Source: Dillenia suffruticosa
Lineage: Eukaryota > Streptophyta > Magnoliopsida > Dilleniales > Dilleniaceae
NCBI GenBank assembly: GCA_033439265.1
Contig: JAVTVX010000020.1
Coordinates: 17,688,001-17,752,000 of the forward strand
DNA: 64,000 nucleotides
Direction of reading: 5' to 3'
Of this stretch, positions 1 to 64,000 are shown piece by piece (position 1 is the first letter of the stretch; each line of letters opens with the position of its first letter). A program made the position numbers and the translations under genes. The notes under the pieces are model-generated. The model made no database searches. It had not been told where the DNA came from and was given only the letters and a program-made list of their open reading frames with translations.

Positions 1-433
1 ATTTATTTTTGGGATAACTGTCTAATTTATGTATATTTATTTGTGAAACTCTCATAATTTATTTGCATTAAGGCGATTGTACGTATTTGAATGTCACTTG
101 AAAAAATTATTGTATATTATGTAAAAATTTAGATCCGCTTGGTGTGGCGGCTACTCATACTTTGGTTGGGTATAACAGTAGAGGTTTGTGGTTAGGTCTG
201 TTGGAAATTTTTATAACTTTGCATTGTTTTGGATGTTGGCTATGGCATTGGTTGATTTTGAAGAGACCAGGATGGCCATTTATTTATTTTACCGGATGAA
301 TATTGATATACAGATTAAATTATATTTGGGAGACCTCTGAAATATAGAGAAATTCTGCTCGATTTTCTGTAAAAATGTAGCCGCCATCCAGGACAACGGG
401 CGGCTGTTTATGACCTCAGTTTGGGGCGTGACA
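1..433 (+). repeat. 3' part of a Tekay-type gypsy LTR
   Basis: This stretch matches the last ~450 bases of the complete LTR that ends at 44987: both carry the same succession of motifs (the GGGATGACTGT-like stretch, the GAAACTCTCAT-like stretch, CGGGCGGCTGT) and end in GGGGCGTGACA. It terminates exactly at 433 with the canonical CA. The following DNA (434 on) is copia polyprotein remnant, so this LTR most probably belongs to an element or solo LTR inserted into a copia element. The left part lies outside the window, so element type and target duplication cannot be checked. Confidence 0.8.
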
Positions 434-2582
434 TAATATATTCACTGACTTGAAAATAATTACGAAATCATATTTTTTTATAGAAAATATACCAATTAAA
501 TTTTATGTTCCAACGGGACAATACACAACTAGTATAGAAAATGAGTCTAAAATATGTTTAAAATATGGTAGATTTTTTGATGCTGAAGATAAAAATTTTC
601 AAAAGAAAAGAGAATGTATTGATCATGATCTTACAAATGAGTTGAACAATAAAGAATCCCAAGAGATTCAGAGTTCTATAGATCCAAATATAGCTTCCAA
701 AGAGCTCAAATTTCAAACTCCTGAAGAGAATATAAATGAAACTTTCATAAATTTCACCATTACAATAATTTGTTGGGATAGAATTGAAACAATTGTTGGT
801 AATGTTTTTACATATAATGTAACACTTGAAATTATAGAAGAAATTGAGAATCTTAAACCAAATTCAATTGTGGAATATCAGTAAAAAAATGATTGGACAA
901 AATTAAAAAATGCGATCAAATTTGATTTCGATTCACTTACTAAATATAAAGTTTTTGGATCTGTAGGCTAAACACCTGAAGGCATAAAACCCATAGAATA
1001 TAAATGGGCTTTTGTGTGAAAACAAAATACGAAAAATGAATCATGTGATTGAAAGCACAACTTATAGCACAAGAGTTTTCGCAAAGATCATGTTTTGATT
1101 AGGATGATACATATTCACCTATTGTATATGCAATTATATTATGGTTTCTTATAATTCTAGTAGCACATGAAAAACTCAAAATACATTTGATGGATGTAGT
1201 TAGTGCTAACCTATATGGGATATTAGAAAATAACATTCACAGGAAAATTCTCAAAAGATTAGATTGCCTAAAACATATGATCTAAACTCTCAAGAAATCT
1301 ATTCCACCAAGTTGCAAAATTTTTGTATGGCTTAAAACAACATAGAAGAATATAGTATAATCGTTTAAGTGAATCTTTGCTTAAAGAAGACTATACAAAT
1401 GATCTAGTATGTCCGTATATTTTTATTAAGAGAACTGAAATGAGTTTTATAATCATTGCTGTTTATGTTAATGATTTGAATTTTATTGGAACTGCCGAAA
1501 AGATTTCCAAAATCATTGAATATTTAAAAAAGAATTTAAAATAAAATATTTTAGAAAACAACATTTTTCTTGCTTTACAAATTCAATATCTAGAAGATAA
1601 GCTATTCATTCATCAATCAAATTATACTGCTAAAGTTTTAAACTATTTCTATATAGATAAAGTACATCAATTAAGTACCTCAGTGGTCGTCTGATCACTT
1701 AACGTCGACAAAAATTCTTTCAAACCATTGGAGAAAAATGAGGAACTTCTTGGTCTTAAAGTTATCATATCTCAGTGTAATTGGGATACTTATGTATCTT
1801 ACTAATTATACAAGATTTCGTATATTATTAGTTATGAATGTATTACCAAGATTAAGTTATTGTCTTGCACAATGACATTAGAACGGAGTCAAACATATTT
1901 TTTGATATCTTCAAATAATAGTTGATCTTGACTTGTTTTATTCTAACAATTTTAATCCAATACTCATTGGATATGTAGATATTAGCTTTTTATCCGATCT
2001 ATAAAAGCACGATTCTAGACTGGATAATTATTTACATATAATAGTACTATTTTATCATGGCGATCTATAAAATAATTTATAACTGTCGTTTTTTCAAATC
2101 ATGCAGAGATCATGAATGTATTATTCATGAAATAATTCATAGCAATTTTGGAAAAGCTGTGATCTATCCTCCAATGAAGATATTCATACAGTATTATGTA
2201 AAAACAATACTGCTTGCATTGCTCAATTAAAATGAGCATATATCAAAGGGGATAAAATAAATATATTTCACTAAAATTCTTTTTCACACATGATTTTCAA
2301 AATAACAGTGAAATTGATTTACAACAAATCCAATTAAGTGAAATTTAGTAGATTTATTTATCAAGATACTGCCAACTGCAATATTTAGATGGTTGATAAA
2401 ATGAATTGTAATAAATCTATTTAAAGATCTTAAATGATATTCTCAACAAGGGAGTAAATATATTATCAAACATTTTGAATAGTATACTCTTTTTATTTCA
2501 TTAGATTTTTTTTACAACTGAGTTTTTTCCTAATAAGATTTTAAAATAATATATTCATATGTAATAGATATTTAAAGGAGAG
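434..2582 (+). pseudogene. Ty1/copia polyprotein remnant (integrase-RT linker, RT, RNase H)
   Basis: Decayed copia pol. The only long open stretch (450-884, 144 codons) resembles the linker between integrase and reverse transcriptase. After its stop, homology continues in shifting frames: an RT start (a KNDWTKLKNAI-like stretch), then HLMDVVSANLYG, which corresponds to the RT motif around the first catalytic aspartate, then a YVDDLNIIG-like region near 1460-1490, and finally RNase H with a DLFIKILPT-like C-terminus near 2350-2380. Many stops and indels make it non-functional. A purine-rich tract (AAAGGAGAG) precedes the LTR at 2583. The 5' half (gag, protease, most of integrase) is absent, cut by the gypsy LTR ending at 433. 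Family assignment rests on recognised motif order, not on alignment. Confidence 0.8.
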
Positions 2583-2953
2583 TGTTATAAATTTTAAGAA
2601 ATTTGAATTGATGTTCATGAAATATTTAATGTCACACATATTTAACATGTGTATTAATATATTGAAGGTAAAGATTCACGAATAATATACATGATATCAT
2701 ATGACGTCATTATTACTATTATCAACATCTTTTTATATATTAACATATTATATATTTGAGAAAATATTTGATTAGTTTAATTATAAATCTTTCCTTTTAT
2801 GTTTATATTCTAATTTGTGTAAATACTTCTTTTATTCAATGTATTGAATATATAAGAAAATAATAGAGAAAACAAAAATCATTCTCTTTAAAATTATTTT
2901 CTCTCTACATTGCATTCTATTCTTTGGCTTTATCATAATTTTTGAATTTTACA
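2583..2953 (+). repeat. Probable 3' LTR of the decayed copia element
   Basis: It begins with TGTTATAAAT directly after a purine-rich tract (2573-2582) and ends in TTTTACA, giving the expected TG...CA limits and 371 bp, a usual copia LTR length. The 5' LTR is not in the window, so the ends are inferred from the tract and dinucleotides only. Confidence 0.55.
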
Positions 2954-3040
2954 ATATAATATTTATTTAATATTTGCTATTGTGGTAACACAATATTCAC
3001 AATATATTCACTGTATAGACTATGTATATATACTATATTC

Positions 3041-3100
3041 TGTATATTTACTATATATACAGTATATTCACTATATATACAGTATATTCACTATATGTAC
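3041..3100 (+). repeat. Three tandem 20-bp units upstream of the monooxygenase gene
   Basis: Units at 3041-3060, 3061-3080 and 3081-3100 share the pattern AGTATATTCACTATATATAC with 1-3 differences each. They lie 175-235 bp before the start codon, in the only DNA (2954-3274) between the copia LTR and the gene, and contain TATATATA-type motifs that could act as a core promoter. No expression evidence; promoter function is inference. Confidence 0.6.
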
Positions 3101-3274
3101 ATTGTTTGATTTAGAGATCGAATCTAATCTATATACAGAGTACATCTCTACTGTCCATTACATATCTAATAATAGATCATATTTTAAAATTTTTTTGAAA
3201 ATGAGAACAAAAGTCTAGAAATAGGGTGGAGGACGAAGGAAGAGATCATTTGAACAGTCTTCGGTTGAGGGGAA

Positions 3275-5331
3275 ATGGAAGTAGTTGACGAGAGAGATGT
3301 AGTTATAGTGGGCGGTGGAATTTGTGGGCTTGCTACTGCTCTTGCTCTTCACAGGTTCATAGTCACGATACTCTCTCTCTCCCCCCTCCCAAATTGCTTT
3401 TCAGAGAGGGATGTAGAACAAAGTAAGAATATACGGACCCACCCTTTTCATCTGAAATAAATGCAGGAAGAACATAAGGAGTGTAGTGCTGGAAAAGTCA
3501 GTGATACTGAGAGCTACAGGGTCTGGCATCAACATCAGGCAAAACGGTTGGCAAGCACTTGAGCAGCTTGGCATTGCCTCCAGACTCAGATCCACTACTA
3601 TTCCTCTCCTGGCGTATGTATTATTTTTCTAAATAATTTGGATATTTATCAACTATTCAAATAATCGTTGTTGATTCCAACACTTCGCAAATTATCCTGA
3701 ATATTTGTTTTGTGCGTGTGTGTGTGCGTGTGTGTGTGTGTGTAAGTATGTATGTATGTGTGTATGTATGTATGTATGTATGTATGTATCTTTGGCAAAT
3801 CATTATTGCTATGCTGCAGGCAAAGATTTGTAAGGCTTGACTCAGGTTCAGAGCGAAGAATACCCTTCAGGTAATTTTAAAGAAAAATAAAAATGGTTGG
3901 ACTAGGAAAGATGATTGGTAGGATCTGTATGCTTTGAACCTTAACTGCATGCTGCATCTAATATGCTAAAGTACATGGCCTGCATATGCATCACATTATG
4001 CCAAGTGCAGCGGAGAAACTCGATGCCTGAGGAGGAGTGATCTTGTTAACGCAATGGCCAATGATTTGCCCCGTGGCACAATACGATTCGGAGCCAAAGT
4101 ACTCTCAATAAAATTGGATCTCCACACTTCTTTCCCCACCCTCCACTTAGAGGATGGTAGTTTTATAAAAGCCAAGGTCATATTCCCTCGACCTCTTCCT
4201 CTTCTTTTAGTCTTTGCTCATTATTTCTATGCATATTCGATGAAGCTTATTCCATTGCATAATCTACGTTAGATTAGGCCTAATGTGTGGCCAAAAGCTT
4301 CCTTGGAAAAACGTTCACGAACTCACTGACTGTATTTTTCTTTTGCTGGAATATGTCCCAGGTGGTGATTGGCTGTGATGGAGTAAACTCGGCCATTGCA
4401 GATTTCCTTGAGTTGAAGCCTACAAAGATTTTCCCTGCTGGTATGGTGAGAGGATTTTCAGACTATCCAGGCTGTCATAGTTTCTCACATGAGATAGTTA
4501 TCACAAGGAAGGGTGACGTTTCCATTGGAATAGTCCCAGTCTCTGATAAATTAATGAGTTGGTTTGTCTTTTGGGATTGGAGAAAAGGTAAATTCCTCCA
4601 TTTTCTTACATCCAAATCATTCATTAATTCCACCATTTTCATAACCACTGAGGCCCGTATAAGTACATTAAGACATTATGCACCGGAATAAGTAGCAGTA
4701 TGGTCTCCAGAATTCCAGTTTCCTATAGAAACCCAGTAATGTGGTGCTTATTTATTGAAGCATGCGCCTCTTTCTAATCGACTATAGTGCATGCAAAACA
4801 GGTATGAGGATATTGAAGGATGCCGACCTTATGAGGCAATCAACGCTAGAGTTGCTCGAGGGGTTCCCCGCAGAATTAGTGGAGATAATAAAGAAGAGTA
4901 ACCGAGACTCCATATTTGTGGGACGACTAAGATACCGTGCACCGTGGCATTTGCTGTCAGGAAACTTTAGAAAGGGAACGGTTACAGTAGCCGGAGATGC
5001 CATGCATGCTATGGGTCCGTTCCTTGGACAGGGTGGCGCAGCTGGTCTAGAAGATGCAATAGTCCTTGCTAGATGCTTGCACCGAAAATTGATCGGATTT
5101 GATCTCAGCAGCAGCCCATCACAGACCATCATGCAGAAAGTTGAAGAATCATTTGATGAATATGTGAGAGAAAGACGGATGAGGGTGGTGATGTTGTCGC
5201 TGCAGTCATATCTTACTGGTTTTCCCCTGGGAAATTCTTCAATACTGGGAAAGCTTTTATGCATTATCTTCATGGCTATTTTCTTCAGGGACCTTTCACG
5301 TCATACCAGGTACGACTGTGGCAGACTCTGA
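3275..5331 (+). CDS. FAD-dependent monooxygenase (MO1/salicylate hydroxylase-like family)
   Basis: Six-exon gene: exons 3275-3354, 3467-3613, 3820-3870, 4011-4176, 4362-4587 and 4802-5331, every intron GT-AG, giving about 373 residues. This is close to the size of plant MO1-like flavoprotein monooxygenases, which use FAD and NAD(P)H to hydroxylate small, often aromatic substrates; the substrate is unknown. Family hallmarks are present: the FAD dinucleotide loop GGGICG (residues 13-18) in a Rossmann beta-alpha-beta fold, a mid-protein IGCDGVNS motif (about 125-132), and VAGDAMHAMGPFLGQGG (about 260-276), whose GD contacts the FAD ribose. The C-terminus HTRYDCGRL is the ending I recall for one plant subgroup. 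The start is the first ATG before the Rossmann strand. I see no stop or frame break. It stands alone, with a truncated paralogue 12 kb downstream. The exon 5/6 junction is the least certain. Confidence 0.88.
3711..3789 (+). repeat. (TG)n/(TATG)n microsatellite in intron 2
   Basis: Alternating GT dinucleotides followed by TATG tetranucleotides fill most of the second intron of the monooxygenase gene. It is a likely length-polymorphic marker. Confidence 0.95.
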
Positions 5332-5492
5332 AATGTCACTTATTCGAGCTTGTTGAGGATTTGTGGTATGTTATACACATGTAATTTCACTTATAAGTCC
5401 TGTTAAAACAAAACCCTTGTTTTGTATGGGAGTCACCCATTTGAATGCTCAAGTGTTAAAGAGTTACTCCAAAGACTAATTTGCAGGCAAGG

Positions 5493-5498
5493 AATAAA
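5493..5498 (+). terminator. Candidate poly(A) signal AATAAA
   Basis: Canonical AATAAA about 160 bp after the stop codon of the monooxygenase gene. Plant poly(A) signals are loose, so this is only a candidate. Confidence 0.3.
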
Positions 5499-5945
5499 AA
5501 GTCCTCCATGGGGCTTGAGCGCTCGCAAATAATTAGTATTGTGACCCTATTTTGGTTAGACCTTGGTACCCACAAAAGCAATCTTTGTTTTTTTTTTGTT
5601 ATATAAGAAACGTAAAATTCATAAAATATATGCATTTACAAAAATTTAAATATTAGATTTCAACTTTTTGAAAAATATATCAATAAAAGTTTTTTACTAT
5701 TTGAGTGTGCGGACACAAAAGCACTCTTTTAGACAACATAGACAATGCATGACATTAATGTACCATCTGGGTTGACTTTTGTTGATATAGCATGTGTTTG
5801 ATTAGTATGCTTGCTAATATTAGCTGGGAAAGCGATAGTTTAGTTGAAATGTGTTGCATCAAACAAACTTTGAAATTAAATTTCAGTTTCACTAGAGTTG
5901 AGAAGAGGAAAATTTTCTCCCATTATATTACTCAATTAAAAGAAA

Positions 5946-5950
<5 letters not shown>

Positions 5951-6032
<82 letters not shown>
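5951..6032 (+). repeat. (GA)n microsatellite
   Basis: About 41 uninterrupted GA dinucleotides. It creates Arg-Glu or Ser-Leu repeat reading frames on the two strands that are not genes. Confidence 0.97.
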
Positions 6033-6035
<3 letters not shown>

Positions 6036-7044
6036 TCAATGACGTAAGTTGCTTCAACAGGCATGGCGACTAAACACTGCTGGTCACGCATCCCTCTTCG
6101 CCACCACGGGCGAATCATCTAGCATTAAATACAAATAAATTACGCGTTGGGTGAACATAAATCAACCAAATCAGGCCGTTGCCCGCCATATAATATAATA
6201 TATGATTTGTTTTATTTTTCTTAATTTGTAAATTATAAATATTTTATGATTATATATATACACACATAGATTATATGTATAAATTATTTGTTTTATTATA
6301 AATTTTGATTTTTGTGGTTGTTTTCCTTTTCTTTGATGCTGGTACTTAATTTTTTTTTTATTGTAATATGAATTTAAATTCTGTACTAATATTAGAAATG
6401 TATTTTGTAAATATCATTTCAAAGTTTATACTTTTATTATCTTCCCTTTATGTTCATTATGGAGTGTTTTGATTATAATCTTTTGTTAAGTCAACCATAG
6501 GTGAAATTTTGTAAACTGTGAATGTTTATACTAGTAATGACTTAATCATCAACCTGTCAATCCTTGCATGCGTGACTAATCCGAAGAACGTGACTTAGGT
6601 TGATAAAATGATGAGCAAATTGGAAATTTGGTTATTCAATTCAAGTTGGTCCAAGTTAATTATCCGTAATATATACAAAATTATAAATTATGCTAAATTT
6701 TCTCTAAAAGATAGGAAAGAGAATACATGTAAACCGTGAACAATTTCATCCACACATGGACGGATATATCAAAACAAGAGCCACCAAAACATATTCCAAT
6801 ATTGTAAGCGTAAAGGAATTACTTACAACACTTAGATTCATAAACCAAAACACAACATACACTAATATTTATATCTACATAAGTTAATATACATCTCACG
6901 GAAAGACGAGGTCTTGTATTTAATAGCCTTAAGACCATGCATATGTTGTTTGTAATAGCTATTGTTGTCATGGAGGTCATTAACAGATTAGCTTCATTAG
7001 CCTTCGGACCAAAGAGTAATGTTAAAGCTCAAATACATGCTTCT

Positions 7045-7297
7045 TGAAGGTATTTGAACTTTAAAAACCACACAAAAAATGTAAGAAGTTTGGAAGAAGA
7101 GAGAGCACTTATCTCATTGATTGATAATCTTCTTAAATAGAAAAATTTGTAACAAAAAAAAGAGAAATAATAGCAACAAACTTCCTAAATTTTAGCTACT
7201 AATAATAACAACTAGTAAATAATTAAAATTCAAAAAAGATTTTGTTTAAATAGTGCTGCAAATTTTTAGGAATAGCTACTGATGCATAGATTTAACG
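7045..7297 (-). repeat. 3' LTR of the copia element
   Basis: It aligns along its length with 10919-11154 (shared AAGTTTGGAAGAAGAGAGAG block and GATTGATAAT block) and has the TG end at its low-coordinate side. It is slightly longer than the 5' LTR through small indels; the terminal CA/TG dinucleotide at 7297 is mutated. Confidence 0.85.
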
Positions 7298-10200
7298 CTC
7301 CTCCTGCATCAGTAGGTGCAAATTCCAAACTTCTCCTTAAAAGCTCAAACCTACTTCTTGGAAGTGGTTTGGCGAAAATATCTGCAAATTGAATTTCAAT
7401 CTTGCAATACTTCAAACAAACTGCTCCATCCTCTTGAACATCTCTAATAAAAAATAGTTTTATATTAAAATATTTAGTTTTTCTATAAAAGCTGGATTGT
7501 TAGAGATGGATATAGCTGTTTGATTATCTACCATCACCTCTGTATTCATCTTTTGCTCCAAGTGCAAATTAATTAGAACTTTTCTTAGCTACAATGCATA
7601 ATTAACAGTTGCTGTTGCAGTTATAACTTCAGCTTCAGCCGTAGATTATGCAACAATTTATTGTTTTTTTGAACACCATGTGAATACCCATGATCCAAGG
7701 CTAAAGCAATAGCTTGAGGTGCTTTTCATGCCATTTAAAGAACCAGCCCAATCACTATCAGAGTAACCAAACAATTTGAAACTTTGTGATGAGCAAAACT
7801 TGATACCATAATTGGAGGTTCTCTTGGCATAACGTAGAACTCTTTTTGCTCCTTTGAAATAAAATTTGTTTACACAATTCAAGAACCTTGAAAGTACACT
7901 TACAGCATACAAGATATTTGGTCTTGTTGCTGTGAGATACATTAAACACCCAATTAAACTTTTGTAGAGTGTTTCTTTTACTTGTTCTGCACCATCATCC
8001 TTGTATATCTTCTCCCTTTGAGGCATAGGAGTATTTGTGCTTTTGTAGTCCTCCATATCGAATTTCTTTAGATCTCTTTCACATATTTTCTCTGACAAAT
8101 GAAAATTTCACCATTTTTCTGCTTAATTTATATTCCAAGGAAATATGACATTTCTCCTAGATCTGTCATCTCAAAGACTTGCAAAATGTCTTTCTTGAAT
8201 TGTTCAATAAGCTTAGCATTGTTTCCTATGACTAAGAGATCATCCATATATAAAGAGACTACAATAAAGTTAGTTTGGTCACCTTTGATATATAAAGTGA
8301 ATTCACTAAGATTTTTGACAAAGTCTAGCTTCAGTAAGTATTCATCAATCCTACTGTACCAGACTCTTGGGGCCTATTTTAAACCATAAAAAACTTTCCT
8401 TAATAGATAGACCTAATTCTCATTCCTTTCATAACAAAGCCTTCAGGTTGTTCAATATATATTTCTTCCACCAGAAATCCATTTAAAAATGCTGACTTAA
8501 CATCAAGTTGATAGATTTTTCATCCCTTCTATGTAGCAATAGCCAGTAGCATCCTGATAGTATCTAGCCTTGCAACATGAGCAAACGGATCAAAGAATCT
8601 ACTCCAAAGATTTATGCATACCCTGTTACCACTAACCTTGTTTTATATTTGTTGATTGAGCCATATGCATTTAACTTTGTTCTGAATACCTACTTGACTC
8701 CAATCACTTTTCTATGTTACAACAATATTGCATTTCTGATAAATATCAAAAAGCAATCTAGTGCCTCTTACAAGAGGATCATCAACTAACTCATATGGAT
8801 TTTGGTGAGGTTCAGCAATCAGCTTCTTTTCTTCATTATTCCAGCTCCATTACTCATTCTCCATGAAGTGCATATCCCTGCTTATCAGAATTTTCTTTGT
8901 GTGAGGTTGGAAAACTCTATAAGCCTTAGAGATTGAGCTATATCCCACAGAGATACCAAGTTCAACTTTCTTGTCTAGGTTATCTCTTTTACTCTGCAGC
9001 ATATAAGTAAAACACAAGCATCCAGATACTTTAAAACTTTTCAATAAGGGTTTGTAACCATACCGGACCTCAAATGGAGTTTTCCCATCTATGGCTTTAA
9101 TAGGAAATCCATTTAGCACAAACACTACAGTATTTGCAACCTCCACCCAATATTCTTTAGGTAATCCTTTCTCATGAAGCATACATCTGACCATTTCCAT
9201 TATCGTCCTATTCTTTCTATCGCTGACTCCATTTTGCTGAGGAATGTATGGAGCTATAAGTTGATGCCCGATGCCTACATCTTCACAAAATTGATTGAAT
9301 TGTTCTGAAATATACTCCTTGCCATTATTTGACCTCACAACTTGGATTTTGCAGCCGCTTTGGTTCTCAATCCACTGCTTAAATTTCCAAAACACACCTG
9401 CAGCCTCCGACTTGAATCTAAGAAAATAAATCTAGCACATTCTTGTGAAGTATCTATAAATGCAATGTAATATTTACTCCTTTTGAGTGAAGGAGTTGTC
9501 AAAGGTCCGGCCAAATCTATGTGAATTAATTGTAGCTTCTTAGTTGTTCTCTAGGTTACTTGTTTGAAGGGTAGTCTTGCCTGCTTGCCATATTGACATG
9601 CCTTACAGCTTGGCACTTCAGACTCCAAGTGAGATAGGCCTTCAGCCACTCCTTTCTTTGCATCTTCAATACTGTTGCATGATGACAATGGCCTAGCCTT
9701 TTGTGCCAAATTTCTGCATTGCTTATAGCAACCGAATAAACCGCTTGCTCCTCCTCCATTGGATCAAGTAAGAAACGTTTACCTCTCATTTTGATTCTGA
9801 AGACTTCCTTATCATTGCCATCCTTGATCAAACAGTGCTCATTTCAAAGATGACCTTAAATCCCTTCTTTACTAATGTCCCACACTTAGTAAATTTTGAT
9901 CAATGTCAAGTACATACAAAACATCAAAATTAATTTTGTACCTATGCAACTTTCAATGGCCACTATTCCCTTCCATTGACAGTAATGAATTCACCATTGC
10001 CGATTTTGACTTTTGACACCTATGATCTGTCCAGGTCTTTGAAAAGTTCTTGATCATAGGTCATGTGATTTGCACAACCACTATCAACTAGCCAACATTC
10101 ACTTGAGCTGCTGGTTGTAAAGCAGTTTGCTACAAAGAATTGCTCTTTTTCGTGATGATTTGCAACTTGAGCGTCATTCTTCTACTGAAAATTACTTCTG

Positions 10201-10860
10201 CAGATTCTCTCATGATGCCCCAGCTTGTTGCACTTATCACATTTGACATCGGGTCTTTTCTAACATTTGAAAGGAGAATGTCCCTTCTTGCCGCAATGCT
10301 TGCAAGGAGGAAATTCTTTGGTTTTCTCTCCATTGTTGTTGCTGGTGTTAGTGGCTGCTTCTTGTGTGCTGAAGTTCTCCTTTTTGTATTTTTTCTTTGG
10401 GTTGATTTGCAGTTTAACTTGCAATGCTCCTTTCACAGAACTTTCAGCCCTCATTATTCTTCTTTGTTCTTGTGCCTGTAAAGCATTTAGAAGTTCTGCA
10501 AGATAATTCTTGACAGATCTTTAGTATTCTCCAAGGAAGTAATTATAACTTCAAATCTTTCAGGGACAATTTTTAGTATTTTTTGAACTATTCTAGAATC
10601 AGAAAATTCAGAACCAAGCAATCTTATATTGTTAGCAATGCTAAGAAGCTTGTCAGCATATTGTTTGTCTCAGACTCCTTCATTTTCTGCATCTCTAATT
10701 CTCTGACTAGATTTAGCACTTTCATTCCCTTGGTCCTTTCATCACCTTCATATTCATTCTTGAGGAAATTCCAAATTTGAAATGCTGATTTCATGGTCAT
10801 AATTCTAGCAAAAATTGTTGGTGAGACTGCAGCAAACAAAGAAGAAAGGTGTTTAGGCTT
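7298..10860 (-). pseudogene. Copia gag-pol, broken
   Basis: Read from 10860 downwards. The gag UBN2-like region (10624-10839) is followed by a zinc knuckle CKHCGKKGHSPFKC (CX2CX4HX4C) near 10260-10310. A GAG-pre-integrase segment with the IWHKRLGHCH motif lies at 9556-9831. The integrase core (8850-9395) contains RSNNGKEY, where the usual aspartate-bearing motif is altered, and the typical PQQNGV. RT is fragmentary over 8100-8830. RNase H (7658-8098) contains YSDSDWAGS. Several stops and frameshifts separate these pieces. The product would be the copia polyprotein needed for reverse transcription and integration; this copy cannot make it. Confidence 0.88.
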
Positions 10861-10904
10861 TTATGATGGGTTTCACTCAGTTCATATGTTTCTTTAAGAA
10901 GACT

Positions 10905-10916
10905 GCTCTGATACCA
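10905..10916 (-). other. Primer binding site (initiator tRNA-Met)
   Basis: The minus strand reads TGGTATCAGAGC immediately after the 5' LTR, the standard copia minus-strand primer site complementary to the tRNA-Met 3' end. Confidence 0.85.
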
Positions 10917-10918
10917 AA

Positions 10919-11154
10919 TAAAGGTATTTTGAACTTAAAAAATCATACAAAAAACGTAAGAAGTTTGGAAGAAGAGAGAGCACTTTTCTCGTTGATTGAT
11001 AATTTTCTTAAATAGAAAAGTTTGTAACAAAAGAAAAAGAAATATTAGTAACAAACTTTCTAAACTTTAACTGCTAACAGTAATAGCCGTTAAATAATTG
11101 AAATTCAAAAAAGATTTAAATTTTTAGGAACAACTGCTGGTGCATAGTTTAACA
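10919..11154 (-). repeat. 5' LTR of the copia element
   Basis: It starts TGTTAAACTATGC on the minus strand and adjoins the primer binding site at its other end. It is clearly diverged from the 3' LTR (many substitutions and indels), indicating an old insertion. Confidence 0.85.
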
Positions 11155-13086
11155 CTTCTTTATTTCTGTTTTCCTTAAAACTTTCAAAATGTGTTGATCT
11201 TAAGCATGACAAAAACCAAAGAATAACCAGGGAAATTAGAATAAATGCTGTGAAGCTGTTGCCAACTGGTTGTAAAATAACTTTTAAGTAGCATGTAGGT
11301 TGTGTGAACGGCAAGCTTCCAGGGGTTCAGTTTAATGTAGAGGGAGAGGAAAGGGAGAGATAGTAGCGAGGTAACACTACAAAATAAATGACTTAATCAG
11401 ACGGACGATAACAGTCAGGTAAATAAACTAAAACCGTTGGCAGATCCTTCTCCAATGGATAAAATTTTAATTGGCTATATACCAGTCGTGATAGTTTATA
11501 CCGACAATCTTAATCACCGTTGGAGTATGTCATATATTTATAGTGATGGTTAGAAAGTGTTAGTAACATTACGCTAAGTATGAGTAAAAATTATTATATT
11601 TTATCGTCAGTTATCACTCGGTTACTATTTGGTTACGACTCAGTTATTACTTGATTTTGATTACCACTCGGTTACGACTCGGTTATTATCACTCACTTAG
11701 CACAAGTATTATCTTTTATTGTCAGTTACCACATAACTGTTAAGAAATGTAATTATCATTTAGAGACGGTTATTCATATATTAGGAAATGTTATAACTTT
11801 TATCGTCGGTTATTACTCAATTACCACTTGGTTACCACAATTGTTACCTTTGATTGTCGATTAGTATTAGTTAGTACATATGTTCATATGTTACATCGGT
11901 TACTATAGTCATTTATCCGTTAGCAAATATTACTATTTTGTCAGTTATCACATACTGTACGATTACCACATATGTTAACATTTTAGGAAATGTTATAAAC
12001 TATAAAATAAAAAAATTACTAAAATAATATAACACCTTATATTATTGAGAATGATTGATACATTAATAAAGAAAAAAATATTACATATCAAATAACTATA
12101 TATCTTCTCTTCTCTTCAGCATATTTTCTGTCCCAAAAATGATTCAGTCGCGGCATCCTTCATGTCAATCTATTCATAAAAAGGGTTCTAAAAAAATATT
12201 ATCTTTTCTGAATAGAGTATGTCAATCCATTCATAAAAATAAAAATTGTTATAAATAAAAATATTATATTTTGGATACAGTCATGTAGAGATAATGATTG
12301 TTGGTTGGAAGCTAAGAATATAAATAATTTATATTATTATTCAAAAACAAAAATAAAATTGAAATTAGTAATATTGTGTGAAAATAAAGAAATAACATTT
12401 GTACTTAAATCTGTACTAAACCAGATGATTGGATTTCTTCAAAGTCAAGTTGCTCTGAGATGGTTGTGATTCTTCATGGTCAGTAAAAATACTCTTCCTT
12501 CATTTAATTCATTCAAAACGAGCACAGGTTGTAAAAATTTAAAATATTTCAAAATATAGTATAATCCAAATTTTATTTTAAAAAATATGTAATTACCTGT
12601 TTCACAAAAAATTTTGGTTGATTCACAAGCGAGAGCTTTGAGCGGAGAGGAGAGGTTTTGAGGGGAGGAAGGGAAAGAGGGTTCAAAGTGAATAATTTAT
12701 AGAATATTTAGTTTATTTCACCGCCCAAATAAATTTTCAAAATTTTCAAAAGCTTATCAATTTTTTCCGGTTTTTTTTAACCTTTTTACCGTCTTTAGAT
12801 CAAGTTTTTACCACCTTAGAATTTAATTTTATTTTAGTCTACCACTCTTTTTTATTACATCATCAAACATTTTTGTATTTTCATTTGTACTTTTGTTTCT
12901 ATTACCAACTATTACTACAATATTACAATATTGTTATAATACTATCTTATGTTACAATATTATTACTAAATTACATTAAAACCTTTAATTTCATATTATT
13001 CCATTATTTAAATTAATAATATTAATTATACCATTATTCTACATAATTCATATTTAAAATTTTTTATATATTAATTATAGTATTAT

Positions 13087-13300
13087 TGATTGAAAGGGCG
13101 ATACTCGCCCCATGATGTATGCCTACACGGGCACTTGCGCGACATGCGTGGTAGCCCGTGCGAATGTGTGCATGGGCACCTGCATGGCATGGGTGACATA
13201 TGTCCGCGCGTAGGGTAACAATGCATGCAAGCGCCTGAGCGGGCGCCCGACCATGCCAATGCGGGTGCCCTGGCATGGGGCATGCAGGAAACACCTCCGT
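13087..13300. repeat. GC-rich repeat block inside the CACTA element
   Basis: A sharply bounded GC-rich island (GGGCGCC/GGCACCTGC-type motifs, mutually inverted) in otherwise AT-rich DNA. It is related to 15763-16430 and 24526-24690. Reading frames across it are repeat artefacts rich in Ala, Arg, Pro, Cys and His. Confidence 0.85.
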
Positions 13301-14332
13301 AAATTAGTATATTATTAAATTAGTAATTTATATATTATTATTTTAAATTATTAATATTATTATTTAAAAATTATAATAATATTTAATCAATCAAGCAATT
13401 TTTAGAAAAATTAGACGGTAAATTTTGTTAAAATCCCAAAAATATTTTACATTTTGGTATCAATTAACTGCCAAAATTTTTTATTTGTTTTTTGTTACAA
13501 CTGCGAAAATTTTAGTTTTTGCACCAAATTATCATATTATTTACTTGCTATATGTCTATTTCTCTTTTTTTTTTCTTTTTTACTCTCTTTGCTTGTTTAT
13601 ATTTAAACAAAAACAATCTAAAACAATTATTAAATTAAATTGATTTTGTGTTAAGAAAATCAAACCACCTTACCATCAAATTCAAATAAAATTCATTGTC
13701 TTATTACAAGATGGTTGGAAGATGATATGATGGCTTTAACAAAATTAATTAAACCCCTTGAAAAATAAAATTCATTATATATGATGTTTTGCCTCTGACA
13801 AAATTAGGACGAAAAGTTTGGATTACTTTATTGTTAAATTTTGTTAAACTACTTGTAAAATTAACGGGATGAACCAAGAGATATTACCTAAACATCAATT
13901 GTGTTTTTCTAAGATTGGTTACTTTAATCATTGAGCTAAAGTAAATTTGGTCTTGAGTATCTATCCAAGAATAATATTACTAGTGCAACATAAATTTTAT
14001 CTTTGCCCCTAACAACATTAATTTTGTCTTGATATCTAAATGTCAACAATCGTAATTGAGCAATTGAGCAAATATTTATTGTATCATATCGTATCACTTG
14101 TTAGTGGGTGAGATGGATATTGTTAGTGGGTGAAATGGATATTGTTAGTGGATAGTACAACTAATAAACAAGATGTTGTTAGTTGTTAGTGAGTAGTGCA
14201 ACTTTAAATTTATGGTTACTTGATATTATTTTTTTAAATATTATTCTTAAAAGAGATGACAAATACTATAGATACATACTATTCAATACATACTACTCAA
14301 TAGTGAATCAATTGTTAGTGTAAGTATATACT

Positions 14333-14335
<3 letters not shown>

Positions 14336-14366
<31 letters not shown>
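14336..14366. repeat. (AT)n microsatellite
   Basis: A simple TA run within the CACTA element. Just before it (14098-14200) are irregular repeats of a TTGTTAGTGGGTGAGATGGA-like unit. Confidence 0.9.
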
Positions 14367-14371
<5 letters not shown>

Positions 14372-14997
14372 CTCTAATATCATATGTATTATTTCATATG
14401 AAGTGAATGCAACATGTTCGAAGAATAAATCAATCACGGAAGAAGTTAAATATTGAAACTTTATAGTAAATCATAGTAAAGACTTTACTATGTGGTTTAG
14501 TCATCATGTAATAAATGGGTATAATGATACTAATAAATGGAAACAGTATAATTAGTATTTTGATATGAAAATTTAACTGAAAACTAGATTTAATCATTTA
14601 TTTAATTAGATTAATCTGACGAGACAAACCGCGAATACTCTATTACTTATAAAGAGTTGTAAGAGTATAGATATGAAAAGTTAACAAATTCTAAAAATTA
14701 CATTGTATGAGAACCATGGAGAAATGGAGGCAATGAGTATAACAATATGATGACTAAGAAAAAAAGAGAGAAAAAAAGGTCAAAAAATTGTGAAATGTAG
14801 TAATTAGTTAGTAAGTAGTTAGTAAGTACTTCATAAGTAAGTAGTAAAAATCATAATACGGTATTAATTAAAAATATAAAAAAAAATTGTGAGAAATTAA
14901 AAAACACGGTAATGAAAAAAGAGGCAGGAGAAAAAACGCAAAAGCAAGGTTTTAAAAATTTGTTTGTGAAAATGATATATTATAAATTCAATACAAA

Positions 14998-15180
14998 CTC
15001 CACTATTAAAATTTCTCCATCATTCCCTTCGAAATTCTTCTACCCTAACTCATTTAAACTTTTCACTCATACTTTATAAAATTTTATCCGCTATCAAAGT
15101 TTCTCTTTCCTTCTCTTGAAAACTCTTCTTCCCTAAATCATTTAAATATCTCACTCACACTTTGTAAAATTTTAGTTTAG
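14998..15180. repeat. Diverged tandem duplication inside the CACTA element
   Basis: Two ~85-95-bp units in direct orientation, each running from a TTTCTC/CTTC-rich start through CATTTAAA to a CACTCA(T/C)ACTTT(A/G)TAAAATTTTA end. No coding potential. Confidence 0.65.
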
Positions 15181-15762
15181 ATATTTAAAAGAATAACGGA
15201 TGAGTATTATACGAAAAATCACAACTACTCCAATTTCAGTCGAACAAACTCAATCATCCAACATATTACCTAGGTTTTAAAAAATAAACATATTATTTTT
15301 ATTTTAATTTCAGATTTAATATTAAAATAGAAAATTTTCAAAAAAATTGGCGCAGAAAAGGAAAAAATTTGTGAAAACTTATTTTCAAAATTTGTTTATA
15401 AAAATAGAGAGAGATTATTAGGGCGGAAGTGCTAAAATTTTGCAAAAAAATTGAAAATATTTTGGGAGATAAAGAATATAATAATTATATTATTATAAAT
15501 TTACCAATTTAGATCAAATCATCGAGCTAATGTACTTTTTCATAATATATATTTGTATAATAATCATGTAATTATTATTAATATTTTATTATATAACTTA
15601 ATTAATTATTTTAGATGTGAAATAATATTTCAAGCAGTCAATATTAATAATTTTAAATAATTGGATTCTCTAAACTGTAAATAATTTTATTAATTTTTAT
15701 CGTTATTAATTTAAATAAAATTAATAGTAATTTAAACAATTTAAATATTTTTTGCCTGCACC

Positions 15763-16430
15763 GTGTTAGCCTACTACGAGCGCCTACCCTGTTCGCGTGG
15801 CCGCCCGCATAGGCAGGCACAGCGCGCAAGCAAGCGCGCATTTGAGTACCCGCATTGGCACCTGCCCATGCTCACGCGGGTGCCCGCGTGGGTAGGCGCC
15901 CTTCTCAAACAGTGCCCTGCTCAAACAGCGCCCGTGCAGGCGCCCATGTGGGCAGGTGACCCCGCTCAAGCAGCACCCATGCGGACGCCTGCCCCTGCTT
16001 GCATGGGCGCCCACGTAGGCAGGCACGCATGCGAGCGCCCACACTGGTGCCTGCCCATGCTCGCGCGGGCGCCGGTGTGGGCAGGTGTCCCATGCAAGCA
16101 ACGCTCGTGCGGGCGCCCGCCTGGGCAGCCTACTCGTAGGCAGGCGCGCATGCGAGCGCCCGTACTGGCGCCTGCCCATGCTCGCGCTGGCGCCAGCGTG
16201 GGCAGAATCGCAGGCGCCCCATGCAAGCAGTGCCCGCGGGCGCCTACCCCTGCTCGGGTAGGCGCCCGTGTAGGCTGGCGCGCATGCGAGCGCCCGCACT
16301 AGCGCCTACCCATGCTCGCGCGGGGGCCAGCCTGGGCAGGAGCTTCGCGCAAGCAGCGCTTGTACAGGTGCCCACTTGGGCATGCGCCCCTGCGCAAGCA
16401 ATGCCCGTACGGGCGCCTACTTGCTCAGTT
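15763..16430. repeat. Long GC-rich repeat array inside the CACTA element
   Basis: About 670 bp of GC-rich DNA built from a recurring block that includes CGCATGCGAGCGCCC and TGCCCATGCTCGCGCGGGCG, seen near 16027, 16148 and 16282 at irregular 120-135-bp spacing, with a diverged copy near 15836. Many sub-blocks are also inverted relative to each other. CpG density is far above the surrounding DNA. Long open frames on both strands are a consequence of the composition and are not genes. Confidence 0.88.
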
Positions 16431-17433
16431 TCCTTTTATTTGTACAAAAAAGGATGAAGTATTGCAGGCACCGGGACATTTTAGTTACACAATTACTAAC
16501 TTATCACTAATTTACCACTATATGAACTTAGTTACCCAATTACTATCTATTTATTATTAACTTACTACTAACTTACCATTTATAAACTAATTTATCCACT
16601 TATCATCTAATTATAATCTATTTATCATCTATTTACCACAACTATATATCACAAATTTATCACCATATAAATTTACTTATTCACTTATCATCTACTTACC
16701 ACAACTATATATCACAAACTTATCATTAACTTACCATTATATAAACTTATTTATCCACTTACCATCTACTTAGCATCTATTTACCTACTACTGCTACTTA
16801 TCATTATCACATATTTACTAAACTATCACTATAAAAAATTTACCATAATTTATTATCTAGATTATTTTCAAATATAAAAGATATATGATACAAAAATAAA
16901 ACAATATTAGGTTTTCACAGACATTACAATATATAGATTAGAGTTTAAACAAATCTAGTTTTAAAATACTGTAAAATTTGTTGTTACCATATATCTAAAA
17001 CCTATGAAGACGGTATGAAAACAGTATTGTTAAATAGATAATAAAAAAGATTTATATTGAGATTGTTTTTAAACCATACAAAAAAAAACTATTACATTTA
17101 CTGACCATAATTTTTAATCATTGCAATTGAATATTACTTTACAGACGGTTGTAGTAGTTTTACCTATAGTTGATAAACTTTTTTTTCACGGACATTTTAG
17201 TTAGTCGGGAAAAACCTATATTTTCTGATAATTTTGTCATATGGCATCTTTATAAACCATAAAAACCATCACTAAAAGTCACCGTTATTAAAATTTACTG
17301 TCGGTACAGGGTTTTAATTTTGTAGTGTAATAAATAGATGCATACAAAATAAACAATGATGTTTTACTTGCATGGTCCGTCAACTGCAGTGCAGAGCAAG
17401 TATCAAGTCAAAAAGATATAAGAAAAGAGAGAG

Positions 17434-18132
17434 ATGGATGTAAGAACAGGAGATGGTAGCGAGATTGTGATAGTGGGTGCTGGGATCTGAGGCCTTGCCA
17501 CTGCACTTGCTCTTCACAGGTCTTAAAGTGGTTTTGGTCTGTGAAGTTCACATCAATATTCACATGAAATGGGACTAACTCGCTCTGAAACTGAAAGAAG
17601 GGCATTCGGAGTTTGGTATTAGAAAGGTCAGAGACACTAAGAGCAAGAGGTGCAAAAATCATTATACAAGATAATTGTGGGCCGGCACTTGATCAGCTTG
17701 GTGTTGCCTCCAGGCTTAGGCAGGCTGCTATTCCCTCCAAAACCATGTAAGAATCTCCCTCCTTTTTAAAAAAAAAAAAAAATTCTGGGCAAAGAAATTT
17801 ACTTTCCAAATTACAACCAAAACCAAGTCGTTTCCTTAGATGGGTTTGCATGTCACATCTATTATTGAGGTTTCAAAATCAGAAAAGATGAAACACACCT
17901 GGAGACATGATTCTTGAAAATCAATCATGGGTCATTCATTTTATAAAAAATATAGTTGAATTTCACCCATTTCAGTTAAGCTTAGCTGTTCTGTTGAAGA
18001 GCAGGGGACAACTTACTTTTCTCGATCGTGGTGAGAAACAAGAAATACTTCTCGGGTAAGCTCAAAAACTTGTGTATTGTATCAGCTATGCCCTCTAGTT
18101 CGAATGAATTCATTGAAACAAAGGGAGGGAGG

Positions 18133-18196
<64 letters not shown>

Positions 18197-18338
18197 ATAC
18201 TTGGAAGGAGATCATTAACTCCTTGCCCCGAGATTATCAAATCGAATTTATGTAATCCAGAACCAACGCTTCATTTGGCAGGAGAGGGGAATGCGCTGCT
18301 TGAGACGGCAAGACCTAGTTAAGGCTTTAGCCAATGAT
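17434..18338 (+). pseudogene. Truncated FAD-dependent monooxygenase paralogue
   Basis: Second copy of the gene at 3275-5331. Exon 1 (17434-17519) encodes the IVIVGAGI...GLATALALHR loop but has TGA at 17488-17490, at the position of the Cys in the intact copy's GGGICG. Exon 2 (about 17598-17746) keeps LVLERSETLRARG and GVASRLRQAA. Exon 3 (18005-18055) keeps LTFLDRGEKQEILL. Exon 4 starts at 18281 with MRCLRRQDLVKALAND and homology stops near 18338. Splice sites still look normal. Everything from the middle of exon 4 on, including the DG and GD FAD motifs, is missing. With no FAD loop and no C-terminal half, it cannot encode an active enzyme. Its reading frame is otherwise clean, suggesting fairly recent loss. 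Confidence 0.88.
18138..18195 (+). repeat. (GA)n microsatellite in an intron of the pseudogene
   Basis: A pure GA run preceded by GGGA units, between exon 3 and exon 4 homologies. Confidence 0.95.
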
Positions 18339-18429
18339 TAGTCTACGGATCGATGTACAGAATTGACCTCAATTAAAAAAAAAAAATTAAAATAACCCGA
18401 GATAAAAAAAAATTTCCGAAAGTGACCCG

Positions 18430-18660
18430 ATTTTGTCGAGGTTTGAGGCCATGAACGTATTTGTCACGGGTTTAACCCGCGACAGAGTCACGCGGCACCA
18501 TCTGCGTGGCTCTGAAAATCACGGGGCTCTGACGGGTCTTGGAAATGCAAAAGGCATGCCTTTCCGCGTCTTTCCGTGTCTTGAAGACTCGGAAATCATG
18601 CCGCGTCTTCAAGACGCGGCACGTGGCATTCCGTGTCTTGAAGACGCGGCCGCACCCCAC
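18430..18660. repeat. Cluster of short perfect and near-perfect palindromes
   Basis: Three 19-bp palindromes centred on GTCTTGAAGAC or its equivalent lie at 18574-18592, 18601-18619 (CCGCGTCTTCAAGACGCGG, perfect) and 18631-18649, preceded by other repeated GC-rich pieces (ACCCGCGACAGAGTCACGCGG). It lies just after the point where monooxygenase homology ends and before the plant-mobile-domain fragment, so it probably belongs to the element that carried that fragment. Confidence 0.75.
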
Positions 18661-18799
18661 CCCTGGCACTTCTTCCCTCTCTCCTTTCCCCTTCTGCATT
18701 TTGCCCTCCTCCCCTCTTCCTCTCCTCTCCTCTCTCGCAGCTGAGCTTCTGCCTCTCCCTTTCTCTCACAATCCGTTAGATCTGACAATTCAGAAGGAG

Positions 18800-19890
18800 G
18801 AAGAAAACTACTGAATCTGCTAGAATTTTCAACAATCTATCGTTCAACATTAAATAGTGTTTTTTCCAAAAATCAAAAGTATAATTTTTCTTATATCAAT
18901 TTCAATTATTTGAGTTGTATTATAAGCATGTGTTGAATGAAATTTATATTTTATAGTCAATAGATTTATATGAATTTTGTAATTAATTTTTAATTAATGA
19001 CGTTATTAATTAGAATTTAGTATGATTAATTAATTTAATAAATATTAGATATTTTGTTAATTTAGATTAATATTAAATTAGTTGATTAAATATAGATGCA
19101 ATTAAAACTTTATTGTATATAGATTAAATTTAAATTTAATGTACGGTAAAGATAATTTTTAAATTAAATGACTATATTAAAGATAAAATTAGTTAGTAGT
19201 AACTTAATACAATAATTTATAAAGTGTAAACTATATTAATTTGATATTGATAAAATATAAATTTAATGTAAATTAAAAATTAGTTAGTAGTAATTTAAAA
19301 CAATAATTTAGTACTAATTAAATTTTTATTGGGATTTTTTTTAAAAAAAAGTAAACTATATTAATAGTTATATTAAACTATAAATTATTATAAATTTTGT
19401 AGTTGAATATATTTGAAATTACTATATTTACATTAAAATATTTTTAATTAAATGACCATATTTAAATATTTTTAAGTGATCGCATTTTAATTACTTAAAT
19501 AAACTTAAAACTTAGATTACATATTAATGTTGATGTTTAAATATATTTTCATTAAAATATTTTAAATTAAACAAGTATATTTAAATTTAGAATATATTAA
19601 TGTGTAAATATATAAATTGTTATAATAAATAGAGTTATAAAATATAATATATTAATACTTTTAGTTTAATATAAAAGTATTAGTAAATATTAAAAACATG
19701 TAATATTTTTTATTAATAATATAAATATTTTAATGTAAAATTATTTTAGTTAATATTTAGTAATTTAATTCTAAATATTAAAATTATTAAAATGAGTTTT
19801 TTTTATCAAATTGTTAATTTATCATAATGTGATGATATATTATTAATTCTAATTGTACATTTATATATATATGCTAATTATTATATTTTT
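18800..19890. other. Very AT-rich non-coding DNA
   Basis: About 1.1 kb of TAATTAAATT-type sequence with no gene, element ends or conserved motif that I can identify. It separates the palindrome cluster from the mobile-domain fragment. Confidence 0.6.
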
Positions 19891-19901
19891 TTATATTTCA
19901 G

Positions 19902-20170
19902 ATGGATTTCGGATCTATTGATCCGAGTCTTCTACGCTTGCAGCGAGAACACCGCTCTACTAAAGTTTGGGAGGGAGATGATACTAACTGGATTGTCTGT
20001 CGTAGACGTGATGCAATATTACGTCATTTAAGGCATAGTCATATTGATAAGAGAGTAGTTTCCCTCCTACAAGCGTCGGGTTTTTTAGGGGTCACTCGAC
20101 TTTGTTTCATCCAGTTGGATTGACATCTCATCACAACCACAGTGGAGAGATAAAGGCAGGTGCTGTCTTA
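19902..20170 (+). pseudogene. Plant mobile domain (PMD/MAIN-like) gene fragment
   Basis: 73 open codons starting MDFGSIDPSLLRLQREHRS and ending RLCFIQLD. Reading continues in frame past a TGA (a Trp position in the family) into HLITTTVER and a further stop. The pattern IDPSLL-LQ-EHRS...VWEG...CRRRD...GFLGVTRLCFIQLD matches the N-terminal part of the plant mobile domain found in MAIN/MAIL proteins and in many transposon-borne genes ('aminotransferase-like, plant mobile domain'). The conserved RWRPETHTFH-like block that should follow is degenerate and the rest is lost at the retroelement boundary near 20175. Probably a transposon-borne PMD rather than a host MAIN gene. Confidence 0.7.
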
Positions 20171-20183
20171 AGATGTCTTTTTG

Positions 20184-20202
20184 CTCCCTGGCAACGGCCC
20201 CA
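20184..20202 (-). other. Primer binding site complementary to tRNA-Asp
   Basis: The + strand reads CTCCCTGGCAACGGCCCCA, matching the 3' end of plant tRNA-Asp with two mismatches in 18 bases. The minus strand is therefore a Tat/Athila-type primer site, 5 bp outside the LTR at 20208. The element sequence breaks off almost immediately below it. Confidence 0.7.
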
Positions 20203-20207
20203 AAATT

Positions 20208-21650
20208 TGGTCGGATTGTCGAAACTCTCAAATTAATACTAATTCCCCCAATGCAATAAACTGTAGCAATAGTGATTACCTGGTCGAATTTCAAGAGAAC
20301 TAATTAATTCAATCTCTTAGTTAATGAAAAAAATAAAGTTGGGGTTTTCAAACAATTTGCTAAAATGAAATTTGCCGAATAAAAATTAATAACCTAAAAA
20401 TAAGAAATAATCAATAATACAAAATACTAAAATTTAAGGAAGAAATTCAATTTACCAAACTCCGATCCAAGGGTTCATATATTCGATTGTCTTATTGATC
20501 ATTGGTTAAAAATATTATTCCTGCAATTCAAGTATTTAATCTTAAATCTATTAGGATAGCCATAATAAATCTTGCGTTTTCCTAAAATAATTGACCAGAT
20601 CCAACATTCAATCAAAACTTATCATTAATCGACTGGACATAATAGCGTTCTATATCAAATAATGACAGTATTAAGTTTTGTGAAAATAGTTAAATCAAAA
20701 TACAAATAATCAGGATAGCCATACAATTATTCGATTTTGTTCCATTGATTCCTTAGGTAAAATGAATATCGGCAACGACCCATAAACATAAATAATATAT
20801 TTGCTACTTGTACCATTCATTCATGACAATTACGGATCACTGAAATCCTTAATAGCAATAGGAAAACTAATATTGAATTAAATTGTCAGATTAACCAATA
20901 TTAAGTTTCCCTAAAAATAAATCACGAATCAATGAATACTTGAATAAAAGGCACGAAATTAGATTATGAACATAACCTCACAATGAAAAACAATTAATTA
21001 AAATTCTCATTGAATCAGAATAAACGAACTAGCCACTCATGGTGGTAAGTATCAACACAAGAAAACAGAGAAAAATAAAGTTCCTAAAAAAATAAAAAAA
21101 TTAAAAATAAAACCTAATGAGAGAGTGAATGAATAGTCATGAAATCCCTGCAGGAGCAGCCCTTCTCCTTCCTCCTTGAGATGCAGCCGCCTCCTTGGAG
21201 TATGTGTTAATTGTGTACAACCCTTTTGTGAAAGAATATATGAAGTATGGGCAACTGACTCTCTTGAGAGAAAATAGGAAAGAAAACAGTCCGTCATTAG
21301 AGTTCTCCTAAAGAATAATACAACTTTCATTCATTCTAGTCTTCCAATTTAATTAGAACTCTTCCCATTGAGAAAATTACAAACCTCACTCCCACTAAAA
21401 AAACTTTTACTAAAAAAAAACGAACTCTACTAAAATGTTGAAATTAAAATTCAAGCTCCTTTTCTTCAAAGTTCAATAAGATGTCTTGACCCAATTAGTT
21501 CCAAAATTGCCTCATTAAATCCAATTTACTTCAAGTCTTCAATTTCAATCTCCTAAAAATAAAATTCAATAAAACCAACCATTAGGGTATTAAACAATTC
21601 AAATTTAAACCATGATAATAATAATAAATTCAATAAATTGCATGTTATCA
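20208..21650 (-). repeat. Tat/Athila-like gypsy LTR
   Basis: On the minus strand it begins TGATAACATG directly after a purine tract (TATGGGGGAATT, complement of 21651-21662) and ends GACAATCCGACCA next to a tRNA-Asp primer site. It therefore has the 3'-LTR signal on one side and the 5'-LTR signal on the other. 1443 bp, non-coding, AT-rich. The limits are inferred from TG/CA and the adjoining signals. Confidence 0.65.
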
Positions 21651-23312
21651 AATTCCCCCATACCAAACCAATACTTGTCCTCAAGCATTTACTATCCCAA
21701 TGTCGTACAACCATTCTCCTTTTCACTTCTTTCCCTCCTTCATTTCATCATTCAACAATCTCAAGCATTCACTAGATTAATGTCATACAAATATTCTCTT
21801 TTTCACTCATTCCCCTCTTTCAATTTATTTTCAAATAATTTCAAAGCAGCACATATCGAAAAATTCAAGTAAAAATAACAATTCAGAGAGCAAGTGATCA
21901 TAGTTTTATAACTTTAAAAGAAAATATAAGCTTCCCATCAAACTCGATAATCTCATCAAATTCAATGTATCAAGATTCAATACCCTCACAAGGATTTCAC
22001 TCTATATACTCAAAGTGTTTAAGGGAATTTATCAATAACTCTCAAATCAAATCAATGTATGTTATTACTATAAACTTGCTTATTTATCAAATCTCCACCA
22101 CCACTTATATGAATTCAAAATAAAATCCCGGGGGTTTTTATAAGGGTTGTAACGTGGCTTGGGTAAAAGTAGGGTAAAAGGATAAATATATTGTGTAATA
22201 AATATATCAAAGAAGCATGTCAAGAACATATCTCCTATATCCCATATCATGAAATACAATCAAATCAAAAGAAAGATACTCCAATCAAGATCATTATCAT
22301 TTCTCAATACTTTTTATATTTTCTCTTCAAATTCCCCAATTTCAACTTTTGGGAATTTCTTCTTTTTCTTTTTTTTTTCTTTTCCTCACTTGTTTTCTTT
22401 TTCTCCTTTTTTTTTTAAATAAGGAAACTAAATGAGGATCAATGAAAATGCCGCGCATATATAATCCACCCTAATCGACTTCCCGAAAATAAATCTCACA
22501 ATAGAAGTACCTCATTCCCTTTGCAAATAACCACTCAATATATGCTCAAATCACATGTTTATTTAATATAAGGACCAAAAAGAAGGTAAAGCGTAAAAAG
22601 AAGGATATTGTGTTAATTAATGAGGTTAAAGCAAAGAAAAGGGATATAAGCTCAAAGGGTTTCATTAAGGGAAATATTATACACAAGAAGGTTTGTTTTC
22701 GAGAGCTAAAATAGGTAAACTTAAATGCCCCCGTAATATTAATGCATGAAGTCATGAATGTGGTCTTGAAAAGTATAGCAAAGCAAGTTCTAGAATAAAC
22801 ACACTAAGATTGATGCACACTCATGAAGAAAGATTAGAGCAAATTTGATGACATGCTCTTAAGGTTCAAATTCTCACAAAAAATGTTTAATTTGTATCGA
22901 ATCTATCACATTTTCAAATGACTCAATCATCAAGATCAATGGGATACTTTAAAACAATTTAATCCAAAAATAACTAATCACGCTTGTCTCTTTCATATAT
23001 TTCAAACTCAAATCAACAATATATACTAACTCAAAATCATTATCCGACAAAATCCAAAGAGTACAAAGTTCCAAAAAAAAATAGAAGAAATGACATTGGC
23101 ACGAAAATCCTCCCCCACACCTAAATACTACATTGTCTTCAATGTATACAAAAGATGAGAATTTTAGACACAATACTAAAAATATTCACAACTAGTACAA
23201 TTGAAAACTAATCTCAGAAATAAAAGATGCTAGGCAATGAAAGAGAACAACGACAAGGAAGAGAAAAAATGAGATAACTCCCCTAAGGTGATGGCGGGAA
23301 TGGGAGTGGAAA
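21651..23312 (-). mobile_element. 3' internal region of a Tat/Athila-like gypsy element
   Basis: Non-coding DNA read on the minus strand. Two tell-tale blocks of this group are present: a TTGAAGACAATGTAGTATTT block followed by GTGTGGGGGAGG (complement of 23108-23143), and CTTGAGGACAAGTATTGG followed by the GGGGG purine tract (complement of 21651-21686). These typically lie between the end of pol and the 3' LTR. No protein domain is visible; pol is missing, cut at 23313 by the foldback element. Confidence 0.55.
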
Positions 23313-24525
23313 CACTACACAAAAACAGTTTTTTAGTCACAAATTTAACGACAAAAATTTTTAAAAAAATTCGTCGCTAAAAACATTAGCGACGGATTTA
23401 GCGACGAAAAATTTTTCGTTGCTAATAACGAGTCGCAAAAATTTAGTATCGAAAATTAGAAATCTGTCGCTAAATTTAGCGACGAAAATCTGGAATCTGT
23501 CGGCAAATTTAGCGATAAATAAGTTTTCGTCGCTAAAATTCGTCACAAAATTTAGCGACGAAAAATTATTCGTCGCTAAATTTAACGACGGATAATTTTT
23601 GTCACTAAAATCCGTAACTAATTTAGGGGAAAACAAATCCGTCAAAAAATTATCCGTCGCTAAAATCTGTCACTGAATTAGCGACGGATTTCAAATCAAT
23701 CGCGGAATTAGCGACGGATTCCAAATCCGTCACTGATTCCATATGCCCTGCCCATGAGCCAGCAGAGCCACGTGCCCACCCACCCCAACACCAACCTGCA
23801 ACCTGCCCGCCCTGCCCGCCCAAGCCAGCACCCCCACCTGCCCGCCCGAGCCAGCACCAACCTGTCCGCCCGAGCCAGCACCCCCGCGCAACATCAATTC
23901 TTAATTGCTGGAAAATGCCGCGCCTTCTGCCTCCACCGTGGTTCAAACTCCGAATTCCTACATGCACACGCGAACTCCTACACACACACACAATCTGTAA
24001 ACCACTAAGCCAAAGATATTATTGTGATATAAATGTTTTTTTTATTTATTATCTTTTTTTCACATTTTTCTAATAATAATAAAATAATATATAATAACAA
24101 TTTAAAATAATAAATATAAAAACTTTTTTATTTATACCACCAACCTAAAATAATATTAATTAAAAATAATAAATATGATAATTTTTAATAAAATAAAAAA
24201 TAATAAAATACTAATTTAAAATAAAATAATAAATTAATTAAAAAATATATTAATATTATATTTTGATTTCTTCTTTTTTCTTTTATTTTATTATTTTATT
24301 ATTCTTTTTCATTTTTATTTTATTTTTTTAATCCATAATTTAAAAATGCATCTCAAAATTATAAAATTATAATTATCAATAAATTATAATATATTAATAA
24401 TTTAAAAAATCTATATATTTACTCATAAAATATTTTTATTCAAATTTCAATAAAATTATTATATATAAGAAATGAAAATAGAAAGAAAAAAAAAACCAAA
24501 GGAAAAAAAAAAGTAAGAATAGGAA

Positions 24526-24690
24526 CGCCCGGCAGGCACGCGCGGAGGTCGAGACAGGCACACGCAGGGGGCAGGCACCCAGGCAGGCAGGCGCCCGTGC
24601 GTGCAGGTGCCCGTGCGTGTATGCACCGATGCCCGCGCACGCCCGCGCGTGCCTACCTGGGCGCCCGCGCCTGGGCGCCTTGCGCTCGCG
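24526..24690. repeat. GC-rich array at the hairpin centre
   Basis: Repeats of GGCAGGCACGCG and GCCCGTGCGTGCAGG motifs, related in style to the arrays at 13087-13300 and 15763-16430 inside the other CACTA element. Non-coding. Confidence 0.8.
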
Positions 24691-25413
24691 CCTAGATGTC
24701 CTTTGTTTTAATACTAAAAAAACATGCAGGTGGAGGGATTCGAATTTTGGATTTCGAATTTGAATAAAAGATATATCACCACTGCACCACCGCTTAGTGT
24801 TAGTATTGTGTGATAATATTTTTGTTTTCTTTCTTCCTCCTTTTGTTTCCTATTCTTACTTTTTTTTTTCCTTTGGTTTTTTTTCTTTCTATTTTCATTT
24901 CTTATATATAATAATTTTATTGAAATTTGAATAAAAATATTTTGTGGTTAAATATATAGATTTTTTAAATTATTAATATATTATAATTTATTGATAATTA
25001 TAATTTTATAGTTTTGAGATACATTTTTAAATTATGGATTAAAAAAATAAAATAAAAATGCAAAAAAATAATAAAATAATAAAATAAAAGAAAAAAGAAG
25101 AAATCAAAATATAATATTAATATATTTTTTAATTAATTTATTATTTTATTTTAAATTAGTATTTTATTATTTTTTATTTTATTAAAAATTATCATTTTTA
25201 TTATTTTTAATTAATATTATTTTAGGTTGGTGGTATAAATAAAAAAAGTTTTTATATTTATTATTTTAAATTGTTATTATATATGATTTTATTATTATTA
25301 GAAAAATGTGAAAAAAAGATAATAAATAATAAAAAAAATTATATCACAATAATATTTTTGGTTTGATGGTTTACAGGTTGCGTTTGTGGGTGCAGGAGTT
25401 CGCGTGTGCGTGC

Positions 25414-25450
25414 AGGAGTTCGGAGTTCGGAGTTCGGAGTTCGGAGTTCG
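25414..25450. repeat. Five 7-bp GGAGTTC repeats
   Basis: Tandem GGAGTTC units in the right arm of the foldback element; the left arm has only one or two, so the expansion happened after the arms formed. Confidence 0.9.
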
Positions 25451-25621
25451 AACCACAGTGGAGGCAGAAAGCGCGGTATTTTCTAGCAATTAATAGTTAA
25501 TGCTGCGCAGGGTGCTGGCTTGGGTGGGTAGGTTGGTGCTGGCTTGGGCGGGCAGGTTGCAGGTTGGTGCTGGGTGGGTGGGCACGTGGCTCTGCTGGCT
25601 CATGGGCAAGGCATATGGAAT

Positions 25622-25740
25622 CAGCGACGGATTTGAATCCGTCGCTCATTCAGCGACGGATTTGAATCCGTCGCTCATTCAGCGACGGATTTGAATCCGT
25701 CGCTCATTCAGCGACGGATTTGAATCCGTCGCTCATTCAG
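25622..25740. repeat. Four 29-bp tandem repeats of a subterminal motif
   Basis: Exact units at 25622-25650, 25651-25679, 25680-25708 and 25709-25737, each containing the palindromic pair AGCGACGGAT/ATCCGTCGCT. They match the motif repeated through both ends of the foldback element, a likely transposase-binding sequence. Confidence 0.93.
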
Positions 25741-26137
25741 CGACGGATTTGGAATCCTTCGCTAAGGATTTGGAATCCTTTGCTAATTCAGCGACGGATA
25801 ATTTTTTGACGGATTTGTTTTTCCTTAAATTAACGACGGATTTTAGTGACAAAAATTATCTGTTGCTAAATTTAGCGACGAATAATTTTTCGTCGTTAAA
25901 TTTTGTGACGAATTTTAGCGAAGAAAACTTATTTGTCGCTAAATTTAGCGACAGATTCCAGATTTTCGTCGCTAAATTTAGCGACGGATTTCTAATTTTC
26001 GTCGCTAAATTTTTGCGACGCGTTATTAGCGACGAAAAATTTTTTGTCGCTAAATCTGTCGCTAATGTTTTTAGCGACGATTTTTTTTAAAATTTTCTTC
26101 GCTAAATTTGTGGCTAAAAGGCTATTTTTTTGTAGTG

Positions 26138-26944
26138 CTGTTTGAGGAGCATTTGCGAGTTGTTTCTTACAAAATTTAATGGTTTTGAAAAGCAAAAATA
26201 TGCTCGTTTTTGCTTTGGTGATGTACTTTTGTGTCTATTTCTCAGTATATTTTGAGAGAGTGAAACGTCATAACTTTTAGAAAACGAGTTTTGATTATTC
26301 TCTTCTTTGAGATAAACTTGTCTTTCCTGCTTCTATCTCAGCTCATGGATCAATGACTTACAAACGTCGTAATCTAGAGTAGTTGAAGAAGGACGGAAAG
26401 CAATCCTTCAGGGGTCTATTTATTGCTCTCTTTTTACATGCTTAGAAGGATTTCTAATCTTTAGAGTTTTTATATATTCTGAATTATGTCAAATATAATT
26501 TTTTTTCCTATCAAAATAAATAGAACTGTCACATATTACAAAAATAGTCCTTACACGATAGAGAGCACAGTTCGTTCAAGGTGCGGCCAATCAGCAGTAG
26601 GATGTAAGAAGTAATACATATAGCAATGCAGCGTCAGAGGAGCACCGACTAGAATGTGATTCATGGAGGAAGGGGCATACACTCTGGAGAATATGTTAAT
26701 GGAATAGTATAACCATCCAAATGGTAACATAAATTTTTAAGAAGTTGATTTTCCCGAATGAACAGCAAAAATAACCACCGCTGAATCAGAAAATTATATT
26801 TAGACAAGAATTATCCAACACTAAAAGAGATGCTCTCTGGTTATCTTACCTCTTCATGGATGCAAGAATTGTTAGATTTATTTAACACCAGTGAAAGTAT
26901 GGTAATTTTTGGAAAATTAAAAAATTAAATTTTGGGTGATAGCT
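26138..26944. other. Unassigned DNA
   Basis: Between the foldback element and a copia LTR. No coding homology or element end that I can identify; it may be the continuation of the Tat/Athila-like element interrupted at 23313. Confidence 0.4.
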
Positions 26945-28268
26945 TGATGCGTAGGTTTGCAAAATCCGTAAACCACGAACTCTCTCATACGGATCGTTCA
27001 ATCGGAATGATAATCACGTACTACAAACCATCACCATACATCAATCTTAAATCTGATGAAACACAATAACAGGAAAATTTTCTACTCGAAATTTTTCGAT
27101 CCCTCAATTGATTCTCACTCCTGAGAATTAATTTCTCTCACGAAATCAACCTTTACTCATTGATTGTGTTTATACAGAGGATGTTTCTCACTCAAACTCA
27201 ATTTCAAGATGTACACTTACGTAGAAAGAGTGTTAGAGATTTATATGGGGAGAGATCAAGTGAGCTGGGATAATAAGCTAACTACTCATTACCCATTATC
27301 ACTTAATTATAATTTAAATAAATTCAAATTATTTACATGTGGTAAAATGCCCTCACGTGGGCATATTTACAGCATCTCCCACTTGCATATGAGAATATTT
27401 TACGTCCATCATAAAATCACAACTCATACAATCTATCACATCACCTTGCTAGCTTTCATATAGGATTGGACGTTGTGCAATCGACGAATACACCTGCAAA
27501 TAAAGATTTCTCAATACAGCTATTAGGATAATCGAGAAGCCACCGTTAGTACAAAAAAGAACTCGTTATACTTCAAATTCAACGCAGTTACATCATCAAG
27601 TCACTTTCCTTATCGAAAGTGATCTTTAATCATTGTTCGACTGTATATTCACTATTATATTTGAATTTCAACATGGATAAAAATAACCGGTTTGTCAGTG
27701 AATACTATACCATGATATATTGTCTACTGATTTTTCTTTTCCCAAACTCAAATTTATCGGTCTCAATTTAGCTGCTTTCTTAAACCTGCCCCTAAAATCT
27801 TTCGGGTCACAGGTAAATAGATTAAATTAGCAAATACTGAATCAAAATTTTTAGAAACAGTTGAAAATAATAAGCGTACAAGAGATCTCACCCAATAGAT
27901 CTCAGATCTCATATAGTGGGAATGGAGATTCGAATCATACCATCGTCTCAAATAATAACTCCCACTATTCCATGGTCTGTTTATCATACGTGGTATGAAA
28001 TATGTGCCACAATATTATTCATCATCTCTCAAAATGGCATATATCATATTTCTCTAATACTATACCAATATGGGACTCAGTCTATACATAATATTTTACT
28101 CAGAGATCTTAGAGAAAGTATTTTAGAGATAATATCACCAAACGTAGGTAATATCTGAGATCTCAAAACTGACTATTTACAAATAATATGGATGTGAGTA
28201 TATTCAAGTTGGTCATATCACATATTATCTCATGTTGAATACGTATTAGGGTGACTTATATTCTAACA
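26945..28268 (-). repeat. 3' LTR of a decayed copia element
   Basis: On the minus strand it starts TGTTAGAATATAAG immediately after a purine-rich AAGAGTGGCCC tract (complement of 28269-28279) that follows RNase H. The other end is placed at CTACGCATCA by dinucleotide only and could be off by tens of bases. No partner LTR is in the window. Confidence 0.55.
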
Positions 28269-30240
28269 GGGCCACTCTTAAAATCTTTTACGACTATAAA
28301 CCGTTTCATCTCCGCTTACTTAGAGATGGAGGTAATTACTCGTGTAAAAAAGTCAATCACGCTTGCCTGACATATCTTTTATTACATCTCATCACATAAT
28401 ATATGATAACAAATAAGTGCAATAAATAAACATGTGACTGAATAATATACATATATCGTATATATATATAAAACAATAAGCAATATAATCAGTACATAGT
28501 GAGAATTTTAACATACATGTAAATCCAATGATTCCTATATCTCACAAAGAATCTCATGTAATGGGTTTAATGAAGGGATTAGCCACCATGTCGCGTATAG
28601 AAATATATTTCATCGTCACTTCACCCTTTGCAATGATGTCTCTCACAAGATGGTTTTTGATAGCAATGTGTTTGAACTTACTGTGATATTTAGGATCTCG
28701 AGTGTAGGCAATGACTGTCTAATTATCATAATAAATTATCACTGGTTTTCCACTATCTGCCACAATCCGGAAATCATCCATAAGTCTTCAAAATCAAACA
28801 TTCTCCTAAACTACCACTGAGCATGCCACAAGCTCAATCTCCATCATAAATAGAGATACACATGTTTGTTTCTTATTACTCCAATATATGACACCATTAT
28901 TGAACAAGATAGCAAAATCTGATGTTGATTTGCGTTCATCCAAATCTTCGCCCTAGTCAGTAGTTGAATACTCAACGAGAAGCAAATGACCTCCTTCTTA
29001 ATGCAAGAAGAGCTCTGCAATTCTCTTAAACTATCTCACAATCATTTTCACTGCTTTTCAGTAACCACTTCCAGAATTCGATTGATACCTACTAGATCGA
29101 TTATAAAATAAATGTTTGGTCATGTACACAACATGATGTACTTTAGACTACCTATTGTACTAGCATAGGAGATTTTTCTCATTGCCCTTATTTCTTCCTG
29201 AGTCTTAGAGGGCATAATGTCAAGACTTAGACCTTCACCTTTAGCGATAAGAGTATCTATGAGATTGCTATCACTCATCTCGAAACGCTCAAGAGCCTTC
29301 CTGATATATGAGTCTTCTGAAAAAGCCAACACCAATCTTGTACGATTCTTTTGACTCCTAACCCCGAGAATGAATTAAGTTTCACTCATATCTTTTATAT
29401 CAAAACTCGACGATAACTATATTTTAATAGTCATCAAATACTTTCTCTTGTTCCCAACCAACAAAATGCCATCCACATATAATAATATGATCACAAATGA
29501 GTCAGTATAACGTATTAAGAATATGCAATGATCCTCCTCGATCATCACAAACTTATAAGATATCATTCCCTCGTAAAATCTCAGATACCACTACTTGGAT
29601 GATTGTTTAAGACCATATAACGACTTCTGAAGTTGACAGACTTAATCCTCCTAATCTTTTAGAACAAATCCAGAAAATTGTTCCATGTAGATCTCCTCAT
29701 TTAAACTTCTGTTAAGGAAGACAGTTTTTTGTCCATCTGATATAACTTTGAAACCATATTTAAGACAATCGTTAAAAATAAACAGATCGAGATAAATTTG
29801 ACTATCGAGGAAAAAGTCTTCTCGTAGTTCACGCCTTTAGTCTGAGTGTAACCCTTAACTACCAGACAGACCTTATACCTCTCCATCGATCCGTTTGTCT
29901 TTCTCTTGACCTTGAAAGCCTATTTGTTCCCAATGGTCCTTCTGCTCTCAAACAAATCAACTAGATTTCAAACTCCGTTAATTCTTATTGATTTCTTTTC
30001 TCCATCAATGGCTTTTTAACCAATGATTCTTCACAGGACCTTCGAGAGCCTCTTAGACCAATTTAAGTTCCTAATCATTCTCAAGAGTCACAATGAGTGT
30101 TTTACCCTTTACTAGTTGTTGACCTAGTGAAAACTTTGGATTCGAACACCAATCCTTTGATCAACATGATTTCATTTGTAAACAACACCATTCTCATTGA
30201 TCCTGAATATTTGGCCTTACGTAGTAATTGTGAGTTGTAT
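28269..30240 (-). pseudogene. Ty1/copia pol remnant (RT and RNase H)
   Basis: Reading down the minus strand: VKGYTQTKGVNYEKTFSSIV (RT N-terminal part, 29701-29886), SLYGLKQSSK near 29580-29600, an LLYVDGILLVGN stretch near 29450-29490 where the catalytic YVDD has become YVDG, KDMSE and LGV, then RNase H pieces KALERFEMSDSN and ISYASTIGSLKYIM (29120-29335), and near 28600-28720 KHIAIKNHLVRDIIAKGE and MVANPF, the usual RNase H ending. Frames shift repeatedly and stops are frequent. Integrase and gag are gone upstream of about 30240, where a LINE scrap begins. Confidence 0.82.
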
Positions 30241-30289
30241 AGAGAACTGAGTTCGTTGAGGCCAATGACTGATGGTATGGCTTTTAGCA

Positions 30290-30760
30290 CTATAGGAGAG
30301 GAGAAAGCAAGCAGGCTAGGGAGATCAAGTTGGCTAGAGAGACCTTTTCTAAGAATGAAGTGGCTGCAGCTTTAAAGAGTTGTAACGGAGATAAAGCTCT
30401 GGCCATGATGGTTTCTCCATGGCTTTCTTCAAGGAGAGTTGGGAAATGGTTAAAGAAAAGGCAATGGACTTCTTCACCAAGTTTCATGGCTCAAATGACT
30501 ATGGGAAGTTTGAATAGCACTTTGCAATCCTTATTACTAAAAAGAAAGGGGCCTCAACTCTGAGAAATTTTAGACCCATACATTGATACAGTGTGTGTTC
30601 AAACCATTGTCAAAACAATAGAAGGAAGGTTAAAGGAAGGTTAAAGGAAGGTATTGTGAGTGTAGTTGGAAATTTTATAATCCTGTTGAGGTAAGAAGGC
30701 ATATCAAGGATGCAGTCTTAATTGGAAATGAAGTTCTTGAAAAAACAATCTTCCAATCTC
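30290..30760 (+). pseudogene. L1-type LINE reverse transcriptase fragment
   Basis: A short piece of LINE ORF2. ETFSKNEVAAALKSCNGDKA (from 30333) is the N-terminal RT block. After a frameshift it continues GFSMAFFKESWEMVKEKA, FFTKFHG, ILITKKKGASTLRNFRPIH and, further on, a YKII-like VKTIEGRLKEG and RHIKDAVLIGNEVLE (about 30690-30745), which corresponds to the RT block near the first catalytic region. Several frame changes; neither the endonuclease nor the YADD block is present. Confidence 0.75.
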
Positions 30761-30844
30761 TCCAAACATTCTCCAAATGCTTCCAAATTACAATATGTGA
30801 AAAAAAAAATCTCTAATCCCATATTGTGTTAGTGGGAAGCCATT

Positions 30845-31131
30845 GCTGATTAAAAACCCAAGCATTTCCCTGTCCAAAGGCACCAACCAGCCATCCAGTT
30901 AACCCAACACCAAAGTATCTTGTCATTTCTAGAGAAACAAAAGAAAAAAATATGTACATGAGTCCTCCACATACTCAAGTTCAATCCAAAATTCACAAAA
31001 TGTGTGATAAATATTACACAAAATATTCCGCAACCCCAAGCAATCACAACAGAGATGATCTTGTGACCCCAGTTACTACTTGTTGACATAGCAGGCCAGG
31101 CCAAGCATAGCACTCCTAGTAAGAGCCCAAC
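30845..31131 (-). pseudogene. Possible exons of a host membrane-protein gene (unidentified)
   Basis: The minus strand encodes a hydrophobic stretch (LAWPAMSTSSNWGHKIISVV, then IAWGCGIF) and, after a plausible acceptor TTTCTCTAG, MTRYFGVGLTGWLVGAFGQG followed by NAWVF. Both look like real protein, with a transmembrane helix and Gly-rich turns, and are in a splice-compatible arrangement. I do not recognise the family. There is no start codon, no further exon that I can support, and LINE and copia debris lie just beyond, so it is more likely a gene fragment than an active gene. Confidence 0.35.
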
Positions 31132-31139
31132 CCAAAAAT

Positions 31140-32740
31140 TAGGATGTCAGCAAACCATAAGTGGATTATTTTTTTCTTTTGCTTTAATTTTATCCTAGTG
31201 ATTATGTTAGAAAAATGGAAATAGAAATATTCATGTACGCTGTTTTGAATTTCAAAATTCCTTTAGGAAATTATTTGCACATTAGGATTGGCAGATTATT
31301 CCATGATTCTAAGCATTAGGGCTTTCCCTTAGACCATGGATCAGATTCTTCATTAACTATAAGGTTATCAGGAAGAAAGAGGAGGTCAAAGACTCTGAGA
31401 CTATTTTGGATTGTAGTTACTTAGTGCAGTCACAAGGAACAAACTAGCAATTTAAATTCTTCAGATTTTTCCAAACATTTTATAGGACAGATTTTTAATA
31501 TTCTCTCTACTGCTTTTGAGACATTCCCATGGAATACACAATTAAAAGTTGATGAGCCATCGGTAGATAAATATCTATCAGGTCAGTCAAATCGAATATG
31601 ACTCAAAAGATCGAGGACTTTGGTTTTCTTTTGATTGTATTAAGGGGGCAACAGATTTTTTTGGAGGACTAAGAGGTTCACATCTCTTTTGGTTGTTTTT
31701 ACATTAAAAAAGCTTCAGGTTTTGGATTTTGAGGGGTTGAGTGCTATGCGTCTATTTCTTTTTCTTTGTCTTAAAAAACTTTATTTTGGCTTTTCTCAGT
31801 CACTCTCTTCTGTCAAGAAAGTTGCTTATTTTGTTGATTTTCTCTTTTATAATGTTCTCATACATGCCTTCACAATTCTTCAAATTTGTTAATATATTTT
31901 TTCTTTTTTCATCAAAAAGTTCTGGAATTTGAGATTGACATCACCTCTTTTAAGTATTCCTCACAACTGTAATGTAACGCCACCTTGCATGCTATCTCTC
32001 TTCATCCCCCCAACCACCCCAAAAAATAAGGGGGAAAACTTCTCTTAATCCCCCATCACCCAACTGAATATCATATAAAATCTAGCATTTCCCAAAAAAA
32101 AAAAAAAGTCACAAATGGAATCATTTCTACCTAGAATACATTAAGTCATCACCCAAAATATTGCAATATTAAAGACTAAAACTTCAAAAAATTCAAGTCA
32201 GTCCCTTGGATACCCAACACAAGATGTATATGCTATCAATTACAAAATCTCCTCCACATAAATGACTTGGATCTTCAGTTTGCTTTTTGTTGTTGCCTTT
32301 GGTTTGAGAGGAACTCAAGAATTTTTCGTTAATTGGTTTCATTCTGATCCACTGGATTTGGATAATGAGGTTTCTGTGGCCTCTCTATGTGCTGTTGCAG
32401 TTTGTTTGTTTCATGGTAAATACTTTTTAATGTACATGTGACTCAGGATCCCTTCTTTTCTTTTTCTTTTGTTTCCTTTTCTTTAGTTTTTTTGAGGATT
32501 TCTTACCCTTCTTTTCTATGTCTTTTAGTTTTTTAATCTAATAAATTCTTTTTGCATCCAAAATATTCAAAAAAATGATTAACGAAAAAACAGTGAAGAA
32601 AATTAATGACATGAAGTATTGTCCCACCTTTTTGCAACAAGAATGACTAGTTAACATGAATAAGATGGGTACAAAAAAAATATTACAAGACCAATTTCAA
32701 AGAACTTATATGTTACCAGCATAAGCGCATATATGGTAAA
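31140..32740. other. Unassigned AT-rich DNA
   Basis: T-rich and A-rich tracts, no reading frame with recognisable homology, no LTR or TIR ends seen. Confidence 0.5.
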
Positions 32741-32829
32741 ACATCCCTACTAATAACAACTGAGATAAGAAAAAGTAAGAAGAGTAGAAAAGGAAAACAG
32801 AAAGAAAAGGTTATCTTTGGTGATTGAAA

Positions 32830-32977
32830 AGTATTTTTCACTTTGAGCCAGAGTATCATACTCAAGATGCTTAAATTGCAAATAAGGCTGGACAATAGAA
32901 GCATCATCCTCTAGGAAATCCAAAGGATTCATCTCTCCATCAAACCTCCATGTATAACTATCTTCTCCAACATTATA

Positions 32978-33008
<31 letters not shown>

Positions 33009-33145
33009 TTCTTCTTCTTCTTCTTCTTCTTCCACTTGCTCTTCCCCTTCTACTTGTTCAAATCAATATCAACCTCCATGTCTGTCCTTGCCAAAGCCAA
33101 AGTCTCTTCAACCTCTTTGTTTAATTCCCCTCCTTTCACCACCAT
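32830..33145 (-). pseudogene. Possible host exon with an acidic microsatellite
   Basis: From an ATG at 33145 the minus strand reads MVVKGGELNKEVEETLALAR and on to IDLNK, then TAG (33052-33050). A (GAA)n(GAT)n repeat follows; in one frame it encodes a Glu/Asp run and in another leads into YNVGEDSYTWRFDGEMNPLD, FLEDD and QFKHLEYDTLA. The sequence before and after the repeat looks like conserved eukaryotic protein, in frames that no longer match across the repeat, consistent with microsatellite slippage. A donor-like GTGAAA follows LAQ. I do not recognise the protein. It may belong with the candidate first exon at 38737-38960, now separated by the Reina element. Confidence 0.35.
32978..33032. 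repeat. (CAT)n(CTT)n compound microsatellite
   Basis: Ten CAT-type triplets followed by about eight CTT triplets. It yields poly-Ser on the + strand and poly-Met or acidic runs on the minus strand. Confidence 0.95.
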
Positions 33146-33451
33146 TGATTAAGACTATGATAACTATACAAGCAATGGCAATCGCCGCCAGACTATCTCA
33201 GTTTCCTCACATTGACATAAATCTATTTCATTATCGGATAAAAACTGGTTTTTCGTACATGTCAAAGTTGATCAAGCACCTAGAATTAAACGCTTAATTT
33301 TATGTTTATTTGATTAAAAAAATTCAAATTCCAATTAAATGCATGAAATTGCTGTGTTGGTGGATAGAGGGAAGCAATTAGCTCTCTGGAGTCTGGACTA
33401 GTATAATAGAACAGCAAATGTAAATAAACAGTCGCTCGGTGAAGATGATAC

Positions 33452-33833
33452 TGTCACAACAAGAGGAAATAGAGTATAGTTACACAACAAATATCAGTTA
33501 GCTTAACTGAAAGCAGTTATGCAGTTAAGTGGTTAGGAGGTTAGAACATCAAACAATGTATAAATAGATTGTATCAGGAGAGAACAGGGTATGAAAAGAA
33601 AGACTTACTGGTTATCCTTCTCTCTTGCTTCCTTCTTCCTCGCCCTCTTATCCTTCTTCTTCTCCCTCTCTCTCTCTCCTCCTCTCTACTCTAATTCTTT
33701 CTCAAGCTATTCGTCAGACGTCTGCAGCAACTGGTGTGATAAATTGCTGTACAAGTAAGTAAAAGTATCAGCAGGTTGGTCAGTGTCGACTTGTTAAGTA
33801 TACATAAGGCGACTCATCGTAAAGTCTGTGACA
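33452..33833 (+). repeat. 5' LTR of the Reina element
   Basis: TGTCACAACAAGAGG...GTCTGTGACA. It contains ATGTATAAATAG (33556-33567), a good TATA box, followed by CT-rich leader sequence, so transcription probably starts within the next ~40 bp. Confidence 0.95.
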
Positions 33834-33838
33834 AAATT

Positions 33839-33850
33839 TGGTATCAGAGC
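33839..33850 (+). other. Primer binding site (initiator tRNA-Met)
   Basis: TGGTATCAGAGC, 5 bp after the 5' LTR; primes minus-strand DNA synthesis. Confidence 0.95.
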
Positions 33851-33876
33851 TATCCTTCCTCGGCAAAAGCACAACC

Positions 33877-36800
33877 ATGGTGGAAAGAACCAGATTGAAA
33901 ACTATGGAGGAACAACTAAAGAAACAAGACATAAGGATGCAAGAAGTCCAATCAGAATTGGGAACCCAGTACCGGCAGCTGGAAGCAAGAATCGACACTC
34001 TTGCCCTTGATATGGACAAAAAATTCAACACCATAATGCAAATGATGAATAAAGATAAAGAAGAGATTTCAGAAGCAGATCGATTGAACAAAACTCCAAT
34101 CCTCCCAACTCCGACGGAAGGAAGATTCAAAGGTGATATTGGGACTTCACAACTCAGGAAGGAAACCAATGGAAAGAACCACTTACCAAATCCACCAAAA
34201 GTTGAATTGCCCATATTCAGTGGAGACAATCCTCAAATATGGTTAAGGAAATGCCTTAAATTCTTTAAAGTTTACCAAATACCAAACTGCAGTTGGGTGG
34301 ACACGGTGGAAATGTACCTGGATGGTAAGGCTGAAATATGGTTTCAAGGAGTGAAGACATCAAAACAAGAAGTGAACTGGGAAGAATTTTCCCAACTCCT
34401 TTGTCAAAGATTTGAAGGAAAAGGGGTACGAGATGTTGTGGAAGAATTTAACAAGCTGTTTCAGCAAGGAACCATGGCAGAATACCAAGAAAGGTTTGAA
34501 GAAATGTGGTCATTCATGCTCCAGGTAAATCCTAAACTGACTGAGAATTACTTTATCTCCAGTTTCATTAGTGGAGTTAAAGAGGAGATTAAACCCATTT
34601 TAAGAATGTTGAAACCAACCACCCTACTGCAAGCCTTTGAAATTGCATCTCTTCAGGAGCAGTCTCTTGAATTAACTAGACAAAAGAGGATGGGTATGGG
34701 TAAGAACTGGGATAATAGTGAAGAATTGAGGAGGAACAAGATTACGACACCTCTCAATAATCACAATAAACTTCCCAAGGTATCTCCACAAGAGATACAT
34801 TATCGTAGAACTAACAATTTGTGTTTTAAGTGTGGAGAAAAGTATGCTCCTGGCCATCAGTGCAAGTTTAAGCATTTGAATGTAATCATAGCAGCAGAGG
34901 AGGAAGATGGATTAGTTAGTAATGAAGTAATGGAGCAAAATGACAGCAGTGGTGAGGCACTCGATGTATCTCTTTGTACCCTCTCTGATTCATTAGGAAG
35001 AAAGACTATAATCCTTCAAGGAACACTACAAGGATTGATAATATCTATACTAATAGATACAGGGAGTTCAAATAGTTTCATCAATTGTATGTTGGTGGAG
35101 AGACTAAAAATGGAATCAGAAAAGGATGAACCCCTGCAGGCAGTGTTAGCAGATGGGAGCAAGGTAAGGAGTGACACTAAAATCAAGGGAGTTAAGTGGA
35201 GCATACAAGGGTATAGCTTCTCATTTGATTTAAAGGTCATTACCTTAGGAGGATGGGATATAATATTGGGTGTGGATTGGATGTACAATTTTAGTCCCAT
35301 AACTTTTGATTTTAGAATGCTGCAAGTCAGACTAGCAGGTGAAGGAAGAGAAATGGTGTTAGAAGGAATGGTGAAAGATCCAAAAATGAAGCTAATCCGT
35401 GGGAAGAATACTAAGAAATTCAGAACACAACAAATACATAGTTGTGGTAACATTAACATATCTGCAGAAAACCATCAACTTCCACTGCACCAGTCCATTA
35501 CAGACCTTCTGCAGCAATTCAATGATGTTTTCTCTACACCCACATCACTGCCCCCAGAAAGATCCCATGACCATTCAATACCTCTTAAACATGGAGCCCA
35601 ACATTTCAAGTTACCACCTTATAGATATCCACATTCTCAAAAGGCTGAAATAGAAAAGCAAGTTCAAGATATGATCAATCAAGGAGTTGTCAGACATAGT
35701 AGCAGCCCCTTTGCTTCCCCAGTTCTGTTGGTGAAAAAGAAAGATAACTCTTGGAGGTTTTGTGTGGATTATAGACAGCTTAATAACATTACAGTCAAGG
35801 ACAGGTATCCCATTCCCAACATTGACGAATTACTAGATGAATTACATGGTTCAAAGCTATTTTCCAAGATTGATCTTAGAGCCGGTTACCATCAGATTAG
35901 AGTCAAACCCAAGGATATAGCTAAAACAGCCTTTCAAACTCACCATGGACATTTTGAGTTCCTAGTAATGCCATTCGGCCTCACAAATGCACCTGCTACT
36001 TTTCAGTCACTGATGAATCAAGTATTTCAGCCCTACCTGAGGAAATTTGTGCTGGTTTTTTTTTATGATATTTTAGTATACAGTCCTAATTTGCAGTCCC
36101 ATATCCAGCATCTACAAGAGGTCCTTCTAATGTTGAGACAGCATGAGCTGTATGCTAAACTATCCAAGTGCTCATTCGGTCAATCTCAAGTTGAGTACCT
36201 AGGACACATAGTGACAGACTCAGGAGTGAAAATGGACCCACTGAAAATCGACTGCATCATGAATTGGCCTACCCCAGTTTCTGTCAAAGCTCTGAGAGGT
36301 TTCTTGGGCTTAACAGGCTATTACAGGAGATTCATCAAGGGTTATGGAATCCTAGTCAAGCCCCTCAATGATCTGCTCAAGAAGGATAACTTCAAATGGA
36401 ATGAGGAAGCTGATCAAGCATTTCAGCAACTTAAATCAGTCATGTGTTCAGCACCTGTGATGAGGTTGCCAGATTTCTCCAAACATTTTATACTGGAGAC
36501 TGATGCATGTGCAAAGGGGTGGGGGCTGTGTTAATGCAAGAAGGACAGCCTATTGCTTACTTAAGCAAAGCTCTTGGAGTTAAGAGTCAGGGAATGTCTA
36601 TATACGAGAAAGAGTTGATGGTTGTTGTTATGGCAGTCACAAAATGGAAGCACTACCTGATAGGCTACCACTTCATCATTAGAACAGACCATCAGAGTCT
36701 GAAGTACCTCTTGGAACAAAGGCTCACAAATTCCCTACAACATAAATGGCTTACTAAGCTCCTTGGATTGGATTATGAGATCCAATACAAGAAAGGTTCT

Positions 36801-38321
36801 GAGAATCGAGCAGCTGATGCTCTCTCCAGGAAGGAGTTACTAGTAGAAGAACAACAGGAAGGGCTGCTGATGGCCACCTCCCTGGTGAGACCCCAATGGA
36901 TAAAAGAGGTAGTTCAAAGCTATATTGAAGATGAGGATTGTCAGAACATGATAGCCCAACTAACATTAGATCCAGAAAGCAGTTCCGAGTTCACATTACA
37001 AGGAGGACTTCTTAAGTTCAGAAAGAAGATATATGTAGGGACAGGATCCCAGCTGCGAACCAGGATAATCACCCAGATGCATAACTCTGCAGTAGGAGGA
37101 CACTCAGGACAAAAGGGAACTCTGCAGAGAGTCAAATCTGCATTCTATTGGCCTTCCATGAGAGCAGATGTCACTAAGTATGTCCAGGAATGTGATACCT
37201 GCCAAAGGAACAAGTCTGAGCATGTGGCCTATCCAGGATTGCTTCAACTTCTACCTATACCCTCCCAAGCATGGGCTCAAATCAGCATGGATTTCATAGA
37301 AGGACTTCCTGAATCTCAAGGATATGATACTATCCTAGTGGTCATAGACAAGCTCACCAAATTTAGCCACTTCATCGCAATACAACACCCTTACACTGCT
37401 ATGAAAGTAGCTCAAGTATTCGTGGACTATGTGTTTAAGCTGCATGGGCTTCCAGAAGCTATAGTGACAGATCGAGACAAGGTCTTCACCAGCTTGTTTT
37501 GACAAGAATTGTTCAAGCTGGTAGGAACTCAATTGAAATTAAGTAGTGCATACCACCCACAAACAGATGGACAAAGTGAAAGACTCAACCAATGTCTAGA
37601 ATGCTATTTGAGATGCATGATTTCTGACAGACCAGGACAGTGGTATCAATGGTTAAGTCTAGCTGAATGGTGGTACAATACGAACTATCACTCAAGCATA
37701 CGAATGACTCCCTTTGAAGCCTTGTATGGCTATCAACCTAAATCCATCCCAATGGGACCATATTTGGAGACTGTTATACCAGCTGCAGAGAATTTTGTCC
37801 ACAATAGACAGGCAATGCTACAAATCTTGCATGATCACTTGGCAAAAGCTCAGAACAGAATGAAGATTGCAGCAGACAAGAATAGGACTGAAAGGCAGTT
37901 AGAAGTGGGAGATTTTGTCTATCTCAAACTACAGCCTTACAGGCAACAGTCAGTGGAGTTGAGGAAGCAACTTAAGCTGTCTTCTAAGTATTATGGACCC
38001 TTTCAGGTCATGGCAAAAGTAGGCCAAGTAGCATACAAGTTGCAATTACCAGTTGAATCTAAAATACATCCGGTTTTCCATGTCTCATTGCTGAAGAAAA
38101 AGGTAGGCCCTACTCAAAATCTGATGCCCAATTTACCTATGGTGGGGGCTAGTGGGCAGGCCTTGGTTCAGCCGGAAGCAGTCTTACAAAGAAGAATGGT
38201 CAAGAGGAATAATAAACCAATTAGTCAATGGCTAATCAGATGGCTGAATTTAAGTCCAGAGGAATCCACTTGGGAGGATGTCAGCTTCATCAACTCTCAA
38301 TTTCCAGAATTCAGTCCTTGA
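33877..38321 (+). pseudogene. Reina gag-pol polyprotein with three lesions
   Basis: Start chosen at 33877 because an earlier in-frame ATG (33838) overlaps the primer site. gag occupies residues 1-~315, followed by a zinc knuckle CFKCGEKYAPGHQC (34822-34863). Protease has the active-site DTG (35056-35064). RT (about 35600-36200) has RFCVDYRQLN and MPFGLTNAPATFQ, but the catalytic FDD reads FYD: TAT (Tyr) at 36064-36066. RNase H has LETDAC, after which a 1-base loss in a G-rich run (36516-36525) shifts the frame into TAA at 36532. The next frame carries the rest of RNase H and integrase (HX-HX-CX2C zinc site around 37078-37205, DFIEGLP, TDRD). TGA at 37500-37502 replaces an expected Trp. The end (38160-38310) is a chromodomain, KPISQWLIRWLNLSPEESTW. 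Confidence 0.93.
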
Positions 38322-38334
38322 GGACAAGGAATTC

Positions 38335-38349
38335 AAGGAGGGAAGATAT
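38335..38349 (+). other. Polypurine tract of the Reina element
   Basis: AAGGAGGGAAGATAT directly before the 3' LTR; primes plus-strand synthesis. Confidence 0.85.
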
Positions 38350-38731
38350 TGTCACAACAAGAGGAAATAGAGTATAGTTACACAACAAATATCAGTTAGC
38401 TTAACTGAAAGCAGTTATGCAGTTAAGTGGTTAGGAGGTTAGAACATCAAACAATGTATAAATAGATTGTATCAGGAGAGAACAGGGTATGAAAAGAAAG
38501 ACTTACTGGTTATCCTTCTCTCTTGCTTCCTTCTTCCTCGCCCTCTTATCCTTCTTCTTCTCCCTCTCTCTCTCTCCTCCTCTCTACTCTAATTCTTTCT
38601 CAAGCTATTCGTCAGACGTCTGCAGCAACTGGTGTGATAAATTGCTGTACAAGTAAGTAAAAGTATCAGCAGGTTGGTCAGTGTCGACTTGTTAAGTATA
38701 CATAAGTCGACTCATCGTAAAGTCTGTGACA
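38350..38731 (+). repeat. 3' LTR of the Reina element
   Basis: Same length as the 5' LTR with one difference across 382 bp by direct reading. Confidence 0.95.
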
Positions 38732-38736
38732 GATAC

Positions 38737-38960
38737 CTTTCCCGAGCCCTTTCTCCTTGCCGCAAAGTACCGTCACCGCTGGTGGTCTCTCTCCCTCTCT
38801 TAGGGCTAGAGGTGCACGGTGTTGGCGTAGATCAAAGAGAAAAGTGAGAGGGAAGAAAAGAGTCAATTGGTGAAGAAGGGGGCAAGGAAGAGGGCATCTC
38901 CTCCAATTCGGTTTTTAGTTGCTGTATTGCTCTTCTTATTAATATACAATATTTCGAAAC
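38737..38960 (-). other. Candidate first exon/5' UTR of a host gene
   Basis: The minus strand has a leader with ATGCCCTCTTCC and, in another frame, an open stretch LALREGERPPAVTVLCGKEK ending GGGAAAG|GTATC, a good splice-donor context. The GTATC is the complement of the Reina target duplication, so the element would sit 5 bases into the intron. The protein is not recognised and there is no transcript evidence. The candidate partner exon is at 32830-33145. Confidence 0.25.
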
Positions 38961-39483
38961 GAGTTCATTTGGACGTACAATAAATATATCCACATATAAT
39001 TTTAAAATATTAACTTCGTAAACATAAATTAATTCACGAGCTTTGTACGGACGTGACACCCTTTAAAAAAAATTTTTAAATATAATCCACGATAAATTAA
39101 TTCTAAAAATAACACAATATATCGAGTTTTGAAATCTCGACATGCACTATTAATACATGTCGGTTTTCAAAACTCGACACACTTAAAAAAGTAATATGTC
39201 GACTTTTCAAAACTTGACATGTATCAATTGTCACTTCCCTGCATCTCTCTCCCTCCCTGCCTCTCCCCTCTCTCTCTCTTTTCATGGGTTCGACTCCTAT
39301 CTCTCTCTCCCGCCCTGCCCCTATCTCTTTCTCCCGCCCTACCCCTTTCTCTCTCTTGAAATGGAGAGAGAGGAGGAGGGTAACAGAGAGAGACAGGGGT
39401 GGGAACCACCCCTACCCCTACCCCCACCCTCTCCCTCCCCATCTCTCTCTCTCTCCTGAATTAGAGGGAGAGGGTGGGGTGGG

Positions 39484-40102
39484 TGTAATACCCAAATAGA
39501 AAAAAAAAAAAAAAAAGGAAAAATTAAAATTAGGGCTTAAAGCCCTAATTTTCTCCTCTCTCTCTCTCTCTCTCTCTCTCCCTCTCTCTCTTTCCCTCTC
39601 TCTCTCACTCCGTCTCTTCCTCTCCCGCTGCCACCGCCGCTCGCCACCGCACCCAGCCGCCGCTGCTCCTTCCTCCCTCCCGCGAGCGCCGCTGCGCTCT
39701 CCTTCGCGCGACTGCGCGCTCCTTCGTACTACTGCGCGCTCTCCCGAATGCGCACAACGAGAGCCTAGCGCGAGCAGCGTGCGAGCCCGGTGCGAGCCCA
39801 GCGCCAGCCCAGCGCCAGCCCAGCGCCAGCCCAGCACTAGCCCAGCGCCCGAGCCCAACGCGAGCCAGCGCACGAGCCCCTGCGCGCCCCAGCACGGGCT
39901 CCCCTGTGCCAGTGCGCCCTCCAGCACGCCCCAGCACGAGCACAGCGTGCTCTAGCGCGCGAATCACTGCTCGAGAGCGCCCCAGCACGAGCGCGAGCGC
40001 TCCAACACGCTACCCATTGCGCGAGCGCTCGATCCAGCTTGCGAGCGCAAGCCCTAGCCATTGCGGCCCAGTTTGGCCCGCGGCCCATTGCCGACCCGCA
40101 GG
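39484..40102 (+). repeat. Truncated 5' LTR of the Tekay element
   Basis: It parallels 42423-43101: the GGGCTTAAAGCCCTAATTTT palindrome, a (CT)n tract, then GC-rich DNA with GCGCCAGCCCA repeats, ending at ACCCGCAGG where the 3' LTR continues and this copy jumps into pol. Confidence 0.9.
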
Positions 40103-40203
40103 CTGTTTTATCAAGAAAGATGATTTTTAGACTGTTTTAGAGATAGATTAATTGTATACTTATAGAGTTTCCTTAGACTGTTTTATCAAGAAAGATGATT
40201 TTT
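40103..40203 (+). repeat. 26-bp direct repeat at the deletion junction
   Basis: The same 26 bases (starting CTGTTTTATCAAGAAAGATG) occur at 40103-40128 and 40178-40203. The second copy is the natural pol sequence; the first, with ~50 bp after it, is joined to the LTR. It marks the repair junction of the internal deletion. Confidence 0.85.
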
Positions 40204-42374
40204 GGAGGCCTGAAGGGCCACCACTGACGTTTGCGAGTGAGAGACGGGTGTTACCCCGTGGTATTGTATTAGTGAGGAAAGCCAGACGTATAATACGTCG
40301 GGGATGTATGACAGATCTGACACATATGATCGATACCACCATACAGAATCCGAGACTTGATGAGATTCTGGTGGTACAGAAGTTTCCTGAAGTATTTCCC
40401 GAGGAGCCACCCTAATTATCATTGATTCGGAAGTTCAATTTTGAGATTGATCTGCCTCTAGGGATTACTCTTATTTCTATTCCACCATATAGAATGGTAC
40501 AATTCGAGCTGAGTGAGCTCAAGATTTAACTACAGAAATTGTTTAAAAAAAAAAAATTCATCAATCCAAGCACCACACCTTAGGGTGCTTCGATATAATT
40601 TGTAAAGAAGAAATATAGAACACTTAAACTTATTATGGATTATTGGCAGTTGACTAAGGTCACTACAAAGGATTGATATTCATTTTCCCACATCGATGAT
40701 TTGTTTGATCAGTTTCTCAGTGATAAGGTCTTTTCGAAGATAAATCTTCGATCGCGTCATACTCGGTTACGGGTTAGGGTCGAGGATCTGTCCAAAAATC
40801 GCATTCCGTATAAGCATGGACACTTTGAGCCCTTGGTCATGCCATTTGAGCTGACCAATGTCCTAGTTGCATTTATGGACTGAATAGATCGGGTCTTTTA
40901 TGAATTTCTTAGATCGATTTGTTATTGTTTCCACTGATGAAATCCTAATCAGCTTGCAGAGTGTTGAGGAGCATGCTCAGTGTCTTACTCTCAAACGACA
41001 GAGAGAGTGCTTACTTCTCTTTATTGGTAGGATTCCGTACCTTAGGAGTCAGTGTGGTTAATGATGTGTAAGAAGCATCATTAGCCAGATATGAGGACAG
41101 GCAAACCTTGTTCAATCATGTCAAAGACTTCGGATTCCGAGAGAACGGATAGATAGTGTTTGGAGAACGGATTTGTATTTCAGTTGACATTGATTTTCGC
41201 AAGGCCATACTTAAGGAGGCACACTCCTCAACTTAAGCATTCATCTAGGTAGTACCAAGATGTATTGAACTATTCGGGATAGTTATTGGTGGCCTAACAT
41301 GAAACGAGAAATTGAGGATTTTATGGCAAGATGTTTAGCGCCAATAGGTAAAAGGCCGAGCACCAACGTTTAGCTTGTACTTCACAGCCTTTTTTTTCCC
41401 ATTCTTGACTGGGAGTGGGAGTATGTTACGATAGACTTTGTAGTAGAGTTGCATCGGACTTTGACACAGTATGATGCCATTTGGGTGATAGCTAATTAAT
41501 TTACTCGGTCCGTACATTTTCTCCTTAATCACAGCAGAAGCATGTTGAGCCCAGAATGCAAGAGGCTTTGGGCACGCGGCCTAGTTTTAGTACAGCATAT
41601 CACCCATAGACAGATGGTCAGTTGGAGAGGACCATTCAGACGCTCGAGGATTTATTTCGGGTTTGTGTTATGGATTTTCGGGGTAGTTGGTACAGGCATT
41701 TACCGCTGATGGAGTTTGCGTATAATAATAGTTATCAGGCCAGTATCGGCATGCCACCCTATGAGGCACTCTATGGTAGGAAGTGTCGTACCCCGTTGTG
41801 CTGGGATGAGGTAGGCGAGAGACGCCTTACCATTGTTGAGCTAGTCGAGGAAACTAAAGAAAAGGTCAGAGTGATCCGCGAGCGGATGAAAGCCACCCAA
41901 GACAGATAGAGGGCATATGTGAATCGAAGACGCCGACCTTTAGAATTTGAGGTGGGCGATATGGTGTTCTTAAGGATTTCCCCCTTGAGGGGACTAGTAT
42001 GACATGGGCAGCGAGGGAAGTTGAGCCCCAGATATATTGGGCCCTTCCGTATCCTTGAGAGAGTCGGAAGTGTAGCATATAAATTAGAGCTGCCAGTAGA
42101 CCTATCGCGCATTCACGATATATTTCATTTCTCAGTACTTAAGAAATATCAGCCAGATCCTGTACATATTTTAGAGGCTCTGCCAGTTGAGCTTCGAGAG
42201 GACTTGAATTTACCTGTCCAGCCCGTGACTAGTTTGGATCGACAGGTCAAAAAGCTATGGAGCAAAGAGGTTCCTCTTGTTAGAGTTTTGCGGAGGAGCG
42301 ACCAGGTCGAGGAACAGACCTGGAAGCTTGAGGAAGCCATGAGGAGACAGCACCCCCAGTTGTTTGCTACTTAG
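40150..42374 (+). pseudogene. Tekay pol remnant (RT, RNase H traces, integrase, chromodomain)
   Basis: LDCFIKKDDFWRPEGPP to VVQKFPEVFPEEPP (40152-40415) is the protease-RT junction. RT pieces include DDLFDQFLSDKVFSKINLRS and HGHFEPLVMPFELTN (40701-40880). RNase H and the integrase zinc site are nearly unreadable (40900-41600). Integrase is best at 41580-41909 (TDGQLERTIQTLEDLF, then WDEVGERRL) and its C-terminal part at 42021-42374 ([20 protein letters not shown], then [14 protein letters not shown]), ending in a chromodomain-like segment. More than a dozen stops and frame changes. Not functional. Confidence 0.88.
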
Positions 42375-42422
42375 CCTTCTTTTAGTTTCGAGGATGAAAC
42401 TTGTTTTTAGGGGGTTAAAAAA

Positions 42423-42485
42423 TGTAATACCCAAATAGAAAAAAAAAAGGGAAAATTAAAATTAGGGCTTAAAGCCCTAATTTTC

Positions 42486-42528
<43 letters not shown>

Positions 42529-44987
42529 TCTCTCTTTCCCTCTCTCTCTCTCACTCCGTCTCTTCCTCTCCCATTGCAGCCGCCAGCACCGCCGCTCGCC
42601 ACCGCACCCAGCCGCCGCTGCTCCTTCCTCCCTCCCGCGAGCGCCGCTGCGCTCTCCTTCGCGCGACTGCGCGCTCCTTCGCGCGACTGCGCGCTCTCCC
42701 GAGCGCGCACAGCGAGAGCCCAGCGCGCGAGCCCAGCGCCAGCCCAGCGCCAGCCCAACGCCAGCCTAGCGCCCAAGCCCAGCGCGAGCCAGCGCACGAG
42801 CCCCTGCGCCTCTGCACGCTCCTGCACGAGCGCCAGTGCGCCTCTGCACGAACCCCTGCGCGCCCCAGCACGGGCTCCCCTGTGCCAGCGCGCCCTCCAA
42901 CACGCCCCAGCACGAGCACAGCGTGCTCCAGCGCGCGAATCACTGCTCGAGCGCGCCCCAGCATGAGCGCGAGCGCTCCAACACGCGACCCATTACGCGA
43001 ACGCTCGATCCAGCTTGCGCGCGCTCGATCCAGCTTGCGAGCGCGAGCCCTAGCCATTGCGGCCTAGTTTGGCCCGCGGCCCATTGCCGACCCGCAGGCC
43101 CGCCAGACCCATCAGGCCCGCAGGCTCACCAGTCCTGCCAGCCCATCATCCCGCCAGCCCACGGCCCATGACAGTCCGTGAGCCTCTGCGTAGGTAAATG
43201 ACTTAAAGTTTCGATTTTCATACTAGGGTTTTGAAATTCTCGAGTAATTGGATTTCAATTGTTCACAATTGTTTTAAATTTGGAAACATTCAGGTTTTAG
43301 ACCAAATCAACGGGCAAATGAAAGCTAGATCCGAGATCTGAGGAATCCTAGGTGAGAGAAAGGAAATCTCTTTAACTTTTGAATAAAATTTGTCAAATTA
43401 GGTAGTTTTGGTTGGAAAGAAAAATTGAATATTCATAACTAGGCCCTTATTTGATATCGAACCGTGGTGATTTGATTAGGTTGGCTATTTTGGTGATTCG
43501 ATTGAGGGGAGCATTGCTCTACGTATTATGATTTTATTGGGGAGTGCGCTATCCTCCCCAAAACAGTGAATGAGATTTATTTCAATACTTTTGTTAAATA
43601 TGTAAATCCTGTTTTACAACATTTTGATAATGAGCATGATTTGTCGTATGTTGGAAATGTTTTGACTGATTTTAAAATTGACTTTTGTGAACCGTTGGAG
43701 TGTCCAAAAACTGTATTGAATTATGAAATTATGCATCCATGTGGTTGAAATGTATAATGTGCCATTTTATGCTATATGTTGCATTGGTTTATGAACCTGA
43801 TTTCGGCACATTTTGATATGATATTGGTTTTGGCCTTGAGGGCTTTGATATGTATTGTTCCGTAGCTACGAAGGACACCGTGAAAGACGCTTTGGTGGCG
43901 TCCGGATATGCCTAGGCCTGGGGTATCCCACGAGTTGTCGTAATTCGATTATCGACACGGTACTAGCCAGGTTGAACCCGAAAGGGGGAGGATTTGGATT
44001 TGGATTTGATATCCTCTCCAAGTCTAGCATCTGGACGAGGTTCGTCGCCAACGCCAGGGTAGAGAGCACTTTAAATAAACTTACATATAACACCCCCAGT
44101 GCGCCTGTCATAGGTCGCGGTAGACCTCTGCCTGGACATTTTCGGCTGGCAGCTCTATGATTTTAATGACAGTGATTTGGATGCATATTTGACTCGAAAT
44201 GCGTGCTAATGATATATTGTTGAAATGAAAAGTATGATGATTTGAAATATGATTCGTATACTTATGTTTTGACACTCCAGTTTCATACTTCATATTTGAT
44301 GATTGCATTGACTCACTCACTCACTGAGTATTTTTTTCCCGAGTACTCACCCATCATTTCCCTTTTATTTCAGAGATAGTATTTGACAATGAGCGTCGCT
44401 TTTAGGACGCTCAGTATCTTTGGGAGTTCAGGTCTGGACTTGAGGAGTCATTGTGTATTTCCGCTGTAAATTTGTATTGGTGATGTATATGTATTTTGAG
44501 GTCTATAAATGATCATTTTTATAATTCTGGGATGACTGTATAAATATGGACATTTAAATTGTGGAACTCTCATGTCACTGCATGACATTGCATTGAGGCA
44601 TTTCTTTTTCGTTGTGTATGTATTTGGGAATGTGTCATGTCTTAGAAGTGTCCTCTAAGATCGCTCGGTGCCTCCTCTAAATCACAGGAGGGGTGACTGG
44701 CGGCTGTCCATGCCTTTGACGGGGGCATGGCAGTAGAGATCTGTGGCTAGGTTATTGAAAATTTTTATAGTCTTGCGTTATTTGAATGTCGACTGTGAGA
44801 TTGGTTGATTTTGGAGAGACCGGGATGACCATTTGATTTTAATACATGATGATTGTGTTTTATACAGAGTAAATTGTACTTGGGAAACCTCTGAAATATT
44901 GAGAGTTTCTGTCCGATTTTCTATAAAAATACAGCAGGCATTCAGGATAACGGGCGGCTGTTCACGATCCCGGTTCGGGGCGTGACA
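42423..44987 (+). repeat. 3' LTR of the Tekay element (2.57 kb)
   Basis: It follows a TTTTAGGGGGTTAAAAA purine tract. It contains a (CT)n tract (42489-42553), a GC-rich block with GCGCCAGCCC repeats (42590-43170) and a long non-coding 3' part whose last ~430 bases match 1-433. Apparent reading frames in the GC-rich block are composition artefacts. Confidence 0.92.
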
Positions 44988-45459
44988 GTGGGGGTGGGAC
45001 CCAGCTTGCCCCTCCCCCTCCCCCTCTCCCAAAATCATTTCGGGAGAGAGAGAGGGGCAGAGAGAGAAGGGGAGGGAGAGGGTGGGGGTGGGTCCCACCC
45101 CCTGTCTCTCTCTGCCACCCTTCCCATCTTTCTCCATTTCGGGAGAGAGAGAGAGAGGAGTAGGGCGGGAGAGAGAGACAAGGGTGGGACCTACGGAAAG
45201 AGAGAGATAGGGGGAGAGGGGAGAGGCAATAAGGGAAAGAGATGCAGGGAGGCAACAATTGATGCATATCGAGTTTTGAAAACTCGATTACTATTTTTTT
45301 AAAATATGTTGAGTTTTGAAAACTCGACATGTATTAACAGTGCATGTTGAGTTTTCAAAACTGGACATATTGTGACATTTTTTAAATTAATTTATCGTGG
45401 ATGATATTTTAAAATTTTTTTCAAAGGGTGCCACATCCGTACAAAACTCATTAATTCAC

Positions 45460-46081
45460 ATCTACACATGAACTAATTTTAAGCTACATTATATAAACGC
45501 AATAGCATTTAAAGTTCAAATTTCATAAATTAAAATTACAAATTTGTAATTGTACAAGGATAAAATTACAATTAAAATCTTTTGGTTCTATCATAAGAAA
45601 ATTATAATTTCCCCTATGTTGGTTAAAATTACTCTGGATTGGAACAAGTAGAGTATATTTAAAATGTTTGAAATGATATTTTCCTAAAAAATTTAAAACG
45701 GATCAAGATAAAAGAAATAAAATTTGTCCTATTCTTTTTAAAAAATATAATGGACATTCTACCTTTGTTGACCAAAATAAAACAAAATTGACAATGTTGA
45801 ATCGAAGGATATCTTTTGCGAGATAATTAGAAGTTAAGTTTGCTCTCCGTAACATTTTGCATTCTATCATTTGAAATGGGAAAAACCACAACCCTATTTT
45901 GGTACACAACATTTATAAATTGCTCTCAATAGTTTCAAAACAAAATACACAAACAAACAAAAACTCATGCAATATATTGTCTTGGAAAATTATATCGTGT
46001 GATTTCAAAACTTCTAAAAAGCCTTGAATTCGAAGCAAAAGTGCAACCCACTAATTAAAGTGGACTTCACTGGAGAGCCCA
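45460..46081. other. Unassigned AT-rich DNA
   Basis: Between the Mutator-like element and the first copy of the duplicated host segment. No coding homology or element end recognised. Confidence 0.45.
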
Positions 46082-46505
46082 CAAACATGCATGTGACCCT
46101 GACAGTAAATTTGGATTTTTTTTTTTTTGCAAAATTAAAAGTAAATATGAGACGAGTATCTGAGGAATTGATAACAATTTATAAATTTAGTGAAAAATTA
46201 AACTCTTTCAAAGATTTTAATTTTGAATCAAAAGATCGGAAATCAAACATTATGAAAAAAATAAATATTTTAACTAGTATGAAAAAAGTGGAATTCAAAA
46301 ATTATGTAAAACTTAATTTAAGATTACATGATTTTCTTATTGATAGCCTAGCGAATATTAATACTTACAATGACAAATTCCTTGATTCTCATTGAAATTA
46401 TAAGAGTGAAAACACATCCATATGTCACAAATTATCATATCGCTAAAGTCATCCACAAAGAGGTGTCGTAGATGACATTGAGGATGTTGATCAAAGTAAA
46501 AGATA
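46082..46505. repeat. Host segment, copy 1, duplicated on both sides of a gypsy element
   Basis: It matches 51703-52129 in direct orientation (shared CATGTGACCCT, GATAACAATTTATAAATTTA, AAGTGGAATTCAAAAATTAT, CATGATTTTCTT and GAGGATGTTGAT). An open frame of 123 codons starts just upstream (46024-46395), but the second copy has stops and frameshifts in it and I do not recognise the product. Confidence 0.85.
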
Positions 46506-46509
46506 TCAA

Positions 46510-46814
46510 ACTAGTAGATAAATGGTTCAAAGTAACTTGAACAGAAGAAAAAGATCATAAGAAAGGGGGAGAGAGAGAAAGAGAAAGAGAGAAGTTTCTA
46601 CAGAACTTCCAAGACTTCCTTCATGTTCATTTCTCTGTCCTTTAAGTATATTTTCCAATTATTTAGTTTTGCAAACAACTCCTAACTGACTCAACTATCG
46701 TAACCCACTAACTGAAATTGTTGCAGAATCAAACTAACTTTAACTTCCTAACTACACATTGAAATTTAATAAATTGTAACCGTTACATTTGAAGTCCCTA
46801 CCCACATTGTTACA
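46510..46814 (-). repeat. 3' LTR of the old Reina-like element (end missing)
   Basis: It aligns with the 5' LTR (shared GATAAATGGTTC, CTTTAAGTA, TTTTCCAATTATTTA, CAAACAACTCCTAACTGACT). About 80 bp corresponding to 51310-51393 are absent at the low-coordinate end. Confidence 0.85.
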
Positions 46815-49800
46815 GTACCCTCCCCTTTAACAACATTCTTGTCCTCAGGGATGGAAATTTGGAAACTAGGTAGAGATAAAATCTTTGTCTTCCCATGTTG
46901 CTTCTTCAGGACTGAGATTAACCCATCGAATCAGCCATCAAGTAACCGGTTTATTATCCCTTAAGGTGACTCATCGTTTCAATACTACCTCAGGTTCTAC
47001 TAACTTATCTATCCCAATTAGAGGAAAAGTTGGCATGAGAACCTGGGTTGGACCAGTCTTCTTCTTGAGCATGGAGACATGAAACACAAAATAAACTCAT
47101 GACCCTTGAGGAAGTTGTAGTTTATATGCCACCTTTCTTACCTTTGATATTACTGGAAATGGCCTACAAAACTTTGAGAACAATTTCAACTACTTCCTAA
47201 GCTCTATAGACTGCTGTTGGCATGGTTGTAACTTCAAATATACTAAGTCTCCAATTTCAAATTCCCATTCTGATCGATTCATATAAGTATAAGTTTTCAT
47301 CCTATTTTGAGCTTTTGCCAAGTGATCATGTAAGATTTGCAATATCGATTGTCTATCCTTGATGAAATTCTCAGTAACTGGATTAAAAGAATAAAAATAA
47401 GGACTAAAAGGGATGCTCCTAGGTTGATACCCATATAATACTTCAAAGGGAGACATTTTGATCCTAGAATAAAAATTAGAGTTGTACCAATACTCTGCTA
47501 AACTCAACCACTTTACTCACAAACTTGGTCTGTCAGAGGGCATGCATCTCAAATAACACTCTAAACATTAGTTTAATTTTTTACTTTGTCCGTCAGTTTG
47601 TGGATGATATGCATTGCTAAAGCTCACCTTAGTACCTACCAACCTAAACAATTCTTGCCAAAACAAACTTGTAAAAATTTTGTCCCTGTCATACACTATG
47701 GAATCCGATAACTGATGCAGCTTTAAGACATTATCCACAAAGGATTATGCCACAATTAAAGTTGTGTAAGGATGTTGAAAGGGTATGAAGTGGCTGAATT
47801 TAGTTAATCTGTCAATTATCACTAGGATGGTATTGTATCCTTAGGATTCAGGTAAGTTTTCAATAAAATCTACACTCACTTGAGTCCAAGCTTGTGAAGG
47901 GATAGGAAGTGGTTGCAAGAGGCCAGGATATTATATATTTTCATGCTTATTCTTTTGGCAAATATCACATTTCTAGACAAACTTTATCACAGTAGCTTTT
48001 AGTAAAGGCCAACAAAAGGCAACTCTAACTCTCTATAGAGTGCATTGCTGGCTTAAATGTTCTCATAGCAGAATTGGGCATTTGCTGTTTTATCTTGGTT
48101 CTGAGCTAATTCACTTTTCCTATATAGATCTTTTTTTGTACTTCAATATCCCTTTTTGAAATTGGAAATCTGTTCTAGTATCAAGCTCTAATGTGAGTTG
48201 AACAATTAAGGCCTGGCACTGCTTATCTCCCTCATTTCTCTTAGTAACTTCTCTTAACAGTTGTGGTCTAACTCATGATATGGCTATTATTTTCCCTACC
48301 TGTGCATCCTATGCTGGTTTCTCTCTTTTAGATAATGTATCTGCTACTCTATTTTTAGCACCCTTCTTATATTGAATTTCATAATTTAGTTCCAAGAGTT
48401 TGGTAAGCCATCTTTGTTGCAATGTGCTGGTCAACTTATGTTCTAACAAATATTTTAAAACTTTGGTGATATGTTCTTATTATGAAATGATATCTTATGA
48501 GGTAGTGTTTCTACTTTGTTATAGCCATCACCACCCTATCAATTATTTCCATAAATGGAGAGCCCTTGACTCCTAGGCCCTAAATCTTTGCTCACAAAGG
48601 CAATTGGTTGTTCTTCTTGCATCAGAACACCTCATATCCTTCTGAACAGAGGCATCTGTTTCTATTACAAATGGTTTGGAAAAGTTTGGGAGTCTCAAGG
48701 TTGGTGCTGAACACATGCACTACTTGAGTTGTTAGAATGCTTTCTCCACCTCCTCTCCCCACTGAAACTTAGCTTTTTAAATAGATCATTCGATGGTTTT
48801 GTTATAATACCATAAGTTTTTATAAATCTTTTGTAATACCTTGTGAGACCTAGAAACCTCTTCAATGCTTTGACAGAAATAGGTGTTGTCCATGTTTAAA
48901 TACATTCAACTTTTTGAGGGTCCATTCTTTCTCTGGAATCAGACATTATGTACCCAGGGTATTCCACTTGACTTCGTGCAAATGTGCATTTAGAAAATTT
49001 TGCAAACAGTTGGTTTTGCCTTAAGACTAAGAAGACTTCCTTGAGGTACAGATGCATGTGACCAACTAGGACTATATATCAATATGTTATCAAAAAATAT
49101 TTGTACAAACCTCCTAAATTATGGCTGAAATACATGTTTCATCAAGAATTGGAAGGTGGGCTGAGCATTTGCCAGATCAAAGGATATCACTAGAAATTCA
49201 AAATGTCCATGATGGGTTTAAAAGGCTATCTTAGCCACATCACAATGTCTCACTCTAATTTGGTGGTTTCAACTCTCAAATCAATTTTAGAAAATATCTT
49301 TGAACCATGTAGCTCATCTAAAAGTTCATCAATGTTTGGGATAGGATACTTGTCCTTAATGATGAGAATATTAAACTATCTGTAGTCCTCACAAAACCCT
49401 CATATGTTGTTCTTCTTTCTTAATAATAACATAGGGGAAGCGAAGGGGATGAAGTAGGGTTTGACAATATCATTACTAAGCATCTCTTCTACTTGTTTCT
49501 CTATTTCTATATTCTGAGAATGAGGGTATTGGTATGTTCTCAGTTTGAATGATTGAGAATTAGGTTTGAGGATAATCTGATAGTAGAAATTTGGAGTAGA
49601 AAAAATATCCTGGAACTATTGCAATAGCCTTTTAATTGGTTATGGTATACTTCGTATGTTGTTTTCAGGAGATACAGTTATGGTAGCATAGTTTTGGATT
49701 TGCTGTTTTCTAAATCTCCTGGTATCTTTACCCTGACTAATTTCATGACTAAATTCTCCACTTGATCCAACAGGACTACTTCCCCTTGGCTGCAGACAAA

Positions 49801-51309
49801 TTTGATCTAAAATTGTTTGAAATCAAAGGTTATGGGGCTAGAATTGTACATCCAATCCACCCCAATATGATGTCCTAACATCCCAAACTGATTACTCTTA
49901 GATCAAATAAGAAATTGTATCCTTGGATGTTCTACTTCACATTCTTAGTTTTAGTGTAGTTATTGATCTGACTTCTATCTACAAGGACAGTATGTAAATG
50001 GTTATCAGTTTTAGTTTCCATCTTGAAGTCCTCAACCAATACTTGATGTGATCTTCAATCCAAGCATGGCGCCCTACAGTACTATTGTCTTCCTATACAG
50101 TGAGCTAGAAAGGGCACACAAGGATACTTCCATAGTCTCCTCCCAGTTGCCGTATCATTTCTTGTACATTTAATTCCTAACTTTTTTCATCATTCGCTGC
50201 TATAATCAAATTAAGGTTCTTATATTTGCATTGGTGTTTGGGTGCATATTTTTCTCAATATCTGAAACAAAGATTATTTAGTCTCCTGTACTGCATTTCT
50301 TGAGTGGAAATTATGGGTATCTTGCTTTCCAGAATAGCTCCTGAAGTATATCCTTTATTCTTATTTACAAAACCACTAGGGGTAGTAGTAGGATCCCTAA
50401 CCTGTCTATGTTCTCTTCTATCATCCCCTGAATCCCAGTTCTTGCCTAATGCAGTTCTTCTTTGCCCCGCTAATTCTAAGAATAGTTCTTGGAGTGTATC
50501 TATTTCAAAGACTTGAGACAATATAGTTAGTTTCATCATTCTCAGTATAGGCTTTAATTCTTTTCTTACTCCACTTATAAAACTTGAAATGAAGAATGAT
50601 TCTAGAAGTTTAGGATTTTTATGGAGCATATTGACCACAATTTCTCAAATCTTTCTTGATACTTAGCCATTGAACCGATCTATTGTAGTTTATTAAATTC
50701 CTCTGTTTTGTCTGGAGCTCCCTTGGCTTTAAAATGCCGACAAAGCAATCTAGAAAACTCATCCTACTCTACTTCTTTTTTAACTATTTCTAATCCCTAA
50801 AATCAAATTTCTGCCTTACTATATAAGTATATTTCAATAATATCCACCCATACTTGGCTAGATATATGGTAGACTGAAAAGAATTTGTGACATTTCCTTA
50901 GCCATATCCTTAGTTTTTCTCCTGTGAGCATGGGTTATTCTATTCGGGGTGGGTTTGGTGGACTAACTTTGTAACTGTGATCTTTCTTGCAACGTTGATG
51001 GCAAACATCTCCTTTTACTCTTCCTTTTTTTGGTGTGGGCGGAAGAGGTGATCTATATAGTCTATCTACTACTGATTCCTCATTTCTTTCCTTATTCAAC
51101 ATCTTCACAATCCAGGCTGTAAGATTATCTAATTTTTTTGCTTGTTCTTCAAATTGTCTACTCAGCTCCATATGTTTTTCATTGAGCTCAATGGCCAATT
51201 GTCAGGTTCAGGATTCTTGTTTCTTGATTTGTTCCTCTAACGACTTAGGCCTGGTTCCTTTTGCCATTTTTTTAGTCCCATCCAAGAATCGTTAGCTCTG
51301 ATCCTACTC
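46815..51309 (-). pseudogene. Reina-like gag-pol remnant
   Basis: Read from 51309 down. The N-terminal gag coiled region (50935-51198, ELNEKHMELSRQFEEQAKKL) and a proline-rich linker are followed by gag (50255-50638, SSFISGVRKELKPILRMMKL) ending at a degenerate zinc knuckle. Protease and RT are recognisable only as short matches over 48600-50050. RNase H traces lie near 48300-48700. The integrase C-terminal half (47190-47507) is best preserved: SLAEYWYNSNFYSRIKMSPF and NRSEWEFEIGDLVYLKLQP. Each conserved block is separated by stops and indels. The chromodomain region (46830-47180) is barely readable. Confidence 0.82.
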
Positions 51310-51702
51310 TGTCAAAGTCTAACCAATGCGAAGCTGCGTAGAGGATGATAAGCAGTTGAAATGGTGATGACTAATGCAATAAAAAATAGCCATGCTAATG
51401 GATAAATGGTTCAGAGTAACTCAAGTAGAGGAAAGAGATCAAAAGAAAGGGAAAAAGAGAGGGAGAGAGAGAGAGTGAAGTATTTTTGCAGAATATCCAA
51501 AACTGCCTTCCTATACCTTTCTATGTCCTTTAAGTACATTTTCCAATTATTTATCATTACAAACAACTCCTAACTGACTCAACTAACGGAACTCACTAAC
51601 TGAAATTATTGCAGAATTAAACTAAATCTAATTTTCTAACTACGCATTCAAATTTAACAGTTAGTAGTCATTACATTTGAAGTCTCTACCCATATTGTTA
51701 CA
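51310..51702 (-). repeat. 5' LTR of the old Reina-like element
   Basis: 393 bp from TGTAACAATATGGG to TTTGACA on the minus strand, next to the damaged primer site. It contains a GA-rich tract (51445-51480), as the intact Reina LTR does. Confidence 0.85.
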
Positions 51703-52129
51703 CAAACACTTCATGTGACCCTAACAGTAAATTTAGATTTTTTTTTGTAAAATTAAAAGCAAATATGAGGTGGGTATTTGAGAAATTGATAACAATTTAT
51801 AAATTTAGTGAAAAATTAAACTATTTCAAAGATCTCAATTTTTGAAGCAAAAGACCGGAAATCAAAGATTATGAAAAAAAAATCAACTAGTATGAAAAAG
51901 TGGAATTCAAAAATTATGTTATACTTCATTTAAGATCGCATGATTTTCTTCTTGACAGCCCAATGAATATGAATGCTTACAATGACAAAGTCAATGATTC
52001 TCATTAAAATTACAAGTATAGAAACACATCCATATGCCACAAATTCTCATATCGCTATAGTTATCCACAAAAAGGTGTAGTAGATGACACTGAGGATGTT
52101 GATTAGGTTTTAAAAAGGGTAAAAGATAA
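51703..52129. repeat. Host segment, copy 2
   Basis: Direct repeat of 46082-46505, roughly 85-90 % identical by eye; it begins exactly where the 5' LTR ends. DNA after 52130 (to ~52425) has no counterpart beside copy 1 and no recognised gene. Confidence 0.85.
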
Positions 52130-52559
52130 TGATTCTAGTCGGAATCTTCTTTTACAGTAAACTCTAGTCAAAAGGTCAAGATGGATATAGTTTTGAAAAA
52201 GATGAGGAACATGACAAGAATAAAGAAAAAAAAAACATACATTTTTTCATCCTTTATTTTTTATTTTTCTAATGCCAATTGAAGGTGGGGCAAGCAAGTT
52301 TGTAAACCAAAAGGAGCTTTTTGTCATTTTTGAAATTATAAGGAGCAACTTCTAAAAAAAGTGAATTGTTGGGACTTTTGTGGGAAAATAACTTGTTGAA
52401 GCTAGCAACAAGGGTTATGTGCAATTTTTCTTTTAAGAATATACATATATTGTTGTAAAATGGGAGAAAAGAACGAGCCCCGACTCATAAACCAAGTAAA
52501 ATCAGCCTATACCCCTGCCAATCCAGAACTATAAGGCCTAGGCTCGCTACCTCTCAGGG

Positions 52560-55500
52560 TCCCCAAACCTACTCTATCTTCTACCAGTGCTTGCTTAAAG
52601 ACTATGCTCCAAGATAATTACTCCAAGGGAGACAGTGGCACCTTGAATAGTTAGAAAATTAGCATATCTATTCATTTTCTAACACATAGGACAGTCACAG
52701 CTCTAACATTAGGTTTTTGTACTCTAGCGCAATGAAGTGAAGAAGGTGGTCTTCTTCCTTCTCATCATCGAGCAATTGGACCAAGGAAAGGCAGTCCACC
52801 TCCACCTAAAACTAGTTTATCCGCATATCCTTAACTAAACATGGACCCTCTCCCAACCCATATAACTTAGCTGTGATAACATTTACGTTGCTAATATTAA
52901 TGATAAAACCCCTTAACCAACTCCCACCCTCCCCCAATAGTAACAAACCCACACTAGGTTGGAGACCAAGGAAACATCTCCATCTGAGTTAACTTTACCC
53001 ATCCTTTGCTAGAAGGCTGCAGTTTCACCCACCTACTAAGCTTCCCACTCCCATTACCCTTATCATCAAAGGTTTCAACCCACTCCATCTTTAACCTTTT
53101 TTCTTTTAAATATCATAATTCCTTTAATTTCTTTCACCTTATCCATAGTTACCCAATCACTAAGTTCCTAAATTTTCCATCTGCCTTCATTATCTATGAA
53201 ATCTCTCCATAGTTACCCAATCACTAAGTTCCTAAATTTTCCATCTGCCTTCATTATCTATGAAATCTCCTACCTTAAAATGAGGAAGCTCCCTCGATTG
53301 GGGGGCAATGCATACTCCGATAACCTCATATCCCCTATCCACCTATCATTCCAAAAATCTGTCTCTCCCATTCCCTACTCTCCATTTGACTCCCTTCATC
53401 AAACATTTTCTACTGTTTAGAATATCTCTCCATACGCTTGATCAGCCTGTACCTTTCTTGCAGTTCAAGAGGGTGTCATTTTTAAGATATTTAGCTCTTA
53501 AGAATTGGGGAGAGTCTTATCACCCTTAGCCAATATCCACCCTAACTTAGCAAATATAGCCATATTTCTCTCTCTCATTTTACACACCCCCAAACCCCAT
53601 CTTCTTAAACTTACAAACTATCTCCAAATTAACCAAATGGATCCTCCTATTTATATTATTTAACTTGTCCAATTTATTGCAAGTCTCCCTTGAGAGCCAT
53701 GCGGTTTGTATAGTATACATGGGAATGACAATATTCACAACTTGAATGAGGACTCTCCTCCTTGTTGCACTTAACATTTTGATTTTCAATCTACTTAACT
53801 TGTTCTGAACTCTTGCCACTAGATGGTTATGATAGTGCATCCTTACCCTTTTGTTAATAGTTAGAACCTCGCGATATCTCCCTAAGTCTTCTGAAGGTGC
53901 AAACTTGCTCACCATAGTCAAAGAGTTTTTTGATGGTCCAGGGAGTATCTGGGGAGAATCCAATCTTGAACTTAATTGGATTAATCTCTAACCCACTCTC
54001 TACAAAGAACTCCCTTGAACATTCTAGAATGGCACTCAAGTTCAATTGCTTAGCCACCGTAAATAGCATAGATCATCTACAAAAAATAGATAGGAAATTG
54101 AGAGATTACTCCTTGTCACTTTGATGGGTTTCTATCTTCCCTCCCTAGTCCTCTCTTCAATCATGTAGGTTAACATTTTCATTACCAAGATGAACATGTA
54201 AAGAGACAAAGGATTCCCCTGTCTCAAACCTTGGCATGTCTTCATGGATGGCAACACTTCTCCATTCCAAATTACAGAGACTTCCCCACAAGTGACTACG
54301 TACATTATCAACTTCATAAGTGGCAAAGGAAGGTTGATATCTAACAGACTTTTCCCAAATAACTCTAACTTATATTGTCATATATTTTTCTTAAGTCCAC
54401 CATGAGGATCATGCCATACTTCTTACTCTTGGATTTGCATAACGAATAAATGACTTCCTACGCCATCACTATCTTGCTTGTAGTTCATTTTTCAGGAAGA
54501 AAGCTACTTAGATGGGGACCAATCATTTCCTGGAGCAAATACCTTAACCTTTGAACTATGATGTTGGCCAACACCTTATAGAAGGTATTTAATAAACTAA
54601 TTGGTCTGAAATCATTCATTGTCCTAGGGCTATCACTTTTGAGGACCAAAATCATATAGGTATTAGCTATCTCATGACATAAGTATCCTTCCTTCAAGGT
54701 TGCATTTACAAACCTACATAAGGATTCTTCGAGAACACAACATATCTGTCTTCTTCCTCATCTGCCCCTCTGGTTAGGCTAACGTGGTGGCATCCCTCAA
54801 TTTTTTGAATACTCCTTTCAAATCTAGCACTGGGTTGCACCACTTTCTTTCCCTTAAATAGATCAATGAAGTGATTCGTTATATGATTTCTCAACTTCTC
54901 CTAATCGATGCACTATACTTCATCCACCAACAAAGTTATAGTTTTGTTCCCTTATCTCCTGATCTTTGTTGTAATGTGGAATAATTTGGAATTTCTATCT
55001 CCTTTAGTGAGCCGATTGATTCTTGACTTTTAATACTAGAATAACTCTTCCTGTTCTGACACTTTATCATACGCCATCAGAATCTTATTCTTCAGGTTCT
55101 GTAAAGCTTTTGAGTGGCTGTAGTTCCTAACTACTTGGACACCTTTCAACCTAGTTTCAAGTCTCCTCTTCCTTCCAAATATGTTTCCAAAATTCATTTT
55201 GTTCCACACCTTCAACTTTTTAACAATGATTTTTATGGCCTGTAGGAGAAACCCCTCCCCACTAGTTTAAGCTCTTTTAAAAATCTTATTGAACCTCTGA
55301 TAAGACAGCCATGCCACTTTATATCTAAAGGGCTTTTAATTTAGTCTAGGAGGAATTGACAATGTTGTTTGCAAAATCACTGGGTTATGATCCCCATGAA
55401 GGCACGAGAGATTAATTATTTTTATTTCAGGGAAAGCTAATTTATCCTCCAAATTCTCAAGAACTCTATCTTTTTCTGTGAAACTATCCTACCCTCTTGT

Positions 55501-56050
55501 CTTCCTATCCATGTAAATTTGGATCCTAGAGTTTTGGAGATTGTATGCCACCCATCTCTCTCTGAACTTACTACCCATTCTCCAGTCTTGACATTTCTAT
55601 TTGTGGTTTCTCTACTTCCAGCAAAGTCATTAAAATCATCCATCAGAAACCATGACCCTTGTACCCATTTAGCTATATGTTGTATCTATCTAAAAAAAAC
55701 ATGTATTGGTCGTAAGATTAAACATAAACACATGTTAACTACCATTTGAAACTCCCTTTCCTTATCTCCAAATGAACCCACTAATAAGAAAGCTTGAGAA
55801 GATCCACTTTGCTGTTGTTCCATTTAAGCCACAATCCCCCCCATAAAACCATTCACCTCTACAACATAATCTCCCTCCAAACCCTACTTCAATAGGAAAT
55901 TTGGGAACTTGTTTGAGCCTACTTTCATTTCTACCAATTAAAGGATTTTTGACACTTGATTTCTCACTAACTCTCTACAAACTCTTTTGAATCTACCGTT
56001 ACCAATGCCTCATAATTCCATGAGATGATTCTGTAATTTATTTTAAAACC
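52560..56050 (-). pseudogene. LINE ORF2 remnant (endonuclease, RT, zf-RVT, RNase H)
   Basis: From 56050 down: RGIGNGRFKRVCRELV-like start of the EEP endonuclease after IISWN, MDDFNDFAG (the GDFND catalytic block, 55437-55643) and FTWIGRQEGRI. RT follows: YMILVLKSDSPRTMNDFRPI (54485-54697), SVIWNGEVLPSMKTCQGLRQ (54132-54326), and a degenerate YADD region near 54060. A zf-RVT-like region (53580-53963) contains RRRVLIQVVNIVIPMYTIQT. RNase H-like pieces (VNSDGDVS; ITAKLYGLGEG; MRIN) lie at 52700-52995. Many stops and shifts. Confidence 0.83.
53150..53272. repeat. 62-bp tandem duplication in the LINE remnant
   Basis: The segment ATAGTTACCCAATCACTAAG... through TATGAAATCTC occurs twice, around 53147-53208 and 53209-53270, with only minimal differences: a local slippage or repair duplication. 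Confidence 0.85.
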
Positions 56051-57495
56051 CATTAAGGAAGATGATAGCTACTCCCCCAACTAGTGGCAATCAAAATCCA
56101 TGCCATTGACCATCCACTTCTCTTCTCCCTTCCCCCTTGTTTCCCTCGACCTTCCCTCCCATCTTCAACCCCTTGATGGTGCATGATAGAGTCCTCAGTT
56201 ACCTTTGAATTTGAATTCTTAATATATCCACCTGGACTCTCCTCTCCTGGATCAAGAATGAAGGCCCCCTCCCCACTTATGTTTGGAAGGCTTTGTGGGT
56301 TAGTAACCTTATCCAACTCCTTTCTCTCTTTGTTTGGCCTTTTAGGCCCATTTGCTATACATTCCAGCCCAAAAGTCCCTTTAAACCTAGACTTTGGTTC
56401 TCCTTCTCTGTTCTCCTTAAATCTCTCACCCATTTATTTGAGCCTCCCACTAGCAGTCCGTTACCATTTTCATTTCCACTCATGTTTCTCTCCTCTTAAC
56501 TTATCACTTTCTCACCCCTACAATTTGACCCATCCACTTGAATCATCTTTCTCAACCTCTAGAAAACTCTAATATTCTGCCAAGCTTTTTTTCCCTTGAT
56601 TCTTTCCCCAATGTCCCTCTTTCCTTTCCTATACATAACTCTTGTCTTCTGTTCTATCACTATTCCCCCTGTTGACCCCTTAGCTAGCTCCCTTTGTACT
56701 AGGTTTTCAATCTCCAAGGTATCAATGACCTTCTTTAAACTCTTAAACTTATTGATCTGGTACATTTCTTTCCCTCCTCTTTCTTTTTGATTTCTAAATT
56801 TAGTTGGTCTCTATTTTCTGGTCACAAGTATCTATGACCCTAGCCTTCATTTCTTCCTTCTCTGTTTTTCATCGGAATCTCACTATTGCTGGTCCCTTCT
56901 GGTTCTAAATCTGGGCATCGATGAGCCTCTGTTAGGCTAATTTTTTCATAGCTTTCACAATTATTTCTGAACCTACCACAAATGAAACAAAGTGTGTGAA
57001 ACCCTTCATAACAATTCTCTACACTTTATTCTTGATACAAATTCTAGACACTGATACTTTACTCAGGTCCATTTCAATAAAAATTCACACAAACTTCCCT
57101 CTTAAAGCATTTGCTATATTACCGTCCATTTTTGTGGGTTTCTCTGTTGTCTGCCCAATTTTTAATAGAATCTCTTTTAAAAAAAAAAACTCAATTGGGA
57201 GTTGTGAAAGTCAAATCCATACTATTGTGGATGTGATTTTTTCTCCCTGGGTTAGGAACCATGGATGTCAATTCCTCACCGTTAAGTAGTGGTCACGAAT
57301 CATCCATGGCCCCTAGTTAAAGCATGGTAGTAGTCCCGTTTCAAGGAGAATTTGGCTAAGAAGAACCCTCCACCCTAGTCAAGCAGCTCAATTGCTCCTT
57401 CATTCTTCTGCATTGCGTTTATCTTTATATTCATTAGCTGGTATCTGATGTCTTTCCCTAATAGTTTAATTATCAGTGATTTCGTTTCATGGTTT
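56051..57495 (-). pseudogene. LINE ORF1 remnant (DUF4283 / knuckle protein)
   Basis: From 57495 down: SLIIKLLGKDIRYQLMNIKI, GGGFFLAKFSLKRDYYHAL and GPWMIRDHYLTVRNGHPWF, the DUF4283 domain of plant LINE ORF1 RNA-binding proteins. Then GKPIKID-like EKPTKMDGNIANALRGKFV, and CFICGRF with a degenerate zinc knuckle near 56900-57000. A variable hydrophilic C-terminal part reaches 56050. ORF1 protein binds the LINE RNA. The start is lost at the gypsy junction and several stops occur. Confidence 0.78.
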
Positions 57496-58261
57496 TCATA
57501 TGTCACGCCCCGAACTGGGGTCATGAACAGCCGCCCGTTGCCCTGGATACCGACTACATTTTTACTGAAAATCAGGCAGAATCTCCCCATATTTCAGAGG
57601 TCTCCCATGTACAATTTAACATGTAATATTCACAACCATCCTGTCAATTTAATAAAAGGGTCATCCCGGCCTCAAAACCATTAACCAAACCACAGCCGAC
57701 AATCAGGACAACGCAAGGCTATAGAAATTTCTAACAGTTCTAGCCACAAACCTCTACTGTCATGCTAAACTAGAGTATGAGCAGCCGCCATACCGAGCGA
57801 ATCTAAATGTTTATTCACATGTACAATAAATTCCCAAGTTAACATTTTGAATACATATAGGTGTCTCAATGCAAGTGAACCTAGTCAATATGAGAGTTTC
57901 TCGAATAAATATCCATAATTATATAGTCATCCTAGAAATTAAATAGATGAATACATTAATCAAGCTAAAATCTCCAATAATCGTAACGGAAGATATAGTA
58001 ACATCCATACCCAATCACGGTGCTATCAAGTCCACGTCACAAGTATGAAATCACAAAATTTTTCTTCAATCCGAAACTAATCCTGTGGGAAAGAAAGTGA
58101 GGGGTGAGTATCTATGGGAGGATACTCAGCAAATGAGGGGATTGAGATCATGCTATCAATATTGAGGGTGAATTTGGAGTGTCAAAGCATATAACATAAT
58201 ATCGAGTGTACAAAAATAACGTGCTATTTCAGACTAAAACATATCTCAAGGCACACATCAG

Positions 58262-58439
58262 AAAATAACATATGCATCCATCCATGTATCAAGTCATATA
58301 TGTAGAGTAGACCGAACAAACAATCCCGACAATGGTCTACCTCGACCAAGGAAATAACATATGCATCCATCCATCCATCAAGTCATATATGTAGAGTAGA
58401 CCGAACAAACAATCCCGACAATGGTCTACCTCGACCAAG
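58262..58439. repeat. 89-bp tandem duplication inside the LTR
   Basis: Units 58262-58350 and 58351-58439 differ only at a GTA/CCA position in an otherwise exact copy. Confidence 0.93.
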
Positions 58440-60381
58440 GACGGGCGCATTGAGGGTTTTCACTATGTAAATATCAAATATTGACTCTCTACCCCAATGT
58501 TGGCCACAGGCTACTCCAACTAACCTGTAAATAATAATAATAATACATATATATAGTCAGCCGTGTATGGTGTCCCGCCCAGTGCTAGACAGAGGTAAAC
58601 TCACGTCCTCCCCGATGAGGGTCAACCTAAGACACCCATACACATGACAATCTGGCGGATACCTCCGGGCGAAATGTATCCGGGCACAAGGGGTGTCTCT
58701 ACCAAATGTCCTTCGTAGTTACGGAATGCTATAGGAAGCATATCACCATATCACCAAGTCAGCCGGGCACGTAACCCCATGCATCGCATCATCATGTCGG
58801 CCAGGCATATAGCCCCATGCATTGTAACATAACGTCGGCCGGGCGTATAGTCCAAATAGTACATGTAAATCCATTTAAAACTACGTGTCAATACAGTAGA
58901 AACATTAAAACATGTCAGTATGTTAAAAAAGAATGACACAGTATCCGGTTATCAAACTCATGGATACAATTCAATAAAATTAACAGTTGGAACACTCCAA
59001 TGGTCACAAAAATATGTCTATCAAAATATAAAAATTTAGTTTTCACACGTATAGAAATCATGTTGTTTGAAAATCGGTAAAGTATGATTTGTTAATCAAT
59101 AGTAGATATTAAAGTCCTACTCACAGTTCAGGGAAGGTGTGCACTCCCAATTCCAAACCAATCCGAATTCAACTTCCCTCTTTGAACCCGAATATGTTAT
59201 CCTAAAGCAATGAATTATCAATTTCCACTTAAAATCGTTTGTCTTATACAAGTAGAAATTCTTTGAAAATTTCTAAACTCAAATCTCCAATTCCGGCTCT
59301 TTTCATGCGTATACAACACTTCTTATCCTAAATTTTTACCCTAAATTTGATAAATAGCTCGAATGGGTCCAAAATCCCTCACCTAGAGTTTTCTCGGATC
59401 GCAGACCTTTGTCCAAATGTCTCATCGATCACTCCAAGATCTGAAATACTACTTATCAAGATAGGGTTTATTAGTTAGGTTCAAACACTTAGATCGAAAG
59501 CAAAACCCTAAGTCAATTACCTACGAAGAGGTTCATGGGCCGTCACGAGCTGTGGGCTTCGGCTAGCGGGCTTGCGGGTCTGCGGGACAGTGGCTAGCGG
59601 GCCGGCTGGCCTGCGAGCTGATAGGCCTGCGAGCTGATGGGCCTGCGGGCCGGCAGTGGCTCGTTGGCCTCGAGCACTCGCGGGGTGGCGCGCTCTAGCG
59701 CAAGCGAGCGCTCATGCGCAGGCACGTTGTGGCGTGCTCGAGCTGTGGCGCGCTCGCTCGATCGCGCACTTGCGTTGTAGCGCGCTGACGGAAGGACACA
59801 CTGTGGCTTGATCGCCTGCAAAGGCGCACGCTTGGGGAGGCAGCGGTAGTCACGCGTGGTGGCGTGCGGTGAGCGGGGGGATCGCGGGTGGCGCGATGGT
59901 AGTGAAGCTCGCGGCGGTGTGCAATTGGGAAGGGAGAGCGATCGCAAGAGATCGCGAGAGGGAGAGAAACTGTGAGAGAGAAACCGAGAGGAAAAAAAGA
60001 AGAAGAAGAAAATGAAGATGATGGTGGTGGCCTGTTGATGGCGGAGCTCGCGGTGAAGGAGGACCGGCGCCGCGGTGGGGGAGAGAAACGAAGAGTCAGG
60101 GAGAGAGAGAGAGCGAGAGAGAGAGAGGGGTTAGGGTTTCCAACTCTAATCCCCAAATCAAATTTGGGGACACAGCGTTTTGCCCCAAAACGCTACATCT
60201 CCATTTTTTTATTTTTATTTTTTTTACACATATACATATATTTGGTATTCATTTTTTGCTAGAACGCGAATTTTGTGCAAATGGAGTTTATTTCGATCAC
60301 GGACCCGGCAACTTAAGAATATACCAAAAATAAAATTTAAAAACCCCCAAAATCAAACACCAATATAATTAAATAAAATTT

Positions 60382-60407
60382 CTATATATATATATATATA
60401 TATATAT

Positions 60408-60442
<35 letters not shown>

Positions 60443-60446
60443 TTTC
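60382..60446. repeat. (TA)n(TTTA)n microsatellite
   Basis: A TA dinucleotide run followed by about ten TTTA units near the 5' end of the LTR (minus orientation). Confidence 0.95.
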
Positions 60447-60591
60447 GAGACCAGTACATTAGTACGGACACCACAGTGTCGGCGTTATATTTTCTAACCC
60501 CCTAAAAACAAGTTTCGTTCTCGAACTAAAAGGAAGTTGTACGGGGATAGAAACTACTCAGAGAATATCCCCTCATAGTATGCTCTAGCTC

Positions 60592-63020
60592 CTAAGTCTC
60601 CTCAACAAGCTCTATACTGCTGATGCGCCTCTCACCAATCTCATCCCAACACAAAGGTGTGCGGCATCGCCTCCCATACAATGCCTCGTATGGAGGCATT
60701 CCGATACATGCCTGGTAATTGTTATTGTATGCAAACTCAACCAATGGAAGGTATCGATTCCAGCTACCATGAAAATCAATGACACATGCCCGAAGCATAT
60801 CCTCAAGCATCTGAATCATCCTCTCTAACTGGCCATCCGTCTGAGAATGATACGCCGTACTGAAGTTTAGTCTAGTGCCCAATGTCTCTTGCAACCTGAG
60901 CCAAAACCTAGACGTGAATCTGGGATCCCTATCTAAAACAATCGACACAGGCACCCCGTGAAGCCGAACTATGGTATCAATATAGAGACGTGCCAATGCC
61001 TCCAAGAGATAATCACTACGGGTAAGGATAAAATGTGCAGATTTGGTGAATCGATCAACAATCACCCAAATCGCATCATGCCGCGTAGAAGTCCGTGGCA
61101 ACTCCATCATGAAGTCCATAGTAATATGCTTCCATTTTCACTCAGGAATGGGAAGAGACTGCAGCGTACCCGCTGGACGCTAATACTCTGCCTTCACCTA
61201 CTGGCACACTAAGCATCGTGTCACAACATTCGCCTTGTCCAGATAATAATCTATAATCAAATCATAATCTTTCAGCAACTCTAACCATCGTCTCTGTCTA
61301 AGGTTCATCTCCCTCTGAATGAACAAATACTTTAGACTCTGATGGTCAGTGAAAACTCTACAAGTCACTCCATAAAGATAATGTCGTCATATCTTTAATG
61401 CAAAGACTATGGCTGCTAACTCCAAATCATGCGTCGGATAATTCAGCTCATGCTTTTTCAACTGTCGCGAAGCATAACAATCACCCGACCATCCTGCTTC
61501 AAAACGCAGCCCAATCCCTACCTATTGGCATCACTATACACAACATACTCTTGGCTGTTAGTGGGGAGAGCTAAAACTGGTGCCGACATCAGTCGTTGTT
61601 TGAGCTCCTGAGAGCTCGTCTTACAATGATCGTCCCAAAAGAACTTGACGTCCTTCTGCGTCAGTCTAGAAAGTAAAGTAGCGATCCTGGAGAATCCTTT
61701 TACAAACCGCCGATAAAACACCGCAAGACCAAGGAAACTCCACACTTCGGTCATCGTTTGTAGCTGCTCCACCTTAATATGGCCTCCACCTTCTACGGGT
61801 CAACATAAATACCTTTCACAGAAACAATATGGCCAAGAAATCCAATTTGTCTAAGCCAAAATTCACACTTGGTGGATTTGGCATACAACTGTCATTCACG
61901 GAGAATCTGCAACACCACCCTAAGGTGTTGTGCATGCTCCTCATTGCTCTGCAAATATACGAGGATATCATTGATTAACACAATGACGAACCAATCCAAA
62001 TAATCATGAAAAATCTGATTCATCGGGTCCATAACGACTGGTGGTGCGTTGGTCATCCCAAACGACAGGACTACGAACTCGAAATGTCCATATCGGGTGC
62101 AGAATGCGGTTTTGGGTACGTCCTCAACCCTGATCCGCAACTGATGATATCCAGATTGAAGATCGATCTTTGAGAAAATCCATGCACCCTAGAACTGATC
62201 AAATAAATCATCAATACATGGCAGAGGGTACCGATTCTTGATGAAAATCTTGTTTAGCTGCCTATAGTTCATACACAATCGTAGAGTCTCATCCTTCGTC
62301 TTCCCGAATAATACCGGAGTACCCCACGATGAAGTATTTGGATGGATAAAACCCTTGTCCAGCAATTCCCGTAACTGGACCTTGAGCTCTCTAAGCTCAG
62401 CTAGCGCCATTCTGTATGGCGAGATAGTTATGGGAGTGGTACTTGGAGTTAAGTCAATCTCGAAATCAAACTCCCGAATTGGGGGTAGTCCGGGTAACTT
62501 TTCAGGAAATATATCTGGGAACTCCTGTACCACTAAGACCTCCTCAAGCCTCGGCCCTTCCACTGTGGTGTCAATAACATGAGCCAAATATGTCGTGCAC
62601 CCTCGGTGTATCAATCTCTTGGCTTTTATCACTGATACAACACAACGAGGTAACACTCGTCTCTCGCCTGGGAACCTCAACAACGGCCCCTCGGGTTTTC
62701 GAAACTCCACTTCTTTGATGAAGCAATCTACAAAGACTCTATACATGCTTAGCCAATCCATCCTTAGGATGGCATCGAAATCCATCATCTCAAGTGGAAT
62801 CAGGTCTGCCTCAAGTACCGCATCTCTGATCGTGACCTTGCTCCCTCTGAGACGGAATCTCTAAGTATCTGCTCACCGAGAGGAGTGATGACCAATATCT
62901 CCTCTTCAAGTGGCGACAAAGGCTTACTCAACCCGTGGGCAAAAGAAGCTCTCACATACGAATAGTTTGACCCGATGTCAATGAAGACACGAACGTCGAC
63001 TCCCCATATGTTCATGACTC
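60592..63020 (-). pseudogene. Tekay pol (protease, RT, RNase H, integrase), C-terminus deleted
   Basis: From 63020 down: protease VFIDIGSNYSYV (the active-site DTG-type triad reads D-I-G). The protease-RT linker and RT follow at 62189-62788 ([22 protein letters not shown], [20 protein letters not shown]). RT continues at 61892-62140 ([19 protein letters not shown]), where the catalytic FIDDILVY reads LINDILVY, Asp to Asn. RNase H (61518-61772) has GLAVFYRRFVKGFSRIATLL. The integrase core (60592-61119) is open for 175 codons with DFMMELPRT, LDRDPRFTSRFW, YHSQTDGQLERM and MPPYEALYGRRCR. It ends ELVEET, after which the integrase tail and chromodomain are missing. Confidence 0.9.
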
Positions 63021-63072
63021 CTATTGTGAGAAAATAAAAAGATCTGTTGATAAATATGGAAAGATATATGCT

Positions 63073-63103
<31 letters not shown>

Positions 63104-63219
63104 CAAAATGTATATACATACCAACATAGTTAAGCCTCTAAGGGTTTAACTAGTGATGGTGCTCAAAAAAATGTACATAAAAAAATATCTCTAAACATGG
63201 GGATCAGTGGGAGGAGCAC
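63021..63219 (-). other. Intron-like 199-nt insertion between gag and protease
   Basis: On the minus strand the coding sequence reads NVIIG up to ATTATTG|GTGCTC (donor) and resumes at CACAATAG|GAGTCATG (acceptor) with VMNIWGVDVRVFID. Removing 63219-63021 rejoins the frame exactly, inside a glycine codon (phase 1), at the point where related elements are colinear. The insert is AT-rich with a (TA)n run (63078-63104) and a pyrimidine-rich TTTTTATTTTCTCACAATAG acceptor region, all like plant introns. It could alternatively be a small non-autonomous insertion. Confidence 0.6.
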
Positions 63220-64000
63220 CAATAATCACGTTAGGACTCGCCTGAGCGTCCTCCTGCGTCATTGTGTATACACGGGTCTGTGCCCTCTGCTGCTGTCGGA
63301 ATGGTTTTGGCACTGTGTTGCTCCCGACTACTATCCGTGGAGCGGTGTGACTCGAGTGCACAGGTGCTCCCTACTGTCCTCCTCAGGGAACACTTGAGTA
63401 TCCTGAAACTATTTGACCTCCAAATCCTAACTCAGGGCAGGCGCTCTTGATATGTCCTAGCTTCCCACACCGAAAGCATGTAACAGGCACCCTACATTCT
63501 CCAAAAAGGTGGTGTCCACCACATCGACGGCAAAAGGGGGTGCCGCTGATCTGAAGTCTGAGTAGTGGCACTAGGAGCCGGTGCTCTAAACCTCTGAGGC
63601 CACGATTCCTGCCTAGTATGTGCCTGTTTCGGCTAAGAAGAGCCTCCTTAATATCCTGAAGTCCTGCCCTTCTTCGAGCCCTGGCTCGAAGAAGCCCCAG
63701 ATCTCTTCTTCCTTTGCTCTCTGTACTCCCGCTGTCTTCCCTCGGCACGAACGATCTCCTCCGCCCTAAGTGTTGAGTCCATGATCTCCGCAAAGGAGAG
63801 ATTAGGAGTCACTGTCATATACCTCATAATGTTCAAGTTGAGACCATCCTGAAACTTGAACTGTAGCTATTTCGACGTAACCAAGTCTGGAACTGTAGCT
63901 ATTTCGGCGTAACTAGTTGCCTCATCTCCGTCTCATACTCTGTTACTGTCCTGATTCCTTACCGCAAGTACAAAAACTCTGCCCTCTTGTGGTCCTGCTG
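63220..64000 (-). pseudogene. Tekay gag (C-terminal part), partial at the window edge
   Basis: Downwards from the edge: a gag segment near 63840-64000 (an ELRQLVT-like stretch before a tandem-like repeat of GGAACTGTAGCTATTTCGGCG), LSFAEIMDSTLRAEEIVRAE (63640-63840), a basic hydrophilic region, and a zinc knuckle CFRCGKLGHIKSAC (CX2CX4HX4C, about 63439-63480), preceded by a second knuckle-like CRRCGGHHLFGEC. After the knuckle the frame has two stops (TGA at 63383-63385, TAG about 12 bases further) but continues readable as VPKPFRQQQRAQTRVYTMTQ to the intron-like junction. Binds element RNA and forms the particle; this copy is broken. Confidence 0.82.

What the first reader, a model, noticed from the sequence alone, without database searches (positions are those of the whole stretch)
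63021..63219. Exact GT-AG intron-like sequence between gag and protease of a Tekay-type retrotransposon
Seen: two conserved coding blocks (ending NVIIG and starting VMNIWGVDVRVFID) are separated by 199 AT-rich bases with GT and AG at the ends; removing them restores the frame inside one Gly codon. Known: Ogre elements carry a spliced intron in pol, and some Athila-like elements splice env; I know of no gag-protease intron described for Tekay chromoviruses. Inference: this could be a spliced regulator of the gag/pol ratio in one sub-lineage, or a short insertion that happens to mimic an intron. An intron should be lost when an element passes through spliced RNA, so persistence in several genomic copies would imply packaging of unspliced RNA, as in Ogre.
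Basis: partly seen in the sequence, partly recalled or inferred. Interest (0 to 1): 0.75.

Follow-up and report, generated by a model that had tools for sequence, protein, structure and literature searches.

The report
Intron-like insert in a plant retrotransposon
Dozens of copies of one plant retrotransposon family carry, exactly between their coat-protein and enzyme genes, a roughly 200-base insert that begins and ends like an intron and that four related copies lack; it is likely spliced out of only part of the RNA, which would let the element set its ratio of coat protein to enzymes.

Summary
On the minus strand, 199 T-rich bases (63219-63021) split a Ty3/gypsy element inside one Gly codon between gag and protease; uninterrupted relatives have the same residue spacing.

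Of 67 copies inspected in the window's own 596-Mb genome, 63 have the insert at this base (30 found with the insert in the query, 20 more found blind to it, 13 by insert sequence alone). GT and AG are both kept in 43 of 49 aligned copies; length varies in all three frames; a gag-frame stop lies just inside in 48 of 49. The other four, found by searching for it, have the exact empty site G|G and form a separate, more diverged clade: the insert was most simply gained once and spread, two LTR pairs dating to about 4-5 My.

Likeliest: a partly spliced intron; unspliced RNA makes Gag and is packaged, spliced RNA makes Gag-Pol, as in Ogre. Splicing is not shown: no RNA data, a weak donor, and no spliced retrocopy seen inside the insert-bearing group. 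A non-autonomous family moved in trans remains a serious rival.

The parts
63021..63219 (-). Intron-like insert, 199 nt, GT...AG, between gag and protease
   Evidence: 50 unique copies from two searches plus 13 from a third; absent at the exact junction in 4 related copies
63214..63219 (-). Putative 5' splice site GTGCTC, weak
   Evidence: score -2.99 with a recalled matrix; position +1 G in 47 of 49, +2 T in 49 of 49, +4 C and +5 T in 49 of 49
63021..63040 (-). Putative pyrimidine tract and 3' splice site, TTTTTATTTTCTCACAATAG|G
   Evidence: score 2.99, second best of 36 AG sites in the region; the best (3.46) is at 63044, inside the insert; terminal G in 44 of 49 copies
63191..63193 (-). Stop codon in the gag frame, insert nt 27-29 (after ...NVIIGAPPTDPHV)
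   Evidence: TAG 45, TAA 3, GAG 1 of 49 copies
63214..63229 (-). Arm 1 of a stem covering the putative donor
   Evidence: duplex -17.8 kcal/mol, 0.75% of 2000 shuffles as good; 0 of 780 flank 20-mers
63153..63164 (-). Arm 2 of the stem (GAGCACCATCAC)
   Evidence: 8-bp core fully paired in 31 of 49 copies, no compensatory changes
63116..63121 (-). Strongest donor-like site of the region (TTG|GTATGT), inside the insert; its use would not fuse gag to pol
   Evidence: score 3.57; GTATGT in 26 of 30 copies (counted)
63013..63015 (-). First ATG of the protease frame after the insert
   Evidence: lost in 6 of 30 copies, 5 of them as GTTGTG/GTTGTA
63220..63274 (-). End of gag: RVYTMTQEDAQASPNVIIG (last codon split by the insert)
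   Evidence: translation; matches relatives
63431..63481 (-). Gag zinc knuckle (zf-CCHC)
   Evidence: PF00098, E 5e-06
62862..63020 (-). Protease N-terminal part, VMNIWGVDVRVFIDIGS... (approximate end, a frame change follows)
   Evidence: PF08284 RVP_2 profile 23-81
62192..62860 (-). Protease C-terminal part to start of RT (223-aa frame)
   Evidence: PF08284 E 3.9e-12; 556 protein relatives
61895..62188 (-). Reverse transcriptase piece
   Evidence: PF00078 E 6e-15
61521..61799 (-). RNase H piece
   Evidence: PF17919 E 2.3e-07
60595..61137 (-). Integrase core piece, order PR-RT-RH-INT
   Evidence: PF00665 E 5.3e-05, below its curated cut-off
57501..60489 (-). 3' LTR of the copy (approximate ends); its partner lies beyond the window in L031
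   Evidence: 2856 aligned bases, 90.6% identical, K2P 0.103

Best explanation
A 199-base GT...AG insert carried by one subfamily of a plant Ty3/gypsy (probably Tekay) retrotransposon, exactly between gag and protease, likely works as a partly spliced intron that sets the ratio of Gag to Gag-Pol. Shown: the insert sits at the same junction in 63 of 67 copies inspected; the other four, sought for that purpose, have the exact empty site; it stops the gag frame 27 nt in and has stops in all frames; its length is free to vary. Inferred: unspliced RNA is translated into Gag only, is packaged and is copied back with the insert; a minority of RNA, kept low by a weak donor that can pair with sequence downstream in the insert, is spliced and translated into Gag-Pro-Pol. 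Proposed origin, untested: an insertion that duplicated ATTGG (TG...CA inside it); the donor GT then comes from the junction, and one T-to-A change in the right-hand copy (ATAGG) made the acceptor AG.
For: Copies with the insert: 30 of 30 fetched from a search with it in the query, the window's own copy among them; 30 of 30 fetched from a protease-RT query blind to it, 20 of them new; 13 of 13 further places fetched from a search with insert sequence alone were again between gag and protease. GT and AG both intact in 43 of 49. Lengths 179-231 nt, remainders 0/1/2 mod 3 = 21/13/15, so it is not constrained to be read through. Exact empty site in 4 genome copies, 0 hits for the reversed control pattern; they form one clade, support 1.000, apart from all 50 insert copies. 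Register unique within 45 nt. T 43% against 23% and GC 28% against 51% in 30 copies, as plant introns are (criterion quoted in PMC3735527, passages). Good acceptor with pyrimidine tract. On the branch to the insert family, net protease-RT divergence by codon position is 0.013/0.012/0.056, i.e. Pol was under purifying selection on that branch.
Against: No RNA data. The donor GTGCTC scores -2.99 (recalled matrix); a much better donor (63121) and a slightly better acceptor (63044) lie inside the insert. The pattern search (up to 3 mismatches) found no empty site among the insert-bearing copies: the 4 hits are a separate clade, so no spliced retrocopy was seen. After insertion the splice sites decay like the rest: base-matched conservation of the insert equals that of the flanks, transversion divergence 0.015 against 0.018. 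Selection on Pol after the gain is unproven: variants not of deamination type, shared by 3 or more copies against singletons, synonymous 14 of 39 against 55 of 250, Fisher p=0.069 (variants in exactly 2 copies left out); deamination-type variants show no such lean, 82 of 237 against 14 of 38. The stem shows no covariation and is fully paired in only 31 of 49.
Confidence: 0.6

Rival explanations
1. The insert is never spliced. It destroyed gag-pol in one copy, and the family then spread as a non-autonomous passenger, using Gag-Pol from insert-free relatives. GT...AG is coincidence.
For: Weak donor. No empty site seen among the insert-bearing copies. Insert-free relatives exist in the same genome. 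Evidence for selection on Pol after the gain is only p=0.069, and the stem-branch signal could predate the gain.
Against: GT and AG at the register fixed by the empty site, about 0.5-1% by chance; good acceptor with pyrimidine tract and intron-like composition; non-autonomous families often lose their coding region (recalled), whereas these copies keep the gag and pol pieces compared, at 88% mean mutual identity.
Confidence: 0.28
2. Gag and Pol are two separate ORFs; Pol starts at its own ATG just after the insert or by ribosome shunting, and the insert is a translational spacer.
For: An ATG lies at the second full codon of the protease block (63015-63013). Two ORFs separated by a gap are known for Bianca (172 bp on average; PMC6317226, passages).
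Against: The ATG is missing in 6 of 30 copies; 5 of these carry GTTGTG/GTTGTA and group together in the trees (two groups; in the larger tree four of the five lie in one group of six, support 0.934, which also holds L016 that keeps the ATG), so some source copies probably lacked it. The insert has stops in all frames (30 of 30). It offers no reason for the exact GT...AG.
Confidence: 0.08
3. A copy-specific insertion (MITE, solo LTR) in a dead element that happens to mimic an intron.
For: The copy is broken: two stops in the last 177 nt of gag, several frame changes. Ends TG...CA with ATTGG/ATAGG, 4 of 5 alike, could be an old LTR-type insertion.
Against: The same insert sits at the same base in 63 copies. 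Of the 40 best-scored places of the insert itself, 33 were read and lie at this junction; the other 7 coincide with match rows. Such an event may be the origin in the ancestor, but not in this copy.
Confidence: 0.02

Closest known systems
Ogre (Ty3/gypsy, Tat lineage) intron
   Same: An intron in the polyprotein region; splicing of a subset of transcripts allows translation of the whole polyprotein (PMC6317226, passages).
   Different: [quoted passage not shown] Here it lies between gag and protease, in a chromovirus-like element, and splicing is predicted.
Bianca (Ty1/copia) two-ORF spacer
   Same: Two ORFs separated by about 172 bp (PMC6317226, passages).
   Different: A copia element (recalled); no intron shown in the passages read.
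BARE1 and EVADE (Ty1/copia) spliced Gag RNAs
   Same: Splicing near the gag/pol border changes the Gag to Pol ratio; U-rich, 104-nt intron in BARE1 (PMC3735527, passages; PMC12786077, passages). Spliced truncated-Gag RNAs also in two sunflower copia elements (PMC7730604, passages).
   Different: There splicing makes Gag-only RNA and the unspliced RNA makes Gag-Pol; here the logic would be the reverse.
Introner-type intron gain
   Same: A mobile insertion becomes an intron (PMC9860276, listing and start of abstract only; that a target duplication can supply a splice site is recalled).
   Different: Here the host gene is itself a retrotransposon, and no copy of the insert outside this junction was seen among the best-scored places.

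Membership tests
Ty3/gypsy LTR retrotransposon | Domain order GAG-PR-RT-RH-INT between LTRs | tested here: met
   zf-CCHC, RVP_2, RVT_1, RT_RNaseH_2, rve in that order (rve below its cut-off); LTR pairs of about 3 kb for two copies
Tekay chromovirus | Chromodomain at the end of integrase | tested here: inconclusive
   The window copy is truncated there. In the one C-terminal piece tested (L033:5510-6163) Pfam gives SH3_Tf2-1 (E 3e-25) and no chromodomain; the tail looks chromodomain-like by eye only
Tekay chromovirus | Placement in the Tekay clade of an RT tree | not tested
   Relatives found are plant proteins without lineage names; 'Tekay' is recalled from the look of the sequence
Spliceosomal intron | GT...AG ends at an exact coding boundary | tested here: met
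   43 of 49 copies keep both; empty site joins exactly
Spliceosomal intron | Functional donor and acceptor strength | tested here: inconclusive
   Acceptor good, donor weak, by a matrix recalled rather than taken from a file
Spliceosomal intron | Removal from RNA | not testable with these tools
   No transcript data; no spliced retrocopy seen among insert-bearing copies
Ogre-type regulated intron | Unspliced RNA is the packaged form | tested here: inconclusive
   Persistence of the insert through retrotransposition fits (63 copies), but would also follow if it were never spliced
Mobile insert (MITE, solo LTR) | TSD, terminal repeats, free copies elsewhere | tested here: inconclusive
   Only GG is duplicated exactly; ATTGG/ATAGG 4 of 5 with TG...CA inside; no terminal inverted repeat seen by eye; no free copy among the 33 places read of 40 scored

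The most novel reading that the evidence does not exclude
An intron was born inside a retrotransposon by a single insertion whose target duplication, altered by one base, supplied the acceptor; the element then used it as a splicing switch between Gag and Gag-Pol and spread it through the genome. It would be an independent invention of Ogre's strategy at gag-protease in a plant chromovirus, with the empty site still present in the same genome; the literature searches listed no such case.
Probability: 0.25. Interest if true: 0.75.

Novelty: new variant of a known kind. Interest (0 to 1): 0.55.

Why it matters
How plant elements with one polyprotein make more Gag than Pol is an open question outside a few cases. 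[quoted passage not shown] A chromovirus-like family with a GT-AG insert exactly at gag-protease, and with insert-free relatives in the same genome, would add a new lineage and a new position, and would make both the birth of an intron and its effect on Gag:Pol directly testable. If it is not spliced, the family is instead a clear case of a broken element carried to many copies by its relatives.

Tried and rejected
Rejected: copy-specific insertion (63 copies carry it). Reading the higher raw conservation of the insert (0.968 against 0.938 and 0.939) as selection: it vanishes once bases are matched and goes with its low GC and CG content. Reading the stem as proven: no covariation.

Led nowhere: viral-contig scans with the RT piece and with alignment A1 (2 and 58 stretches matched, none a relative); protein search with the protease piece (1319 candidates, none at E<=0.001) and with the gag knuckle piece (no candidate); Rfam on the window (0 matches). 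The first alignment of copies had 12 minus-strand loci turned the wrong way and was replaced. The second gypsy piece in the window (about 39.5-43.1 kb) does not reach the junction, by eye. Papers: the lists show none titled as a Tekay or chromovirus gag-protease intron; I saw listings, and passages only of PMC6317226, PMC7730604, PMC6523491, PMC3735527, PMC12786077, PMC11963269 and PMC9289625. Steinbauerova 2008 and Oberlin 2017 were not held and are known here only through papers that cite them.

Not obtained: gag-only DNA and protein P0011 searches of the genome, so more distant subfamilies with or without the insert were not surveyed. Copies inspected are the best-scoring of a capped first look (40 scored of 2061, 3115 and 685 candidates), not a random sample, and not all scored rows were fetched (30 of the 38 full-length rows, 30 of its 40, 13 new of 40, with 20 already held and 7 unread). 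L069 and L077 lie 4 kb apart and may be one duplicated copy. Of 50 unique copies, L047 was left out of the 49-row alignment because of about 540 extra bases; L036 was kept (longest insert, diverged start). L064 was left out of the codon-position test because part of its protease is missing; L066 was assumed to be the outgroup there.

Full report
What is there. The finding lies on the minus strand in a degraded LTR retrotransposon. The order of recognisable pieces is gag zinc knuckle, RVP_2 protease, RT, RNase H, integrase, with a 3' LTR at about 57.5-60.5 kb and its partner just beyond the window. Gag ends ...RVYTMTQEDAQASPNVIIG and the protease block starts VMNIWGVDVRVFIDIGS. Between them are 199 bases, 63219 to 63021, starting GTGCTC and ending CACAATAG. 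The copy is broken elsewhere by stops and frame changes, so it is not itself functional.

Are the boundaries exact? Yes. Plant relatives in the protein collection (556 hits, 120 fetched) run through this junction without a break. Of the 19 fetched relatives with a recognisable active site, 15 reach across it, and all 15 have the same 14 residues from the Gly position to the catalytic Asp (counted by eye). Pfam puts the Gly at position 24 of RVP_2 both here and in P0011. Some of these proteins are gene models that may already have had introns removed; others come from short contigs.

Is it one copy or a family? A search of the window's own genome (596 Mb, 37 contigs) with the junction gave 38 matches over essentially the whole query: the window itself and 37 others at 82-92% (my count of rows). 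The 30 fetched all have the insert at the same base. Because that query contained the insert, I repeated the search with protease-RT only: 30 of 30 fetched (of 40 full matches) again have it. The two sets make 50 different copies. A third search with insert sequence alone gave 40 scored places of 685 candidates: 20 were copies already held, 13 were fetched as new and all lie between gag and protease, and 7 were not read but coincide with match rows. So 63 copies read carry it there, and no free copy was seen. These are the best-scoring copies, not a random sample.

Empty site. A 27-base pattern across the joined flanks (up to 3 mismatches) hit four places and its reversed control none. In all four, gag runs straight into the protease with G|G exactly where GT...AG removal would leave it. 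They are on average 76.9-82.4% identical to the insert copies, whereas insert copies are 88.1% identical to each other, and they form one clade with support 1.000. The tree is unrooted. By its branch lengths the midpoint falls on the branch of L066, an empty copy (my arithmetic), and other plant relatives lack the insert, so gain in the insert family is simpler than loss. If the root lay among the insert copies (the empty clade attaches beside a group of seven of them, support 0.965), the empty clade would instead be an exact loss, which is what copying of spliced RNA would give. Either way the event respects the GT/AG boundaries. No empty site was found among copies of the insert family itself.

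Features of the insert. In 49 aligned copies GT and AG are both intact in 43; the length runs from 179 to 231 with remainders 0/1/2 = 21/13/15 mod 3; the gag frame meets a stop at insert nt 27-29 in 48. All of 30 inserts have stops in all frames. T averages 43% against 23% in the flanks and GC 28% against 51%. The acceptor is good and the donor weak; a stronger donor (63121) and a slightly stronger acceptor (63044) lie inside the insert (matrix values recalled); the inner donor keeps GTATGT in 26 of 30 copies. Sequence around the donor can pair with GAGCACCATCAC downstream (duplex -17.8 kcal/mol; 0.75% of 2000 shuffled inserts do as well; 0 of 780 flank 20-mers). The 8-bp core is fully paired in 31 of 49 copies with no compensatory change, so a role in masking the donor is only a suggestion.

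Age and selection. LTR pairs of two copies are 90.6% and 88.8% identical (K2P 0.103 and 0.125), about 4-5 My at 1.3e-8 per site per year (rates recalled; 7-9 My at 7e-9). After insertion the copies decay neutrally: base-matched conservation is the same in insert and flanks, and transversion divergence is 0.015 in the insert and 0.018 in the flanks. On the branch leading to the insert family, taking L066 as outgroup, L065 and L067 as sister and subtracting within-group variation, net divergence in a 669-nt protease-RT frame is 0.013, 0.012 and 0.056 at codon positions 1, 2 and 3; position 3 exceeds the mean of the others in 99.85% of 2000 bootstraps and twice that mean in 96.35%. So Pol was under purifying selection on that branch, but part of it may predate the gain. 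Inside the insert family, variants not of deamination type shared by 3 or more copies lean synonymous (14 of 39 against 55 of 250 singletons), p=0.069; deamination-type variants do not (82 of 237 against 14 of 38). This does not settle it.

How it most likely works. Full-length RNA keeps the insert, makes Gag that ends eight residues after the shared Gly, and is packaged and copied, which is why the insert persists. A minority is spliced at the weak donor and makes Gag-Pro-Pol. This is Ogre's logic (PMC6317226, passages) at a different place and in a different lineage, and the reverse of BARE1 and EVADE (PMC3735527; PMC12786077; passages). Every step about RNA and protein is inferred. The main rival is that the insert is never spliced and the family was moved by the proteins of insert-free relatives; I give it 0.28. 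Pol starting at its own ATG is unlikely: that ATG is lost in 6 of 30 copies, five of which group in the trees (two groups; four of the five in one group of six, which also holds one copy that keeps the ATG).

Origin. Only GG is exactly duplicated at the ends. A wider reading, ATTGG on the left and ATAGG on the right with TG...CA inside (the commonest form, 40 of 49 copies on each side; TG in 43 and CA in 45), would fit an LTR-type insertion whose right-hand target copy changed one base and so produced the acceptor AG. This is a proposal; the donor GT needs no change in it.

Verdict.

Noticed in passing
33444-38731: Another LTR element with 390-bp LTRs (33444-33833 and 38342-38731) that are 99.2% identical and long gypsy-type reading frames of 900, 332 and 272 aa between them; apparently a young insertion.
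   Followed up: no
39501-43099: A second degraded gypsy piece with a GC-rich block of about 600 bp repeated in the same direction at 39501-40103 and 42433-43099 (84.7% identical); it does not reach the gag-protease junction.
   Followed up: partly
58260-58437: Two head-to-tail copies of an 89-bp unit, 97% identical, inside the 3' LTR.
   Followed up: no
63116-63121: The strongest donor-like site of the region lies inside the insert and would give a 101-nt intron that does not fuse gag to pol; possibly a competing donor.
   Followed up: partly
L047 and L036: L047 has about 540 extra bases between the insert and the protease; in L036 only insert bases 35-199 align to the window's insert and its insert is unusually long.
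   Followed up: no
63021-63219: The insert has no CG dinucleotide, against 5.9 per 100 bases in the flanks; 26 of 30 copies have none.
   Followed up: partly
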